Assembly: GCA_000310025.1 (NCBI GenBank)
Contig: FN649740.1
Location: forward strand, 1,916,136 to 1,980,135
From: Ectocarpus siliculosus
Taxonomy: Eukaryota; Sar; Phaeophyceae; Ectocarpales; Ectocarpaceae
Length of the DNA stretch: 64,000 nucleotides
Reading direction: 5' to 3'
Each line of letters opens with the position of its first letter. Positions within the stretch are counted from its first letter, which is position 1. Of the stretch, positions 1-64,000 are shown piece by piece. The position numbers and the translations under genes are program-made. The notes beneath the pieces were generated by a model. It searched no databases and was not told the DNA's origin. It worked only from the letters and a program-made list of their open reading frames with translations.

Positions 1-40
1 GCTCAACAGCTCAGAAGGACTCATGACTCACATGACTCGA

Positions 41-137
41 ATTTTTATTTTTATTTTTTTCTTAATTTGTTTTTTTTTGTTCTTCACTTCAAATCAGCGC
101 TCACAGCACTAGTGCCGTTTATTCCAACCCGTGGTCA
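41..137 (-). repeat. 5'-truncated SINE copy (3' tail and A-rich end)
   Basis: Read on the minus strand this matches the 3' end of the SINE at 41370-41686. Both share a stretch of about 70 bp running from a gtgtgaccacggg-like start through an ataaacggcactagtgctg-like core to an A-rich tail. The internal promoter part is absent here, so this is a dead 5'-truncated copy. It lies in opposite orientation to the other copy. Confidence 0.75.
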
Positions 138-271
138 CACTTAATATGACACAACGAAACCATCTCTATCATAGAAAAGAGTCTGAGACAGATTAGCAAT
201 GGATTCATAGCGTCAGAAAGTACCTGTATGTCTACGATTTCCCAGACAGCATATAGGGACATCTCCGTTTC

Positions 272-316
272 GAGAGGTTCGCTGGGCTTTTCGTCGAAAA
301 GCCCAGCGAACCTCTC
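272..316. repeat. 45-nt perfect hairpin palindrome
   Basis: Arms 272-293 and 295-316 are exact reverse complements of 22 bp around a single T. Transcripts of either strand would form a very stable hairpin. It lies about 0.85 kb upstream of the first exon of the protease gene. I see no flanking duplication that would mark it as a transposon end. Confidence 0.9.
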
Positions 317-1169
317 AACGAACCTAAAAAAGTACCGTATCGGGGTCATATGTGCTGCCGTCGGCCCGACCTCTTTGGTACACATATGCATACAGGCACA
401 CACCGTGGTCGCGGTTCGCTCGCTCATCTCGAGCATAGATCCAGGATTCGCCCACCCTCCTTTTCGTACATACGCTCTCACCCCACACACCTTGCTCGCG
501 TCAACCCGAAGGAGTCTGACAGTCCCGACGTTCGGTTCAACAATGGCAACATGTATCGAGCCGAATTATTGGTTCAACTTGCTCGTCAGCCCTGAAGATC
601 CGCAAGAGGTAATCAAAACATCAACACGCCCCGCTAGTTCACAATTCACATTGCTCACGTCCCTCTTCTCTTATATATCTTCGAGATAGCTTGATTGGAA
701 GAGAACTACGTGTTTGGTTAGAAGGTGAGCACATTGCACGGTACAGGTGGCAGATCAATTCACTGCTGCTGTAGATGTCATCGATTGAATTCCTTCTCAG
801 CTCTTGGGTCACCCCCCCCCAAAAGGATAGTCTGCATGCACACAGCAGTGTAGTTCTATGCACAAGGTAATGATGTGACCACCAATCTGTCTCCCCGGTG
901 AGTTTATTCTCCACAGATACTTGGAACTATACTGTATGTATGATGTTGAGAAAAAGTCCAGCGCTCGGTGCTAATGTACAGTCTACGACTGTAGTACAGG
1001 ACGAGTACATATAGTAGTGCATGACAACTACTTCTTGTCTTAGACTACGTAAATATTGCCGAAGAAGGTGGGCAGATCAATGCCTTGAATGTCCTCCCTA
1101 TCCTCCGACCTACTGTGTCTAAACCTACATCGCGACCGCGGCGCCGTTACACCTGCTTATCTTAGCACA

Positions 1170-1700
1170 ATGGTATTCGTGACAAGCGCTGCTTTTCGGC
1201 TGGTGGTGGTCATCTTTGCCGCTGCGATACCGGTTGTGCAAGGAGTGCAGAAAGCACTTGAATTCTGCCACCCCCAAAAAGACAGGTGAGACACCGCTTC
1301 TCGATAATACTGTACTACAGTAGCCCACGCGCAGTCTCGACTAATGCTTTTCGTGCCGACCCCAAATCGCGCACCGTTAACCATGCTGCAAGCATCTATG
1401 AACGAACGAACCCGTCCATGTTGTTAACTTCGACAGCGACTTCAAGGACCAAGATCATGAAGACGTGCAGGACAACCAGGAGTTGGCGCCGGCGGCACCG
1501 GAGGAGGTGATGGTGACGTACGGCCAGGTCATTATAGATCGGTGAAGGGGAGGCGAAGTGTTCTCTAGTTGACCCTCTCTTGTTGTCCGACGCGTCACCA
1601 CTCACAGATATTTCCAACTCTCTTTGTAACTCGTTTACATAGAAATCTAGTCGCTAATCCTCACCCAGCTGACTTACTGACACGCAACAGATCCCGGAGG

Positions 1701-1755
<55 letters not shown>

Positions 1756-4700
1756 CCATCTGGTGCGAGCCGGCCATGCTGTTGCTTCGTCGAAAAGGTT
1801 TGTAACAGTTGTTATTCCGCCTCACTCAGCGCTTGTGTAACCCCACAGTATCGCCCTGCTTACACGCTCTTAGGGATTTAGGGCATCCCCCAGAAGGGAG
1901 GCCTAGACAAATGCTATGGGCACTTGAGAACGAAGGATATTGGTGTCCGATCGTAGACTTCATACTGTACGAAACCACTAACCAGGAGAATAATCCCCCC
2001 CGGCACCCACTCTCCCTGGCATGGGTCTCATTGCTCGCAATCACAGGGGCATCAAGAACGGTAGCAACTATTGTTACCTCAACGCCAGCATTCAAATGCT
2101 GCTGGCGTTGCCAGGGGTCAGGACTATGGTGTTCCAAAGCATGTCTGGCATGGTCCCAGGTGAGAATTGAACAGAGGAATGAATCTGGCAACAAAATCGC
2201 AAAACTTAATAGTCTACGCTGTGTTCTCCTCGTGCATGATGACACAAAATGACAACGAACTCCATCAAAATATCCCTTGAGTGAACGCTGGTGAACTGAT
2301 TTTGTGATGTGACCGGCCGGCCGTGTATTTCGAGATAATCATCTTATAGTTTTTCCTCTCAAGAAGAGGTCTGTCTCCTCCGCCGCGTATCAACGCGTCT
2401 GAACTCGATGGCGTGATTGCCCTAGCCTTTAACACACATACATACATACATAAACACAGGTCAACCGGAGGAGGATCAAACACACGATGAGGCCTTCAAC
2501 GGCAGTAAATAGTTTCCTCCTTCGTTGAAATAAGTCTCTCAAAACATGACGGGTACTTTGTACCTCATGTTGTTGCAAACACCGCAACAACCAGTCCTAA
2601 AAAAAATGAACGTTCCCCACTGGGTGCTCCCTCGGTGGTTGATCTATTCCTTTTCTGACAGGCAACGATGTCGACACGAACAACACCTGCCCCACAAAGG
2701 AGGACGTGATGAAGGTGATAATGGCGGCGAAGAGGTTCACAGAACGAGGGGGCACGCGTGCAGACGGAGACACAGTGCTCATGGCGAAGAGGATCACCGT
2801 CCACGTCTTGGGATGGGCCTTTAAGGTGGGAATACCAACGAACACAATAAAACTTACGATGATAACGACAACCTTATAGCAAACAACCGTAGTACACACA
2901 GCACACTACAAACGAGAGGGCATCAAGCGGAACCAGGCTGGGGAGTACTCGGGGAAACCACGCATGAGCCGAATGCTCAAGTTGAAGGAGCCCCATCGTA
3001 TCCTAACCCAAGACGTAGTAGGGAAAAAAAAATCTCCAAAACATCAAGATAATAGTACCTGAACATCGTTCGTTGCATCATGCTGCGACTAATTCGTGTA
3101 GTGGTATGCACGCGTGATGAAGTCTGGTTGACCCGTGAAGAAGAACTCACTTGTTGTTACTCTTGTAGAACAGCAGCAGCAGTAGCTGTTGCCTTGGGTA
3201 TCGGTAGGAATGACACCAAGGGGCACAGGATCCTCTGCACAAGTAGGGGCTACTAGATCATGTCCCCTACTTTTTATCCTTCCGCGGAGAGTTACATCTC
3301 TCCGCGCCTTCTAGAAGGAACCAAGCTCTTCTATGTTCCGTCTACACATCTGAATCCTATAACACTAGCCCACCCTGGAGGTTCTCATACGCAGATACTG
3401 TAAAACCTCGAGTCTTGACAAGCAATTGTCGAGTCTCTAAATGAAAGTATCGAGGATGTGGAGCTCCAAAACAGCACAATTCACCCTCCCACACCTCTCA
3501 CTCGATGAGTCGCAAGACCATCGTTTGACTTCTAAAACGACAAAAAGACACAGACAGGAAGGAACTGACGGGGCTAAGAAAAGCCTACGACGACCGGAAG
3601 AAGATCGGAACCAAAGAAAGGAAGACACAAAAAAAGGAAGAAAAACAGAAAAGAAAAACAGAAAAGAAAAACAAAGGTCGTCAAAACGACAAAAAGAAAG
3701 GGTCACTGCAGGAACCACAACAAGACCGGTATCGTAAGAAAACGACAAGATACGCCATTCACGCAGTCGCCACGGCAGTGTAGAAGGGGCATCAATGGGC
3801 GCGAAACACCTACAGGTCGTGACCAAACGCTAAAGGCACAAAATAAAGCGCGGAGAAAGCGAAAACCAACCAAGGCTAAAAAAAAACAACCCAAACAACG
3901 CTGAAACAACAGAAAGCCAAGACAACTAGCACGTCGTCTTAATGTGGGCGCGCAACGTTATCAGGCAACGAATCAGTCCCGGGGTCACCACGCGACATGT
4001 CGACGTTGCGAAGGATCCCCTTAAAAAGGGCACTGCCGCTGTGAACTTGGAGGCACCAGGATCCGGAGACGGCGGTTTCAGCGGTGGAGTAGCGAACATC
4101 AGGAAGGGCGAGCTTGACAGGGCCAGGATCGTCCAAGAAGCGGACGACGTAGAAGTCGGACGGTAGAGGCGGTCCAGTAATCTTGCCCAACCACCAGAAT
4201 CCATCGCGAGCTTTGTACCAGAAGAAGGCGCCTGCAGGTAGCGGAGTATTGGCGAAGCGACGGTCCCAAGTTGAACGAGAGACGAGCGAATAACCCGAAG
4301 GCAAAGCTCGCTCCCCTTTAGCGCGCGCCATCTCGCGGGTGGCCGCACCAATACGCATAGCCCGATAGCGACGATTCGTTTGGCGATGTTGATCAGGCGA
4401 ACCCGTCCAGTACCGGAGAATGTGGGGCTTGGAATGCTGGAGGTCCATCTCACGTTCCCAAGAAGGACGAAGAAGACCTTTCCAATGCGTTTGGTATAAA
4501 ACAGCGATGGTGCCACCACGGCCACGAACAGACTGATGGCCACTAATGCGGTCAACCTCGAGACGTTCGACCGGAGTCGACACGTCGTCTTCCGTAACAT
4601 GGTAGGGAGGAGATTTATTCGCATAGGAGTTTAGCACATACGGTGTAAGGCCGGCAGGCAGGAACCGAGGCAAGTCTTCAGTGTCATGCGGATTAGCGCA

Positions 4701-7700
4701 AGGCTTGCAACGCGCAACTGATACACGGTTTTTCGAGTCCGGACCCGGCAGATCCGATGGAAGATCCAAATACAGTAACTTGGAAGCCAGAGGACAACCG
4801 TCAGGAGCGTCAGGACACGGACCCACGGCCAAGATCTTGAACTGACCAGTCCAAAGGAAAGACAACTTAGCCTTGAGGACCTTGTCATCCGTGCCTGAAC
4901 GAACACCTTGGCGAATGGTAGATTCGGTGTTGTACACCCAAACCCATCCACCGACGGTGTATGAGGGGACCTTGCGCAAAGCATCCGATAGAGCGGAGTT
5001 ACGCCGCTCAATCCTCGAAACGGACAGGTTGCGCTGTTCGCGAACTAAATCGTAAGAACGACGTTGGCGATCAGCAGCAAGATCGCAATACTCAAGTTGA
5101 TCGCGATGCAAGCTTTGGTGGCCTCGAGCATATGGATGCTCAAAAACCGTCATCGGCATGCGTGGCAGTCGGTTCATATGCACCTCGTTGGGCGCCAAAC
5201 CAGTAGCGGCACTAACCGAATTGTTGTAGGCAAACTCAACGTGCGGCAGATGAATGTCCCAATCATCTTGCCTCTCATTGACGACCATAGCCAACATCTG
5301 AGCCATAGTGTGATTTACGCGCTCCACACCCCCATTGCCGTTGGGATGGTAAGAGCTGGTAGCCACTTTGCGTATAGCCAGACGGGCGTATACAGCCTGC
5401 GACAGTTTAGAACAAAACTGAGAGCCATTATCAGACAAGAGACTCAAAGGGCAACCCCATAAAGGGATATACCGATTGACAAGTACGTCAGCGGTGCCTT
5501 CGGCGGTGAATTCTGCAGCCGTAACCGCGTACATGTCAGCACGGCGGCTGAAACGGTCAGTGAAAAGCAGAATATATGTGTTTCCGCGCGGTGTCAACGG
5601 GAGGGGACCGAAATAATCGACGCTCACCGATACACCTGGGCCCGAAGGCAGCGGAAGGCACAAAGTAGGCCATCGAGGCGTTTGACGAGATGACTTGCGA
5701 GCTTGGCATCGCAAACAATGCCGTACCCACCACTTCGTGCAAACACTCATGCCAACCCACCAATAAAAACGTTCCAGCATGCTAAGCGTGCGAGCGGCAC
5801 CGAGGTGGCAGGATGCATCAGCGTGACAGGCTTGCATGATCCACGGACGCATGAGCATGGGAACATAAATCCGAATGGGTTTGTCGTTGAGAAGGCGAGC
5901 AGCACGCCCGCCAGGACGTGTGGTCGTAGACGACGGGGGCGCTGTTTGCTTGCGAACAAGCAAGACCAAACCATCATCGCCGACATGTAACTGGCCTTTG
6001 TTAGACAGGTCACGAATCTCCGACAGAGGAGGTCGACGAGCGGACGGAAGATGATCCAGGAAATCCGGAGGGAGAGCCGAAGGCCGACCCAGAAGGATGA
6101 AACGAATAGCTGCATCACAAACAGGTTCGTTACGTTGCTCGCGAGCCCAATCAGCATGCGAGAAACGTTCGACAGACGCCCGGAAGGCTAAATCTGCCGA
6201 GGAATGTAAAGCCGCCTCGATAGAAGAGGGGGCCGATTCCTGAGGCTCCGGCGGCAATCCACCCGAAGGCAGAGTAGCAGCGGAAACCGAAGACGAAGGC
6301 GTATAAGTGGTCGAAACCAAATGCGTCGAAGATTCCGAAGAATCGGGAGCAGCAGAAGACTGCTGGGCAGGAGCAACCGAAGTTGCAGGATGTGTCGAAG
6401 ACGCAAGATCCCTTCCACGAGCCAGAGGCGTATGGAGGTCTGGGATCGAAGTGTCAGCACCAGGAGCCGAAACCAACCTGGTCAAAACGGGGGGCGCCGT
6501 CGATGCTGATTGTGCAGGCGGGGAACGTCGAAACGATCTGGGCGAAGCGGAAATCCGAGTAGGAGCCGGCGGGTCCTCAGAGAAACCATAATCCACGGGC
6601 GGGAGGGGCGTGCCTGCCACAACCGCCGTGCGACGGCGAGTTCGCGTGGAAATCAGTTGAGTAGGGTCGAGAGTCCGTCGTGATGCTGCAGTCGGCGAGA
6701 CGGCCGGCGAAGACTCGGGCTCGAGAGCCAAAATGTCCTCCACCGAAGAATGTAAGGAGCCAGACCAACCGAGGGTCCTGTCACGCAAGCGTCGTAGCGA
6801 AGGAGACAACCCGCGGGAGTTGATGGACGGCCAGGGTGCAATGTTCCAGATGCCAGACGGAGACGAAAGGCCTGACGGCGAGAGACGTGGACCATGCCGA
6901 CGGAAGTCGACAAAATCATCTGTAGAGGGGGCCAGCCCACCCAAGACCGAAGTCGGGGAAGTTGGGACGAGCCCACCCAAGCCAACACCCACGGCGCGAT
7001 GGCCAGAAGGCGTAAGGCCACAAGAACGGATGAAGAATACGCTCTCCTCATCGTCATCCGGTGTCAAGCGACTGCGACCAGATCGGTCACATTCCGCCGC
7101 ATCGATCGGAAGGCGAGAGAGGAAATCAGCGTTGCCATTTGCGGAACCCTTGCGGTACTCGAGAGTGTAATTGTAGGCGGTAAGAAATTCAAGCCAACGC
7201 TGAACGCGGGCATTATTCTCCCCCACCTTGGCAAAATGCTCAAGAGATTTGTGGTCGGTAAAAATGCGAAATTTCGTGCCCCACAAATAACCGCGAAGTC
7301 GTTTGATGCACCATAATACGATGCTACCCGCCTCGAGGTCGAGGGGAGTCCAATGACGTTCGGAGTCCAAAGTAGCTCGGCTGATGAAAACGATGGGCCG
7401 GATGGAGCCATCCGGCTGTTCTTGTTCGAGAGTCCCGCCGAACCCATCGCGACTAGCATCACAGTAGAGGCGAAAAGGTCGCGAGCCGTCCGTAACGGCA
7501 TCCCAATCTGGATAAACCAAGACAGGAGGGTTGGCCAACTCAGACAACAGGACGCGAACAGCTTGCTCCATGGCAGGGGTGAAGGCGAACGTCGCCTGCT
7601 TCTTGAGAAGAGTGGTCAAAGGTCGAATTCGCGTAGCCATGTTGGGAAGGAACTTGCGGTAGTAGCTGAGGCCGCCGAGAAGAGAGCGAAGTTGTTTAAC

Positions 7701-10700
7701 ATCCTTAGGCATGGGCATTTTGGTGAGGGCCGAACACCGTCAGGGGAGATGGTGTGGCCGAGGAAATCCGCTTCGGTAGCGCCAATGGTGGCCTTCGGTG
7801 GGGTGAGTTTCAAGTTGTGTGTGCGCAAGCGTTCAAACAGAGCGCGCATGGTATCAACATGAGAAGCCGGGTTGTCGTCGAAAACGATCAAATCATCCAA
7901 GTACGATGCAACACCGTGGAGATTTTTGATGACTTCGTTGACCACCTTGCAAAACCACCCAGGGGCAGCAGAACTGCTCTGAGGCATCTTCAACCACTCA
8001 AAAAGCCCGGAAGACGTCACGAATGCCGTCAAAGGGATTGTATCACGGTGAACCGTGATTTGGTGGAACGAAGACTTCATGTCGAAGAGGGAATAGATTC
8101 GCCCTTTCAACAGCTTGTCCAAAGTATCATCAACTCGAGGAATCGGAAGCTGGCTCAAAGCACAAAGCTTGTTGAGCTTGCGATAGTTGACAGTGATGCG
8201 AACACCACCAGATTTCTTCGGTATGATTACCAAAGGACTCGAGTAGGGCGAGGTCGAATGTTGGATCAGACCAGTCGCAAGATATTGATCAAGGATCGCG
8301 TCAACTTGTTTCGCCACCGGGGGGTTAACGCGGTATGGACGAGACGTGACGGGTGCACTGCCCGGAGGAACTGTAAGCTTGAAAGGAAAAAGCGAACAAG
8401 GTCCAAAGTCGATGGGGGAACTCGAGAAGACATCATGATAGTCGCACAGGACGTTACCAAGCTGAGTGATGACATCCGGAGTCCAACCCGGACCATGGAG
8501 ATCAAAAGAAATCTCACGGAGATGGCAGGGGAGCTTATCCCATACGTGGGAAAAACTCTGACGTTGTTCAGACGTCAACCGCTCGAGAAGAGCAGGCGGA
8601 GGCGACGAAAGAGAAGCACTGGCAGAACCAGGGTCCTCTTTGCCGCTTTGCGACGGCGTGGGTCGCTCATGCAAATTATACACGAAGGGGTCATCAACGC
8701 GATGCGTGGCAGACGAATCAATGCCATCTGTCGAAACAGGACCCGGAACCCAGCTGCCCGAAGCAGTGGTGGGATCTTGAGCCGCAGATTGAAGACCATC
8801 GCTCAAACTGTGGCGAGACACAGCACTGAGAGGCACGCGAAGAAGGGGAGCCGAAGCTGTACCCAGAACGTCGCCTGGTTCGAGTGAAGAGATACCCGCG
8901 AGCGGGAGTCGTTGGCAACCATTTTGCACAAAGTGTTCCTCGGAAGAAAACATAGCACATTGTGGAAGCATATCCACGAGATAGTTACCCACGAGGGCTG
9001 GAGAGCCATCGCTGCGTACCAAATTAACCGGAACAAGGCATGTTCAGGGTGAAGTTGGACGGAATGTTTTCCAGCATAGCGAAGCTGGTAGTTACCATCT
9101 GTGGAAGACAAATCGTGAGCGAATGCGGTGGCACCGCAACTGCTATGCTGAGCCAGGGTAAGCTCACCAAAAACACGGTCACCAGGGCGTTTGGCACGCA
9201 AAGTGCGGTAAGAGCGGTCGCTAAACCGCATCCAACTGTCTCTCCCAAGGAGCACGTCATGATGCATAACACCACCGGGAACAACGTACGCCCAAACAGC
9301 GAGAGAGGAAGTAGGAAGGCGCTTGCGAAGAAACTGCACGCTCAAGCGGACAATAGTCGAAGTTTGAAGTGGAGCAGATTCGCCGAAACCTCCCCAACAG
9401 CGAGGTTGGGTTTGTTTCTCAGACAACGACGAAGCGGCCGAAGTGGCTTTCATGGATTCCCACGCAGATGCACTAATAAAAGACTGCGGGGAACCCGTGT
9501 CTAAAAGAGCAACACATCCAAACTGAACAGAAGCTGAACCACTGTGAGTGAGGATTTGGGTGGTGAAAGAGTCATCATCGATGGTAACAACACCATCAAC
9601 CAAATCCGGACCTTGCTCAGGAAGCAAAGAAGAGGAAGAGAATGGCTGAGGGCACCCGGAAGACACGGCCCAAACAGCGGTGTCATGATCCGATGGAACA
9701 TTCGCAGCGTATTGTGAAAACGACGCGAATCGTTCAGTCGACGGAGGGGTTGAGGCCATCCGAAGACGCTGGTGTGTAGAAGGGCTAACTTCATAAACCG
9801 CGTTATGTTGAGACGACGTCGAAACGTGGTCGTTGGGGGGCAGCAAACGAGAGCTGCGCTCGGGCGGCGGGGCATTGCATCGCAAAAGACTGCGTACTCG
9901 TTGAAGGGCATTGCCCAACAAATTGAGGCCACGCCATCGAGAGGTGGATAGAGCGTCAAGATCATCGGCTTGAAGGCAAATGCCCCAAATACGGTCGTAG
10001 GGACTAGCTTCGGCAAGGATTTTGTCGCCAGATCCGAGAAGATGCTCGCGCAACTCGGAGTTTTGACTAAATTTTGCGTAAGAGCCAGTGAGCACAATAT
10101 TTTCGCGCTCCTGTTCCCAAAGTGATGGGTCGAAACCACGGACACCTCGGCCAAACTTCTTGTGTAGGGCAGGATCGGACACGCGCATGATGTTTTGTAA
10201 AGCGCAATGGTCTTCGAAAAGACGAGCTTTTTCCGCAGCGAAAAACTGCTCAGCACAAGAGTACACCACTCCATCGACCACAAAAGTCGACGGGGTCCAT
10301 TGGGAAAAGGGAGAGGGGGGCTGCCAAAAGAAGACCATATCAGGAGTACAATACTCGTTAGATGGGTCGAAGACATCGCGAACTGCAGGAGTCGAAACAC
10401 CTGGAGTGCGGTCAGCCGAAGCTGAGGTTGCAGCCGAAGCTGATGTAGTCGAAGCGGAGGAGGCAGCCGAAACGCCCGCATTGTAATTGACGGCGTGAAC
10501 GTCCATGTGGACGGTCTCGGGTATGTCAGAGACCGGCGAAGAATCGACGGGAGCCGGATTGTTCGCAATAATTGGGCCAGCGACATCACGCTGGGTGCGC
10601 CCCAATTCTAAACCTGAAGAAACGCCTCGTAAGGTGTCATTCAACAGGTTGCTTTCGCTAGGAACGGCCGCCAAGGCCGGGTCGGTTAAAGAACCAAACC

Positions 10701-13700
10701 GGGCGTGGTGCTCCTGGCCATTCCTCCGTGACAAGGTACGCGAGACCGCCGGTTGTTCGGAGGTCACTCCGGGAGGGTCCTCCCGAAGCGGTGGTGTCAA
10801 CACTGTCGACGTCGGTCGCGGCGGCCTGGTATCGGGCGCCGTGGGGCGAGCGTGCGTCGGAAGGGATGGAGCGTCCGAAGACGATCCATGGTCGAAATAT
10901 CTCGTGGCGGAATCTGATGATGTTCGGCGGTCAGGACCAAGAGAACAACGCGATTCGAAGCCAGGCGAATTTGACCCTGTAACTTGCCGGTCGGAACCAG
11001 TCAAATTAGCTACCGGTGCAACAATCGAGGGCGAACCCTCAACGGAAGCGGGCACAGACGAGTTGAGCGTATCCGAAGATTCACCCGAGGTAACCAATTC
11101 AGGCGATTCCTCTTCAATCGTCCAAAGCGCATGGCTACGGCCGGTCTGATCTGCAGACGACGGGGGGAGCGAACGAGCGGTGCCCGACAAACGAGCGGTA
11201 CTCGATGGCCCCGAAGGTCCTACGGTTCTGTTCCCGCACCTCAAGACAGTACTCGCGCCAGACTGGTTAGTTTCTGACGGAGCGCCAGTCCGAAGAGACA
11301 GAGACGCAGAGGTGGCAGATGATAAGTGCGATGTAGAAGGTGGGACGAGAGCATAATGTCTGGATACCGACCTGATCGACACTGGGAGAAACAACGGATA
11401 CCGAAGTATGGTTGTTATTGTGAGGCACCGAAGTACCAGAAGGGATAACATTCACCGAAGTGTGGTTATCGTTGCGTAGGACCGAAGTGCTAGAGGCAAC
11501 AGTGTGTGACGGCGCGACAGATACCGAAGTATTGTCGTTGTTGCATAAAACCGAAGTATTAGGGGCAACAGAGCGTGACACACGAGCGTCTTGTGAAGAA
11601 CGAGACGAGGTCCCCGAAGATGCTGAAGGCGGTCCGGGGGAAGTAGGCGAACCACCACCGATGAGTCATCCGCTGCGAGAACGGCCACCATTTTGGAAGT
11701 TGCCAGGTTGACGGGCATTGTGATTGGTCGAAACCATGATGCCAGACGAAGGACCGGTGTGTGCATGCGTTTGTGGTTGATAGAGGGACAGAGCACCAGT
11801 GTGGTTGGTGTTGATCGAAGGGTGTTGCTGAGGGTGAGAGTTACCCGCAGAATTTCCTGGGGCATACCCACTGTTGTGCGATTGTGTCTGAAGAGTGTGA
11901 GGGGAACCACCACCGTCGGAACAGCGATTCCCAGCATGGTTTCGACGCTGAGAGGACGAAGAGGAAGAGCGCTGGTGGCGTCTACCCTGATTGTTTTGGC
12001 GGTTGTCCGCACTTTTTCGTCGAAAAGACCGCATACGGCCTTGCCAACGTCTAAAAGCAGCAGAATCGTCATTGAGGAGACCCAACTCGGGGTTCAACAA
12101 CCCACTCGAATTCGTGAACGGTGCAACGCATTGCTTCATGGAATGGTCTTCACCCGAGCAGTTCAGACAGCGATTCCTGTTTTCGCGGAAGGCTTGCGAG
12201 CGAGCCTCTTGTGTCAACAAAGGAGTCCACAAAAAAGGATCCTCCGTGTTACGAAAACTAGAAGTGAGAGCGTATACATCAGACCAATCGGCTTGCGAAG
12301 CAGGCCAAGAATTATAGTTGCGTGTGAAAGGGTCAGCATCGTGCGATTGTACCGGCAAAACTACAGGGTTCTGAGCTGAACCTGGTGCCCACTGGCCCGA
12401 AGGCGCGGGGGCGCGGTGTTGGGACCGCCGAGGCTGCGAGGAGCCACGCGTCGAAGACAACGAAAAATAAGATGAACCGCCGATAGCCGGGGTTTTATTT
12501 GTCGCTAGAGGCGCGAACGCCTCCCACATATCCGCAATCGACGCAAAGGGAGTGACGGCCGTGGCCAGAGCACCCGGGTACAAAATCGGAGACAAACTCG
12601 GAAATTGCTTGCAGACCGAATGCCGCACTATTTCTAGAACCATGGATACGCTAGGGGCCAAAGTACGCTCAGAGCCAGTCACAGACGAAACCAACAAACG
12701 AAAAGCACGAAGGTAATCCGCGAAAGAAGTACCATCTGCTACTCCAAATTGATGAAGCCTCAAAAACGACTCTTGACGGTCGCCGACATCAAATTGCTCC
12801 GCAAGATGACGCAACAGCAACTGAAAAGCTTCTGGTCCGGTGGCGCCGCCGTCCAAGCTTCTCTTCACCTGCTGAAAGTAATCAGCGATGGAAAGGACAA
12901 GATCGGCAGTAGAGGGCTTGTCAGGGGTGATCGCACCCGAAAGTTTCTTTTCGAGAGGCCGTTCCCATCCAGGCACGTAATCAGTACTGTCCAACCCTTC
13001 GCTTTGGTCATCACACAGCAACAATATGTCGGACAAGGCCGTTCGTGTTGTGCGGATGAGCTGTTGGTAGCCGTCCCCAGGCAACAAAGTTGAAGGGAAG
13101 GGCATGGTAGCGACATTTCCAACTTTTTTCAAGTTCAGAGTGATGTACGCCCGTTGGACAGTAACTACGTGAGCCTTGCGAACTGCCGAAGCAGCCGCAT
13201 CTACCGTGGCTTGACGAGCATGTGCAATGTTGGAAGAAAGTGGCAAAACACTATCATCCAAAACGACAGGGGGTGCAGCAGCTGCAACCGAAGAAGCAGC
13301 AGGCGGAACACGATCCCAAGACGGTACAACCTGATGAACATCTTGTACGGGCACAAAAGTCGAAGGGGGGGTTGGGTTTGAGAACCCGGGGTTGTGTGCG
13401 ATTCCTGAGCCTACAGCATAATCAGCGGTAGAAAAAACAGGAGGTGCAACAGTTTCCGAAGAAACGAGGGGGGCCGAAGCCTGTGCCATGTTCGAAAACG
13501 CAACACGAGTTTCCGAAGAAACGGGGGGGGCCGAAGTCGGAGGGACAAAATCATCACGCAACAAAAAACGAGCATCCGAAGTTGCGTCCATGAGGGACGG
13601 AACTACTTGCCTTTGACGACCTGGCTTGCGGGGCAAACTGGTGTCCGAGCCTGACCCGGTCTTGCACTTGCCTTTGGAGCTGCGAGCTCCATTCCCGCCA

Positions 13701-16700
13701 CGCTTGGCCACCTTTCTCTCCCGGCTACCACCCACCGAAGAGGACGAAGGCGCCGGGGGTCGACGCGATGCTCCAGCCGAGCTCCAGCCAGACTCCTCGC
13801 CCGAGCTACCAGGACCACTCTCCCGACTCGGTTGCGCCTGCTTGACACGACCCGGCGCCGGCTGCTGGAACACATAGGAAGCCTCTAAAGGCGGACCGCT
13901 GCAGCCAGGGTACACCACCGGAGCAGTGGCACGGGCGTTGGCTGTCCGCATCCCAGCGAGGAAACGGCCGGCCAGATCCCGAAGATCCAGACGGGAGGTG
14001 TTGGCCACATCCACCGCCGCCTGTATGGTGGCGGCCGCCGGCAACGCGATGGCCACTTCCGTGGCCAAGTCCCTGACCGATTGGCTATCTTCAGGAAGGA
14101 AGTTGAACTGCTGGTACTGCGCAACATCGGCTAGCTTAGCCGGGGTGAACCTGTAATCACCTGGCTCGAACGCGATGAAGCCACGTCGCGACGACGAGGA
14201 GCGGGTGACCGGGCTGGTCGAAGCTGCAGCCGCATACGTTCGAGACGAAGCGGCAGAGGTGGTCGGTGCCGAGGCAGCTCGCCTGCCGATTCCCGAGGAG
14301 CGGGACGATCTCGCCGACGCAGAATTCCACCAGGAAGTCTCCGTCCGAGAGGAGGAGCTCAGGCTCCTCCGAGCGACGCGCGCTTCGAATGCGAAGCAGA
14401 TCATCGACCTCGAGGCACTTCAAAAGAAGTGCGAACAGCAGAGGAGTCAACTGGCCGCCACCTTGACGGCAGACCGGCGCCAGGAGGACGCGCCCGTCGA
14501 AGCGGGCCGTAAGGCCGGCAAACGACGGGAGCAGGACCTCCGCGAACGACCGGTCGTTCGCGGCCAGTTGACTCCTCTGCTGTTCGCACTTCTTTTGAAG
14601 TGCCTCGAGGTCGATGATCTGCTTCGCATTCGAAGCGCGCGTCGCTCGGAGGAGCCTGAGCTCCTCCTCTCGGACGGAGACTTCCTGGTGGAATTCTGCG
14701 TCGGCGAGATCGTCCTGGGCCTGTCGGGCGGCCGCCCGGTCAGCATCGACGGCGGCGCCGCTCGTCATGCGAACGGCGTCCGTCCAAGCGGTCGAGCGCG
14801 CATCCGCGGACATGACGTCCCACAGGGCTGCGGGGACCCACCGCGGGCAGGAGAGAGGTGCAGCCGTGGCCGGAGCCGTGGCCGGAGCCGTGGCCGAAGC
14901 CGTGGCCGAAGCCGGGGGTACTGCCGAAGCAGGGGTGGCGGCCGAAGCCGAGGGCGCCGCCGAAGCAGCGGTGGTGGCCGAAGCCGAGGGCGCCGCCGAA
15001 GCAGCGGTGGTGGCCGAAGCCGAGGGTGCCGCCGAAGCAGCGGTGGTGGCCGAAGCCGAGGGGGGTAGGACCATCTAGACAGGCTCGGCCGGCCGGCCGG
15101 TGACTGCAGACCTTGTTCCGCCACCGGTGGTGGAATCCCGAAGCTCGGGAGTCGAAAGCCGAGCTGAAGATGTCGGCTCGTGCTTGGGGGCGGGAGTCGT
15201 GGTCACCATGGTGCTAAGAAGGCCGTGGAGATGGCGATTATAGCGTTCTGCGATTTCGAGACGATGCAAAGCATCAGCCGTAGCGGCACGTTCATGCGAA
15301 GAGGAAAGCATGGGGGGGGGTGGGGGCACGGCGTAAGGGTAAGGGGAAAGGGTAGGGGCAGAGGGTACTGCTGAAACAACCGAGGTCGCAGCTAGGGGCG
15401 CCGAAGCAGGAGCTAGCATGGCAGAGTCGGTCGAAACGGTAGGATCGAAACCCGCCGTGTGAACACGTGAATCTGTGGAAAATGCGAGCAGAGGCGTATC
15501 TACTGGCATGGAAACAGCGGTGTTTACAGCAGCCGAAGCCGCTGACACAGGGTTCTGTGTGGAAGTAGTGTGGGCGGGGAAAGGGGCAGACGACACTGTA
15601 CGCAGGGTCGAAACGGTGCGAAGAGGCGGAGCTGCAGGAATAATAGCATCGCCAGCAGTCGAAACTGTGGGCAGGGGCGGAGTTAATGGAATGGGCAAAA
15701 GTACACGTGCAGCAGTCGAAACCGCAGAGACAGGTGCACCAGTAGTGGGAACATGATAGGCATGTGGGTGGGCAGACGTCACAGCAGTACGCAGCGTCCA
15801 AACGGTACGCAAAGGTGGGGCAGCTAAGGCAGCAGCACCGCGAACAGTCGAAACTGTGGGTAGCGGCGGAGCTAAAGGGATGGAGGCAAACACACCTACA
15901 GCAGTCGAGACCGCAGGGACAGGCACATTAGCAGTCGAAACTGCACGTGTAGTCGAAACTACTGAAGCTAAAGCATCGGAGGCAAACGAAATGGCCTGTG
16001 AGGGCGAAACCACGGGATCAGATGCAGTAGAATCAGCCGAAAGAGCTGGGGTAGACGAGGCTACTGTGGGGAGTGTACCAGAGGCAATCGAAATCGCCCG
16101 TGTAGTCGAAACTACTGGAACAGTGGTTGGTGATGCGGCGGAATCTGCAAGCGGTGATGTCACTGAAGCAGATGCACGACGGTCACGAAGCCGTTGAGCG
16201 CGAGCCGCTGCTTGTACACGATCGCTACGAGAAGAAAAAGGGGGAATCGCCGGCACTGTATAGTCGAACTGCAACGTGCTGCGAGAAGCCGAGCGACTGG
16301 ACAAGCGTGGTACTACAGGGCCAGCAACATGGTCGAAACCGATGTCGGTCCCAAGAGCAGGGTGCTCAACGGTGGATGGGGCGAGAGGAAAATTCGAGTC
16401 GACATGTGGTTCACGCGGGAATTCAGAAAGCTCATCACCAGCAGCCGTCGAGACGGACTGCTGTTGTACACCCAAAGACACAGAGGCAAAAACCGAAGTT
16501 CCAGGTGTGGGTGCTGGCGGTTTGAGGACAGCACCCACGGGGTTAGCGTCGATCGAAGCCGGCGAGGCGAACCTCTCCCGAATGCGTTGAGCGCGAAGCT
16601 CTGACAAACGAGCGGCATCGGCAACAGGGTCAGCGGCACGAGCACCGTCCGAAGACAGCAGCAGTTGTGTGGCCTGACGGCCAGCTGCCGGGGACCCGAA

Positions 16701-19700
16701 GGTCGCTACACGGGGCGATGACACTGGCGAACGCGAACGTTCCGAATGCTCAGGACTCGCCGAAGCAGAGTCTGATGAGCCGACGCTAGGTTGAGACATA
16801 CCGATAAGCGAGGCAAAGCTAAGCTGTGGTTGGGGCGAAAGCGCAAAAAACTGCAGCAGCAGTCCAAAGCACCAAACCGCGCCAAGACACAACCAAGCCA
16901 GACAACACCGTACGAATAAGCCGACAACGCCAAGTGTAGTGGTATGCACGCGTGATGAAGTCTGGTTGACCCGTGAAGAAGAACTCACTTGTTGTTACTC
17001 TTGTAGAACAGCAGCAGCAGTAGCTGTTGCCTTGGGTATCGGTAGGAATGACACCAAGGGGCACAGGATCCTCTGCACAAGCAGGGGCTACTAGATCATG
17101 TCCCCTACTTTTTATCCTTCCGCGGAGAGTTACATCTCTCCGCGCCTTCTAGAAGGAACCAAGCCCTTCTATGTTCCGTCTACACATCTGAATCCTGTAA
17201 CATTCGACGCCAGTTCTAGTTCACATAGACTACATCTATATTTTTCCGATGGCAACCGGACGTTTTTAGAGTAGAGAATGCGTTGTTTGTACCCAGAAAA
17301 TTGACATCCCATCACATTTCGTGTTTTCACACTACTACATGTACTTCTGTGTACCCGCGTCTGATTCCCGACTTGTTCTCTCCGGCGCTGCCGCATGGAT
17401 GTATGTATATGGATCAAACCTGTGCAGAACTCTGTCATCTTCTACAGTTCAACGAGAACAGTGTGTTTACCCTCTGCTCAATTTTTCTGGCAGGAGCTCG
17501 ATCAATCAGACTGCACCGCCCTGGACATGAATGAGTTCAGGCCAATCGTGCATGGCCTCTCTATTTTGACCCGGCGGGAGGTATGGATGATGTCGCTGCC
17601 ACTACACGTACTCTTTGGCTTGCAGCAACACATCGATCGCAGGACAGACGGGCGGGAGGATGCAACTACAGTACCTACCTCTGCCAACAGCAAACGAGCA
17701 ACGAGACAACAACAATCAATGCGTGCTCCGCGATGTCATGTGCCCACCGTTGGTTCCAACAATGTTGGCACGGTTGGGTGAATCATGCTGCCGAATCGGC
17801 AACGGTGCTTGAAAATGGTCCACGAGTGCGCATATCTATCTATGTAGCGGTGCAGTGACGTTTATACCCCCGAAAGGATCGGGTAAAAACAACATGTTCT
17901 GAATGTGACAGGCGACTCGTGTCGAATAAAGTGCGAGGGTACTTAAGACTATCAGGCTCGCATGATGTACTGTTCGATGTTCGTTGCGTGTCCTCACCGA
18001 CCGTCGGTTGTGTGTGGCCTCTACTTTTTCACGCCCTTATTGCAGCTCAAGCCCCACACTTAGGAGGACGCCTCCGAGGCAACCCTACTCCTGCTGGAGG
18101 CGGTGCTATCTGTCGCCGAAAAGGAAGCGGTGAGCGACAGTGATCCATGTTGTTGACAGGGTCACAACAAATACACACACATGATATGATAGATATACTT
18201 GTAGCAATGCCAAGTGGTTGTAGGATTGTGTGGTACGTGGAATGTATTTCCAGGGTGTGTAAGGTACCCCTTTTGTATACTGCGTCGCCCCCTCGTGGTG
18301 GTGCGTGCACGCGTGCGTGCAGTCCATGTCTGTCCATGTGTCCATGTGTCCATGTTCGTTCATGTGTTCATGTGAGTCCATGTTTTTCATGTGAAGAAGA
18401 AGTCTATACAACAAGCCCAGCACATCTTTCCTCCTTGGCGCGAGTTCGCCGAGTTGCCGACACCCTATTCAACACACGTCTTGCGACAAGCTACCCCCAG
18501 TTCGGATCATCCTAACACGCTAGCGTGTGATATCACACGGGATCCCGAGGTGAGGTTAGCTAAAAGGGTTCGGCTAGAGAAGTAGATCATGGAAGCCCTC
18601 GACCTCAGCAGCTTAACTGAAGAGGACCGCCAAGCATTATCGGCGCACATCAAAGAGGAAGTGGAGAGAGGAGTACAAGAAAAAATCAAGTTTACCGAAG
18701 AGAAGCGTCCCGCATCGGGATTGTGCTTTGCGGGTGTAGGGTTCATCCGCAGGACAGCTCTCTTCACCTTTAACGGCGCATGTGCACGCTCAAAGCAAAG
18801 AGAGACAGGTGTCCGAGAGAATTGGAATGTCAACGGAACAAGACCAACAGCAGTGCGTGGTGTCCGAGAGGATTGCTGATGAGTCAACGGAACGACAGCG
18901 AAAGGCGCCATGCGTCTATCTACCTACAATAGAGTACGAAGGGCCAGCTTGGGTGCACTGGTTCATGTTGATATTTATGTTGTTGCGTTGTGTAGCCTAC
19001 GCGCGAGGGTCAAGCCTTCCTGATCATTTCTTTCATCATACTCCCCCGTCACCGTCATCCGTCTTCCCCAGCAGCCGTCCGCAGCTTGCTTTCGTAGATT
19101 CACACGACTGGAACAGGCGTTCTACGGTGTTCCAGTCTGTTCGACGATGGAACGGTGGAACATTCCTTCCCACACAAAGAACAAGTATTTTTTTCCCCCA
19201 GCGAAGACGTACTCTAGCGTGGACAAGCCCCCCGATGGAGGCGATCCCCGGCATGCTCGGCCGGCTGGAACAGCGTTAGACCCGCAACCTGAAGACCAGC
19301 CACGATCGTTGGAGGACCGTCTCGTTGAGTCCTTCGCGCGGGCAATGCGGAGGACCAACACCCCGGGGGAAGAAACCAGGGAAGTCTTACCCCCTAAGGA
19401 CACCATCCGTGTCAGTCCTGTATGTAATACATGTAGCCCCATTTACGGGTGTGTTTGATTCTAGTGGCGATGTCCAGGTTGGGGTACAGGTTTTTGAGAG
19501 CCAATTTCGAATGTTGTTGTAACACTGGAGATGCCGAGCAGCAACACCATCAGCATGCGCCTACTAAGGTCGTAGATCCGCTCAGGCACGTGATGATCTG
19601 CTCACCGTTTTACGTCTGAAGTGGTTTTGGTATATGCTTGCATGCTTGTCTTCGTCGATTTCGTTTGGGTGTGCTCCGATAAACCTACAGCACACCTTGT

Positions 19701-22700
19701 TGAGTTCTGCATACATACGCGTCATCATCATGCACATGTTTTTCCTGAAAGGTACAGCAGTAGACCCCATCAAAGGGCGTTCTATTCTTGATAAGGTTGC
19801 CAGTGATCCACACAAAACTGCGAGGTTAAATGGATATTGAGTCACGTAAGGTTGCCAGTCACCCACACAAAACTGCGAGGTTAAATTGATATTGCGTCAC
19901 GCAAGGTTGCCAGTCACCCACACAAAACTGCGAGGTTAAATGGATATTGCGTCACGTAAGGTTGACAGTCACCCACAAAACTGCGAGGTTGTATGGCTAC
20001 TACGCCACGTAAGGTTGCCAGTCACCCACAGAAACGGAAAGAATAGATGAGAGTGTCAGCGAATCCTAACCAAGCTGCTGCATATACCTTCTTGAGTGCT
20101 TTGAAGTTGATGGGAATATTTTGTCCCTCTTGTGTTAAAATATAGAGATTGATCTCCGACTCATTATTTTTGCGTTCACGTCGATAACGGGATATGCGAA
20201 GGCGTCATGAATCTTTGCACCCTCTACCGACAATGAGTTGCGTGTTATGAACAGGAGTCTGTTGCATGTCCAGCGGTAGGAGTTGTAGGGGGATACACTT
20301 GGAAATTTGGTCAGGGGTCTGTGTAACCGACAGGACTACATGGAAATGATCTCCATTTCGTACCAGAACACTGTATGCACGAAAGCAGCGCAGTGGTTGC
20401 ACACCAGTAAGAAGAAGATGTGTTGGGTTGTTGATCAGAAACACAGCTGTGTAAGCTCTAACATGGATCCAACATTGTTGTTTGCGTGACCGAGGAATAA
20501 TTAACCTTGTCAGACAAATCGCAAGAATCGTTGTGTCACTTTTACGAAAGAGGAGTAATTAACCTCAGTCGTAGATTGGCGTTCGATTTGATAGGTAACC
20601 ATGATGTCGTACAGAATGCGAAAGACAACGGTCACTGCTGCGCAGAACAGGGGGCGTATTGCAAGGTATTCTCCCCAGCAGTGCCACGTGCTAAATTGAC
20701 GCTTTGGGTGACTGATTTTGCCTGTGCCTTTCCCTTTCGGATGCGCAATCTCCCCTGCACTGCCGAGTCAATCCCCCCGGAGAGACAGCTGCACCCACCC
20801 CACCCAGGCGGATACGTGGCACCTGATGAAGCCCGAGCCGCGGCCATGCCAGCAGAAAAGGGTGGCCGCGGCAGAGGCGAGGGTGGCTACCGCGGGGAAG
20901 AAGCAGTGGCAGGAGGGATGGATGAAAGCGCTGGGGTTGATGGGCCGGCAAAAATACTTCGTGTGACCAATGGTGTGACTTTTCTTATTTCGTGTTCTCA
21001 TTGTTTTGGCTTTGGTTTGTGGTGCTTCGGCTTTGTGTTTGGTCTTTTTGAGTAAGAGGTCGAGCCTGAACGAGTAGGATTTTATTTTCGAGGTTTTCAC
21101 AGGATGTTTGGTTGTGAACAGCGATCACAACCTGAGGGAGCAGGTGGTAGAGGAGATTTTATTCTTGGAAAATTGGGATGCAGGGACTTTGAAGACCTCG
21201 AAGCAGACGTACGCTGAAGAGTTGGGGATGGAGTTTGGGGTAGAGCACGGGAAGGAAATTCCTCTTCCTGTAGGGTTGAAGCTTTCAGAGTTTGACCAAG
21301 ATGAAGAAGTGGTATCAAGGCCTTTTCGTGAGCTGATAGGATCATTGATGCGGCTGGCAACGCAAACGAGGCCAGATATCGCGAACGCAGTGAGAGCGGT
21401 AGCACGGTAGTGTGCTTCTTCCAAAGAAATTCATTGGAGAGCAGGTCTTGGTATTTTGGGGTATGTGGTAAGGACTAGTGACTTGGGTATTTCATTCAGG
21501 AGGGGTAGTGTAGCAGGGTTGAGCATGGAGGTGTTCGCAGACGCAGACTATGCAAGTAAGGCTGCCGATAGGAGGTCTGTGTCAGGAGGGTTGGTGATGT
21601 GTGGGGGGGGATGTATTTCTTGGTTTTCAAGGACGCAGAAGTACGTTACGTTAAGCACGACAGAGGCGGAGTATGTCTCCCTTGCGGATGTGATGAAGGA
21701 AGTGTTGTTTCTGAGGCAAGTATGGCGTTTCATGTTGCCGATATGCCGTGTATTCCGGTGTTCGAGGATAACCACGGGGCTATTCAGTTGGCGCAGAACC
21801 CGATTAGCAACAGTAACTCGAAGCACATCGACGTAAGGCACCACTTTATCAGGGATTTGGTATGCAGGAAGGAGATTTCGATTTTTCACGTGGAATCGGC
21901 GTATCAACATGCTGACTTCCTCACGAAGGCACTTAACGTGGGAAATTTCGAGTTTCATCGTAACTTCGTAATGAGTATGGATTAATATTTTGATGTTTGG
22001 GTTTATTTTGTGTGTGATCAAACAACTAGGGCGGCAACATTTTGCATTTTTGCCTATGGATTTTCTCAATGGATGGTGTTCTAGGCTGGGGGGCAATTAG
22101 TTCACTGAAGCTCGAAGAAGTATATCTGATATGACCGGGGATGGGAATTGATGTCTAGCCAGTGAGGCTATTGTTCTGGAGTTGAGTTGACTTTCTGAGT
22201 TTATTTTCTTGTGTTTTGGAGTTCTTGAGGATCGAAAAAGACATGGCATGGTCACAAGCAGGGGGGCTGATAGATATACTTGTAGCAATGCCAAGTGGTT
22301 GTAGGATTGTGTGGTACGTGGAATGTATTTCCAGGGTGTGCAAGGTACCCCTGTTGTATACTGCGTCGCCCCCTCATGGTGGTGCGTGCACGCGTGCGTG
22401 CAGTCCATGTCTGTCCATGTGTCCATGTGTCCATGTTCGTTCATGTGTTCATGTGAGTCCATGTTTTTCATGTGAAGAAGAAGTCTATACAACAAGCCCA
22501 GCACATCTTTCCTCCTTGGCGCGAGTTCGCCGAGTTGCCGACACCCTATTCAACACACGTCTTGCGACAAGCTACCCCCAGTTCGGATCATCCTAACATG
22601 ATACAACGTAGTTTGCGTACGTTGGGTCTGAAGTATGGCTGCTGGCTCATACCCAACAACGTTTGGAACGTTCCTGGTTTCCGCCCCCCATCACTGGCAG

Positions 22701-24595
22701 GTCCCCATGGACGCAGCCTTCCTGACATGGTGCAAGGATAACCACCTCTGCTGCCTCCAGTGCCGCGAGGTACCTTTCACGCCGCTAGTTGCGTCATTGG
22801 TATCCACGTATGTGGTTATACCCCAAGGCTCAGAATGCAACGTGACATCATGTACCTGTAAGGAGAATGCGCCTCCTCCGCCTCCACCACCATGTGTGTG
22901 CACATTATTCCGAGACAAGCGTGACGAAAAGAAAACGGACAATAATACCGCTACATTATTAAAACTTGACTGTAGTTGCAACGTGTACCATTACTACACA
23001 CCACAAGCAACTCTGTTTCGATTGATCGTCTACTTTATTATGCTGCTCTTCTTGCTGTTTTCCATTGTTCTGGCTTTGATCAGGACCGGGTGACTCCTGC
23101 TGTCGAGACGGGTATGGTGACCCTACCCATGGACAAGAACGTCACCACCAACACGTGGCACGACTTGACAACTTTGCTGACCAATGTGGGTGGGAATCTA
23201 CGCACCGGAAATGATCGAAAAGAAGTCCGGTGATACGTACAGTATGTATCGTCCTCTCGTCATCGTATATGATCGCCCCTCGTTGGATGTGCAATGCTGG
23301 TTGTTGCAAACTTCATATTGATCCGGTTGGTGTGCCGACCACATCGCCCTGCTGTGTCGTTCTGCTGCCCGTGTTGTTGCCGGTTTACCAGGAAATCGGC
23401 GGTGGCGTTCAAAGCGAAGTGGAGTACAGGTGCCCCTGCGAAGCCAGCGAAACGGTGAGGAAAACAAAGCGTATAATAATGCTGTTTAGTGGGGAGATTT
23501 TTGTCTCCCCCTTTTTTTATTATGCTGCTTCCCCTAACTTCCTCGCCTACTCTCCCTCGTGCTCACTCGCGTGGGGCGCCACCCCTCTCTGACAACGCGA
23601 GGAGCAACATGAACGGCGGTGAAACCAACCCCCTTCGGCCGCCACCGCCTATCACTTGTCCAAGTACACCCCTCTCGAGAGGATACGTTCAACCTCGTAC
23701 TCAACTGCGCCCCCCCCCTGAAAACGCCCGCCGCCATTCCTTGAATATATATCGACCCACCAGTCAAACCTGTGGTGCAGCCTGAGGACTCTCCCTCAGA
23801 CGGCCGTGATCAGCCTAACTCGCCACAGCTACAACGACCGGGGGTGCGTAGGTGTTAGGTGTTGCTGTGTGCGCGCGATTTGCAATTGCCTCCTTCAGTG
23901 AAGCACTTAACGAAACGGACAAGAGCTATGCGACATCACGTTCTTTCATGTCTCGCAATCAAATGCTGTAATGTAGCAGCACCCCGCCGCTAGCAGCTAC
24001 GACTTCCATTAAAAACTACCAAGGTTCAAGTCGCTCGAGCATTCTCCGCCTCCAAATCGCCCCGGTCATAAGAAGGCGGCTTGATGACCGATCGCGTTGT
24101 ACGTCCTACATCGATCGAAGCGCTCTCTAACAGTACAACACCTGCCCCATGCTATCACCTCCATGTACCCGTTGCTTCCGCTCTCGTCCCGCCCCCACTG
24201 ATGTCGCATTCTGCAGCGTCCAGGAGAAGAAGCGAGGACTCGTGCCCTTCCCGGTAGACAACTTGTTGTTTATGCCCGGTCACCCCGACGTGCCCTTCCT
24301 GGCAGTGGCCATCCAATGCCACACGGGGACCTCCTCGACAAGCGGCCACTACCGGGCATTGGTTCGGGCCACCGCGACAAAGGGGTCAGAATGGGTCGTG
24401 TATGACGACAGCCGTGTCCGTCGCATGGAGAGCGTAAACGTCGCCAAGGAGGAGGCGTACGTTCTCGTTTACCGGCAGCTCGACCCACGTGACCTCGTGC
24501 GGTACAACGCCCCCCCCCCGTCATGCTCCTCCCCTCGAGCCCCCCCGGCGGAGCCGGCGTCGCCGCCGACTCGGGGTCAAGGGTGGAGGCGATAA
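1170..24595 (+). CDS. Ubiquitin-specific protease (USP/UBP, peptidase C19), 11 exons, split by two LTR retrotransposons
   Basis: Exons: 1170-1285, 1437-1506, 1691-1797, 2047-2159, 2662-2825, 17494-17580, 22701-22769, 23084-23224, 23392-23454, 23764-23847, 24224-24595. Phases agree throughout and give about 461 residues. The Cys box reads GSNYCYLNAS (Cys about 107) where the family usually has GNTCYLNS. The His box GHYRALVRA (His about 380) is followed by EWVVYDDSRV (Asp about 399/400), so a full catalytic triad is present. A finger-like CCLQC and YRCPC pair and an LPQTAVISLTRH segment (the family's LP..L..LkR) sit between. The N-terminus MVFVTSAAFRLVVVIF is hydrophobic like a signal peptide, unusual for a deubiquitinase. 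A Q17 tract is encoded by CAG repeats at 1703-1753. Introns 5 (14.7 kb) and 6 (5.1 kb) are long only because of the inserted elements. The exon 8 donor (23224 or 23229) and exons 1-3 are the least certain parts. Confidence 0.82.
1703..1753 (+). repeat. (CAG)17 coding microsatellite
   Basis: Seventeen uninterrupted CAG triplets lie inside exon 3 of the USP gene. In the frame that fits both splice junctions they encode polyglutamine between IPEG and HHLVRAGHA. Other frames would give polyserine or polyalanine. An uninterrupted run of this length is likely to vary between individuals. Confidence 0.85.
3097..3364 (-). repeat. 3' LTR of the gypsy element
   Basis: Partner of the LTR at 16935-17202. 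It contains two short inverted repeats, described separately. No strong polypurine tract is visible just inside it. The best candidate on the minus strand is the AGGGTGGGCTAG stretch at about 3365-3376. Confidence 0.95.
3242..3306. promoter_or_regulatory. Two hairpins in the gypsy LTR
   Basis: The stems are agtagggg/cccctact (3242-3249 with 3264-3271) and cgcggagag/ctctccgcg (3283-3291 with 3298-3306, 6-nt loop). Both recur unchanged in the 5' LTR. In the minus-strand transcript they would fold close together, as expected for R-region signals in termination, packaging or strand transfer. The function is inferred. Confidence 0.5.
3365..3938. other. Gypsy 3' untranslated region
   Basis: Non-coding stretch between the integrase ORF stop and the 3' LTR. 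At about 3590-3690 it is made of imperfect gaaaaacagaaaa repeats on the plus strand, so the element's own RNA is pyrimidine-rich there. No ORF with domain signal. Confidence 0.6.
3939..7718 (-). CDS. Gypsy RT end, RNase H, Ser/Pro insertion, integrase, chromodomain and Tudor-like module
   Basis: 1,259-residue open frame. RNase H: YCDAS (D87), DLEAG (E129), TDHKS (D155) and NADFLSRLP (D198). Residues about 205-500 are a Ser/Pro/Thr/Ala-rich insertion not usual between RNase H and integrase. Integrase: an HHCC finger (H632, H638, C668, C671) and a DD35E core, D701 (VDYFG), D763 (LSDNGSQF) and E799 (GGVERV). A chromodomain-like segment follows at about 1049-1104 (PVERLEVDRI, YQTHWKGLLRPSWERE), the mark of chromoviruses. 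At about 1162-1212 there is a second fold (AFFWYKARDGFWWLGKITG, then YVVRFLDDPG) that looks Tudor/PWWP-like. All catalytic residues are present, so this part of the copy is intact. Confidence 0.9.
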   Translation of the reverse strand: MPMPKDVKQLRSLLGGLSYYRKFLPNMATRIRPLTTLLKKQATFAFTPAMEQAVRVLLSELANPPVLVYPDWDAVTDGSRPFRLYCDASRDGFGGTLEQEQPDGSIRPIVFISRATLDSERHWTPLDLEAGSIVLWCIKRLRGYLWGTKFRIFTDHKSLEHFAKVGENNARVQRWLEFLTAYNYTLEYRKGSANGNADFLSRLPIDAAECDRSGRSRLTPDDDEESVFFIRSCGLTPSGHRAVGVGLGGLVPTSPTSVLGGLAPSTDDFVDFRRHGPRLSPSGLSSPSGIWNIAPWPSINSRGLSPSLRRLRDRTLGWSGSLHSSVEDILALEPESSPAVSPTAASRRTLDPTQLISTRTRRRTAVVAGTPLPPVDYGFSEDPPAPTRISASPRSFRRSPPAQSASTAPPVLTRLVSAPGADTSIPDLHTPLARGRDLASSTHPATSVAPAQQSSAAPDSSESSTHLVSTTYTPSSSVSAATLPSGGLPPEPQESAPSSIEAALHSSADLAFRASVERFSHADWAREQRNEPVCDAAIRFILLGRPSALPPDFLDHLPSARRPPLSEIRDLSNKGQLHVGDDGLVLLVRKQTAPPSSTTTRPGGRAARLLNDKPIRIYVPMLMRPWIMQACHADASCHLGAARTLSMLERFYWWVGMSVCTKWWVRHCLRCQARKSSRQTPRWPTLCLPLPSGPGVSVSVDYFGPLPLTPRGNTYILLFTDRFSRRADMYAVTAAEFTAEGTADVLVNRYIPLWGCPLSLLSDNGSQFCSKLSQAVYARLAIRKVATSSYHPNGNGGVERVNHTMAQMLAMVVNERQDDWDIHLPHVEFAYNNSVSAATGLAPNEVHMNRLPRMPMTVFEHPYARGHQSLHRDQLEYCDLAADRQRRSYDLVREQRNLSVSRIERRNSALSDALRKVPSYTVGGWVWVYNTESTIRQGVRSGTDDKVLKAKLSFLWTGQFKILAVGPCPDAPDGCPLASKLLYLDLPSDLPGPDSKNRVSVARCKPCANPHDTEDLPRFLPAGLTPYVLNSYANKSPPYHVTEDDVSTPVERLEVDRISGHQSVRGRGGTIAVLYQTHWKGLLRPSWEREMDLQHSKPHILRYWTGSPDQHRQTNRRYRAMRIGAATREMARAKGERALPSGYSLVSRSTWDRRFANTPLPAGAFFWYKARDGFWWLGKITGPPLPSDFYVVRFLDDPGPVKLALPDVRYSTAETAVSGSWCLQVHSGSALFKGILRNVDMSRGDPGTDSLPDNVARPH
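7616..9022 (-). pseudogene. Gypsy reverse transcriptase (frame-broken)
   Basis: Open frame from about 9022 to 7616, joined to the protease by a one-base slip (ALF then PVNLVRSDGS). The RT core runs from about residue 225 to 433: SRPYRVNPP, SPLVIIPKKSGGVRITVNYRKLN, then LFDMKSSFHQI (first catalytic Asp), then YLDDLIVF (YxDD box), ending DFLGHTISPDGVRPSP. The usual MPFGLSNAP block reads MPQSSSAAPGWF, an odd substitution. After VRPSP a small deletion shifts the frame, and RT continues as KMPMPKDVKQLRSLLGG in the next ORF. Confidence 0.85.
9026..11380 (-). CDS. Gypsy pol segment: disordered linker, NADAR (YbiA-like) domain and aspartic protease
   Basis: One open frame from 11451 to 8803. The first ~25 residues and everything after about 9026 are out of register with the original protein. 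Residues about 371-524 (10341-9880) are a NADAR domain: SPFSQWTPSTFVVDGVVYS, AEQFFAAEKARLF, FGRGVRGFDPSLW, YAKFSQNSELREHLL, EASPYDRIWGICL, RGLNLLGNALQRVRSLL. These are the family's hallmark blocks in the right order and spacing. NADAR proteins handle ADP-ribose-type substrates, including ADP-ribosyl-guanine removal. At about 651 the retropepsin motif LLDTGSPQSFIS (DTG at 9501-9493) follows, with a late HDVLLGRDSWM flap/dimer segment. A one-base slip near 9030 separates it from RT. Confidence 0.85.
11666..14302 (-). pseudogene. Gypsy Gag main part with zinc knuckle
   Basis: Open in frame from 14404 to the TGA at 11666. Sequence before 14302 is read from the inverted arm and is not native. The middle contains a capsid-like helical region (RGFIAFEPGDYRFTP, then DLVLSIADYFQQVKR and LLRHLAEQFDV) with Ser/Ala/Pro-rich stretches. 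A CCHC zinc knuckle, CLNCSGEDHSMKQC (C-X2-C-X4-H-X4-C), is encoded at 12128-12169, followed by a basic Arg/Ser tail that would bind RNA. In the same frame past the stop, 11267-11581 encodes a TSV-repeat segment (TSVSV, HNNNHTSV), so the TGA at 11666 is probably not the original end. Confidence 0.75.
14303..14715. repeat. Perfect 156-bp inverted duplication in gag
   Basis: Arm 14303-14458 and arm 14560-14715 are exact reverse complements over 156 bp with no mismatch. The spacer is 101 bp (14459-14559). A second palindrome of 22 bp (14541-14562) sits exactly at one spacer/arm junction. Both strands encode the same peptide of about 50 residues (DDLADAEFHQEV through EQQRSQLAA). The structure fits a fold-back template switch during reverse transcription or replication. 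Confidence 0.95.
14905..15060 (-). repeat. 36-bp tandem repeat in gag
   Basis: Near-identical 36-bp units, each encoding SASATTAASAAP on the minus strand. Three are almost perfect, and they decay toward 14870 into shorter GCC-GTG-type repeats. This is a low-complexity Ala/Ser linker at the start of the second ORF. Confidence 0.8.
15075..16799 (-). CDS. Gypsy ORF1, Ser/Thr/Val/Ala-rich protein, about 574 residues
   Basis: The frame is open from inside the 5' LTR (16988), but the first good in-element ATG is at 16799 (MSQPSVGSSDS). The protein has almost no recognisable fold. It is low-complexity and rich in Ser, Thr, Val, Ala and Pro, with many short repeats such as TVST, RTVST and PPLPTVST, suggesting a disordered coat or linker domain. 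It ends in TAG, immediately followed by an in-frame ATG at 15074. The next ORF is therefore reached by stop readthrough or reinitiation, or the TAG is a nonsense mutation in an originally longer Gag. Confidence 0.6.
   Translation of the reverse strand: MSQPSVGSSDSASASPEHSERSRSPVSSPRVATFGSPAAGRQATQLLLSSDGARAADPVADAARLSELRAQRIRERFASPASIDANPVGAVLKPPAPTPGTSVFASVSLGVQQQSVSTAAGDELSEFPREPHVDSNFPLAPSTVEHPALGTDIGFDHVAGPVVPRLSSRSASRSTLQFDYTVPAIPPFSSRSDRVQAAARAQRLRDRRASASVTSPLADSAASPTTVPVVSTTRAISIASGTLPTVASSTPALSADSTASDPVVSPSQAISFASDALASVVSTTRAVSTANVPVPAVSTAVGVFASIPLAPPLPTVSTVRGAAALAAPPLRTVWTLRTAVTSAHPHAYHVPTTGAPVSAVSTAARVLLPIPLTPPLPTVSTAGDAIIPAAPPLRTVSTLRTVSSAPFPAHTTSTQNPVSAASAAVNTAVSMPVDTPLLAFSTDSRVHTAGFDPTVSTDSAMLAPASAPLAATSVVSAVPSAPTLSPYPYAVPPPPPMLSSSHERAATADALHRLEIAERYNRHLHGLLSTMVTTTPAPKHEPTSSARLSTPELRDSTTGGGTRSAVTGRPAEPV
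16921..16932 (-). other. Putative primer-binding site of the gypsy element
   Basis: Two bases inside the 5' LTR the minus strand reads TGGCGTTGTCGG. Its complement ends in CCA, as the 3' end of a tRNA would. I cannot name the tRNA. Confidence 0.5.
16935..17202 (-). repeat. 5' LTR of the gypsy element
   Basis: 268 bp, the same length as the partner at 3097-3364. The pair differs by C/T in the cacaag(c/t)agg stretch, C/T in ccaagc(c/t)ctt, and G/A near the outer end. On the minus strand it starts TGTTACAGG and ends ACTACA. A GGATAAAAAG stretch on the minus strand could serve as a TATA-like box. Confidence 0.95.
18187..18517 (+). repeat. 5' LTR of the copia element
   Basis: 331 bp, TGATAG...CTAACA. 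Contains a gtccatgt/tcatgtg-type short repeat array in its middle. No canonical TGG primer-binding site follows; instead a short palindrome (tgtgatatcaca) lies at about 18536-18547. Confidence 0.95.
18590..18690 (+). pseudogene. Possible copia gag start remnant
   Basis: Begins MEALDLSSLTEEDRQALSA shortly after the 5' LTR, an acidic helical N-terminus of the kind seen in copia Gag. After about 30 residues the sequence becomes low in information and the frame ends at 18879. Assignment rests mainly on position. Confidence 0.35.
19793..20035. repeat. 55-bp minisatellite inside the copia element
   Basis: Five head-to-tail units beginning aaggttgccagtcaccc, at about 19793, 19848, 19903, 19957 and 20010. 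The first three are nearly identical. The fourth carries a short deletion and the fifth is partial. Non-coding. Confidence 0.9.
21108..21985 (+). pseudogene. Copia pol 3' end: RT tail and RNase H (frame-broken)
   Basis: The first segment to the stop at 21410 ends PFRELIGSLMRLATQTRPD, the conserved copia RT-RNase H link. From 21411 the frame continues CASSKEIHWRAGLGILGY and carries RNase H blocks FADADYASKAADRRS (Asp) and TLSTTEAEYVSLA (Glu). A frameshift near 21720 moves to the frame with VFEDNHGAIQLAQNP, SKHIDVRHHFIRDLV and HADFLTKAL, ending at 21985. One stop and one frameshift make it a pseudogene. Confidence 0.9.
22268..22598 (+). repeat. 3' LTR of the copia element
   Basis: 331 bp, identical to the 5' LTR except for three substitutions (C for T, G for T, A for G, within about 70 bp of each other). 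Ends CTAACA, directly followed by the target duplication TGATA. Confidence 0.95.
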
Positions 24596-26359
24596 CCTCG
24601 CGGCCGTCCGCGGCCGTCTGTGTGTCGCTGTAGTGTTTGTGTGTTTGTTTGCGTGTTTGTTCGTTCGTGTTTTGCGCGTTGTCTTTGATGTAGGAGTGGC
24701 CGTATTTCCTCTGGCGATTTGTGTATGTTAAGTGGACATGATGGGCATGATGCAAGAGGTGGTTTATGTCTCGCCCGTGTCTCCCCCTCGTTAAACAGTT
24801 TAACGACTGGAAGACACGGGCGAGGCAAGAAGAACCTCTCGCACCACTTCCACCATACCCATGTAACATCCACGAACAGTGTAGGAGGCCCGTAGATCTG
24901 TGCTACTCTGACGAGTGCCCCCAAACAGGGTAGATCTCATGTGCAGGTAGGTCATGGTTGTGGGAAGGTATAATTATTCTGGTGCTGGCCGAGCGAACAC
25001 GTGTGGGGGGCACGGTCGGCATTCGGCCAAGCTCCACGCATTTCGATACTTGTTTGGTAAGTCGCGTTGGAGGTGGTGCCGCGAACATTTCATGAAAGCT
25101 GCGTCATTTGCTTCTGTTAAGCATGGCTGTCTGTGTTCTCATACTCGAGTGATGACTGGATCTTGCGTTTTGGCTCTCTGCGTTGATTTCCCCTTGCATA
25201 TGTTGTCCCAACAACCACATGTTGTATGTATGCCTCTCGTGCAAAAGAACACGATGTTTGGCATTAATAAACAACATCATCAGCTCTCTTTGTAGTATGG
25301 AGATCGGCACCAAACAAGTCGAGCTCGCACTGTAGTGGGAGATAATGTTCTGCCTTTTGGGGGTTTAGTGCTGCCATCGTTGGACCCGTACAGTATGTAG
25401 CATGACAGACTGTAGATGATAGCATCATGGGCGTGTTGGGCGATGACTTTGACTGGCAAGCAGAGGAACGATGGTGCAGAACAAACTTCGGTGATTATAG
25501 TTCAGGCCACCCGCCGAAAAAATGTTCATCTTCTCGACCGCACATCATGCAGACGGCGAACACTGCTCAAGGGTTGCTTTGGATAAAAAAACGCCACACA
25601 CAGGAGGAATGGCAGTGTACCTTACTTGCCAGAAAGCACCACTCCTTGCAAAACATGAAATACGCAGTAGAAGTCCACACCGCACCTTAGACGTTCACAA
25701 GTGCGACTCACCAGATCAAACTTCCATCCACTCTGGTCGAACCGCGCATCGTCTCAAACGGGGGACCCTAATGCGCCACGCGTGACTGAGAAGCATTCCG
25801 CCGGGAAACATTTAATGGCGCGAATAATGTGTCAATGGTGGCCGCAACACTGGGAGCAATGAATGACACATATACCCGACCGTTCCACCAGGCAAGTAGT
25901 CTATATCTGAAACAACACACGTTTTTAGGGTACTACATATCTCCGGTAGTGTTTAGTCGTCGAGATATCCTGTACCTTTCGAAGGCGTCGCCCGTACCCG
26001 CCCACGAGTACCCCCTCCAAACAATGAATGGTGTAGCCTTTAGACGGATCGTCGTTGGCACGGTCGGTCGCTCGGTGCCTGCTTCTTCTCCTTCTCTCTG
26101 GCCCATGACACGTGTTAAATACAACGGGAGGAAGTACTCAGTCATGCAACTTGTTCGCCCAAGACACGCGTGAGGGAGGGGCGCGGGGGCCAAATCACCA
26201 CCTGACTTGCTATGTAACAAAAATCAACATCACGTACACCAACACTCGCGGTAGATATAACAAGGTGCCGCCAACGAAAATTGCAATGCACGCCTAAACT
26301 AGCTAACTTGTCGGGAGGGGGGGGGACGGAATCGATATCATCATCATCATCATCATCAG
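24596..26359. other. intergenic or unassigned region
   Basis: 3' flank of the USP gene. Open frames here, such as 25829-26173, show no domain and no matching splice sites. Earlier exons of the gene ending at 26539 could lie here, but I cannot pick them out. A short (TCA)n run precedes the acceptor at 26359. Confidence 0.4.
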
Positions 26360-26539
26360 GTACCCTTCCTCGTCCGGGCGATAGAGCTCAAGTTCGAGCA
26401 GGGGATGAAGAGGCGGAACTGCCGCGTGATCCACATGATGCCCTGCGAGGAGGACCGGCAGCGGGTCATCTTGAGGCAGGTGAGAGAGGAGAGACACCGC
26501 CGCTTGGCTGATCGTTGCGAAAACTTGGCTGGTCGTTAG
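26360..26539 (+). CDS. Orphan terminal exon, unrecognised protein
   Basis: Follows a catcatcag acceptor and stays open for 59 residues to a TAG at 26537-26539. It reads VPFLVRAIELKFEQGMKRR, then VIHMMPCEEDRQRV and REERHRRLADRCENLAGR. The composition is charged and helical, clearly more protein-like than the surrounding frames. A consensus GTGAGA donor after ILRQ (26479) offers an alternative end. I do not recognise the family and cannot link it to an upstream exon. It could be a late alternative exon of the USP gene or the end of a separate gene. Confidence 0.4.
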   Translation, partial: VPFLVRAIELKFEQGMKRRNCRVIHMMPCEEDRQRVILRQVREERHRRLADRCENLAGR

Positions 26540-28076
26540 TAGTAGCACTGGCTCCTTCCTACGTTTTTGTTTCTCTAATGATTGGCTTACGGTCGCCAAG
26601 CGGGCGCTAGACAACGCCGGTGGTAGAGAGGATGCCCAATGCGGGTGGTGTGTGTCGTTTGAAATAGCAGTCGACCGCGCTAACCGTGTCGTTGTGTGTG
26701 TTCCTTTGTTGGTTTGTCTTGTGTTTCTGCGTTCTTGGGTGCACGTGTTCTGAGGTTGGGTCATGTGCTCACGACCACCAGCACGGGTGCCATCTACCTT
26801 CTTCATCGGCTTGGACAGACAAGCTTTGTTGTTTGGCAATCACAATGCCATTATACACTACAGAAACAAAAAGGAGTGGCCTTGGAAAGAGCCTGAGGTG
26901 CTTAAATCAACCGTTCTTGTAAACCCTAGCGATAATCTACCCTTACCCCACATGAGTCAGTACACGCGTTGTCGCAAGCATGATAATCAGACGTGATGAG
27001 GGCATCGAAACATCGGCGGCCTGATTATTAATATTGTCTACGCTGCGACACAGCATCAGAAGCACCATCACCACCATAAGCGGTTGGGTTAACACCTGCT
27101 CAAGAGAACATGCAATAGAAACACCTCGTTCCACCTGATACGCACGCCGGCCGCACCCTAAGTAAGTGAGGAACCGTCCTCCGCCGAGGTATTAGCTGAG
27201 TTATCAGTCGAAACTGACCCATCCTCAAGCACCCACTACTCTCAGGCGCCAAGCCTGAGAGGCACGTCAGTACCCTTCCGAGGACGAAAAACACTCCCTC
27301 CCCCCATCAACTTGTTCCGAAGCAAACAACGAAAACCACAGAAAATACGCAACGACTTCGTCAGCCGTCACCCGCCCCCCGTACCGCCTAGAGCTTCCCT
27401 CCCCGTACGCACTCCTCCCCCACGGCGCCACCGCCGCCCCGGGGATATGAACACCCCTCCCTTCCCTGATGAGTGAATGCCGTGACAGGCATATTCTCCA
27501 AAAAACTTGATGAAATAAAACCAATCGCATAATAATACGTGTGTTGGCACCGGCTTATACCTCCCGCCTCAAACGTTCCGCCCCCCATGCTGGTTGACCA
27601 AACATTCCGCCGACCCCTACTTCGCGTCAAGCAATGCCTATCTCCGCGCCGGCCGGAAAACCGGGCACGGTGTAACGTAACCCCGCGCGGCCTAACGACC
27701 GGGATTCTGAAAAAAAAAAAAAAGAGTGTGGATAACTAAATCGACCCAAAAATCCGCGCATCAGGCATCTACACCTCGGAGCTAAGACCGATGATATACT
27801 TACGCGTTTAAGCACACCCACCAGTGGACGTCGCGAAAGGCAGCGGGGAACGTTCGGATGAAACACGTCTGCACCCACGTATCGACGATCCCCGACGAGG
27901 ACACCACACACGCGCGCGCCCGGTCACCATAACGGATCTCCCTTTCGACCCGAACTCCAAAGACACAAAATATATTCCGACCACAAATCCCTCCCGTTGG
28001 CACTGCTGCCAAATACTGCCGTGAGCTACAGAGAAAAAGACGCGTTCGGCGTCGGCGAAGAAAGACTTCGACCGTT
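26540..28076. other. intergenic region before the kinesin 3' end
   Basis: No ORF with domain signal. A 14-bp A run at about 27710-27724 is the only notable tract. Plus-strand frames over 28000-28400 are shadows of the kinesin last exon. Confidence 0.5.
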
Positions 28077-31000
28077 TTACCGGACGCTGCGCAACGTTGC
28101 CGGTGCCATCGACACCCTCGATCGAGTGCGCCCGGCCACCGTCTGCCGCTGCGGGGTCTGCCCGGTCCTCGAGGACGCTCGCCGCGAGCTCGCCTTGCTC
28201 CTTCCCGCCGCCCCGTCCCCCGTAGTAGCGAAGTCGACTGCGGCCATCTCGTGAGAACCATCGCCACCGCCGCTGTGCACGGAGGCTGCGCGCTTTACGG
28301 CCCCCTTCTTGTTGGCGTCGCAGGGGGTGTTACAGCAGCCGCTGCTACTGCTGCCGCCACCACCAAGGTGATCGTTGAGCCTCGTGCTGCTAGAATTGGT
28401 GACGTCGCCCAACCTGGTGCCGATAGAAATTAGGAACGAAATCGCGCCAAAAAAAAAGTGCGTGCGCGGGTTTGGGAGGGGACGGGCAGGAAGGTTATGA
28501 GCGTCGATAGAGAATAAAAGCCTTCGGGAGTGTCATGACGCCGCGAGGTAGGGTCGTCTGGGTCGGGCACATGCGCACGGTGAGAACGGCAAAGTTCAGG
28601 GCAGCGGTAGACATCGACCAACGGCCACCAAAAATAAGCACGGGGGCACCACGACAGACATTCTCATATCGTCCTTTTCGGGCACCCAACGCTCTCATGC
28701 GTTGGCACGATAGCAGCATCTGTTTGGCCCAGCGGCTTATTTTCGGCGATCGAGGTACGACAAGCAGACCACGACCACGAACTGCCCCTACAGAACGAGG
28801 CAAATACTTCTATTATTCGTGGTCATCTGGTGTCTACGCGGCTGCGGGGTGGCTCCTCATGCACAGCGACATTTGGTTCTGAGTGCATTACCATTGAATA
28901 TCTGCACCGTTTCTATGTGCAAGAAGGAAACAACGAGCACTCGTGGTAAATGGGACCAATAGCTGTACCTAGCAACAACAACAACAACAACACAACAGTA
29001 AATAGCAACAATTGTGTGACGCGCTGATCCTCGTCGACATGCAGAACACACACACATAACACATGACACATGGATGATACGCCCGTGTGTGTCCGTGTCC
29101 ATCTCTCCACCGACAAGCACGCGATTTGTTTTCCATCAGAGTGGCGCTCGTCTCATACATGCGGTAACTCATAACTCACAGTCTGGAGCTGGCGCTCCTG
29201 CCCGATGACCGAGGAGCCGGGATCATCGACTTCCTCGACCGCGATATCATGCTGTCAAAATTCGACGCGAACGCACGAAGCACGACAGTTAGCACGCGAG
29301 GACACACGACTAATGAAACTTAGCAGCCGAGTACGTTCACCCCCGACAGACCCTGTATGCTGTAAGAGCAAGATTGGACGTTGGAGGGTTGCATCTACAC
29401 TCCTGGTCGACCTCATGACACACACACACGCCCGAGCACGCTCAAGAGCCAGCTACTGTAGGGCGGTCGATACTGCCTCAAGAATCACGTTGCTTTGGTG
29501 TGCACCCTGTAATCACAGACGGTTCCTCTGTAGCCTTCTTTTTCGGGGGGGAACCCCGTCGTAAAAAAGTGACTAGCCGGGTATTGTTTTCCGTAATGCT
29601 ACTTCAAGACCATAGCCATCCCATTGACCAGCCACGCGGTCGGATGATAAAGTAGTCATTTCGACAGAGACACCACATCATACACCATGTTACGGCTCAC
29701 GAACACACCACACACCTGCTCTTTCTGCGGTTGGACTTGATGACGGAGGCCACCTCCGCCGAGGCCGCCGCCGTGCTCGCTCCTCCCAAGGTGGTGCTGG
29801 TGCCGCTACTGATGGAGTCACGCGAGCCTCTGTCGGACAGCCCGGTCGTCTAACGTGCACGTAAGGGTAGGACGACCGACCGACACAGACAACAACAGAC
29901 GTCAGTGGTGTGTTTACTGACCGGCGCATGAGTTCTTCTGCGAACTAGACGAGAGCGAACGGGAATACCGTCAACGCGAGGCCGGACGAACGAGCAAGTG
30001 CACGATCGATTTATTTTGGAGCTCGATCGAATGCTCCAGGCTGCCCGCCAACAATGCCGAAAACGGGGTGTGTTCGGGAGGAATCAGTCTCACCCTTTGC
30101 CTACAGAGGCTCATTCACAAGTACAAGACGACGAAAACATCATCTGCCGCCGCCGCCGCTGCTGCAGCACCCCAACCGCCGCTCCCACCGCGCGATAGCC
30201 AAACCACACGACCCTACCGCAGGCATACATGCACGACGACGCACATGCTGTTGTTGTCGAACAACACCACCACCGGCGCTGCCAGCGACGGCGTTCTCGA
30301 GCTCCATGTCCTCCGCCCCGCCGCCCGCGTTCTCCTCGATCTGCCCCAGAGTACCGCCGAAGGCACTGCTGTCCCCTTCCATCATCAGCCCGGATCGGAA
30401 ACCGCTCGAACCGCCACCGAAACCGCTCGTCGCGGCGCCCTGCCCTCCGCCGCTTGCGCAAGCGCTATTATCGCCGTCGTCTGCGGCCGTCCTGGTAGCA
30501 TCGTCCCCTACGCTGCTCCCCGCCGCACCCGCGCCCACCGACCGGGAGCCGACCCCGTCCAACTCCGACCTGGCGGCGACAGAGCAGCAGTGTTGATTGG
30601 CCTCCGAATTTAAAGCGAACCAGGAACGAAGGGTACAGTATGTGTATGTACCAAAGTGTAGTACGCCACGACAGCAATTCAACACGAGAGTCATGAAAAA
30701 TGCCCTCAATAGCGACAAGAGTTTTCCCGATGCTCTTGTGTACAAGGTGAGTAGTGGACAGAGGCGCCACGGCTGGAGTTACCAAAGGTAGCGAACATGG
30801 CGTTGCACCAAGAGTTGTTGCTGGAGTTGCTCTCGGACATACCAGCAAAGAAAAAAAACAGCTGGTCGCCTATGACTTCTCCAAATCATCGACTATATGC
30901 ATCGACTGACGTGTTAGCACACTCCTCGGCCTTGCATTCCATCACGAGCAAAAAACGACACCGTGAGCAGCATCAGGTGACTGACATGAGCGTTTCAAGT

Positions 31001-34000
31001 CAAGACCTGCTTCTCCCACCGTAATGTACCACATGAGATTGCGCCCTACCACCGCTAAAACCTATGAACAAATCAACCGCTTCCCCCGACCCTCCCGTGC
31101 CCTCCCTACGATGCACGATTGACAACCGAACTAAAATATGTCAACCACACAGCCCCAAGCCATATGGTAGGTTTATCCTTAGGTTACGGCGCACCTTAGC
31201 TGCGAAACCTCCGCTTCTTTTTCCTTGAGCAAGGCGAGAAGCTCATCCGCTGTGGTCCGCTCGCACTCCGCGGCTTCCTCCGCCTGCCGCACCATGTGTT
31301 TAGTTCAAACGTTCAAACGTTGTATATCTTTAATCACAATATTCCTTTCCCGTAGAATCGAAAAATAATTGACCACGTATGTTGGTTCGATTCTAGCGGT
31401 GGGAGCCGCTGAATTCTTGCCTACCCAACACACATTGATCTTTGGCGACATTGACAGAACTTTGACTTGATTCAACGATGACAAGGCGGTTTGTAAGCGC
31501 CGTCGGTGTGAAGGGTTAGGGTTGTAGAGTTTCAAGGGTAGACATGGGATATATTTAAACCACAAACCCTAATCGACACCCGCGACACATGAACCACCGC
31601 TGGCGTATATGAAAAAGAGCAGGAGAGCAACGCAGCGGCAGCACAATATCACCATCAATAGGTGGTGACATGATAGCGCGAATGCTAAAAAGGGGGTGGA
31701 TGTGCAACCACGTAGATGCATTCAAAACGCTTGTCCTGACTGGAGCGAACTAAGTGGACAACCATCTTTGGACAGAACGCCTGTACCGTAGGAAATCCGG
31801 CAATCTGCGTGAGCCGTCGTGGGGAAGGGGTAACAACCTTGCTACTATCCGGCAATCGGGGAGGCACTCACGGTTTCCTTCTGGTGTCGGAATGTGGCGA
31901 TAAGCTCCATGTTCACGTCGTGCTGCGCGCCCATCCTCGCCATCGAGCTCTCCAGCTCTCGCACCTTGCCCTCCAGCTCACAGACCCTGCACAAAAAACA
32001 CCGAATAGTAGCACCCCGCGTTGGAAAACAGGCTGTTGGAAAGAAGATCAACTTGCTGCGCCTACAACAGCCTCCACAAACTTGACCGTTCCACCACCGA
32101 TAAGCCCCCCCACCCCCCCCCCCCCGCCTTCCCATCGTATACTACACCGCAAAACACCCCTCCATTGCCCAAAAGGAATACAACAACGCGGCCCCCGCCG
32201 GAATCCCGCCTTCACACTCGCCGAGTCTTCTCGGCAGCCAGCTCCGTCCGGAGCTCCCGGATCTCCCTCTCCGCCGCCGCCGCGGCCGCCGCCGCGGCCG
32301 CCTTCAGCGCCTCTTCTTCCTCCCCGCCGCCGCCCTCCGCGGCCGCCCTCTTCCTCTTCGTGCCGGGCGAGGACGACGAAGACGGCGAAAACGAGGACGA
32401 TGACAACGAGCCCCTCCCAAGCCTAACCCCCGCCGGGCTGCCCACCATCACCATCCCCCCTTCCTCATCAGTGGAGGCCAGCCCTTCCTCGCTCATCCTC
32501 CGGTCGCCGCCCCTGCCGCCGCGCGGGACGGGGGGCGGTAGCATGCCGTTGCCATCCTGCCCTCCGCCGCCGCTGCCGCCCGCCGCCCCCTCCCCGCCTC
32601 TCCCGACGCTCCGGCGCGTCCTCCCCGTGTCCCCACTCCCGCCGCCACCAGTGGGTTTTGCAGACCCCCCTGCGGCGGCGGCGGCGGCGGCCGCAGGGGC
32701 CGGTGCAGTCAGTTGCTGCTGCTGCTGCTGCTGCTGCTGGGGGGCACCGTTACCGCCGCCGTACCGTTCCGTGTAGCCGGGGGTGCTGCTCGCAACGGAC
32801 ATGATGGAGGACGTGTTGGGCGCGAAGAGGTCCGTGAAGCCGGCCGGTTCGGGAGCGATGTACCCCCGGGCGTTCCTGGTTAATCGGCATTGTTGTTCGG
32901 GGGGAGGCGGGGTGGTTATTTTCATGGCACGAAAAATGTACGGCAGTGTTTCCCCATGTATGGGATGGCGGGTCTCTTGGTGTGAGACTTGAACACAAGA
33001 CTACCGGACACACCACTACTGCTGCAGCATAACCGCGCCTTAACATGAAAGGTCACAGACCTATTTACTGGCTGTGCGCTCATTCACGTCTGCATGTAGA
33101 AAGATATGCACACGATGCAGCGTAGCGCGCGACCTATGTATGGTGTCCCACCGCCAACCAGCATGACCGAGATAGAGAGACACACACAGAGAGAACACCT
33201 CTGCGACGATCAGTCGATGCATGGACACGCCGCCGCAGTAAGGGTAGGCGGAGCGCGTGCGTTCGCTTGCTTACCTCATCGACTCCAGCTGGGCCTCCAT
33301 CAACTGGTTGCGCTCCTTGAGTGCCTGGTAGTCTTTGGCCATCTTCGCCTCTTTGTCCGTCAGGAGCCTCGACGCTTCACGCACCGACTCCGTCGTCCTT
33401 GGGTCGACCTTCGACACAATACCAAGGGGAAGAAGCAGATTCGCGGGAGCACCAGAGAGGAAACCTCGTCAGGAGCTTATCAGGAGAACGGCTCAAGACA
33501 CAGGTCGAGAAAAACGCCTTGTTGAAAAAAAAAGAAAAGGCACCATCTGTGTGTATCTCGTTTCAGAACTTGAATTTCGAGAAGAGCCGTTCAAGAACGA
33601 TCTAATTTCTTTGTTGTGTGAACCAGAACTTCATTCCCCCGACCAGCATGTTCCAATCACGATGCGCTGCATTTGTGTTGTCCGTAAGAACGTGGTTCAT
33701 AGCATCGGGATGAGATCGGCCAGGGCGTTGTGATCGGACTCGCAGAAGCTCCGACAGCAGCAGCGCAGCCGAACAGAGAGTCAAGGCCGTCACAGAAAAT
33801 ATCACTCTCGAGCATAGCCAACACCTCGGCGGCTCACCCCAGCTATTTTTCTCTTACCCCCTCTCCCTTGGCATCCCGCTTTCTACAACCTGCCGCTGCC
33901 GCACCTTGATGTTCTTGGCCCTGTTGGCGTACTTGAGCGTGTTGTGGGAGTCGTCGAAGAACACGTGCGACGGGTTAACGTTGGCGATCATCACCAGGCG

Positions 34001-37000
34001 GCACCGGCCCTCGAGGGAGGCCTTGAGGAGGTGGGTCAGCTTGCTGTCGCGGTACTTCACGTTTCCGGGACCCTGCAGACAGTACAAGCACCCGACGGTA
34101 TACGCCCGTACCGGTCAATGCCGACGACGCAAGAGGATGCAACCGGCGCGAAACAAAAGGCAGAAATTTTGTGCCGGGGCGGTTCGGGAGCTCTATCATG
34201 TCGCCAACAACAGGAACAGCTTCGGAAGGGAATGCTCTTTCCGAAGAGCACATGGAGATGCATACCACGCCAACATCGTGCCCGAGGCATACAGTACATC
34301 GAGGTCAAGCGTTCATGCATAGGCATGCACGCTACGATAACACTACTCCAATCAATACACAGAAGACGAATAGAGCATGCTTAGAACCACTGGAAGCAAC
34401 TAGCCTCCCACGCAGGCGCAGGAGCGCTGATCCTACGCTATCCGCTCTGTTCACCAATGTAGCGTACGGTCTCAGCGCACCCACATTTTGTGGTTTCTTC
34501 CACATGGTATGATGATACGGAATACCAGCCTACCTTTCCTCCACGGCGGCGGCGGTTGCCCGCCAGGGCGTTGATGCAGTTGGCCAAGGACAGCAGTGAC
34601 TTGTTGATGTTGGCGCCCTGCCGCAGCTGTTCCCCCCGGTTGTTCGTGGCGGAAGCCCGTTCCGATCTGGATGGCAAAATGGTAAAAAATTGAGGGTGTC
34701 CGTACCACATTACAAGGCAAATGTTATCATCCTTTTTTATTTCCTGACAAAAGACATAAACGCCTCCAAACCTACTGTATCTAGACTTTTGTTGCTAGAA
34801 CAAGACATCAACGCCATTTATGCCTCAGCTTCGGCAAGTCCGACGGCAGCAACAGATCTAGTCTAAGTAACCAATCAACCATCTCCGATGGCAAACGGCG
34901 ATAACATTTCGTGCCACTCTAAACGCTCGCCCAGCGGGATCCCTAAGAGAGTAGCCGAAAACAACAAGATCAACATATGCATACACTAGAATATACTAAA
35001 GACGATCATAGCATGAAGGCCAACAACCAAAAGCTAACATTCTTGGGCCCATCCACCCTATGCCCTACCCGGCCACGCCCTCTTGAGGGGTTAAGCCAAC
35101 ACAGCCACAAGACGACCGCACTCACCCGGTGAGGTTGGCAAGGGAAGGAACAATAGGACCTCGGACAACTCCCGCACCCCACAACAACAACACGCAAAAA
35201 CCCAAGACACCTCAGAATGACCGCATTTACACGTGCGCCGGGAGGGAGTTAATACAAGGCACGCCATAAACTAATAGCGGAAAGATACGTCCTTGGACGG
35301 ACACGTCTGCCGACGCCCGTGCTCACGTGGTTCAGTGGACGTCAACGAAAAAAATAATGAGTCAAGGCCCCTCGTACGGAAGGGTACAGACAGCAGCACT
35401 CTGTCGTACCCACTAGCTCACCCGGCCAGATCGATGAGGGAGAGCTTGGACTCCCGCACCGACCGGTTCCCGGACACGGCGTTCTCGAGAGTCCTCGTCA
35501 CCACTACCTGCAGGACGGCGTGGGACCTCGACGACACCTGGTTCGCCCCCGTAGCCTCTGTCCTCCTGTTCGCGTTGCCCTGCCTCAGCAGGTCCAGGAC
35601 CTCTTCGCTGGAGGTCACCTCCTGCGGCAGCCCAAATGCAATGGGAAGGGAGTGTTTTTGGAGAGAGGGGTCGGTGGCATCATGTGACGGACCGGTGGCC
35701 TAGTTTGCGCTCGGCGACCTGTTGAGACCGGGGGCTCAACGATGTTGTATTATTGTTGATGGGACGGCCAAGATTTACAGCCGGTATTGTTGTGAAATCA
35801 GACGATAGGCCAGGTCTGTTCCGGACTACAATAGCTCGCGAGTTTCAGGGGTTATCACGTGCGGCGTTGTCGTGTTGAAGGCGCCACAAGTAGAACACGC
35901 CAAGGCGCAACCTGATTTGGGGGGTCGAAATCGGCCGTGTGCTGGGAGAGGACCTTTAACAGTTCTCTCTGCGTGGGGGGAGGGCATGTGTTGTCTTGCG
36001 GTTGATCACGCTTTTCTGGAGGCGAAGCGTTGCCTATTCCGTAGCATCGTCTTTCTAACGCTTGCCTTCCAGATAAACCTAACTGTTTCGCAAGAAATGC
36101 AAGCGTTAGCAAGACGGTACGACGAGGATAGGTGTCGCTACACCCCCGCAAAGACAATAATCAAATCCAAGACAACAGCAGAGCATGCTGCTGTCCGGTG
36201 GACCGTGCCTTTAAAAAGGCAGGCAATTGCACGCGCTCAGGGTACTGCTGCTGCTGCGGCTGCTACACGTGTCCTCTTCCTTGAAAGGAGACCGAAACAC
36301 ACCCTAGCAAACCTCAACCTTGTTACAGATGCCAGGCTCACGTCTTACGCCGCAGGGCCTCGCCGGACTGTTGAATCAAAGCCGAAAATCAACCAACCAA
36401 CGGCCAATTGCTGCACCCCTATTTAATGCCCTTTGAATAAAGCGCAAGTTACTACCTCGGCGACATAGGAAAAAAACTGAAACACACCCAACGTACCATC
36501 TCCGCGAGCCCTGCGACCACCACGACGCCCTTGGCGGGGTCCTCGTTGATTTTGAGAGGCTTGGACGAATCGCTCAGCAAGTCCATGATTTGCTCGTTGT
36601 AAACCTGAGAAGGCGAAAATCAGAAGCAAACGCGTTCAGAAGCAGCAACAGCACCAGCAGCCATTTACCGACGAAAGGAACAATTTTCAAGATCTACTCG
36701 TTGTTAACCTGGCAGGCGATGCACTTGATGCCACGCATTCAGTGACGACAGGAAACGATTGCACGCGAATCCGACGTTCGCTCGCACCTGAAACACTACT
36801 AGTTACACTGCAGCCTCATCTAACATCCCACTCTTGTAGGACCAGTATTTTGCATATTTCCATGAAATGTGTCTGGAAGTGGTACTGATTTTCGGCGCGA
36901 ATTTGGTCCACCACCCGCATAAATCCGAAGGAAATGTCGGCAGCCGTAGTCTACAAAAACATAACCCACACACAACGAAAAAAAAGAAGACGAGAGCAGC

Positions 37001-37472
37001 ACGTACTCTAAACCTCTGCTCTTCTTTGCATGCACCGGTGCTGCTGCGGCGTATGTACATCCACCACACCCACACCCACCTGCAAGTACCCAACGCGGAC
37101 GCTCCATGTCTCCGCCTCGTCCTCCTGCCCGCTCCCAATATTCGCGCGCGCGGTCAACAGGCGGAAGAGCTCGACGAGAGACTGAGGAACGATTCCGGAA
37201 ACTTCCGTCGGCTCGTCGCCGGCGCGAACCCCGACCACCCTCTCCGACCCCATCATGGTGTGCGTTTTCCCGGCCCCTTGCGGTATTGACACGATGATCA
37301 AGAGGGCACACGAGGAATCCCCAGCAGGGGAAGTAAAGAAGCGTTGTTGAGGGTGCGGGCAGACCTGTAGGTCCCGCAGTGTTTCGAAAAAGCCGCCCAT
37401 GTTTAGATGGCTAACCATCTCCCTTGTAAACGAGGGGGGAACACAGACATAACAACTCTCTCGCGCTCGCTT

Positions 37473-37506
<34 letters not shown>

Positions 37507-39398
37507 GATGAATCGTCTTCGGATACAGTGGGGGGCCTGGGTTAGCGACCCCTAGTGTCACGACGAAACGCTAAACCGGACCCCCCTACTGTACCGCTTT
37601 TGACGCCAAAGCCCTGCACAAGAGAAATCGAGAGGGAAGCCGGAGACTGCAGGGAACGGTGCGCGGTCCCGGTGCCGTGCTCTTACCCGTCGCGCCGTAG
37701 GCGAAGACGGTGACGTTGATGCCCTCCAGGAGCTCCGAGATGTGCGGCTTGGCCGTGCCCTCGTACACCTCGGACTGGCCCGCGTCCGGCGGGAAGACGG
37801 CATCGAACGAGTACTCGTTGGCCGAGCCCTGCCACCACACAGCGGCACGCACACACGAAAAAAGAAGCAGCAGCAGCAGCAGCAGCAGCAACACACACAA
37901 CAACAGCGGAACAAGGGTACAGCAGTCGAACCTCGGTCAAGAGGACACCATTTTTAAGGACACTGCCTCGGTGGAGGACACAGATTCTCCCGCGAACCAA
38001 GGAGCCCCGCATATGTTTTTCATTGGGGGTGTATGGGGTGTAGACTACGGGTATGCGTACTGAAACAACTCCAATGTGGCATCATGCGTTCAACGAGCAT
38101 GTGTATGCATACGTTGAAGAAAAAACAGATGCCCGAACATGTGCGATGAATATCAAGAAGTGGAACGTTACGCTATGAACATGGCCCATACAAGAGCTTT
38201 CCATACACGTCTCCAGCGCACGCAAGCCTACAATGTTAATAGCATATCCGCGGCGGTACGCTGACCTCACATCACGGCGGTGTTGCGGTTGGGGAATACA
38301 TGTCTCACGGGATTTCAACAAGAACGTTTATTTCCCGAAGATTGTTGAAATGCTGCAGTTCGACCATTATTTTTACGCTAAATGTTGATGAGCACCCCTC
38401 TACAGTCACCCAAACCAGTCTCAAGATTTTCATGACAGGTGGCAAGGTAAACAACAACCACGATTCTTAACCGTTTGGCCACAGCAGTGTTGTACTTCGT
38501 ATACTATAATATTACCACAGTCTAAACGTTGCTCTCTCGGGACGCCCGTTGCTACACAGAGTACTTGTTAGCTCCAAGTGTGTAAGAAGTTATCGTTGTT
38601 GTTGTTGTTGTTGTTGTTGTCTTCACATTAAAACCGTTCCGGTCTCCGCTCAGTACCTTCTAATGTCCATATAGTACTACAGCAATACTGCTGTAGCTGT
38701 GCCCGAGGCCCTAACGGGAAGGACCGAAGGATCTGCCTTTCGTTCGGAGATAATCCGCTTTCGATCTGAAGCGCGTGTTGTGGCTAAACGCAGTGGGCAA
38801 GGTTTCAGCGCTGCTCGTACACGCAGTCTGTCTGTATGTCCGTCCCTCTCTCTCCGTCAGTGTTGGTGCTTTCTGCCTCTGTTGTTGCTGTGCAATCGTA
38901 ACTTGGACCTGATGCTGTTGGTACTGCTATGCATACTGCTGTAAGTTTGGAGGACGATCTCTGCGGCAGTGAAATATACCGGGTGCTTGTGCTTGCATAC
39001 TTGCATACAGCAGTTCATACTCCACAACATGACGCCAGGAAAAAAGCGCATCACACCTTTTGGCTGCGCAGGTAGGCGCCGGGATCCGCCCCCTTCCTGA
39101 TGACCAGGGTATTTCTAGTGAGCACGTCGCAGCACGACCGCTTGCCCTCGGCGAGCTCGGTAGCAGACAGAGGTCGCACCCGCACGGCTACCACGATGTT
39201 CTCGCTGCCGGAGTCTCCCCCCGCCAGACAGCTCAGCTGGTTCTCGGGGACCATGCTCAGGCTGTTGTTGGCGCTGGCGTCCGCCGTGGTGCTGTGGTCG
39301 TACGAGTCGCCCATGGCGTGAGCCCTGAAGCCACCGATCGTGCGCCGCTTCTTGCGCATCGAGGCTAGGCTGGTGTTCCCTCTCCCTGAGCTCGCCAT
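28077..39398 (-). CDS. Kinesin-8 family motor protein, 15 exons
   Basis: Exons, 5' to 3': 39398-39057, 37828-37687, 37276-37080, 36604-36497, 35621-35422, 34666-34534, 34072-33905, 33408-33275, 32875-32216, 31986-31872, 31283-31195, 30569-~30210, ~29829-29716, 29251-29180, 28413-28077. Phases agree and give about 1,050 residues. The motor is N-terminal: [12 protein letters not shown]-loop [17 protein letters not shown] (split by intron 2), [10 protein letters not shown], switch [11 protein letters not shown], switch [57 protein letters not shown]. The NRG-type insert after switch II and the [10 protein letters not shown] and [10 protein letters not shown] blocks place it in kinesin-8 (Kip3/KIF18/KIF19), plus-end motors that control microtubule length. 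A coiled coil follows (exons 8, 10, 11), broken by a low-complexity exon 9 (Q9, A8, A10, poly-Gly/Ser). The tail is basic and Ser-rich. The exon 12 donor is uncertain. Confidence 0.93.
37472..37506. repeat. (CT)n microsatellite in kinesin intron 2
   Basis: A run of CT dinucleotides of about 35 bp, intronic. A (GTT)n run at about 38595-38620 in intron 1 is similar. Confidence 0.85.
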
Positions 39399-40252
39399 GG
39401 TTCTACCGGGACAACTGCGTGTTCAGCGGGTAATGCAAGCTGTCTGTCTCTTACCGCTCCTGTCTCTCGGCGATGCAGTGCCGGACCTTTGTGCGTCGGA
39501 CAGATGTACACCAGGGTCTCTACACTACTCTAACCTTTCCTCTCCCCCCCCTGCTACCTACTCCTTTTCTCCTGCTGTCGGGAGGCAAGACCGAAAGCCT
39601 ACAAGTACCTGCTTGTAATCCTTGAATCCTTGAATAATCGCCCAACGGCCAAAACATGCGCGGGCCGGGATTGGAAACCCTATATCCCCCCCCTCGCCTG
39701 GTCTCGCCGCTCGCGCGAGACGACTCACAGCTGTGCAACAAGCAACTCGAGAGTGCAAAGCGAGACGATGTAACTGAGATAGGACATACGAAGGATGAAG
39801 ACTTTGGTGGGGCAGATCGCTGGCCAAGAAGGGGTATTGCTGATCCTGTGTGTGTGCAGGTAAGACCATGTGAACTGCTGTGTACACAGCAGTGCGCAGG
39901 ATGGCATTACTCCGCACTCTTCGACACAGTAGTGCAGCAGTGCCACCCTGAGGTTCAAGGTGTGTGTTGTGTATACGGTGTGAGATGAGAGCCACGTCTG
40001 AGGCGTGAGTAAGACCTCTGGCTTTCTTCCACAACGCTACCCCTTTTCGCGGGCTGCAACTGCTGTGCTACGATTGTGGGTTCTTGCTCCGCCTCTGGCA
40101 GCGATTGAGAATATCAATCGGTGTTCGCAGAGGCAACAAATCAACCGCCTTGCAACAGAGCACCGACGCCTCGTCGGGCCCCGCCACCCACTCTCTGAAT
40201 CCAATCCTCTGCCCCTGCTTGCTTGCTGGCACGCGCGTCATTCACCGTGCAG
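39399..40252. promoter_or_regulatory. Shared 5' region of the kinesin and TMEM267-like genes
   Basis: The kinesin start codon (39398, minus) and the first visible TMEM267-like exon (40253, plus) face away from each other across about 0.85 kb. A bidirectional promoter is plausible. The missing first exon of the plus-strand gene should be here; the frame from about 40005 to 40252 is open but has no ATG, so it is not the start as it stands. Confidence 0.45.
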
Positions 40253-42013
40253 CGATTTCCTGCCCAGCACTCTGTTGTCCAGCTTCCTCGACTCCCACGA
40301 TGCCCTATGGAAAGCTGCTGTGGACAACCTGTCTCACGCCGGGATTGCGGCGTCTTCTTGGGCTGTTGTAGTCTCGCTGAGGTGTGTAAAGTACACCATC
40401 ACCCGGGTTGCAGCCACCACAAAAAAACGTTTTCTTCTTTTGCTTGTTGCAAAGTTATGACGGCACGCAGCCCCCTGCGGTCTCTTTTCCCATCGTAGGG
40501 ACCAGCAGTCATTCCTCAACAACGCTGTCAAATTGCAATCAATAACTGCGCCACCCCTCTCTGAGGTGTGTGTCCTCTCCACGTGACACCATTGAAGCCT
40601 GTTTGAGCTACTCTACCGACCTGAGTAACGCGCTGAAGTTCCAGTGGGGGGTGGTATCTTCGAAGAAATTCAAACAAAGTTGGAGGTAGACACGTGGGGC
40701 GTTGTTTGCTCGACATGGGCAATAGAGTGCTCCACTGGCCTCATGGCGGCGATCCACCCCCTCAATGCTACTTATGCATATGTAGGCCACTCTGGCGAAG
40801 TCTCGAGCGAGCTCGTCGACTCCGTCAAGCTGAGTAGCCGCGTGCAAGTTTGGTGCTGAGAGCTCCGAAACGGGCTTGAAGCAGCAGCTCTTTCACTTTT
40901 CATCGCGGTAAGGTTTAAAGCGAAACCAGGACAAACCATATGTCTGCGCGTGTAGAACATAGCATGCACTTAGCCATCTGTGTGGGGAGCATCAGCGGGG
41001 ACAAAGTTGTGCACTAGATGGTGTCACAGGGAAACAAATGTTGGGGGATCACTTGGGGTACCACCATCGATTTCCGCGGAGCCCCGATGATGTTTTTGTT
41101 CTCGTTTTGTGGGAGCTGAACCGGGTGACCATGTACACAGCGAAGCTAATGCTATCGTTGGTGCTATCGCTAACTTACTTAGACAACCGTCTTCGTGTAA
41201 CTCCACAAGGCCTGGTTGTATGTGTCGACAGGACTGTATGGTCTGGAGGCCGTCAACTTGACAATTTTGGGCTCGCGTCTTTAACAGCCGTACAGCTGAC
41301 AATTACAGATGCTACTGCTGCTGCAGGGCTTGTTGCATGTTGACAACCTTCACCAGGTAGTAATACCGGTCGCCCCGGTGGTCTAGTTGGTAACCTCGAA
41401 ACCTTCTAGAGGTCAGGTCAGGGGTTCGAATCCCGGCGTAGGCGAGCTTTTCTTGCAAAGTGAGTTTTTCTCTCGCCTCCGCTCCTGGCCGAGTGGATAA
41501 CGCTAGTTCGTGTGTACACAGAGGGAAGAGAGTGCTGAACTCTTCTCGCATTAAAAATCATAGGCAAAGTACCGCAGGAGGGGAGGGTAGAGAGGGACTC
41601 TTCTGTGTGACCACGGGTCGGAATAAACGGCACTAGTGCTGTGAGCGCTGATTTGAAGTGAAGAACAAAAGAAAAAAAAAAAAAAACGATTGGTGACGCA
41701 AGCAGCGACTTGCTGGGTGGTGGACCCCCGCCCCCATGCAGGGATCTGCGGATCTATGGTCTGGGGAATACAGCAGTTGACAGCCACCTTGTAATCCCCC
41801 CGTCTTCTCCTCCGTTCAACCCTCTTCTTGCCCGCCCACCCGCCCGCCCGCCCACGGTCTGCCTTGGTGCGTTGGCAGTCCGCCATCCTCAGGAGCAGCC
41901 AATTTTCAGGAGCTTGCTCTGCCGGGAAGCCCGTTGTACAAATGCTTCTCTTGCGCCCGTCTTCTCGCCACCGGCGGGCGGCGCCGCAACCATGCGAGCA
42001 ACGCACCGCACAG

Positions 42014-42046
<33 letters not shown>

Positions 42047-43165
42047 ACGCCCAGACACGATGGACAGCATGCCGAAAGATCTCACCAGTAGAAGCAGAGA
42101 TTTCGACATCGAAAGCGCCGAGCCGTCGTCGCCGACAACGACGGTTTCAGGCCAACCGGCACTACCAGTGGCACCAAGAGGGAAAAGAGGGGCAGGGGAG
42201 GGGTGTACGGCGAGGAGACCGTCAGCAGCAGCCGCGTTGGAAGTTTTGTTTGCGGCTTGCGTCGGCAGCGCGCTAGACTTGGATCATTTCTTGGCCGCGG
42301 GCTCCGTGCGGTTGTCGAGGGCTACGGCTTTGGCGGGGCGCCCATGGGGTCATTGCGTGGCGGCGCTGATCGTGGCGGTGAGAAAAATGGCTGAACAATA
42401 AATCAAGAGTTTTGGTACTCGTATCTTCGTGTTGCAGGGATGGGTTATCGACACCTGGTTGTGTCATACCACCGTTTTTTATGGCACCCCTTTCGTTCTC
42501 AGCATTTTGTCCAATACATATCTTGGCCGGAAAATTGGGTCCTTTGTTTGCTTCTGCGATCCGGCGATAGCGACAGGCGAAGTAGGATCTCCGACCCGTC
42601 ATACGGCATGCAACCGATCACGGCCGTCGAGCAAAGCCACTTTCCACGCGCCATGTTCGCGATGGTTGCCCTCTCTTCCGCTCCCCAGCCCCCCCGGCCC
42701 TCCTCATGTTTTCTCGTTGTTACGCTTCTGTTTCCTGACCTTACGTATTCCCTTGCCCGGCTCTTTCGCCCTCTCGGCTAATGGTTTTCTGCCGTGCCTC
42801 GTCTCTCTCTCTCTCGTTTGACCATACTTGACCCAATTAAGGCTTTTGCGGTGGCGGCCTTGACCCGCAACGCCCGAGCCGCAGTCTGCGTTTTCTCGGC
42901 CGGGGCTACGCACCAGCTGAGGGACTCCACGCGCCGCGGTCTGTGGCTGTACCCGCCCCGGGGGCCGAAAACGCCTCCGGTGAGCTACCCGATCTATCTT
43001 CTGGCGCAGGCGCTGCTGCCGCTCTTGGTGGCGGTGTGCCTGCGATCGGGCCACGGTTCTAGATGTGGGTACTCGTGTGTGCAACGTGAGAGTACGGGTT
43101 CGGGGCACGTGTGTGTGCTTGCTGGTGTTCAGGTGTTTACTGTACAGTCTGGCGTATGTTTTTGA
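40253..43165 (+). CDS. TMEM267-like multi-pass membrane protein (5' end missing)
   Basis: Exons seen: 40253-40381, ~42180-42377 (acceptor between about 42150 and 42230 unresolved), and 42842-43165. The blocks match the small metazoan TMEM267 family in order and spacing. They are AVDNLSHAGIAASSWAVV (family: DNAVH...SWA), SALDLDHFLAAGS (family: DVDHF), GRPWGHC (family: RRPFLHC), and THQLRDSTRRGLWLYP (family: HHIRDG..GLW). PVSYPIYLLAQALLPLL follows as a last membrane helix. The paired His/Asp residues in membrane-adjacent loops resemble the DUF457-type metal-dependent hydrolase fold; that link is my inference. The first exon with the start codon was not found. The last exon could instead splice at a GCG|GTGTGC donor (about 43032) into an exon at 43572-43723. 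Confidence 0.7.
41370..41686 (+). mobile_element. tRNA-derived SINE, about 317 bp
   Basis: It starts tcgccccggtgg and carries a pol III A box (tggtctagttgg, 41379-41390) and a perfect B box (ggttcgaatcc, 41423-41433) at tRNA-like spacing. A non-tRNA body follows, ending in an A-rich tail at 41667-41686. The acceptor-like ends pair only partly (tcgcc with ggcga), so it is a SINE head and not a working tRNA. The tail matches the fragment at 41-137. It sits in an intron of the TMEM267-like gene, in sense. I see no clear target duplication. Confidence 0.8.
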
Positions 43166-45854
43166 GTGGATGTGGAGGATGTCTTATTACTTGTGTGGAG
43201 TGTGTTGGTATTTTCTTGCTTCCTCCACCGCCCTAAATGGTGCGCTATTGTGCCGCTTTGAATACGTGGCGGACGGGTATCACGGGAGTACCATCACCTT
43301 GCCAAATAAGCACTCCACAACCCCGGGGGCGTGCGGGTGATTGGTTGCTGGCCGAGTGTGGCCCGTCCGATACGCACAGCACCTACGCTCGTCGTGCGTT
43401 GTTGGTGTATCCCCCTTGGGAGCCGGGTGGGAGAGCTCGAACTGCCGGCGTCTACAGCCTAGACCCTCACATGCAATCCACGCAACCTTGCGGTTTATCC
43501 GAGCTCCGTTTCACCACTTCTTGGGGCGTTCCGTACTAACGCCCCTCTCCAATGCTTGCATCTGCCGCCAGGGAATACGCGGCATCGACGAGGGCTGCCA
43601 TGTAGTCGTCGTAGACGCCGCGGCGATGTTGCGTGTGTTCGCGTTAGGAGGGCCGGGAACGAGGATGGAGACGGAGGCACCAGAGCTTCTTTTTCACTGT
43701 AGTAGTAGCGCCGTTTGGTAATGGCGGTGGTGTTTGGATGATGACCCCTCTTTTTCTCCGGCCTGTCACTTTTGTTGGCTGCTTTGTCCGACTGCGAAGA
43801 AACTTTTGCTTTTTGGGTGCGGAACACCTAGCAGCAGTAGGGTAAGGGTACGGCTCGGCCACGGAAGGTATGTGTGTGTGTGTGTATGTGTGTGCTTAGG
43901 GGGGTGGTTCGACGGCAAGATCCAGTCTCCGGGTTCAAAGTGAATGCGTTCCCCTCGCAGAGAACGTAGATTCAGATATCGTGCTGCATTACATAGCGTG
44001 TGGGCCAGACTGGCGGAGAGAACACGCGAAAACGGAAAACAGGACTCCAAATTGGAAAAGAGAACAGGGGAGGGAGCTCTGGGACTCCAAAGTTGACATC
44101 AGCGACATCAGGAGTTTTCGATCTACTCTGGTACCCAAGCATCCTTATTGGGGCACATTTCACAAGCAGTAATTGAAGAAATTATATAACCCCCACCACG
44201 CATTTTTTTCGACCCTTTCGACCCGTGATTGGCTCAGGCAACTACTGAGACCAAAGCACAGCCAGCCACGTTGATTACTACCACTAGAAGTTGTTGTCGC
44301 GAGAGCGAGAAATGGATAGCCGTACGTCCTTCTTTCCGCGCCGCAAAAGAAAGTTTACTACACTATACAGCAGTACTACAGCAGCAGTCTCGTCAATAAT
44401 TGTATGAGTGATGCTTTGAGCCAGCACCTGGTTTTTACTCCGTGGACGACACGGGCCCTTCGGGAGCAAGAAGAACACATGATGAGGGGACCCGCAGATA
44501 GGGGAAGTGGTTCCGTCCGTGGCATGTTGTCGGGCGCGTGCCCCCAACATGAGAGTGGAACGGGCCACAGCAGAGACCGCAGAGCCATCTGCGTGCTCGT
44601 GTTGTGTTGCCATACCCGACGGCACTGCTACCGTCTGCGCTTGTTTTGGGCCATGCCTGTCCGATACGTCAGCACGGCGTTAAAGTCATGCGCCAGGAGC
44701 TCTAAGGTGCTCTTCCAGGTCTGTACGTCGCTAGCTGCTTAGACTGTAAGCACGCCCGCTCCTGTCAGTCAGCCTCTCGAGTCAGGCAGTCGGCCCGTCA
44801 AATCAGTCTCGTGTTATAGACTAGTGTTGGACTCTACTATTTGCCAAGGCCGGTACGGTGCAAGGCCTTGTGAACATATTGTCGGTGCACTGCTTGGTTT
44901 CGTGTTTGACTATTTTCATTTTGGCAAAATCACCGCATCCCGTAAATGACACAAGATATCACACACCCCTTCGAACCGATTTTCAAAGCTCGATTTCTCC
45001 ACAGCAGAAAGAGCGGCAGCGCCGAAAACGGTGGCGTTGAAGCCATCTCATCGAGAGCTTTCCGACAAGTATTGTTTCATTTACGTATCCTCTTGGTCGT
45101 GGAGTAATCGAGCTTTGAAAATCGGGCTTGGGGGTGTGGTATTTTGCGTCACCTTCGGTACAACAGTAGTAGTTGTGGTGCCTGTTCGCGGTACATATCG
45201 TGACGAAAACTACTGCTGTACAGCAGTACTGCAGCATGCATGCCATCCTCCGAGTCTAGGGGGGTGATTACGCACAATATCTGTGAGGCTGCCACCTATA
45301 GCTGAACAATACACTTTGGGAAGCCCTCGAAGGCGACTTTGGTCTGGGTTTCCCTCCTTACAGCAAATTTTTGTGTCAGCCTGGCGGAGCGAACCGCAAT
45401 GGTTTGCACCCGTGGTAGCAATTCACCTTGTCTTACTAACAGTGTGCCGAGCCTCGCCTTTGCGTCGAGGGTTGCGGTGGATGCCCTACGCAGCAGCCCG
45501 TGGGCATTGCCCCACGGGGTTTGGAGTTGTTAGCACCATCAACAGACACCGGCAAGGGTCGCAGAGCCGATCGCTGAAACGGTAAGTAGCGACGCGAAGC
45601 GCACCGTATTATTCGTACTGGCCCACAGGTGAAACCACTCTCGCAACCCCAGCGTTGAGGCCGAGGAGTACTCGTCGTCGGGTGTACCACCGACCAGGTG
45701 GACCACCTCCCATACCCTGACAGCAGTGTGAGAAGGGAAGCGGGGTCTTTACATAAGCACAAGAAACGGCGTTGACACGCGGGCATGACGGACGGCCACT
45801 CACTATGAAACTTAACACATGTACATACTTAGCTGTGCGCTTTTTGTTTTCCAG
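43166..45854. other. intergenic or unassigned region with a MITE
   Basis: Contains a possible exon at 43572-43723 (GIRGIDEGCHVVVVDAAAM..., after a good polypyrimidine-AG) that may end the TMEM267-like gene. There is a short GT run at about 43870-43892, and the MITE at 44947-45151. Other frames lack support. Confidence 0.4.
44947..45151. mobile_element. MITE-like element with inverted termini
   Basis: The two ends are imperfect reverse complements over about 45 bp. Left is gacacaagatatcacacacc through gattttcaaagctcgat. Right is atcgagctttgaaaatcggg through ggtgtggtattttgcgtc. The whole is about 205 bp with no coding capacity, typical of a MITE. A diverged relative lies near 56890-57080, sharing gtaccctcttgg and gcaatcgagctttgaa. 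No clear target duplication. Confidence 0.6.
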
Positions 45855-48488
45855 GGAAAGCGCTCGCTTCGAGAGCATGGACGAATGTCACCAGCGTCGT
45901 CCCTGCTGTCGCAAGCGCCAGCGGCGATGCAGGGCCGGGCCTTCAGCGGCAGCGCATCTGGGCCGGGAGAGGCAGCAGCTGCGGTGGACATGGCCAAGCC
46001 GGGGGGGGATTTCCCCTGGCGCGGCGCCCCAAATCTGATCCCCGAGCCGGCAGGCAGCGGTTCGTTCCTCGACGGCATCATGGAGTCGATTTTCGAGGAT
46101 TTTTGCTTCAAGGGCGTGGACTTTACGGCTGGTGCGGAGGCGGCGTTCGTGACGACGGCTGCGGCGTTGTTCAAGATGCGCACGTTGAAAGTGCGAGCGC
46201 CCAAGCCATCGGTAGAAGCAGCAGCAGCAGGGGTAGACGGGGCGCCAAAGGGCGGTGTTGAGGAGGACCCAGCATCAGCCGGAGGTGATTGCAGCAAACA
46301 CGCGAAACCGGAAGCTGTAAATGGTTGTGCGCGTCTGTTTTTCGCGAGCCGGGGCTCACTGATCCCACGCGCACCAGCGTAGTAGCAGTACACTTGAAGT
46401 TTGGTGGATTTAGCTGTAGTTTTTACGGCCGTGGTCGTAGGCTTCTAGAGGTGTGGGTGGGTACACAATTTCCCGCCGGAGAACTGCCTGAAGTTTCACG
46501 CCCCTCCGCCACTCACGCTCTTTGAGCCCCTCCCTCTCTCTCGCCTCAATGACGAAGTGCCCCATACCCCCTGCGCGCCCCAAAACAACGTACTTCCGTG
46601 GCTCAACGATCGGCCAGCGGAACAGGAGGAGGAGGACAAGGAGAAGTCGGCAGAGACGAGCGAGGAAGAGGCTGACCGAGTTCTGGCCGCCGTCGACAAA
46701 GGGCTCGTCGCGCTCTCGAGCGACAAGGGGGGGGTGCCGTACTACCGCTTGCATCGGGTCGTCGCCAAAGCCATCAGGAGGAAGAAGTTCATCTTTGTGA
46801 GCGAGAATACCGCAGCAGTAGCAGTAGGAACAGCAGCTGGGATTGCGTCCTTCCTTGGCACTAGAAGCACGCTTTGTTCTCTAGGCAGCAGCGAGACAGT
46901 ATCTCTGGCGTCCCTTTCCCTATCCTCTAGTATGCAGCACCTCGTGGGCTGGGTTTTCGAGCTTGATTCCTCGGCAATATAAGGTAGGGTTAGAGTGCTC
47001 GACAATATTTTTTGTGCTTCAAGTACTTCATGTTATTATAGCAGAGAGTGCCAGGACTGAGAGCAACGAACCTCGCGAGCTCTCGACGACATGCATGGAT
47101 CATTTTTCGTTTCAAAGCTTGTGTTCATGGAATACGTTTGTCTTGTTCGATAACAACGTTCCTCTCGTCGCTCCCCTATCTATTCTGTGTCCCCGTGTTG
47201 TAACGCGATTTTTTTTGTGATTGTTCGTTTTTTGGTTCTTCGCTTTCTTTTTGCGGGCGTTTCAGGGCGTGCAGCGAGGGGACGACCTATCGGGGAGGTT
47301 CACGGTGGCCATGTCGCCGTCTTTGGAGTTCGTGCTGCAGGAGAATAACGCATTCGCACAGATCAGGAACGCTCTTGCTGGGAACGTCACCGTCACGTTT
47401 CAGGTGCTTGTGGGTGGTTTTGCACGCGACGGGACCCCCACTCCCCCGGAGAAGAGATTTGTCTGCCGGTACCCAAAAGTCGGCCGGCATGTGCCGTTGT
47501 TGCTTACAGTCGAGATTTTTTTTTGTCGGCACTCTAGAGAACGGGTGGAAGAATCTGCGCCCGAGACTCGCACCTGCCGTTCATCACGCTTGTGGAAACC
47601 GCCCGGAAAGGGTTGGTGTTCCACACCACACAGGACCCTGCTCGCTCGTTACTTGTATGCGTGCAGCGTGCTCTCGACGCGCTGTCCCTTTTCTCCCACT
47701 TCCTTTGTCCTCCCCTAGGTGGACGTGGACCTGGCGTGCGACGAAACGTTTTACGTGAAGGATAAGGAAACTGGAGAGGTGCGTAATCTTGTCCTTCTAT
47801 CTGTTTTGTTTTGTTTTGGTTTTCGCTTCATCAAAGATTGAAGGGGTCGGACCAATAGACCAAACCGTTTTTGTGTCAAGACTGACACGGAAGAGAGAGG
47901 TTGTTGGCCATTTTTGTTTCTCGTGTTCGTTTTTTGGTGGTGCAAGGGATTAAATCGAATCCTCTTCGAACCCTCGCCCTGGCCGTCTCGTATTTCAACA
48001 GATCATTCAGGGGAAGAAGGAAAGCTCCGGGCGCATACACCGCGTCCGGTTAGAGAGCTGCCTTCTGATGGAGCAGGCCATCGAGCAACCGCATATTTGG
48101 AAGGTGAGGACGTGATTCTGGCGGAGAGCTTCTCCACCGCACATATTGCAAGCACCGCCGCAACGCAACCAATCTGACAAAACGGTAGAGCTTGACAGCA
48201 GCAGTGACCGGGGCCGTGCCAAACGCTACGGTGCTCGCGCCATTGCCTCTGCTGCTGCTACTACTACGCTGCTGCGGTGTTGTTGTTTGTTTTGAAGCTA
48301 GCTCTTGTCGGGACCAACCGCTGTCCCGTTGACGTGCACGTGATCCCTCTCCGTCTCTCCCTGTACCCTTGTTGCCTTTCGACGGTTATTGCCTTCTTGA
48401 CTTTTTTTTTTGTCCTTGTGCCTTTGTCCTGGCGGCGTCACAGGTGATCGACCTCGATGATTGGCTGAAGGGCAACGCCTTCTGCTGA
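45855..48488 (+). CDS. Unrecognised protein of about 330 residues, 6 exons
   Basis: Exons: 45855-46190, 46449-46796, 47266-47403, 47719-47778, 48002-48103, 48444-48488, all phase 0 at their joins. The first ATG in exon 1 is at 45891 (MSPASSLLSQ); an upstream exon is possible. The N-terminal third is Ala/Gly/Ser-rich and could be an organelle presequence. It contains FLDGIMESIFEDFCFKGVDF. Exon 2 is acidic (EQEEEDKEKSAETSEEEADR), then VPYYRLHRVVAKAIRRKKF. The C-terminal half alternates strands and short helices (FTVAMSPSLEFVLQ, VTVTFQVDVDLACDETFYV, RIHRVRLESCLLMEQ, WKVIDLDDWLKG). The closing W-K-V-x-D-x-D pattern recalls NTF2/Tim44-like folds, but this is a guess. I cannot name the family. The exon 1 to 2 join is the weakest. 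Confidence 0.62.
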
Positions 48489-51400
48489 GGAAGATGTTTT
48501 TATGACAATGAGCCTGCCTTGGCGTCTAACCGCCACCGAGGTCGCCCAGTTTTATCAAGACACCTGGGGACGGGGGGTGGGTTGGGCTAGGTTACTCGAA
48601 AGGAGGCGCGGCGTTTCATGCGTCAAGGCTGTTGTGCTCCTGATCATGACGGACGATTCAAATTCCGACGAAATTTGTTATTGCTTTGTTCTGGCGGTGC
48701 GCCTCCTGTGGTGTGTGTTGACTGTTGTTGAATGTCCGGTGTCCCTGCCCAATGCGATACCGGGCCTCTCTGCGGGATCAGAAATCCTTTTGCTACCCTT
48801 GTGTCGCGGAGCAAGGTTGGGGAGGGGGGGCTTGCCGCTCTCTCGTTTTTTTTTTCTTCGCAACTCAGGCTCGGGTTGTGTAAGCTGGCTTGCTACTTTT
48901 TACGTTACTTGGTCCCACGTGGTTACTCCGGTTTGGATTACAAACGAAATCGTTAAGAGGTCCAACAACCAGTCTTGAGCTTTGGTTGTTGAAGGAGGGA
49001 GGTCAGCACAAAGCTTGGAGAGCGTTTGGAAGACGGGTTAGACTGAGTTGGTCAGGCCCACCTCACCTTCCAACTGGGTAGTCGCGGAGGATCGCCCCGA
49101 AAATCCTAGGAAGTGCGTGCTTCACGCCTTTGACCCTGCTGAGAGGCGTCAAGAGCGCAGCGAAACGTCGTGGGTGTGACGGGATCAAAGAGCCCCACCT
49201 CGCCTACATATCTAAGCACGCAATGTCACTGCTGTCAAGTCGTGCCTCTCTTCACAGCCGCTGTAGCATGAATGCATGCGCAAACACGGGCTAGGAGCGA
49301 CCGCTTTGTGGATAACTTTTTTTAAGTGCCGCTCATGAGTGTGTGATAACAAACGGTGTCATCGGTACCCCACGCCCGACCGGTGGGACCCCGTTTACCA
49401 CTACTTGTAGGGTTGTACGCTTCGATCAATTTGTCTAACTCCTTGCGTCTGTCTCATGCTGGTGCCCATGACCAGGAACTAGAGTGCCCCGCACAAGAGT
49501 TACTCTCTGTGCGTATGTTACGCGTGTACTTGGGCTACTCACTGCTGGTTCATCGCCTCAAGTGACAAATAACATATTTTGAAGTAACCCTCTCCGCGGT
49601 GGTCTACTATTGTAGACTACAGGAGTACCAAACAAAAAACATTGGTAAAAATGTATTTATTATGCTCGTGTCATGTTTTTGGGACCTCCCTCCCTCCTCC
49701 GGCGGGCAAAGACAGCAGCCAGAGTCGCGCGGACGTATGTACGCGATGCTGCTATGTGTGACGTTGATTATGTGCTCTCCTTTTGGCCTCAAGCGCCTCA
49801 CGGGTGGAGCGCTTCAAAATGTTAATCTCATTCCCGTCATGTATCCACCAGAGCTACTGACCAGAGTTATCCCGCATGCCCCCCAAAAGCGCTGGGGGGG
49901 GGGGGAGGGCGCGGCGCCCCCTGTGAGGGATCTTTCTGCCCCGTGCCCGGCAGAGCAGAGCGACACACACATTCCTTCCAGGAGGAGGCATCGCTCGGCA
50001 GGTTGATCGGCATCAGCAGAGAAGGCATCGGAAGGTACAGCAGGCGAAGATGAAACCGGTTGGCCGGGGCGAGAGCTCCGGCGAGAGGGTGAAGCGGAAA
50101 GAGCCGGGCATCGAGGAACTTGGGGTGAGAGGGAGAGGGAGAATCAGCTTGGGCGGTTGCTCGGTGTAGTGGGCATGCGGCAGTAACAACTTGGGACCCG
50201 GAACTCGGGCGGCATCTCACTCTGTTGCTATATCCCTATCGAGGGAAACATTTGTGTTGTCCCTTGTTGAATTGCACCACCAGTCGAATGCAGCATCCCT
50301 TGGTGTAGCGGGGAAAAGTCCACGTGTCTGTTCGGAGGTGTAATGCCGTACGGTGAACACAGGATCCTGTGTCCTTAATCGTATAGGCCACGGCCGGTGG
50401 CCAAAAATCTAACTTGGTTGAACAAAACAATGATGACGATGGCAACCAATCAAGAGTCCCGCGTTCGTAGTGCTGCCACAACTGCCGAGGGGGGGAGAAA
50501 GGCTAGACGAGAGCCAAAGAGAGGCGGGGCAAATGCGGTGTGTTTGCGACACAAAACCAACAACCCAAAGTCCTTGTTGTATGCTGCAGCCGGTGAAAAC
50601 CGTTAATTTTTTTCAATGCCTATACTGCACATGAGATCTACTGCTGTAGACTTGTATGGTGCGGAATGCCACGCAAGCCCAGCGAAACGGGTCGCTGCTC
50701 AATTCCCCTGTCTACGATTCTGAGCCTCGAGTACAGCGCCCATCGTGAACTCCAAAGCCGCAACATCCCTCGCCTTTTCGATAGCAAGATCGCGGCGCGT
50801 TGTACGGCGAGAAAAAACGGTTTTCTTCCAAGACTTTTGCCCAAACAACTAGCTTGGACCCACAATCGCCCTTCGCCCTGCTCCTGCGTACGATGATCTC
50901 TCTAGCAGTAGTTATGCAGCGCGATACGCGTCAATCATGGAGCAAGTAGATCAGATGATGTTGTTGCACAATATCTAACAAAGCGTCAAAGAGGATCCCG
51001 TAGTATGAAATCCACGGCTGCTGCTGCTGTTGGAACCTCATCTTCCCTGTTCTTCACGGCATAAAGCCACAGCAGTCTATCTACACGACAAGATTTCCAG
51101 TGGATCAAAGCTGGTTCAAAACAAATTGAAATGAAGAGCCTCGGAGAAAGTCCACGCGAAGCCAAAGTTGCTACTAGTTTAGAACCAAAATGTTCTGCCA
51201 TTGGTATTACTGTACTTGCATGATCTCTTCACGTTGTGGCGTCAACGCTTTTTTTCTACAAGTTTTGGTGACGAAAAGACCCAGGGGGTTCGAATCCCGC
51301 CACGCGCCATTCATTTCACAATTCACAATGATCGATCGGTGGTGGGCCAAAAACGAAGACTCTTTCGAAAGTGTGGACCTTCTGAGGACACGGGAGAACG

Positions 51401-51705
51401 TAGGACACCCGCCCGTGTCATAGCGAACAGGGAGGTTTCGAAGAATGAAGTGGATCAACTCGCCGCAGCCATCCGGTTCCGGTGGGGCGGGAGGGGGACC
51501 CCTAGAAGTCTCCTTCGTCTCTTGCAAACCAAGACAACATTCATCGTAAAAGGGGGAGGGTAACAACGTGGACATGGCCTTACTGGTCACCTTTCCCCAA
51601 CGTCCCGAGGACGATTCCTTCTCTACACACATCAGCGCTGACAACTCTAGTATCATTCTCCCCCCGCCTGTCACCGACCGTGTCCGATCTATGTAGGGCC
51701 CAGCC
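48489..51705. other. intergenic region
   Basis: No convincing coding exon on either strand. A B-box-like ggttcgaatcc lies near 51287-51297 with only weak tRNA pairing around it, perhaps a SINE relic. Imperfect GC-rich and homopurine tracts occur, such as the G run near 49890. Confidence 0.5.
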
Positions 51706-54700
51706 ATGCGTTCGCACATCAGTACCGAGGCAATGGAGAGGAGCCTATGGGGTAGCTTCACTCACCAGCAGATCTTCATGAAGGACTTCATCGCCGGTCG
51801 CTACAGGGAGGCTAAGCAAAAGAAACAGACGAGGAAGAAATCGAACCCGGCGGTGTGCTTATACGTGTTCCGGGGAGGCGTGGTGACGTTGTGCTTGCAC
51901 CCCAACGACCTGCAGGTTTGTGTGTGACACACACTACTGTAGCGAGAAGCGAGAAGAGCATATTATAACACTGTGCCGTATCTTTTACACTGCGGCATCT
52001 GAGTTTCCGAAAGCACATGATAAAGGGTGCCTGCCGTAGGGACTCGTTGTTGTGGGGTTGATTCGGGGTTATGCATCAGACACTGACAACTTGTTTTCGT
52101 TCACAATCATTTCACCATGCATGTGTTGCTTGACGCAGAAAAAAGCTAACCAAAGCCATTGTTGACTTCTGCTCCACAAAACATGTACGCGCAGCAAGCG
52201 TGGCGCTGGGGTCTAGACAAAGAGGAACTCCTGGTCCCCGTCACAAAGGACGAGTTCTTCAAGAGCTTCCAGCGAGGGGACTGGCGCCACTCTCTCGTCA
52301 CCCTCCCCGCCACCTCATCCGAGCGGGCACATCTTGTGGTATGTGTGGTAGTCTACCCGCCTCAACCGGCCGGCCGGCTGTGCAGAAAGTGAAACTGTTT
52401 GAGGTGCACCAATTGGTCGTTGTCAAAGTCTTACAAAAAAATTCGAGGCTAACGTGACCGCCACCCACCCGTCCTGCCATCGTTATTATTGCATGACCTA
52501 CTTTCCGCTACAATATCGAACTTGAACGATGTGGGGGGGTTGAGTTTTCCCCTTGTCGATTGGTTGTCGGTGTTCAAGTTGTGCACTACGAATGTGCTGT
52601 ACAGGCGCCTGCACCCACGCGGTTGGCACCTCAAACGCTAATAGCTATATCGTGCGCCTTTGGTCACCCTATAGAAGGGGGGGCGTCTTTGAGCTTTTAA
52701 CGTACTCGAGGCATTACAACACTGCAAAGGGGTTGATGTTAATGTTTCTTCTTAGATTATTCTTGATGCACATGGAGTTTGATGCTCATTCCAACTCGAC
52801 GCCTGGCCCAACCTCATTCAACAAGCCCGCTCTTCCACTTGAGTGTTATCAGAGAGATCTGGCTGCATTTCGCAGGCCGTTGCCCGACGACCCTTATCCC
52901 GGCTCAACATAGTCCTCACTGCATTCACGGTGGAGCAACAGAAATATCTTGATTCGTCATAAAACCATCCCGACTACAGCTACAAGCCTGCAGTCGAGAT
53001 TCCTCATCGTCTGCTTATTAAACCCCGTGGTATAAGGCCTTCCGACAAATGAAGAGGCAGCTACCCCCTGCCAGATGCCATCGTGTCTTGAGCCTGCAAT
53101 AAACCCTGCCTTTCGTTGTTGCTGTTTTAGTTGTTGTTGATGATGACGATAGTGAAACCCCTCTGACCTCTTCCAGTGCCTCACGTTGTGCGCTTGTCAA
53201 GGCAAAGACATTAGTGTGCGTGGTTTCAGGCGTATACCGAGCCAAGGTACAGAAAAACCTCGACACGCAGAAACGTCCCACCGCTCGCGAAAAAAGGATT
53301 CGCAATCGTAGAAAACCCCGTGCGTCGACGGTGCCAGTCGCTACGCGTTTCGTTTCGGCTTGTTTCGTCGTTTCGCCTTCTTGGTTTTCGCTGAAAACTC
53401 GAGATTTCAAGCAAGCAAATTCTACACGGATCGTACGTCCGTTTTCCCGGACATAGCTGCGTGTCGTATATGAAAACGCCAACTTGTGGGCAGACGCCAG
53501 GTCAACTTTGATTTTGCGTGAGACGAAGGGGTGGTACGTGTCTCGCCACACGATGGCCAGCACGCGCCGTTCGTTAGGGAGAACGCTGGTACACGACTGT
53601 ATGCAACGCACATGTCGCACAAATACTTTGAACCCTCTTAGATTTTCGCCGAGCAGACGGCGTGGTGCACTTGCAATTTCACGACCTGTGTAGGGCTACA
53701 CTTGATTTACGGCCGGCAACGTGTTACCAACAGCGCCTATAACTTAAAAATATTTTAAAGGTGGGGAAGTATAATCGTTCACGCAAACTTGCTCGGTCGA
53801 CATGCAGGCGGTCATCAGACAGAAGAGCAAGGTCGAGATCGCCATCGTCAACAAGCGTACTCTGCGAGACGTGGAGTACTTCAACTCTCTGCATGACATC
53901 CGTCGCCAGGCCATCGCACGACACGAGGTGATCAATGAATCTAAAACTAACGAAAAAGGGCCAAAGTCCAAGTATAGGTACTCGTGTGATGTCGCACGAG
54001 TGGAGCTCAGATGGATGTCTTGCGCATGTCTGCCCGTAGGTAGCTAAATATATATTTTTCTAAACCGGGGTTTGGCGGGCTGAACTCAGGCACGAATTGG
54101 GTCGAGCTTGTATTCGCCTACAAAGCCAGTTACGTTTCTACCGTGCGTAGTAGACAAAGACATCTTGGACAAGCTGGCAGTAAAACCCCACGCGTTTCTC
54201 ACACATGTGTCAAAACAATTGCGCCACGAGCATCGGCTACGACCTGTGGGCTGTGCTGGACAACATAAAAAAATCTCACCTGGCTGCGACTTTTGCTTGT
54301 CCACTGACGTCTGTGCTACCCATAGGTGGAGTTCTCGGGTTACGTCAAGAAGCCTTCCGCGCCCTGCAACTGGGGCACTTCGTGGGAGGGTTCGATGGAC
54401 GACGATTCGATTAGCACCGAGGACAGTAGCGGCGCTAGTGGCGACAGCGGTGCCAAAGGCGACAGCGAGGTCAGCAGTGACAGCGGCGACAGCGGCGAGA
54501 ACGGCGAGGAATCGTCGTCGTCTGGCGGTACCGCTCCCAGCCCGCGCCCCTCGCTCGGCCCCGTCTCATCCTCGACGGACAACGACAAGGGTAGCGACGA
54601 CAGTTCGAGCAGCGACTTCAGCCTCACGCGCGCCGGCCGAACCATCGCAGAGGGTACCGTCGGCGGTCGAGGACCGACGGCCAACAACGGCGCCCCAGCA

Positions 54701-57700
54701 ACCTCTTCTCCCCGCCGCCGACCGTTCCGACGCGTGGCGACGATGGCGGCGCGACCGGAGGCGCGGGCCGGGGCGGGTGCCACGGGGGCGGGTACCGACA
54801 CGTCCGCGCAGCAGCAGCCGTCCAGCAGGTCCAACTGGTCCACAGTCGGGTCCTCGCACGGTGGAGCGTTGGTGGCACGGGGCAGCAGCCGCAACAACAG
54901 ACGCGTCGGCAGCGTGGCAAGCGGCAGCGGTGGAGACAGCGACGGCTTCCACGCGACGATGCACACCACCCGCAGAAGGGAACGCTGGGCGTGTCAACCC
55001 CCGACAACGGCCGCAACGAGTCGAACCAGCGTCACCAGCACCACCGCCAGTGGCGTGCGTAGGAGCGCGCTTGTGACTAGGGACAGCTCTTCGAAGTCGG
55101 CGGGCAAAGAGAGCCCGGGCGGCGGGTTCGCCGGACGCAGGGACGGGAACGTTCCCACAGCTAGAGTGACGAAGGTATCCTTCGAGGTAGCAGGTGGCGG
55201 GGACGGGAGGGGTCACCGCAGCGGCGCGGTACTGCAGTCGGCGGCCAGCCTGGCTCGCATGTCCCGATTTCTTCCTCCTAAAATCAACACCAACCGCAGC
55301 GACAGGAGCGGAAAGCACCCGGCAACCGCCGGTACGGCGCAATTCCACAGCATCAGCCGCTCGGGAACAAGGAACATCTGCGGTGGAGCCACCGCTGCCC
55401 CCCGTATGGTGTCTTCTTCGGCGGCAAGCTCGTCAGCGCCCACGATTGGCAACGGTGCCGAAAGCTGCAAGATGGCGCCACAATCGGTGTACAACATCGC
55501 TCGCCCGACGTCCCCCTCGGCGGCTTGGAAGATGGGTGGCGGCGGCAGCGTCGCCAACGACAGCGACAGCGGAATCCAAGACACCCCATCGACATCGACC
55601 GCGGGAGTTTCGACCCTCGTATCGGGTGCAGCTCTCGACCGCGTCCGCACCACCGATTGTGTCGGCGACAGCGGAATCCAAGACACCCCGTCGACATCGA
55701 CCGCAGGAGCTTCGGCCCTCTTGTCGGTTGCAACTCTCGACCGCGCCCGCACCACCGGTTGCGTTGTGGTCGTAGCCAATGGCCCGAAGGATGACACGAT
55801 TGTCGGCGAGGGAGGGGACGGCAGCGATACCGATCGATTCGGCGTCACCAGTGTGGGGACGCCGTTGCCCAGCACCCTGGTGATCGCGGAAGGGAGCGAT
55901 GGCACCTGCAATGGGCTGACCCTCGCGGATCGCAGCCTCGTCTTCGGCACGTTGTCGGAGGTGGGCATCTTGAAATGTTTCGGTAGTGACTTCACGGCAT
56001 CGTATCAAGAGTCTCACGATAACTCATTCAGTAGTAGTTTGCAGCCCGAGCGTCCCGTCGACAAGCCATCCAGAAGAGACAGCAAGGCTTAGCACGAACA
56101 CGCCGGAAACTAGAACACAACTAAATCCTTCAAATAACATTTGGTCGTCCTACCCCGTGCAGCACTCCACTGTCCTTCTAATCGCCGCCACCTTACGCGC
56201 GTGCCTATGTTGTTGGTGTCGTTCATGTGCAGAGCGAGGAGGAACCGGAGGAGGAAGAGACGAAAGAGGAAGGTTACCTACGAGAGGAGAAGTACAACGA
56301 ACCCCAGGCGGGCCTTACCGACAGACGGTAAGTGGCAATGCAAAGAGTCCGGCAGGCGCTGTTTTTTTCTATCCTGGTCCGCGGTCTCATTATTATGTCA
56401 GTGTGCGATGTAGTACAACCTCAGTTTTTTTTTTACCGCCACGGCGTTTGCCGTTTGACACTGTGTGGCGTCGAGTCTCGAGCAACAAGGCAGGAAACCT
56501 ATGAGTATAACCGGAAGCATGCATACAAATCGTGCGTTCCAAAGGCTGATTGCCGAGCCCAGAGCTACGCCAAATATGGAGAAACACCACAAGCCATCAG
56601 AAGCACCTTTTTTCTCACGGACAAGCGAAGGGAATGGTGGGGTCGTTGTCTGTCTTCTCGCGGATGCCGTTTGTGTTGGGCCCTTCCTAGCTGTGGGACA
56701 AACCGGGTGTACCCTTCAAAACCGATAACAAGATGAACACACCTCGAACACGCCTCTACACTCACTTGTTCCACCAGGGAAACCAAAACGCATGTTTTTT
56801 AGATGAAAGTCAAGAGGTGTTCCGCTCTTTACAAACTGACTCGCCCACGTGTAGGGGATGCACGCACCGTAAAGTGTGAATCATCGCATCCCCCCTAGAG
56901 CGACTGTCACAGCTAGATGGCTCCACAACCACGAGGTTGCTAACGCCGAAAAGGGTGGTGTTGGAAACACATCTCGTCAAGCATCTCGTCAAGGAGATTT
57001 CCTTGCACGTATCGGTCGGTGTTTCGTACCCTCTTGGTTGCTGAGCAATCGAGCTTTGAACGTGAGCCCAGCGGTGGTGGGATCACTTGCCCACAGACGG
57101 GCATCAGATCATTGGTGTGAGAAGGACGAAAACAGGGAGTCTCTTGTACCGGCCCGTGGTGATACTGGGAGCCAAGAATGCGTTTCGGTTCTACCGAGTC
57201 TTGCCCCCCACTCACCATGCCATGCCTACCGTTCCAGCTAGGTGTGTAGCATCACGTCTTCTGGGTATCTTGGTCCGGACCGTGTACCGTTCAGTGCTCA
57301 AAATCGTCTAGCTTGTCATGCAGAAATTATGCTTACCTTACCGCACCCCTAACGCTACGATGCATTCGCCAACACGCGTGCCCTCTGTCCACATTCTGCC
57401 TCTTCTCTGCGCGTTGGGATGATGCTCATTCTCCTCAGACCCCAAGAAACAGAGTGTGGAAAAGGCGCGGCACCATCTAACCCAGGAGAAGTGATCTCCA
57501 TCGCTGCAACCGAGGCCAGCCCGTCGACCCCACCGTCCCCTTCGGTGAGCCCCGTCCCGAACGGTTCTGTGGTGGGCTCCGCTACCGGGCGAGCGACGGA
57601 GCATTCGGAGTCTTCCACGTCATCCGCATCCCCCCAACCAGAGCAGGCACCGGTTCTGGCCGACACGGCGGAGAACATGGGCGCAACGGATTTCCATGAA

Positions 57701-60700
57701 AAGGAACCGGTGAGGCTGTCTCTAGCACCCCGGCCTTCTCCGGCGTTCCCGCCGCCCCCTTTGGGACAGGCAGAGGCCCCGGTCGCCATGGCAGAACAGA
57801 AGGATGAGGTCGGCTTGCAAGAGACGGATAAGCCGGGGGCGACTCGATACCCCCCGCTGTCGCCACCACCCTCATCGCAACTTCCAAACAAGGTAGTGAC
57901 TACGGGGGTCGTACGGAAGAACGACGCGACCGGCGTGCAAGACACGGAGGAGCCGGCGGGGCCTTCTCGTTCACCCCCAACGACCACGCTTGCATCGTCA
58001 TCCCCGCCTCCCCTGTCCTCTCCATCGGGCCAAGCGATCTCTCTACCCGAGGACGCCATCGGCGGAGTTGCTATGGGGGTGGTACGGAAGAACGACGCGA
58101 CCGGCGTACAGCACAAGGAAGAGCCGGCCGGGCCTTCACGATCACCCTCGACGCCCCCGCTAGCATCGTCGTGCCCGTCTTCCCTGTCTTCTCCGCCGGG
58201 CCAATCGATCTCTCTGTCCGAGGTCGCCGCCTGGGGGGAGACCGCGGTCTCCGAGGAAGAGGTGCACCTGCTGGACATAGAGCTGGCGGTGCGGCGAAAG
58301 GACAGGGCTCTGCAAGAGGCACAATGCCAGATCGAGCTGCTGCTGCGAGAGAAGGGCGCGGCCTCGGACGAGGCGGCGCGGGACACGAAGCTACAGCTGC
58401 GGGAAAAGGACGAGGCTCTCAAGATTGCGGAGGAGATGTTGAGGCGGTCGGCCGAACGGCAGAGGGAACTGAACACACAGTTGGCCAAGAGCTTGCACGA
58501 GGTGAGCCTCAGGGAGACGGAGCTGGAGACCGCCCTGCGGAAAAGAGGGGAGGAGGACAAACGGGGCAACGAAGAGAACAAGAAGATCCAGGCCGCGATG
58601 CGGCAGGTTGAGGAGGAGGCAGCCTTGGCTCACACGAAGTTCGAGTCTCTGCGCGAGCACGCCACGCGGGAAGTGTTAGCCGCGCAGCAAAAGGCGACAG
58701 AGGAAGTCGGGCGAGCCCAATTGAGATATGAGTCTCTGTGCGAACGCACGATGAGGGAGTCCGCGGCCGCGGAAGAAAGGGCGAACCGGGAAGCCGAGGC
58801 TGTCCAAGAGAAGGCGAGGGAAGAGGCACGAGGCGCCGATGACAGATACAACGCTCTGCACGCGCACACCGTCGACAAACTCGCTGAACGCGAACAGGCG
58901 GAGCGACAGCTTTCGGAATTGAACGAGAACATGGAGAGAGAAGTCCTACGGCTTACCAAAGAGGTGCGTCATAGGTTTTTTGCGGAATCGACTTGCGCAG
59001 GAAAACGCCAGGTGTTGTTTTACTTGCGTTCAGCATTAGGTGCTCTCTGAGATGTTCTCGTGTCGGCGTTCTGTGACATTGTAGGGTCCTGTTGGTCGCC
59101 TATCTCTTTCAACCCCTGCTAAGACAAACCCAGATTACAACACCGTTAGTCGAGTGCCTCCATACTCTCCTCTACCTCCCTCTCGAATAAATGAAAAATA
59201 ATGCAGCTGGGATCATGTTCAAAGTCTCGGAACTACGCGTTGGTCATGCTCGGGAAGCAAAGCGAGCTGAAGGCAGAAGCGGTCAAGGAGGCAGAGGACC
59301 TGCGACGAAAGCTTGCCGCCGCTGAGTTCGAAAGCGCGGCAGATCTCGCCGAGACACGTCTGACGGCGCACAACAAGGAACAAAGTCTCCAACAGGAGCT
59401 GCTCCGGTCTTGCCAACAGACGGCCGAAGTAAAACAAATTGCAGAGGATGCAGTAGCGAGTGTACAGCAAGGAGAGATGAAGTATGCCGAATATCAAGCG
59501 GCAGCGGGCGCCCGAGTTGCGGCTGCGGAGGTACGTGTGACAGATCTCAACGAGAGGCTCGCCGATATGCACGAGCAAGAAACGACGGCGGCAGGAGCAG
59601 CTAGCGAGCACGCCCTGATGCTGCAGGAACGAATTGAGGCACTCGGCGAGGACCTCGAGGACATAGCTGACCACGCTGCCGCGGCGGACGACCGATCTGC
59701 GGCTGCGGAGGCGCGTGTGACGGACCTCAACGAGAGAATCGCCGTTCTGCAGCGGCAGGCAACAGTCGCGGGCGGAGAAGCAAGTGAGCGCGCCACGATG
59801 CTCCAGGAGCGAATTGGGTTACTCGGCGAGGACCTTTCAGGGGTGACCGACCGTGCTGCCGCTGCGCACGCTCGATCTACGGCTGCGGAGGCGCGTGTGA
59901 CGGACCTCAACGAGAGAATCGCCGTTCTGCAGCGGCAGGCAACAGTCGCGGCAGGAGCAGCAAGTGAACATACCTCGATGCTCCAGGAACGAGTGGGGTT
60001 ACTCGGCGAGGACCTTGCGGGGATGACCGACCGCGCTGCCGCTGCGGACGTCCGGTCTACGACTGCAGAGGCGCGTGTGACGGACGTCAACGAGAGAATT
60101 GCCGTTCTGCAGCGGCAGACAGCAGTGATGGCAGGAGCAGCAAGTCAGCACGCCACGATGCTCCAGGACCGAATTGAGGCACTTCGCGAGGGCCTTGCAG
60201 GGACGACTGACCGCGCTGCCGCTGCGGACGTCCGGTCTACGACTGCGGAAGCTCGAGTGGCGGACCTCAACGAGAGAATCGCCATTCTGCAGCAGCAGGC
60301 AACAGTGGCGGCAGGAGAAGGAGGTGAGCGCACCATGATGCTCAAGGACCGAATTGAGGCACTCCGTGAGGACCTTGCAGGGATGACTGACCGCGCTGCC
60401 GCTGCGGACGTCCGGTCTACGGCTGCGGAGGCTCGAGTAACGGACCTCAACGAGAGAATCGCCGTTCTGCAGCGGCAGGCGACAAAGTCGGCAGGAGAAG
60501 CGGGCGAGCACGCCTCGATGCTTCAGGACCGAATGGAGCTCCTCGGCCAGGACCTTGCGGGGATGACTGACCGCGCTGCCGCTGCGGAAGCTCGATCTAC
60601 GGCTGCGGAGGAACGTGTGGCGGACCTCAACGAGAGGCTCCACGCTCTGCAGCGGCGGGCGACAGCAGTGACGGCGGCAGGAGAAGCAAGCGAGCACGCC

Positions 60701-62055
60701 ACGATGCTTCAGGAAGGGGCTGAGGCACTCAGCCAAGACCTTAGGGGGATGACTGATGCCACTGTCGCCGAATCGAGAGCCGCGTCGCTTGCTACGAGCG
60801 CAGGCTTCTCCGCTGCGGGAGCAGAGACAACGAACGAGGTCATGGACGACAATGACGACGAGCTCATCAGCAGGGCGCTCGAGAGAGTGGCGAGCGTAGA
60901 CCTCTCTATCGCGAGGTACGCGGAGGCGAGCGCAGAACTCCGGCGCGTCGCTGACTGGGCTCCCGAGGTAACAACGAACGAGACACCTCGTTCTCGAGCC
61001 CGATCGCAAGGGATCGAGGTCGCGGCGGTCGGGCGGGTAGCGGGAGCGGAAGTGAGGACAGTAGAGCTAGGAATCGGCAACGCCCGCCTCTGTGCGCTCG
61101 CCGTGACGGGCAACGAGGAGAGCAAGGAAGAGGGGGTGGGCGAGGAGGTCCGAGCTCGGCGACTCCACCTGTCTGCCGAGAACTCGCACTTCGAGCACGA
61201 GGTCGCCGACGGATACGCTTCGCCGCACGAGCGGGCCCGCTGGGAGGACGACGCGCGGCTTGAAGGTACCGTCGAGGGCGAGGCGGAGAGGGAGAGCGCT
61301 AACGGCTGCCACTGGCGGGCCGCGATGGCAGACCTGCGCGAGATCGACGTGAGGATGGAGAGGCTGCAGCCCATCATCGAGGCGGGGGGAGAGTGGCTGC
61401 GGCTGCAACGCTCAAAAGACGAGGAGGGATGGGGCTACGAGTCGGCGGCGAGCAGCAGAGCGTCGGAGGCGCTGGCGCGAAGGGTGTCCAGGTTGGAAGA
61501 TTGGAGGGACGGCCTAGAGGAGTGGAGGAACGCCGCCAACGAGCAGCGTCGCGCGGAAACCGACGCGCTGCTACGGTTCTCAGACGAGGCGAGGACGACC
61601 GCAGGGGTCTTCGCCGGCCAGCGGAGGCCCGGGGCCTTGGCCGAAGAGAGGGCCTCCCGGACGAGACGGCAGGGCGGTGCACATCGAGCAACCGAGTCCA
61701 GGCCTAGAGGTGAGGACCGATAATTGGTTGTTCATGTGGAAGGTGTGTTCATTCTCTCCTGTGAAAAAAAAAATGTCCAAACCTTCCCGGCCTAGGGGGG
61801 ACTTCAATAAATATCGATTGTACTTCTGCCTCTACTGAAAAGTCCCGGCGGGGTGATTGGTTGCCGCGGGGTGCCGGATTTCATTCTGTTTCGAAGATTT
61901 CAGGAGGCGGAAAGCTGATGTCCGCCCTTTGCCTCGGGAAACACTTGCTCAAATATGCTGGCAAGGACCCTCTGTTGTCACGCGTGCAGCCTCACATAAT
62001 ACAGATATTGAACGTCATCCATCTCAGCCCACCCGTCGACGACTTTCCCGACTGA
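51706..62055 (+). CDS. Large coiled-coil protein, about 2,127 residues, 8 exons
   Basis: Exons: 51706-51915, 52195-52338, 53808-53927, 54326-55960, 56233-56327, 57439-58963, 59207-61709, 61904-62055. All phases close. The ATG at 51706 has a good context (ccagccATGc) and an in-frame TAG just upstream. The N-terminal ~158 residues look globular (NPAVCLYVFRGGVVTLCLHP, QAWRWGLDKEELLVPVTKDE, VEIAIVNKRTLRDVEYFN), but I do not recognise them. A long Ser/Asp/Gly/Thr-rich disordered region follows. Then come an acidic exon (SEEEPEEEETKEEG), a Pro/Ser stretch, and a coiled coil of over 1,000 residues containing seven 60-residue tandem repeats. The end is LLKYAGKDPLLSRVQPHIIQ. If exon 4 is not spliced at 55960, it runs to a stop at 56092 and the locus would be two genes. 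I prefer one gene because the GAG|GTGGGC donor and every downstream phase agree. The role is likely structural, as in a cytoskeletal, basal-body or Golgi scaffold (inference). Confidence 0.68.
55560..55765 (+). repeat. Two-copy 102-bp repeat in exon 4 of the coiled-coil gene
   Basis: The segment starting gacagcggaatccaagacaccc at about 55570 recurs at about 55669. It encodes DSGIQDTPSTSTAG(V/A) followed by a similar LDR(V/A)RTT block. This is a recent in-frame duplication in the disordered region. Confidence 0.8.
59521..60780 (+). repeat. Seven 180-bp tandem repeats encoding 60-residue coiled-coil units
   Basis: Units start at 59521, 59701, 59881, 60061, 60241, 60421 and 60601, with an exact 180-bp period. 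Each begins like ggctgcggaggcgcgtgtgac and encodes about AAEARVTDLNERIAVLQRQ, an Ala/Gly/Glu linker, then MLQERIGLLGEDLAGMTDR. The last unit gains 6 bp. High DNA identity points to recent unequal exchange or gene conversion. A 60-residue period is compatible with a continuous helical rod. Confidence 0.93.
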
Positions 62056-62840
62056 GATTTCCAACGCACTTCGTCAGAGATTTTCTCTGGGTTGTTGGCG
62101 ACCCCCCCCGTCCACCGGCATGGACATCACGGCAATGGCTATTCCCAAACGTCTGCCTGGACTGGAGTTAACCCAAAGCGACAGCCGTTTTTAGTGTGTC
62201 GGTCTTGATTGCTCGTTCACAGCTGCTCTTACTGTGCGATTCATGCCCTATTTACATCTCCAGACATTGAGGCAGTTGCACACGGGCTCGGTACCATAGT
62301 TAGGGTCAATGTGGGAGGAAGGTGTACGTTTCCTGAGCAAACGAGACCTACATTGTCGGGATTCTGTACACGCTTCACCGTGAACACAATGCATCTTTTC
62401 TTCTCGAGGAACGAAGTAATTGTGGATTCTAATCAGAGAACGACGCGCATGCCACATGAAAGCACAATAACAATCCGATTACAGTTGTCAGGCTACGCTC
62501 AGCGCCGCCATCCGACAGCAATACACCCACTTACACTCCCTAATCCTCCCTGACATGCTTCGTGACCGACTTCGAACCAAACACAACCGCAGGGGTGGAG
62601 GTACCGGCGACGCCTGCTGCTGCCCTCTCCGACGGGGGGGCAAACACAAGGAGATGAGCCGATCTTGCTCCCGATCGGTGGCAACGACGACGGTGGATTG
62701 CTTCAACCATTTCCAATCTCGGCATTCAGACGGGGGCATCAAGCATTCACTTCTTGTCTCCATCAACGACCGGCAGAAACAGGCGTGTGTGTCGGGAGTA
62801 GGAACAAGTTCGGCGCCTTTTGTATCTCCCTGTTCTGTCC
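62056..62840. other. 3' flank of the coiled-coil gene, no gene seen
   Basis: Open frames here have no domain and no splice support. Confidence 0.5.
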
Positions 62841-62844
62841 ACTT

Positions 62845-64000
62845 CTTCCTGGTGAACCGGGCTGAACCAAGTAACAGCAGGTCGCGGGATGTGAGGGAGT
62901 ACCGAAGCCCGAGTGAGAGTACAGTTTTTTTACAGAGGGAGATGGATGTTTTCCCCTTTCCCCTGGAGGATACGTGCTACAGTAGCGTGGAAGTGGGGGC
63001 GTGTGTGAACTACCACGGCATGTTTCTCCACTTCTTCGTGAGCCGGGTCGAACCAAATAACACCAGGTCACGGGATGTTAGGGCGTACCGATGCCCAAGT
63101 GGGAGCAGTTTTGTTTATGGAGGGAGATGGATGTTTACCACTCGTGACAGGAGGGTGTGTGTGCTACAGTGGCGTGGACGGCGGGAGGGGTGGGCGCGGG
63201 CGCGTGTGTACAACTTCGTTCATGTTTTACCCCCACTTCTTCGTGAGCCGGGCTGAACCAAATAACAGCAGGTCGCGGCATGTGAGGGGACCAATGCCCG
63301 AGTGGGGGAACAACTTTATTTACGGAGGTGATGGATGTTTTACCATATTCCAGGAGAATGTGTGGTACAGTGGCGTGAGGGCGGGGGTGTTTGTACAACT
63401 TCGTCATGTTTTGTCTCTATTCTTCGTGAGCCGGGCTGAACCAAATAACAGCAGGTCGCGGTATGTATGTGAGGGAGTACCGATGCCCAAGTGCAAGCAC
63501 AGTTTCGTTTGCGGAGGAGAACGATGTTTTACCACTCGCTCCAGGAGGATGTGTGTAAAGTAGCGTGGAGGGCGGGGGTTGTGGGAGGCGTGTTGTGCAG
63601 AACTTGGGGCATGTTTTATTCCCACCTCTTCGTGAGCCGGGCTGAACCAAATAACAGCAGGTCGCGGGATGTGAGGGCGTATCGATGGCCGGGTGGGAGC
63701 ACAGTTTAGTTTACGGAGGAGAAGGACGTTTTCCACTCGTTCCAAAGGGGGAGTATGAAAACGTAGCGTGGGGAGTGCATGTATGTACAACTTCGGTATG
63801 TTCTTCTCGATTTCTTCGTGAGCCGGGCTGAACCAAATAACAGCAGGTCGCGGGATGTGAGGGCACTAAAGCTCGAGTGGGGGTACAATTTTGTTTACGG
63901 AAGGAGATGATGTTTTCCATTTGTAGAGGATGTGTGTGCTACAGTGGCGTGGAGGGAGGGGGGGGGCGGGGGCGTGTGTGTACAACTTCGTCATGTTTTA
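62845..64000. repeat. Satellite-like tandem array, unit about 182-206 bp, running off the window
   Basis: At least six units, marked by the core gctgaaccaaataacagcag at about 62858, 63049, 63254, 63437, 63640 and 63828. Spacings are 191, 205, 183, 203 and 188 bp. The core continues gtcgcgggatgtgagggcg and the unit ends acaacttcgtcatgtttt. Units differ by substitutions and small indels. Open frames on both strands, such as the repeated PRPAVIWFSPAHEE on the minus strand, follow the repeat and have no start or splice logic, so I treat it as non-coding. Confidence 0.88.

Follow-up and report, generated by a model that had tools for sequence, protein, structure and literature searches.

The window analysed here is a stretch of 64,000 nucleotides from Ectocarpus siliculosus (contig FN649740.1, positions 1,916,136 to 1,980,135). 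Its minus strand carries a retrotransposon with a 5' LTR at 16935..17202 and a 3' LTR at 3097..3364, the latter marking its left end in plus-strand coordinates. The two LTRs form a direct repeat of 268 bp with 3 mismatches, each with TG at its start and CA at its end, and a TTCG target-site duplication is present at 3093-3096 and 17203-17206. Between the LTRs, the minus-strand order is gag, a NADAR domain with a DTG protease (PR), reverse transcriptase (RT), and RNase H (RNH) with integrase (IN). The LTRs, the target-site duplication and the PR-RT-RNH-IN order are those of Ty3/gypsy elements (Metaviridae); the assignment is based on domain order and Pfam matches, and the placement of the lineage follows the available text of PMC12477816.

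The gag frame (11666..14404, minus strand) encodes a capsid-like region and one CCHC knuckle (CX2CX4HX4C) and ends with TGA followed by C. A Pfam profile search of this frame gave no match; its capsid and NC pieces were matched in related copies. An 882-codon open frame at 8803..11451 (minus strand) comprises the Pol N-terminal region, the NADAR domain and the retropepsin. It is followed by the RT frame at 7616..9022 (minus strand; PF00078, E = 5.4e-24) and by a frame at 3939..7718 (minus strand) that encodes RNase H, the zinc-binding and core regions of integrase, and a conserved C-terminal part (PF17917, E = 7.6e-29; PF17921, E = 8.2e-13; PF00665, E = 7.3e-9). The C-terminal piece recurs in related copies, and no chromodomain was found by Pfam in the window copy at E 0.01. 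A reading made from the letters alone (the sequence-only reading) had described the NADAR as the best preserved part of an otherwise broken region. This holds in part: in the window copy a single open frame covers both NADAR and PR, and other frames hold gag, RT and RNH-IN.

Several other features of the window were observed. Within the gag part, an inverted repeat (14296-14458 / 14560-14722) has 163-nt arms that are 98% complementary and separated by 101 nt, so that the same coding stretch is present on both strands. Short tandem repeats with a spacing of 12-24 nt (14854-15062) encode a part of the gag region that is rich in Ala, Ser and Thr. At 57419-61723 there are two long plus-strand ORFs with repeated units that appear by eye to be coiled-coil-like; the 840-aa ORF of this region matched two Ectocarpus proteins and gave one weak match among 7999 scored candidates. 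A window ORF that is not part of the element matched Ectocarpus sp. 8 AP-2014 (88% over 65% of the length) and Ectocarpus sp. CCAP 1310/34 (76% over 62%).

The NADAR domain and its active site

The six motifs from which a NADAR domain had been proposed are all found in the 8803-11451 frame. When this frame was compared to Pfam PF08719, a score of 151.3 bits was obtained against a cut-off of 35.1, with the match covering profile positions 1-163 of 163 and residues 374-524 of the ORF (nt 9880-10332, minus strand). Of the span of 9880..10341 first given to the domain, the start is correct and the end is three codons too far. The protease DTG is approximately 125 codons past the NADAR, as had been claimed, when measured from the piece offsets. 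Two solved structures were matched at E ≤ 0.01, the NADAR of Phytophthora nicotianae (8bau, E = 3.6e-18) and YbiA of E. coli (2b3w, E = 2.7e-8), which excludes a chance resemblance and assigns the YbiA fold to the element NADAR. Structure searches of the PDB library gave no match outside the NADAR group that was worth following.

Active-site residues were placed by alignment to 8bau, with their roles taken from the available text of PMC11543638, and were counted over 81 copies (80 fetched copies and the window). E43 is retained in all 81 copies, K50, E125, D130 and W133 in 80, R79 and W89 in 79, and R93 in 77. The catalytic glutamate of the last strand (E125 of P. nicotianae), which is the residue expected of the YbiA subfamily, is a glutamate in 80 of the 81 copies; in the remaining copy the position is a stop codon (X). 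Unlike 8bau, the element copies do not conserve the ribose contact D86, and the position of Y84 is phenylalanine in 79 of 81. A further difference is that the P. nicotianae protein is described as stand-alone in the available text of PMC11125620, whereas the element NADAR is part of Pol. From these comparisons, the classification of the element NADAR as a YbiA-subfamily member that keeps the catalytic residues and most ADP-ribose contacts is supported at the sequence level. The DarT1-linked NADAR antitoxins (BC4488 subfamily) belong to the same superfamily and share its chemistry; however, they have an aspartate at the catalytic site (PMC11543638, available text), whereas the element has a glutamate and its host genome, searched without regard to introns, gave no match to DarT at E 0.001.

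Copies, ancestry and selection

The genome searched comprises 189.5 Mb in 492 contigs, with the window on contig C15. NADAR was found at no fewer than 150 places (150 of 230 candidates were scored, and all 150 were above the cut-off), and its presence in many copies is thus supported. Of 491 candidate places matching the window RT, 150 were scored, and 126 of these have a listed NADAR on their own strand, upstream by no more than 4.5 kb; among the 150 listed RT places, a listed NADAR was never downstream or on the opposite strand. In each of the two lists, 24 places have no partner in the other (NADAR without RT, or RT without NADAR), for which decay or a partner outside the best 150 may be the reason. 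In every one of the 20 best-scoring long copies (10 kb each), the matches to PR, RT, RNH and IN are downstream of NADAR, some of these matches being partial or split between frames, and the window copy has the same arrangement. Copy L029 has approximately 1 kb of extra sequence between PR and RT, and in copy L031 another RT with RNase H follows approximately 3 kb downstream, which suggests a nested or tandem insertion.

The order is also seen outside this genome. In Ectocarpus sp. CCAP 1310/34, nine of nine listed proteins (P0001-P0005 and P0007-P0010) have NADAR followed by RT and RNH, with up to 91% identity to the element NADAR. The PR piece is absent from all nine protein models, in which NADAR is joined closely to RT; predicted introns are the likely reason, or perhaps real splicing. 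With a fixed place for NADAR in Pol and RT downstream, the capture of the domain by a Ty3/gypsy polyprotein is supported, and neither outcome that would have spoken against it, a failed profile match or a single copy, was observed. An insertion of a host gene or a single-copy artefact is ruled out by the number of places, the fixed position in Pol and the co-descent with RT described below. The 81 NADAR copies form nine clusters at 80% identity, two of which are frame-shifted singletons, and for the other clusters the identity to the window NADAR is 0.56-0.79. Since each of the nine clusters has one or more members that are followed by an element RT, a separate host NADAR gene was not seen; one may exist beyond the 150 of 230 candidates scored and the 80 copies read.

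Distances between NADAR copies track those of RT with r = 0.997 (15 copies), PR with 0.989 (16), RNH with 0.985 (12), IN with 0.980 (11), the C-terminal part with 0.990 (13) and NC with 0.985 (15) in Mantel comparisons, correlations that are driven largely by family structure and with which the family means agree as well. For each part, 0 of 2000 permutations reached the observed r. By family means, the close pairs for RT are A-B and C-D, and the NADARs of A, B and E are mutually nearer than they are to D. As NADAR diverged together with RT and IN, a single acquisition before the families split is the most likely history.

In a midpoint-rooted tree with 126 database proteins, the 13 element representatives are within one clade of 26 tips. 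The other 13 tips are database proteins, none of them among the named bacterial ones, and the support for the clade is 0.544. Among the 120 of 686 matches listed, the nearest named bacteria are Planctomycetota (57%) and Myxococcota (56%); given the clade support, a bacterial donor is a lead and not a result. An environmental protein within the element clade (P0006) has a NADAR that is 72% identical together with an element-type protease, and the lineage possibly extends beyond Ectocarpus-type algae. Two other database proteins have different contexts. The 866-aa protein P0011 of the glass sponge Oopsacas minuta has a NADAR that is 44% identical to that of the element and a long charged tail, with no further Pfam match at E 0.01, and in P0012 (490 aa) a macro domain is fused to NADAR, so that one protein combines two ADP-ribose domains.

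For the selection analysis, seven copies with stops and two that are seemingly frame-shifted were dropped, leaving 72 copies (63 distinct). Values of dN/dS were obtained by Nei-Gojobori counts with synonymous sites saturated in 1500 of 1953 pairs, and most of the fetched copies rank high in the list by score, a bias towards intact ones. In six unsaturated bins of rising divergence, the pooled in-frame dN/dS was 0.37, 0.27, 0.19, 0.29, 0.18 and 0.08, where the last bin has dS above 2 and is near saturation; two further bins were saturated. A control on the same alignments in the two wrong frames gave 0.71-2.44 in those six bins, and 14 pairs with no copy in common gave a pooled 0.26 from uncorrected proportions. 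When binned by synonymous distance, the pooled value was 0.79 (median 0.64) at dS below 0.02, 0.17 (0.15) at 0.05-0.10, 0.29 (0.19) at 0.8-1.5, and 0.41 (0.19) above 1.5. The drop after the closest pairs is expected if inserted copies decay freely while the transmitted lineage is constrained.

Individual families and regions differ, and family A counts against this constraint. Within family A alone, dN/dS was 0.71 for NADAR versus 0.22 for RT, 0.23 for IN, 0.45 for PR and 0.23 for the NADAR-PR linker; within family D alone it was 0.27 for NADAR, 0.20 for PR and 0.62 for the linker. The mean identity between families is 0.58 for NADAR, 0.54 for PR, 0.63 for RT, 0.70 for RNH, 0.74 for IN, 0.65 for the C-terminal part, 0.47 for NC, 0.45 for the PR-RT linker and 0.30 for the capsid region, with 0.17-0.27 for the linkers that flank NADAR. 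The selection that had been suspected from the preservation of the domain is borne out by values below 1 in all six unsaturated bins across many copies, and purifying selection on NADAR is supported by these sequence comparisons.

The gag-pol junction

In the window copy, the gag stop and a predicted hairpin downstream of it (11608..11668, minus strand) form a candidate readthrough signal. An NC match is present upstream in 18 of 21 long copies (20 and the window), and 16 of these 18 have TGA-C as the earliest gag-frame stop past NC. In 8 of the 18, from four families, TGA-C is the sole stop between NC and NADAR in one shared frame (A: L023, L024, L027, L033, L038; B: L032; C: L034; D: L039). 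The remaining 10, including the window, have frame differences or extra stops between gag and NADAR. The distance from the gag stop to the first ATG past it varies between families.

The UGA-C stop is in frame with pol in four of five family representatives. In one representative of each of the five families, a predicted hairpin starts within approximately 12 bases of the UGA; the stop and hairpin together are at 2776-2836 in L033, 8297-8357 in L032, 8155-8215 in L034, 7856-7916 in L039 and 11608-11668 in the window. The hairpin z-scores are -3.1 for A, -2.3 for B, -1.3 for C, -0.8 for D and -0.6 for E, weak in three of the five families, and ranged from -2.33 to +0.65 when 60, 90 or 120 bases past the stop were used. 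In an alignment of the five sequences TGAC is invariant, one of eight pairs changed on both sides, and the covariation term is unfavourable (+0.28). UGA-C may thus be considered a candidate readthrough signal mainly from its in-frame position, with the RNA structure by itself being weak evidence. The words readthrough, frameshift and stop codon are not used in the main text of PMC12477816.

Relatives and possible function of the element NADAR

A fusion of NADAR and Gypsy in Ectocarpus was described in 2025 by Dinatale et al. (PMC12477816), the only work on YbiA and a retrotransposon among the papers searched. The window element fits that description and its kind is thus already known; its likeness to the Gypsy NADAR lineage (e.g. 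Gypsy-12_Ec32) is one of description. The available text of that study is without dN/dS, active-site or readthrough analysis, all three of which are given here. It also reports a NADAR in ORF1 of a Tx1 LINE of the Pacific oyster, likewise borne by a retrotransposon but in a non-LTR element and with a divergent domain. A 2022 survey of viral NAD/ADP-ribose systems (PMC9503650) places NADARs in polyproteins of nidoviruses and of picorna- and hepe-like viruses, and the words retrotransposon and retroelement are not used in its available text. These resemble the element in having NADAR within the polymerase polyprotein of an RNA-templated replicator; however, those viruses have no LTRs or integrase. 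Against a viral structure library, the named polyprotein matches were Ingleside virus (E = 2.0e-6) and yellow head virus 1ab (E = 1.5e-3), with several giant-virus and phage NADARs ranking above them (best named E = 9.7e-12).

Host enzymes of ADP-ribose metabolism were searched exon by exon without regard to introns, an approach by which split genes can be missed. Four exon-sized PARP-type matches were found (best E = 4.5e-6), two of which contain a stop, along with a single match to a macro domain and, at one locus, three of the ADP-ribosylglycohydrolase type. Neither DarT nor the 2'-phosphotransferase family PF01885 was matched at E 0.001. The PARP-type matches make an ADP-ribose writer likely and leave a guanine writer unproven. 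Since PARPs are reported in the available text of PMC11543638 to act on proteins and, in vitro, on nucleic-acid ends, not on guanine, and DarT was not matched, no guanine-modifying host enzyme was identified.

The best explanation of the whole, offered tentatively and at slightly less than an even chance, is an Ectocarpus-type Ty3/gypsy copy whose Pol starts with NADAR and packages an ADP-ribose eraser through readthrough. Pol would be translated by reading through the UGA-C gag stop, by which a minor share of Gag-NADAR-PR-RT-IN would be packaged in the particle and NADAR would be near RNA and cDNA during reverse transcription. Free or fused, it would hydrolyse ADP-ribose from element RNA or cDNA, above all from their guanine bases, or from proteins in the vicinity, and lift a host modification that would otherwise block reverse transcription or integration. 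The undoing of host ADP-ribosylation of RNA, cDNA or protein, an idea raised in the sequence-only reading, would fit both the conserved active site and, by analogy, the activity of the nearest solved relative, as the P. nicotianae NADAR is reported to hydrolyse guanine-linked ADP-ribose (PMC11543638, available text). Counted against this best explanation are the ribose contact D86, which is not conserved, the dN/dS of NADAR within family A, the 10 of 18 copies without a simple one-stop junction, the weak hairpin evidence, the PR piece not found in the CCAP 1310/34 models and the fact that no guanine-modifying host enzyme was identified. The more specific proposal, in which NADAR actively erases ADP-ribosylation from nucleic acids and reaches the particle through UGA readthrough, is considered unlikely.

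Alternatively, NADAR could be a binder and not an eraser. Its ADP-ribose pocket would tether the integration complex to DNA breaks or ADP-ribosylated chromatin, and the domain would serve in targeting alongside the reported C-terminal chromatin-reader domain. The conservation of the ADP-ribose contacts over 81 copies, the PARP-type matches in the host and the chromatin-reader domains that published lineages are said to carry (PMC12477816, available text) agree with tethering. However, E125 and E43, which a pure reader would not need, equal the binding residues in conservation, NADAR and IN occupy opposite ends of Pol, and the window copy lacks a chromodomain at the Pfam threshold used, which together leave tethering doubtful. 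A role in RNA processing, acting on RNA of the replication cycle (primer tRNA, template ends) or on soluble ADP-ribose products of RNA repair, was proposed for the RNA intermediate by Dinatale et al. and finds a parallel in the RNA-virus NADARs that share polyproteins with a polymerase (PMC9503650, available text). With no PF01885 match in the exon-by-exon search, the usual source of such products is not seen, and this role is regarded as improbable. Housekeeping detoxification of small metabolites such as riboflavin-pathway N-glycosides is known from bacterial and plant relatives (PMC11543638, available text), yet would bring no apparent benefit to a retrotransposon that keeps the domain at a fixed Pol place in every long copy; it is very unlikely. 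The near-neutral change in family A and among the closest pairs overall would suit a functionless passenger or a recent host-gene insertion, but in-frame constraint in all unsaturated bins, divergence that matches RT and the number of genomic places already contradict such a passenger, which is scarcely credible.

While several families diverged, a retrotransposon lineage has thus kept a domain that bacterial antitoxins, phages and RNA viruses otherwise use in conflicts over ADP-ribose. Given the evidence on selection and the active site, the function guessed at in print can be tested directly with a small domain. Brown algae are described as without an epigenetic silencing machinery comparable to that of animals or plants (PMC12477816, available text), and no description of an ADP-ribosylation defence against retrotransposons in this group was seen in the literature searched. 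ADP-ribosylation may be a layer of transposon control in brown algae; if the eraser explanation is true, the long retention of the domain would mean that these algae use ADP-ribosylation of retrotransposon RNA or cDNA as a means of restriction.
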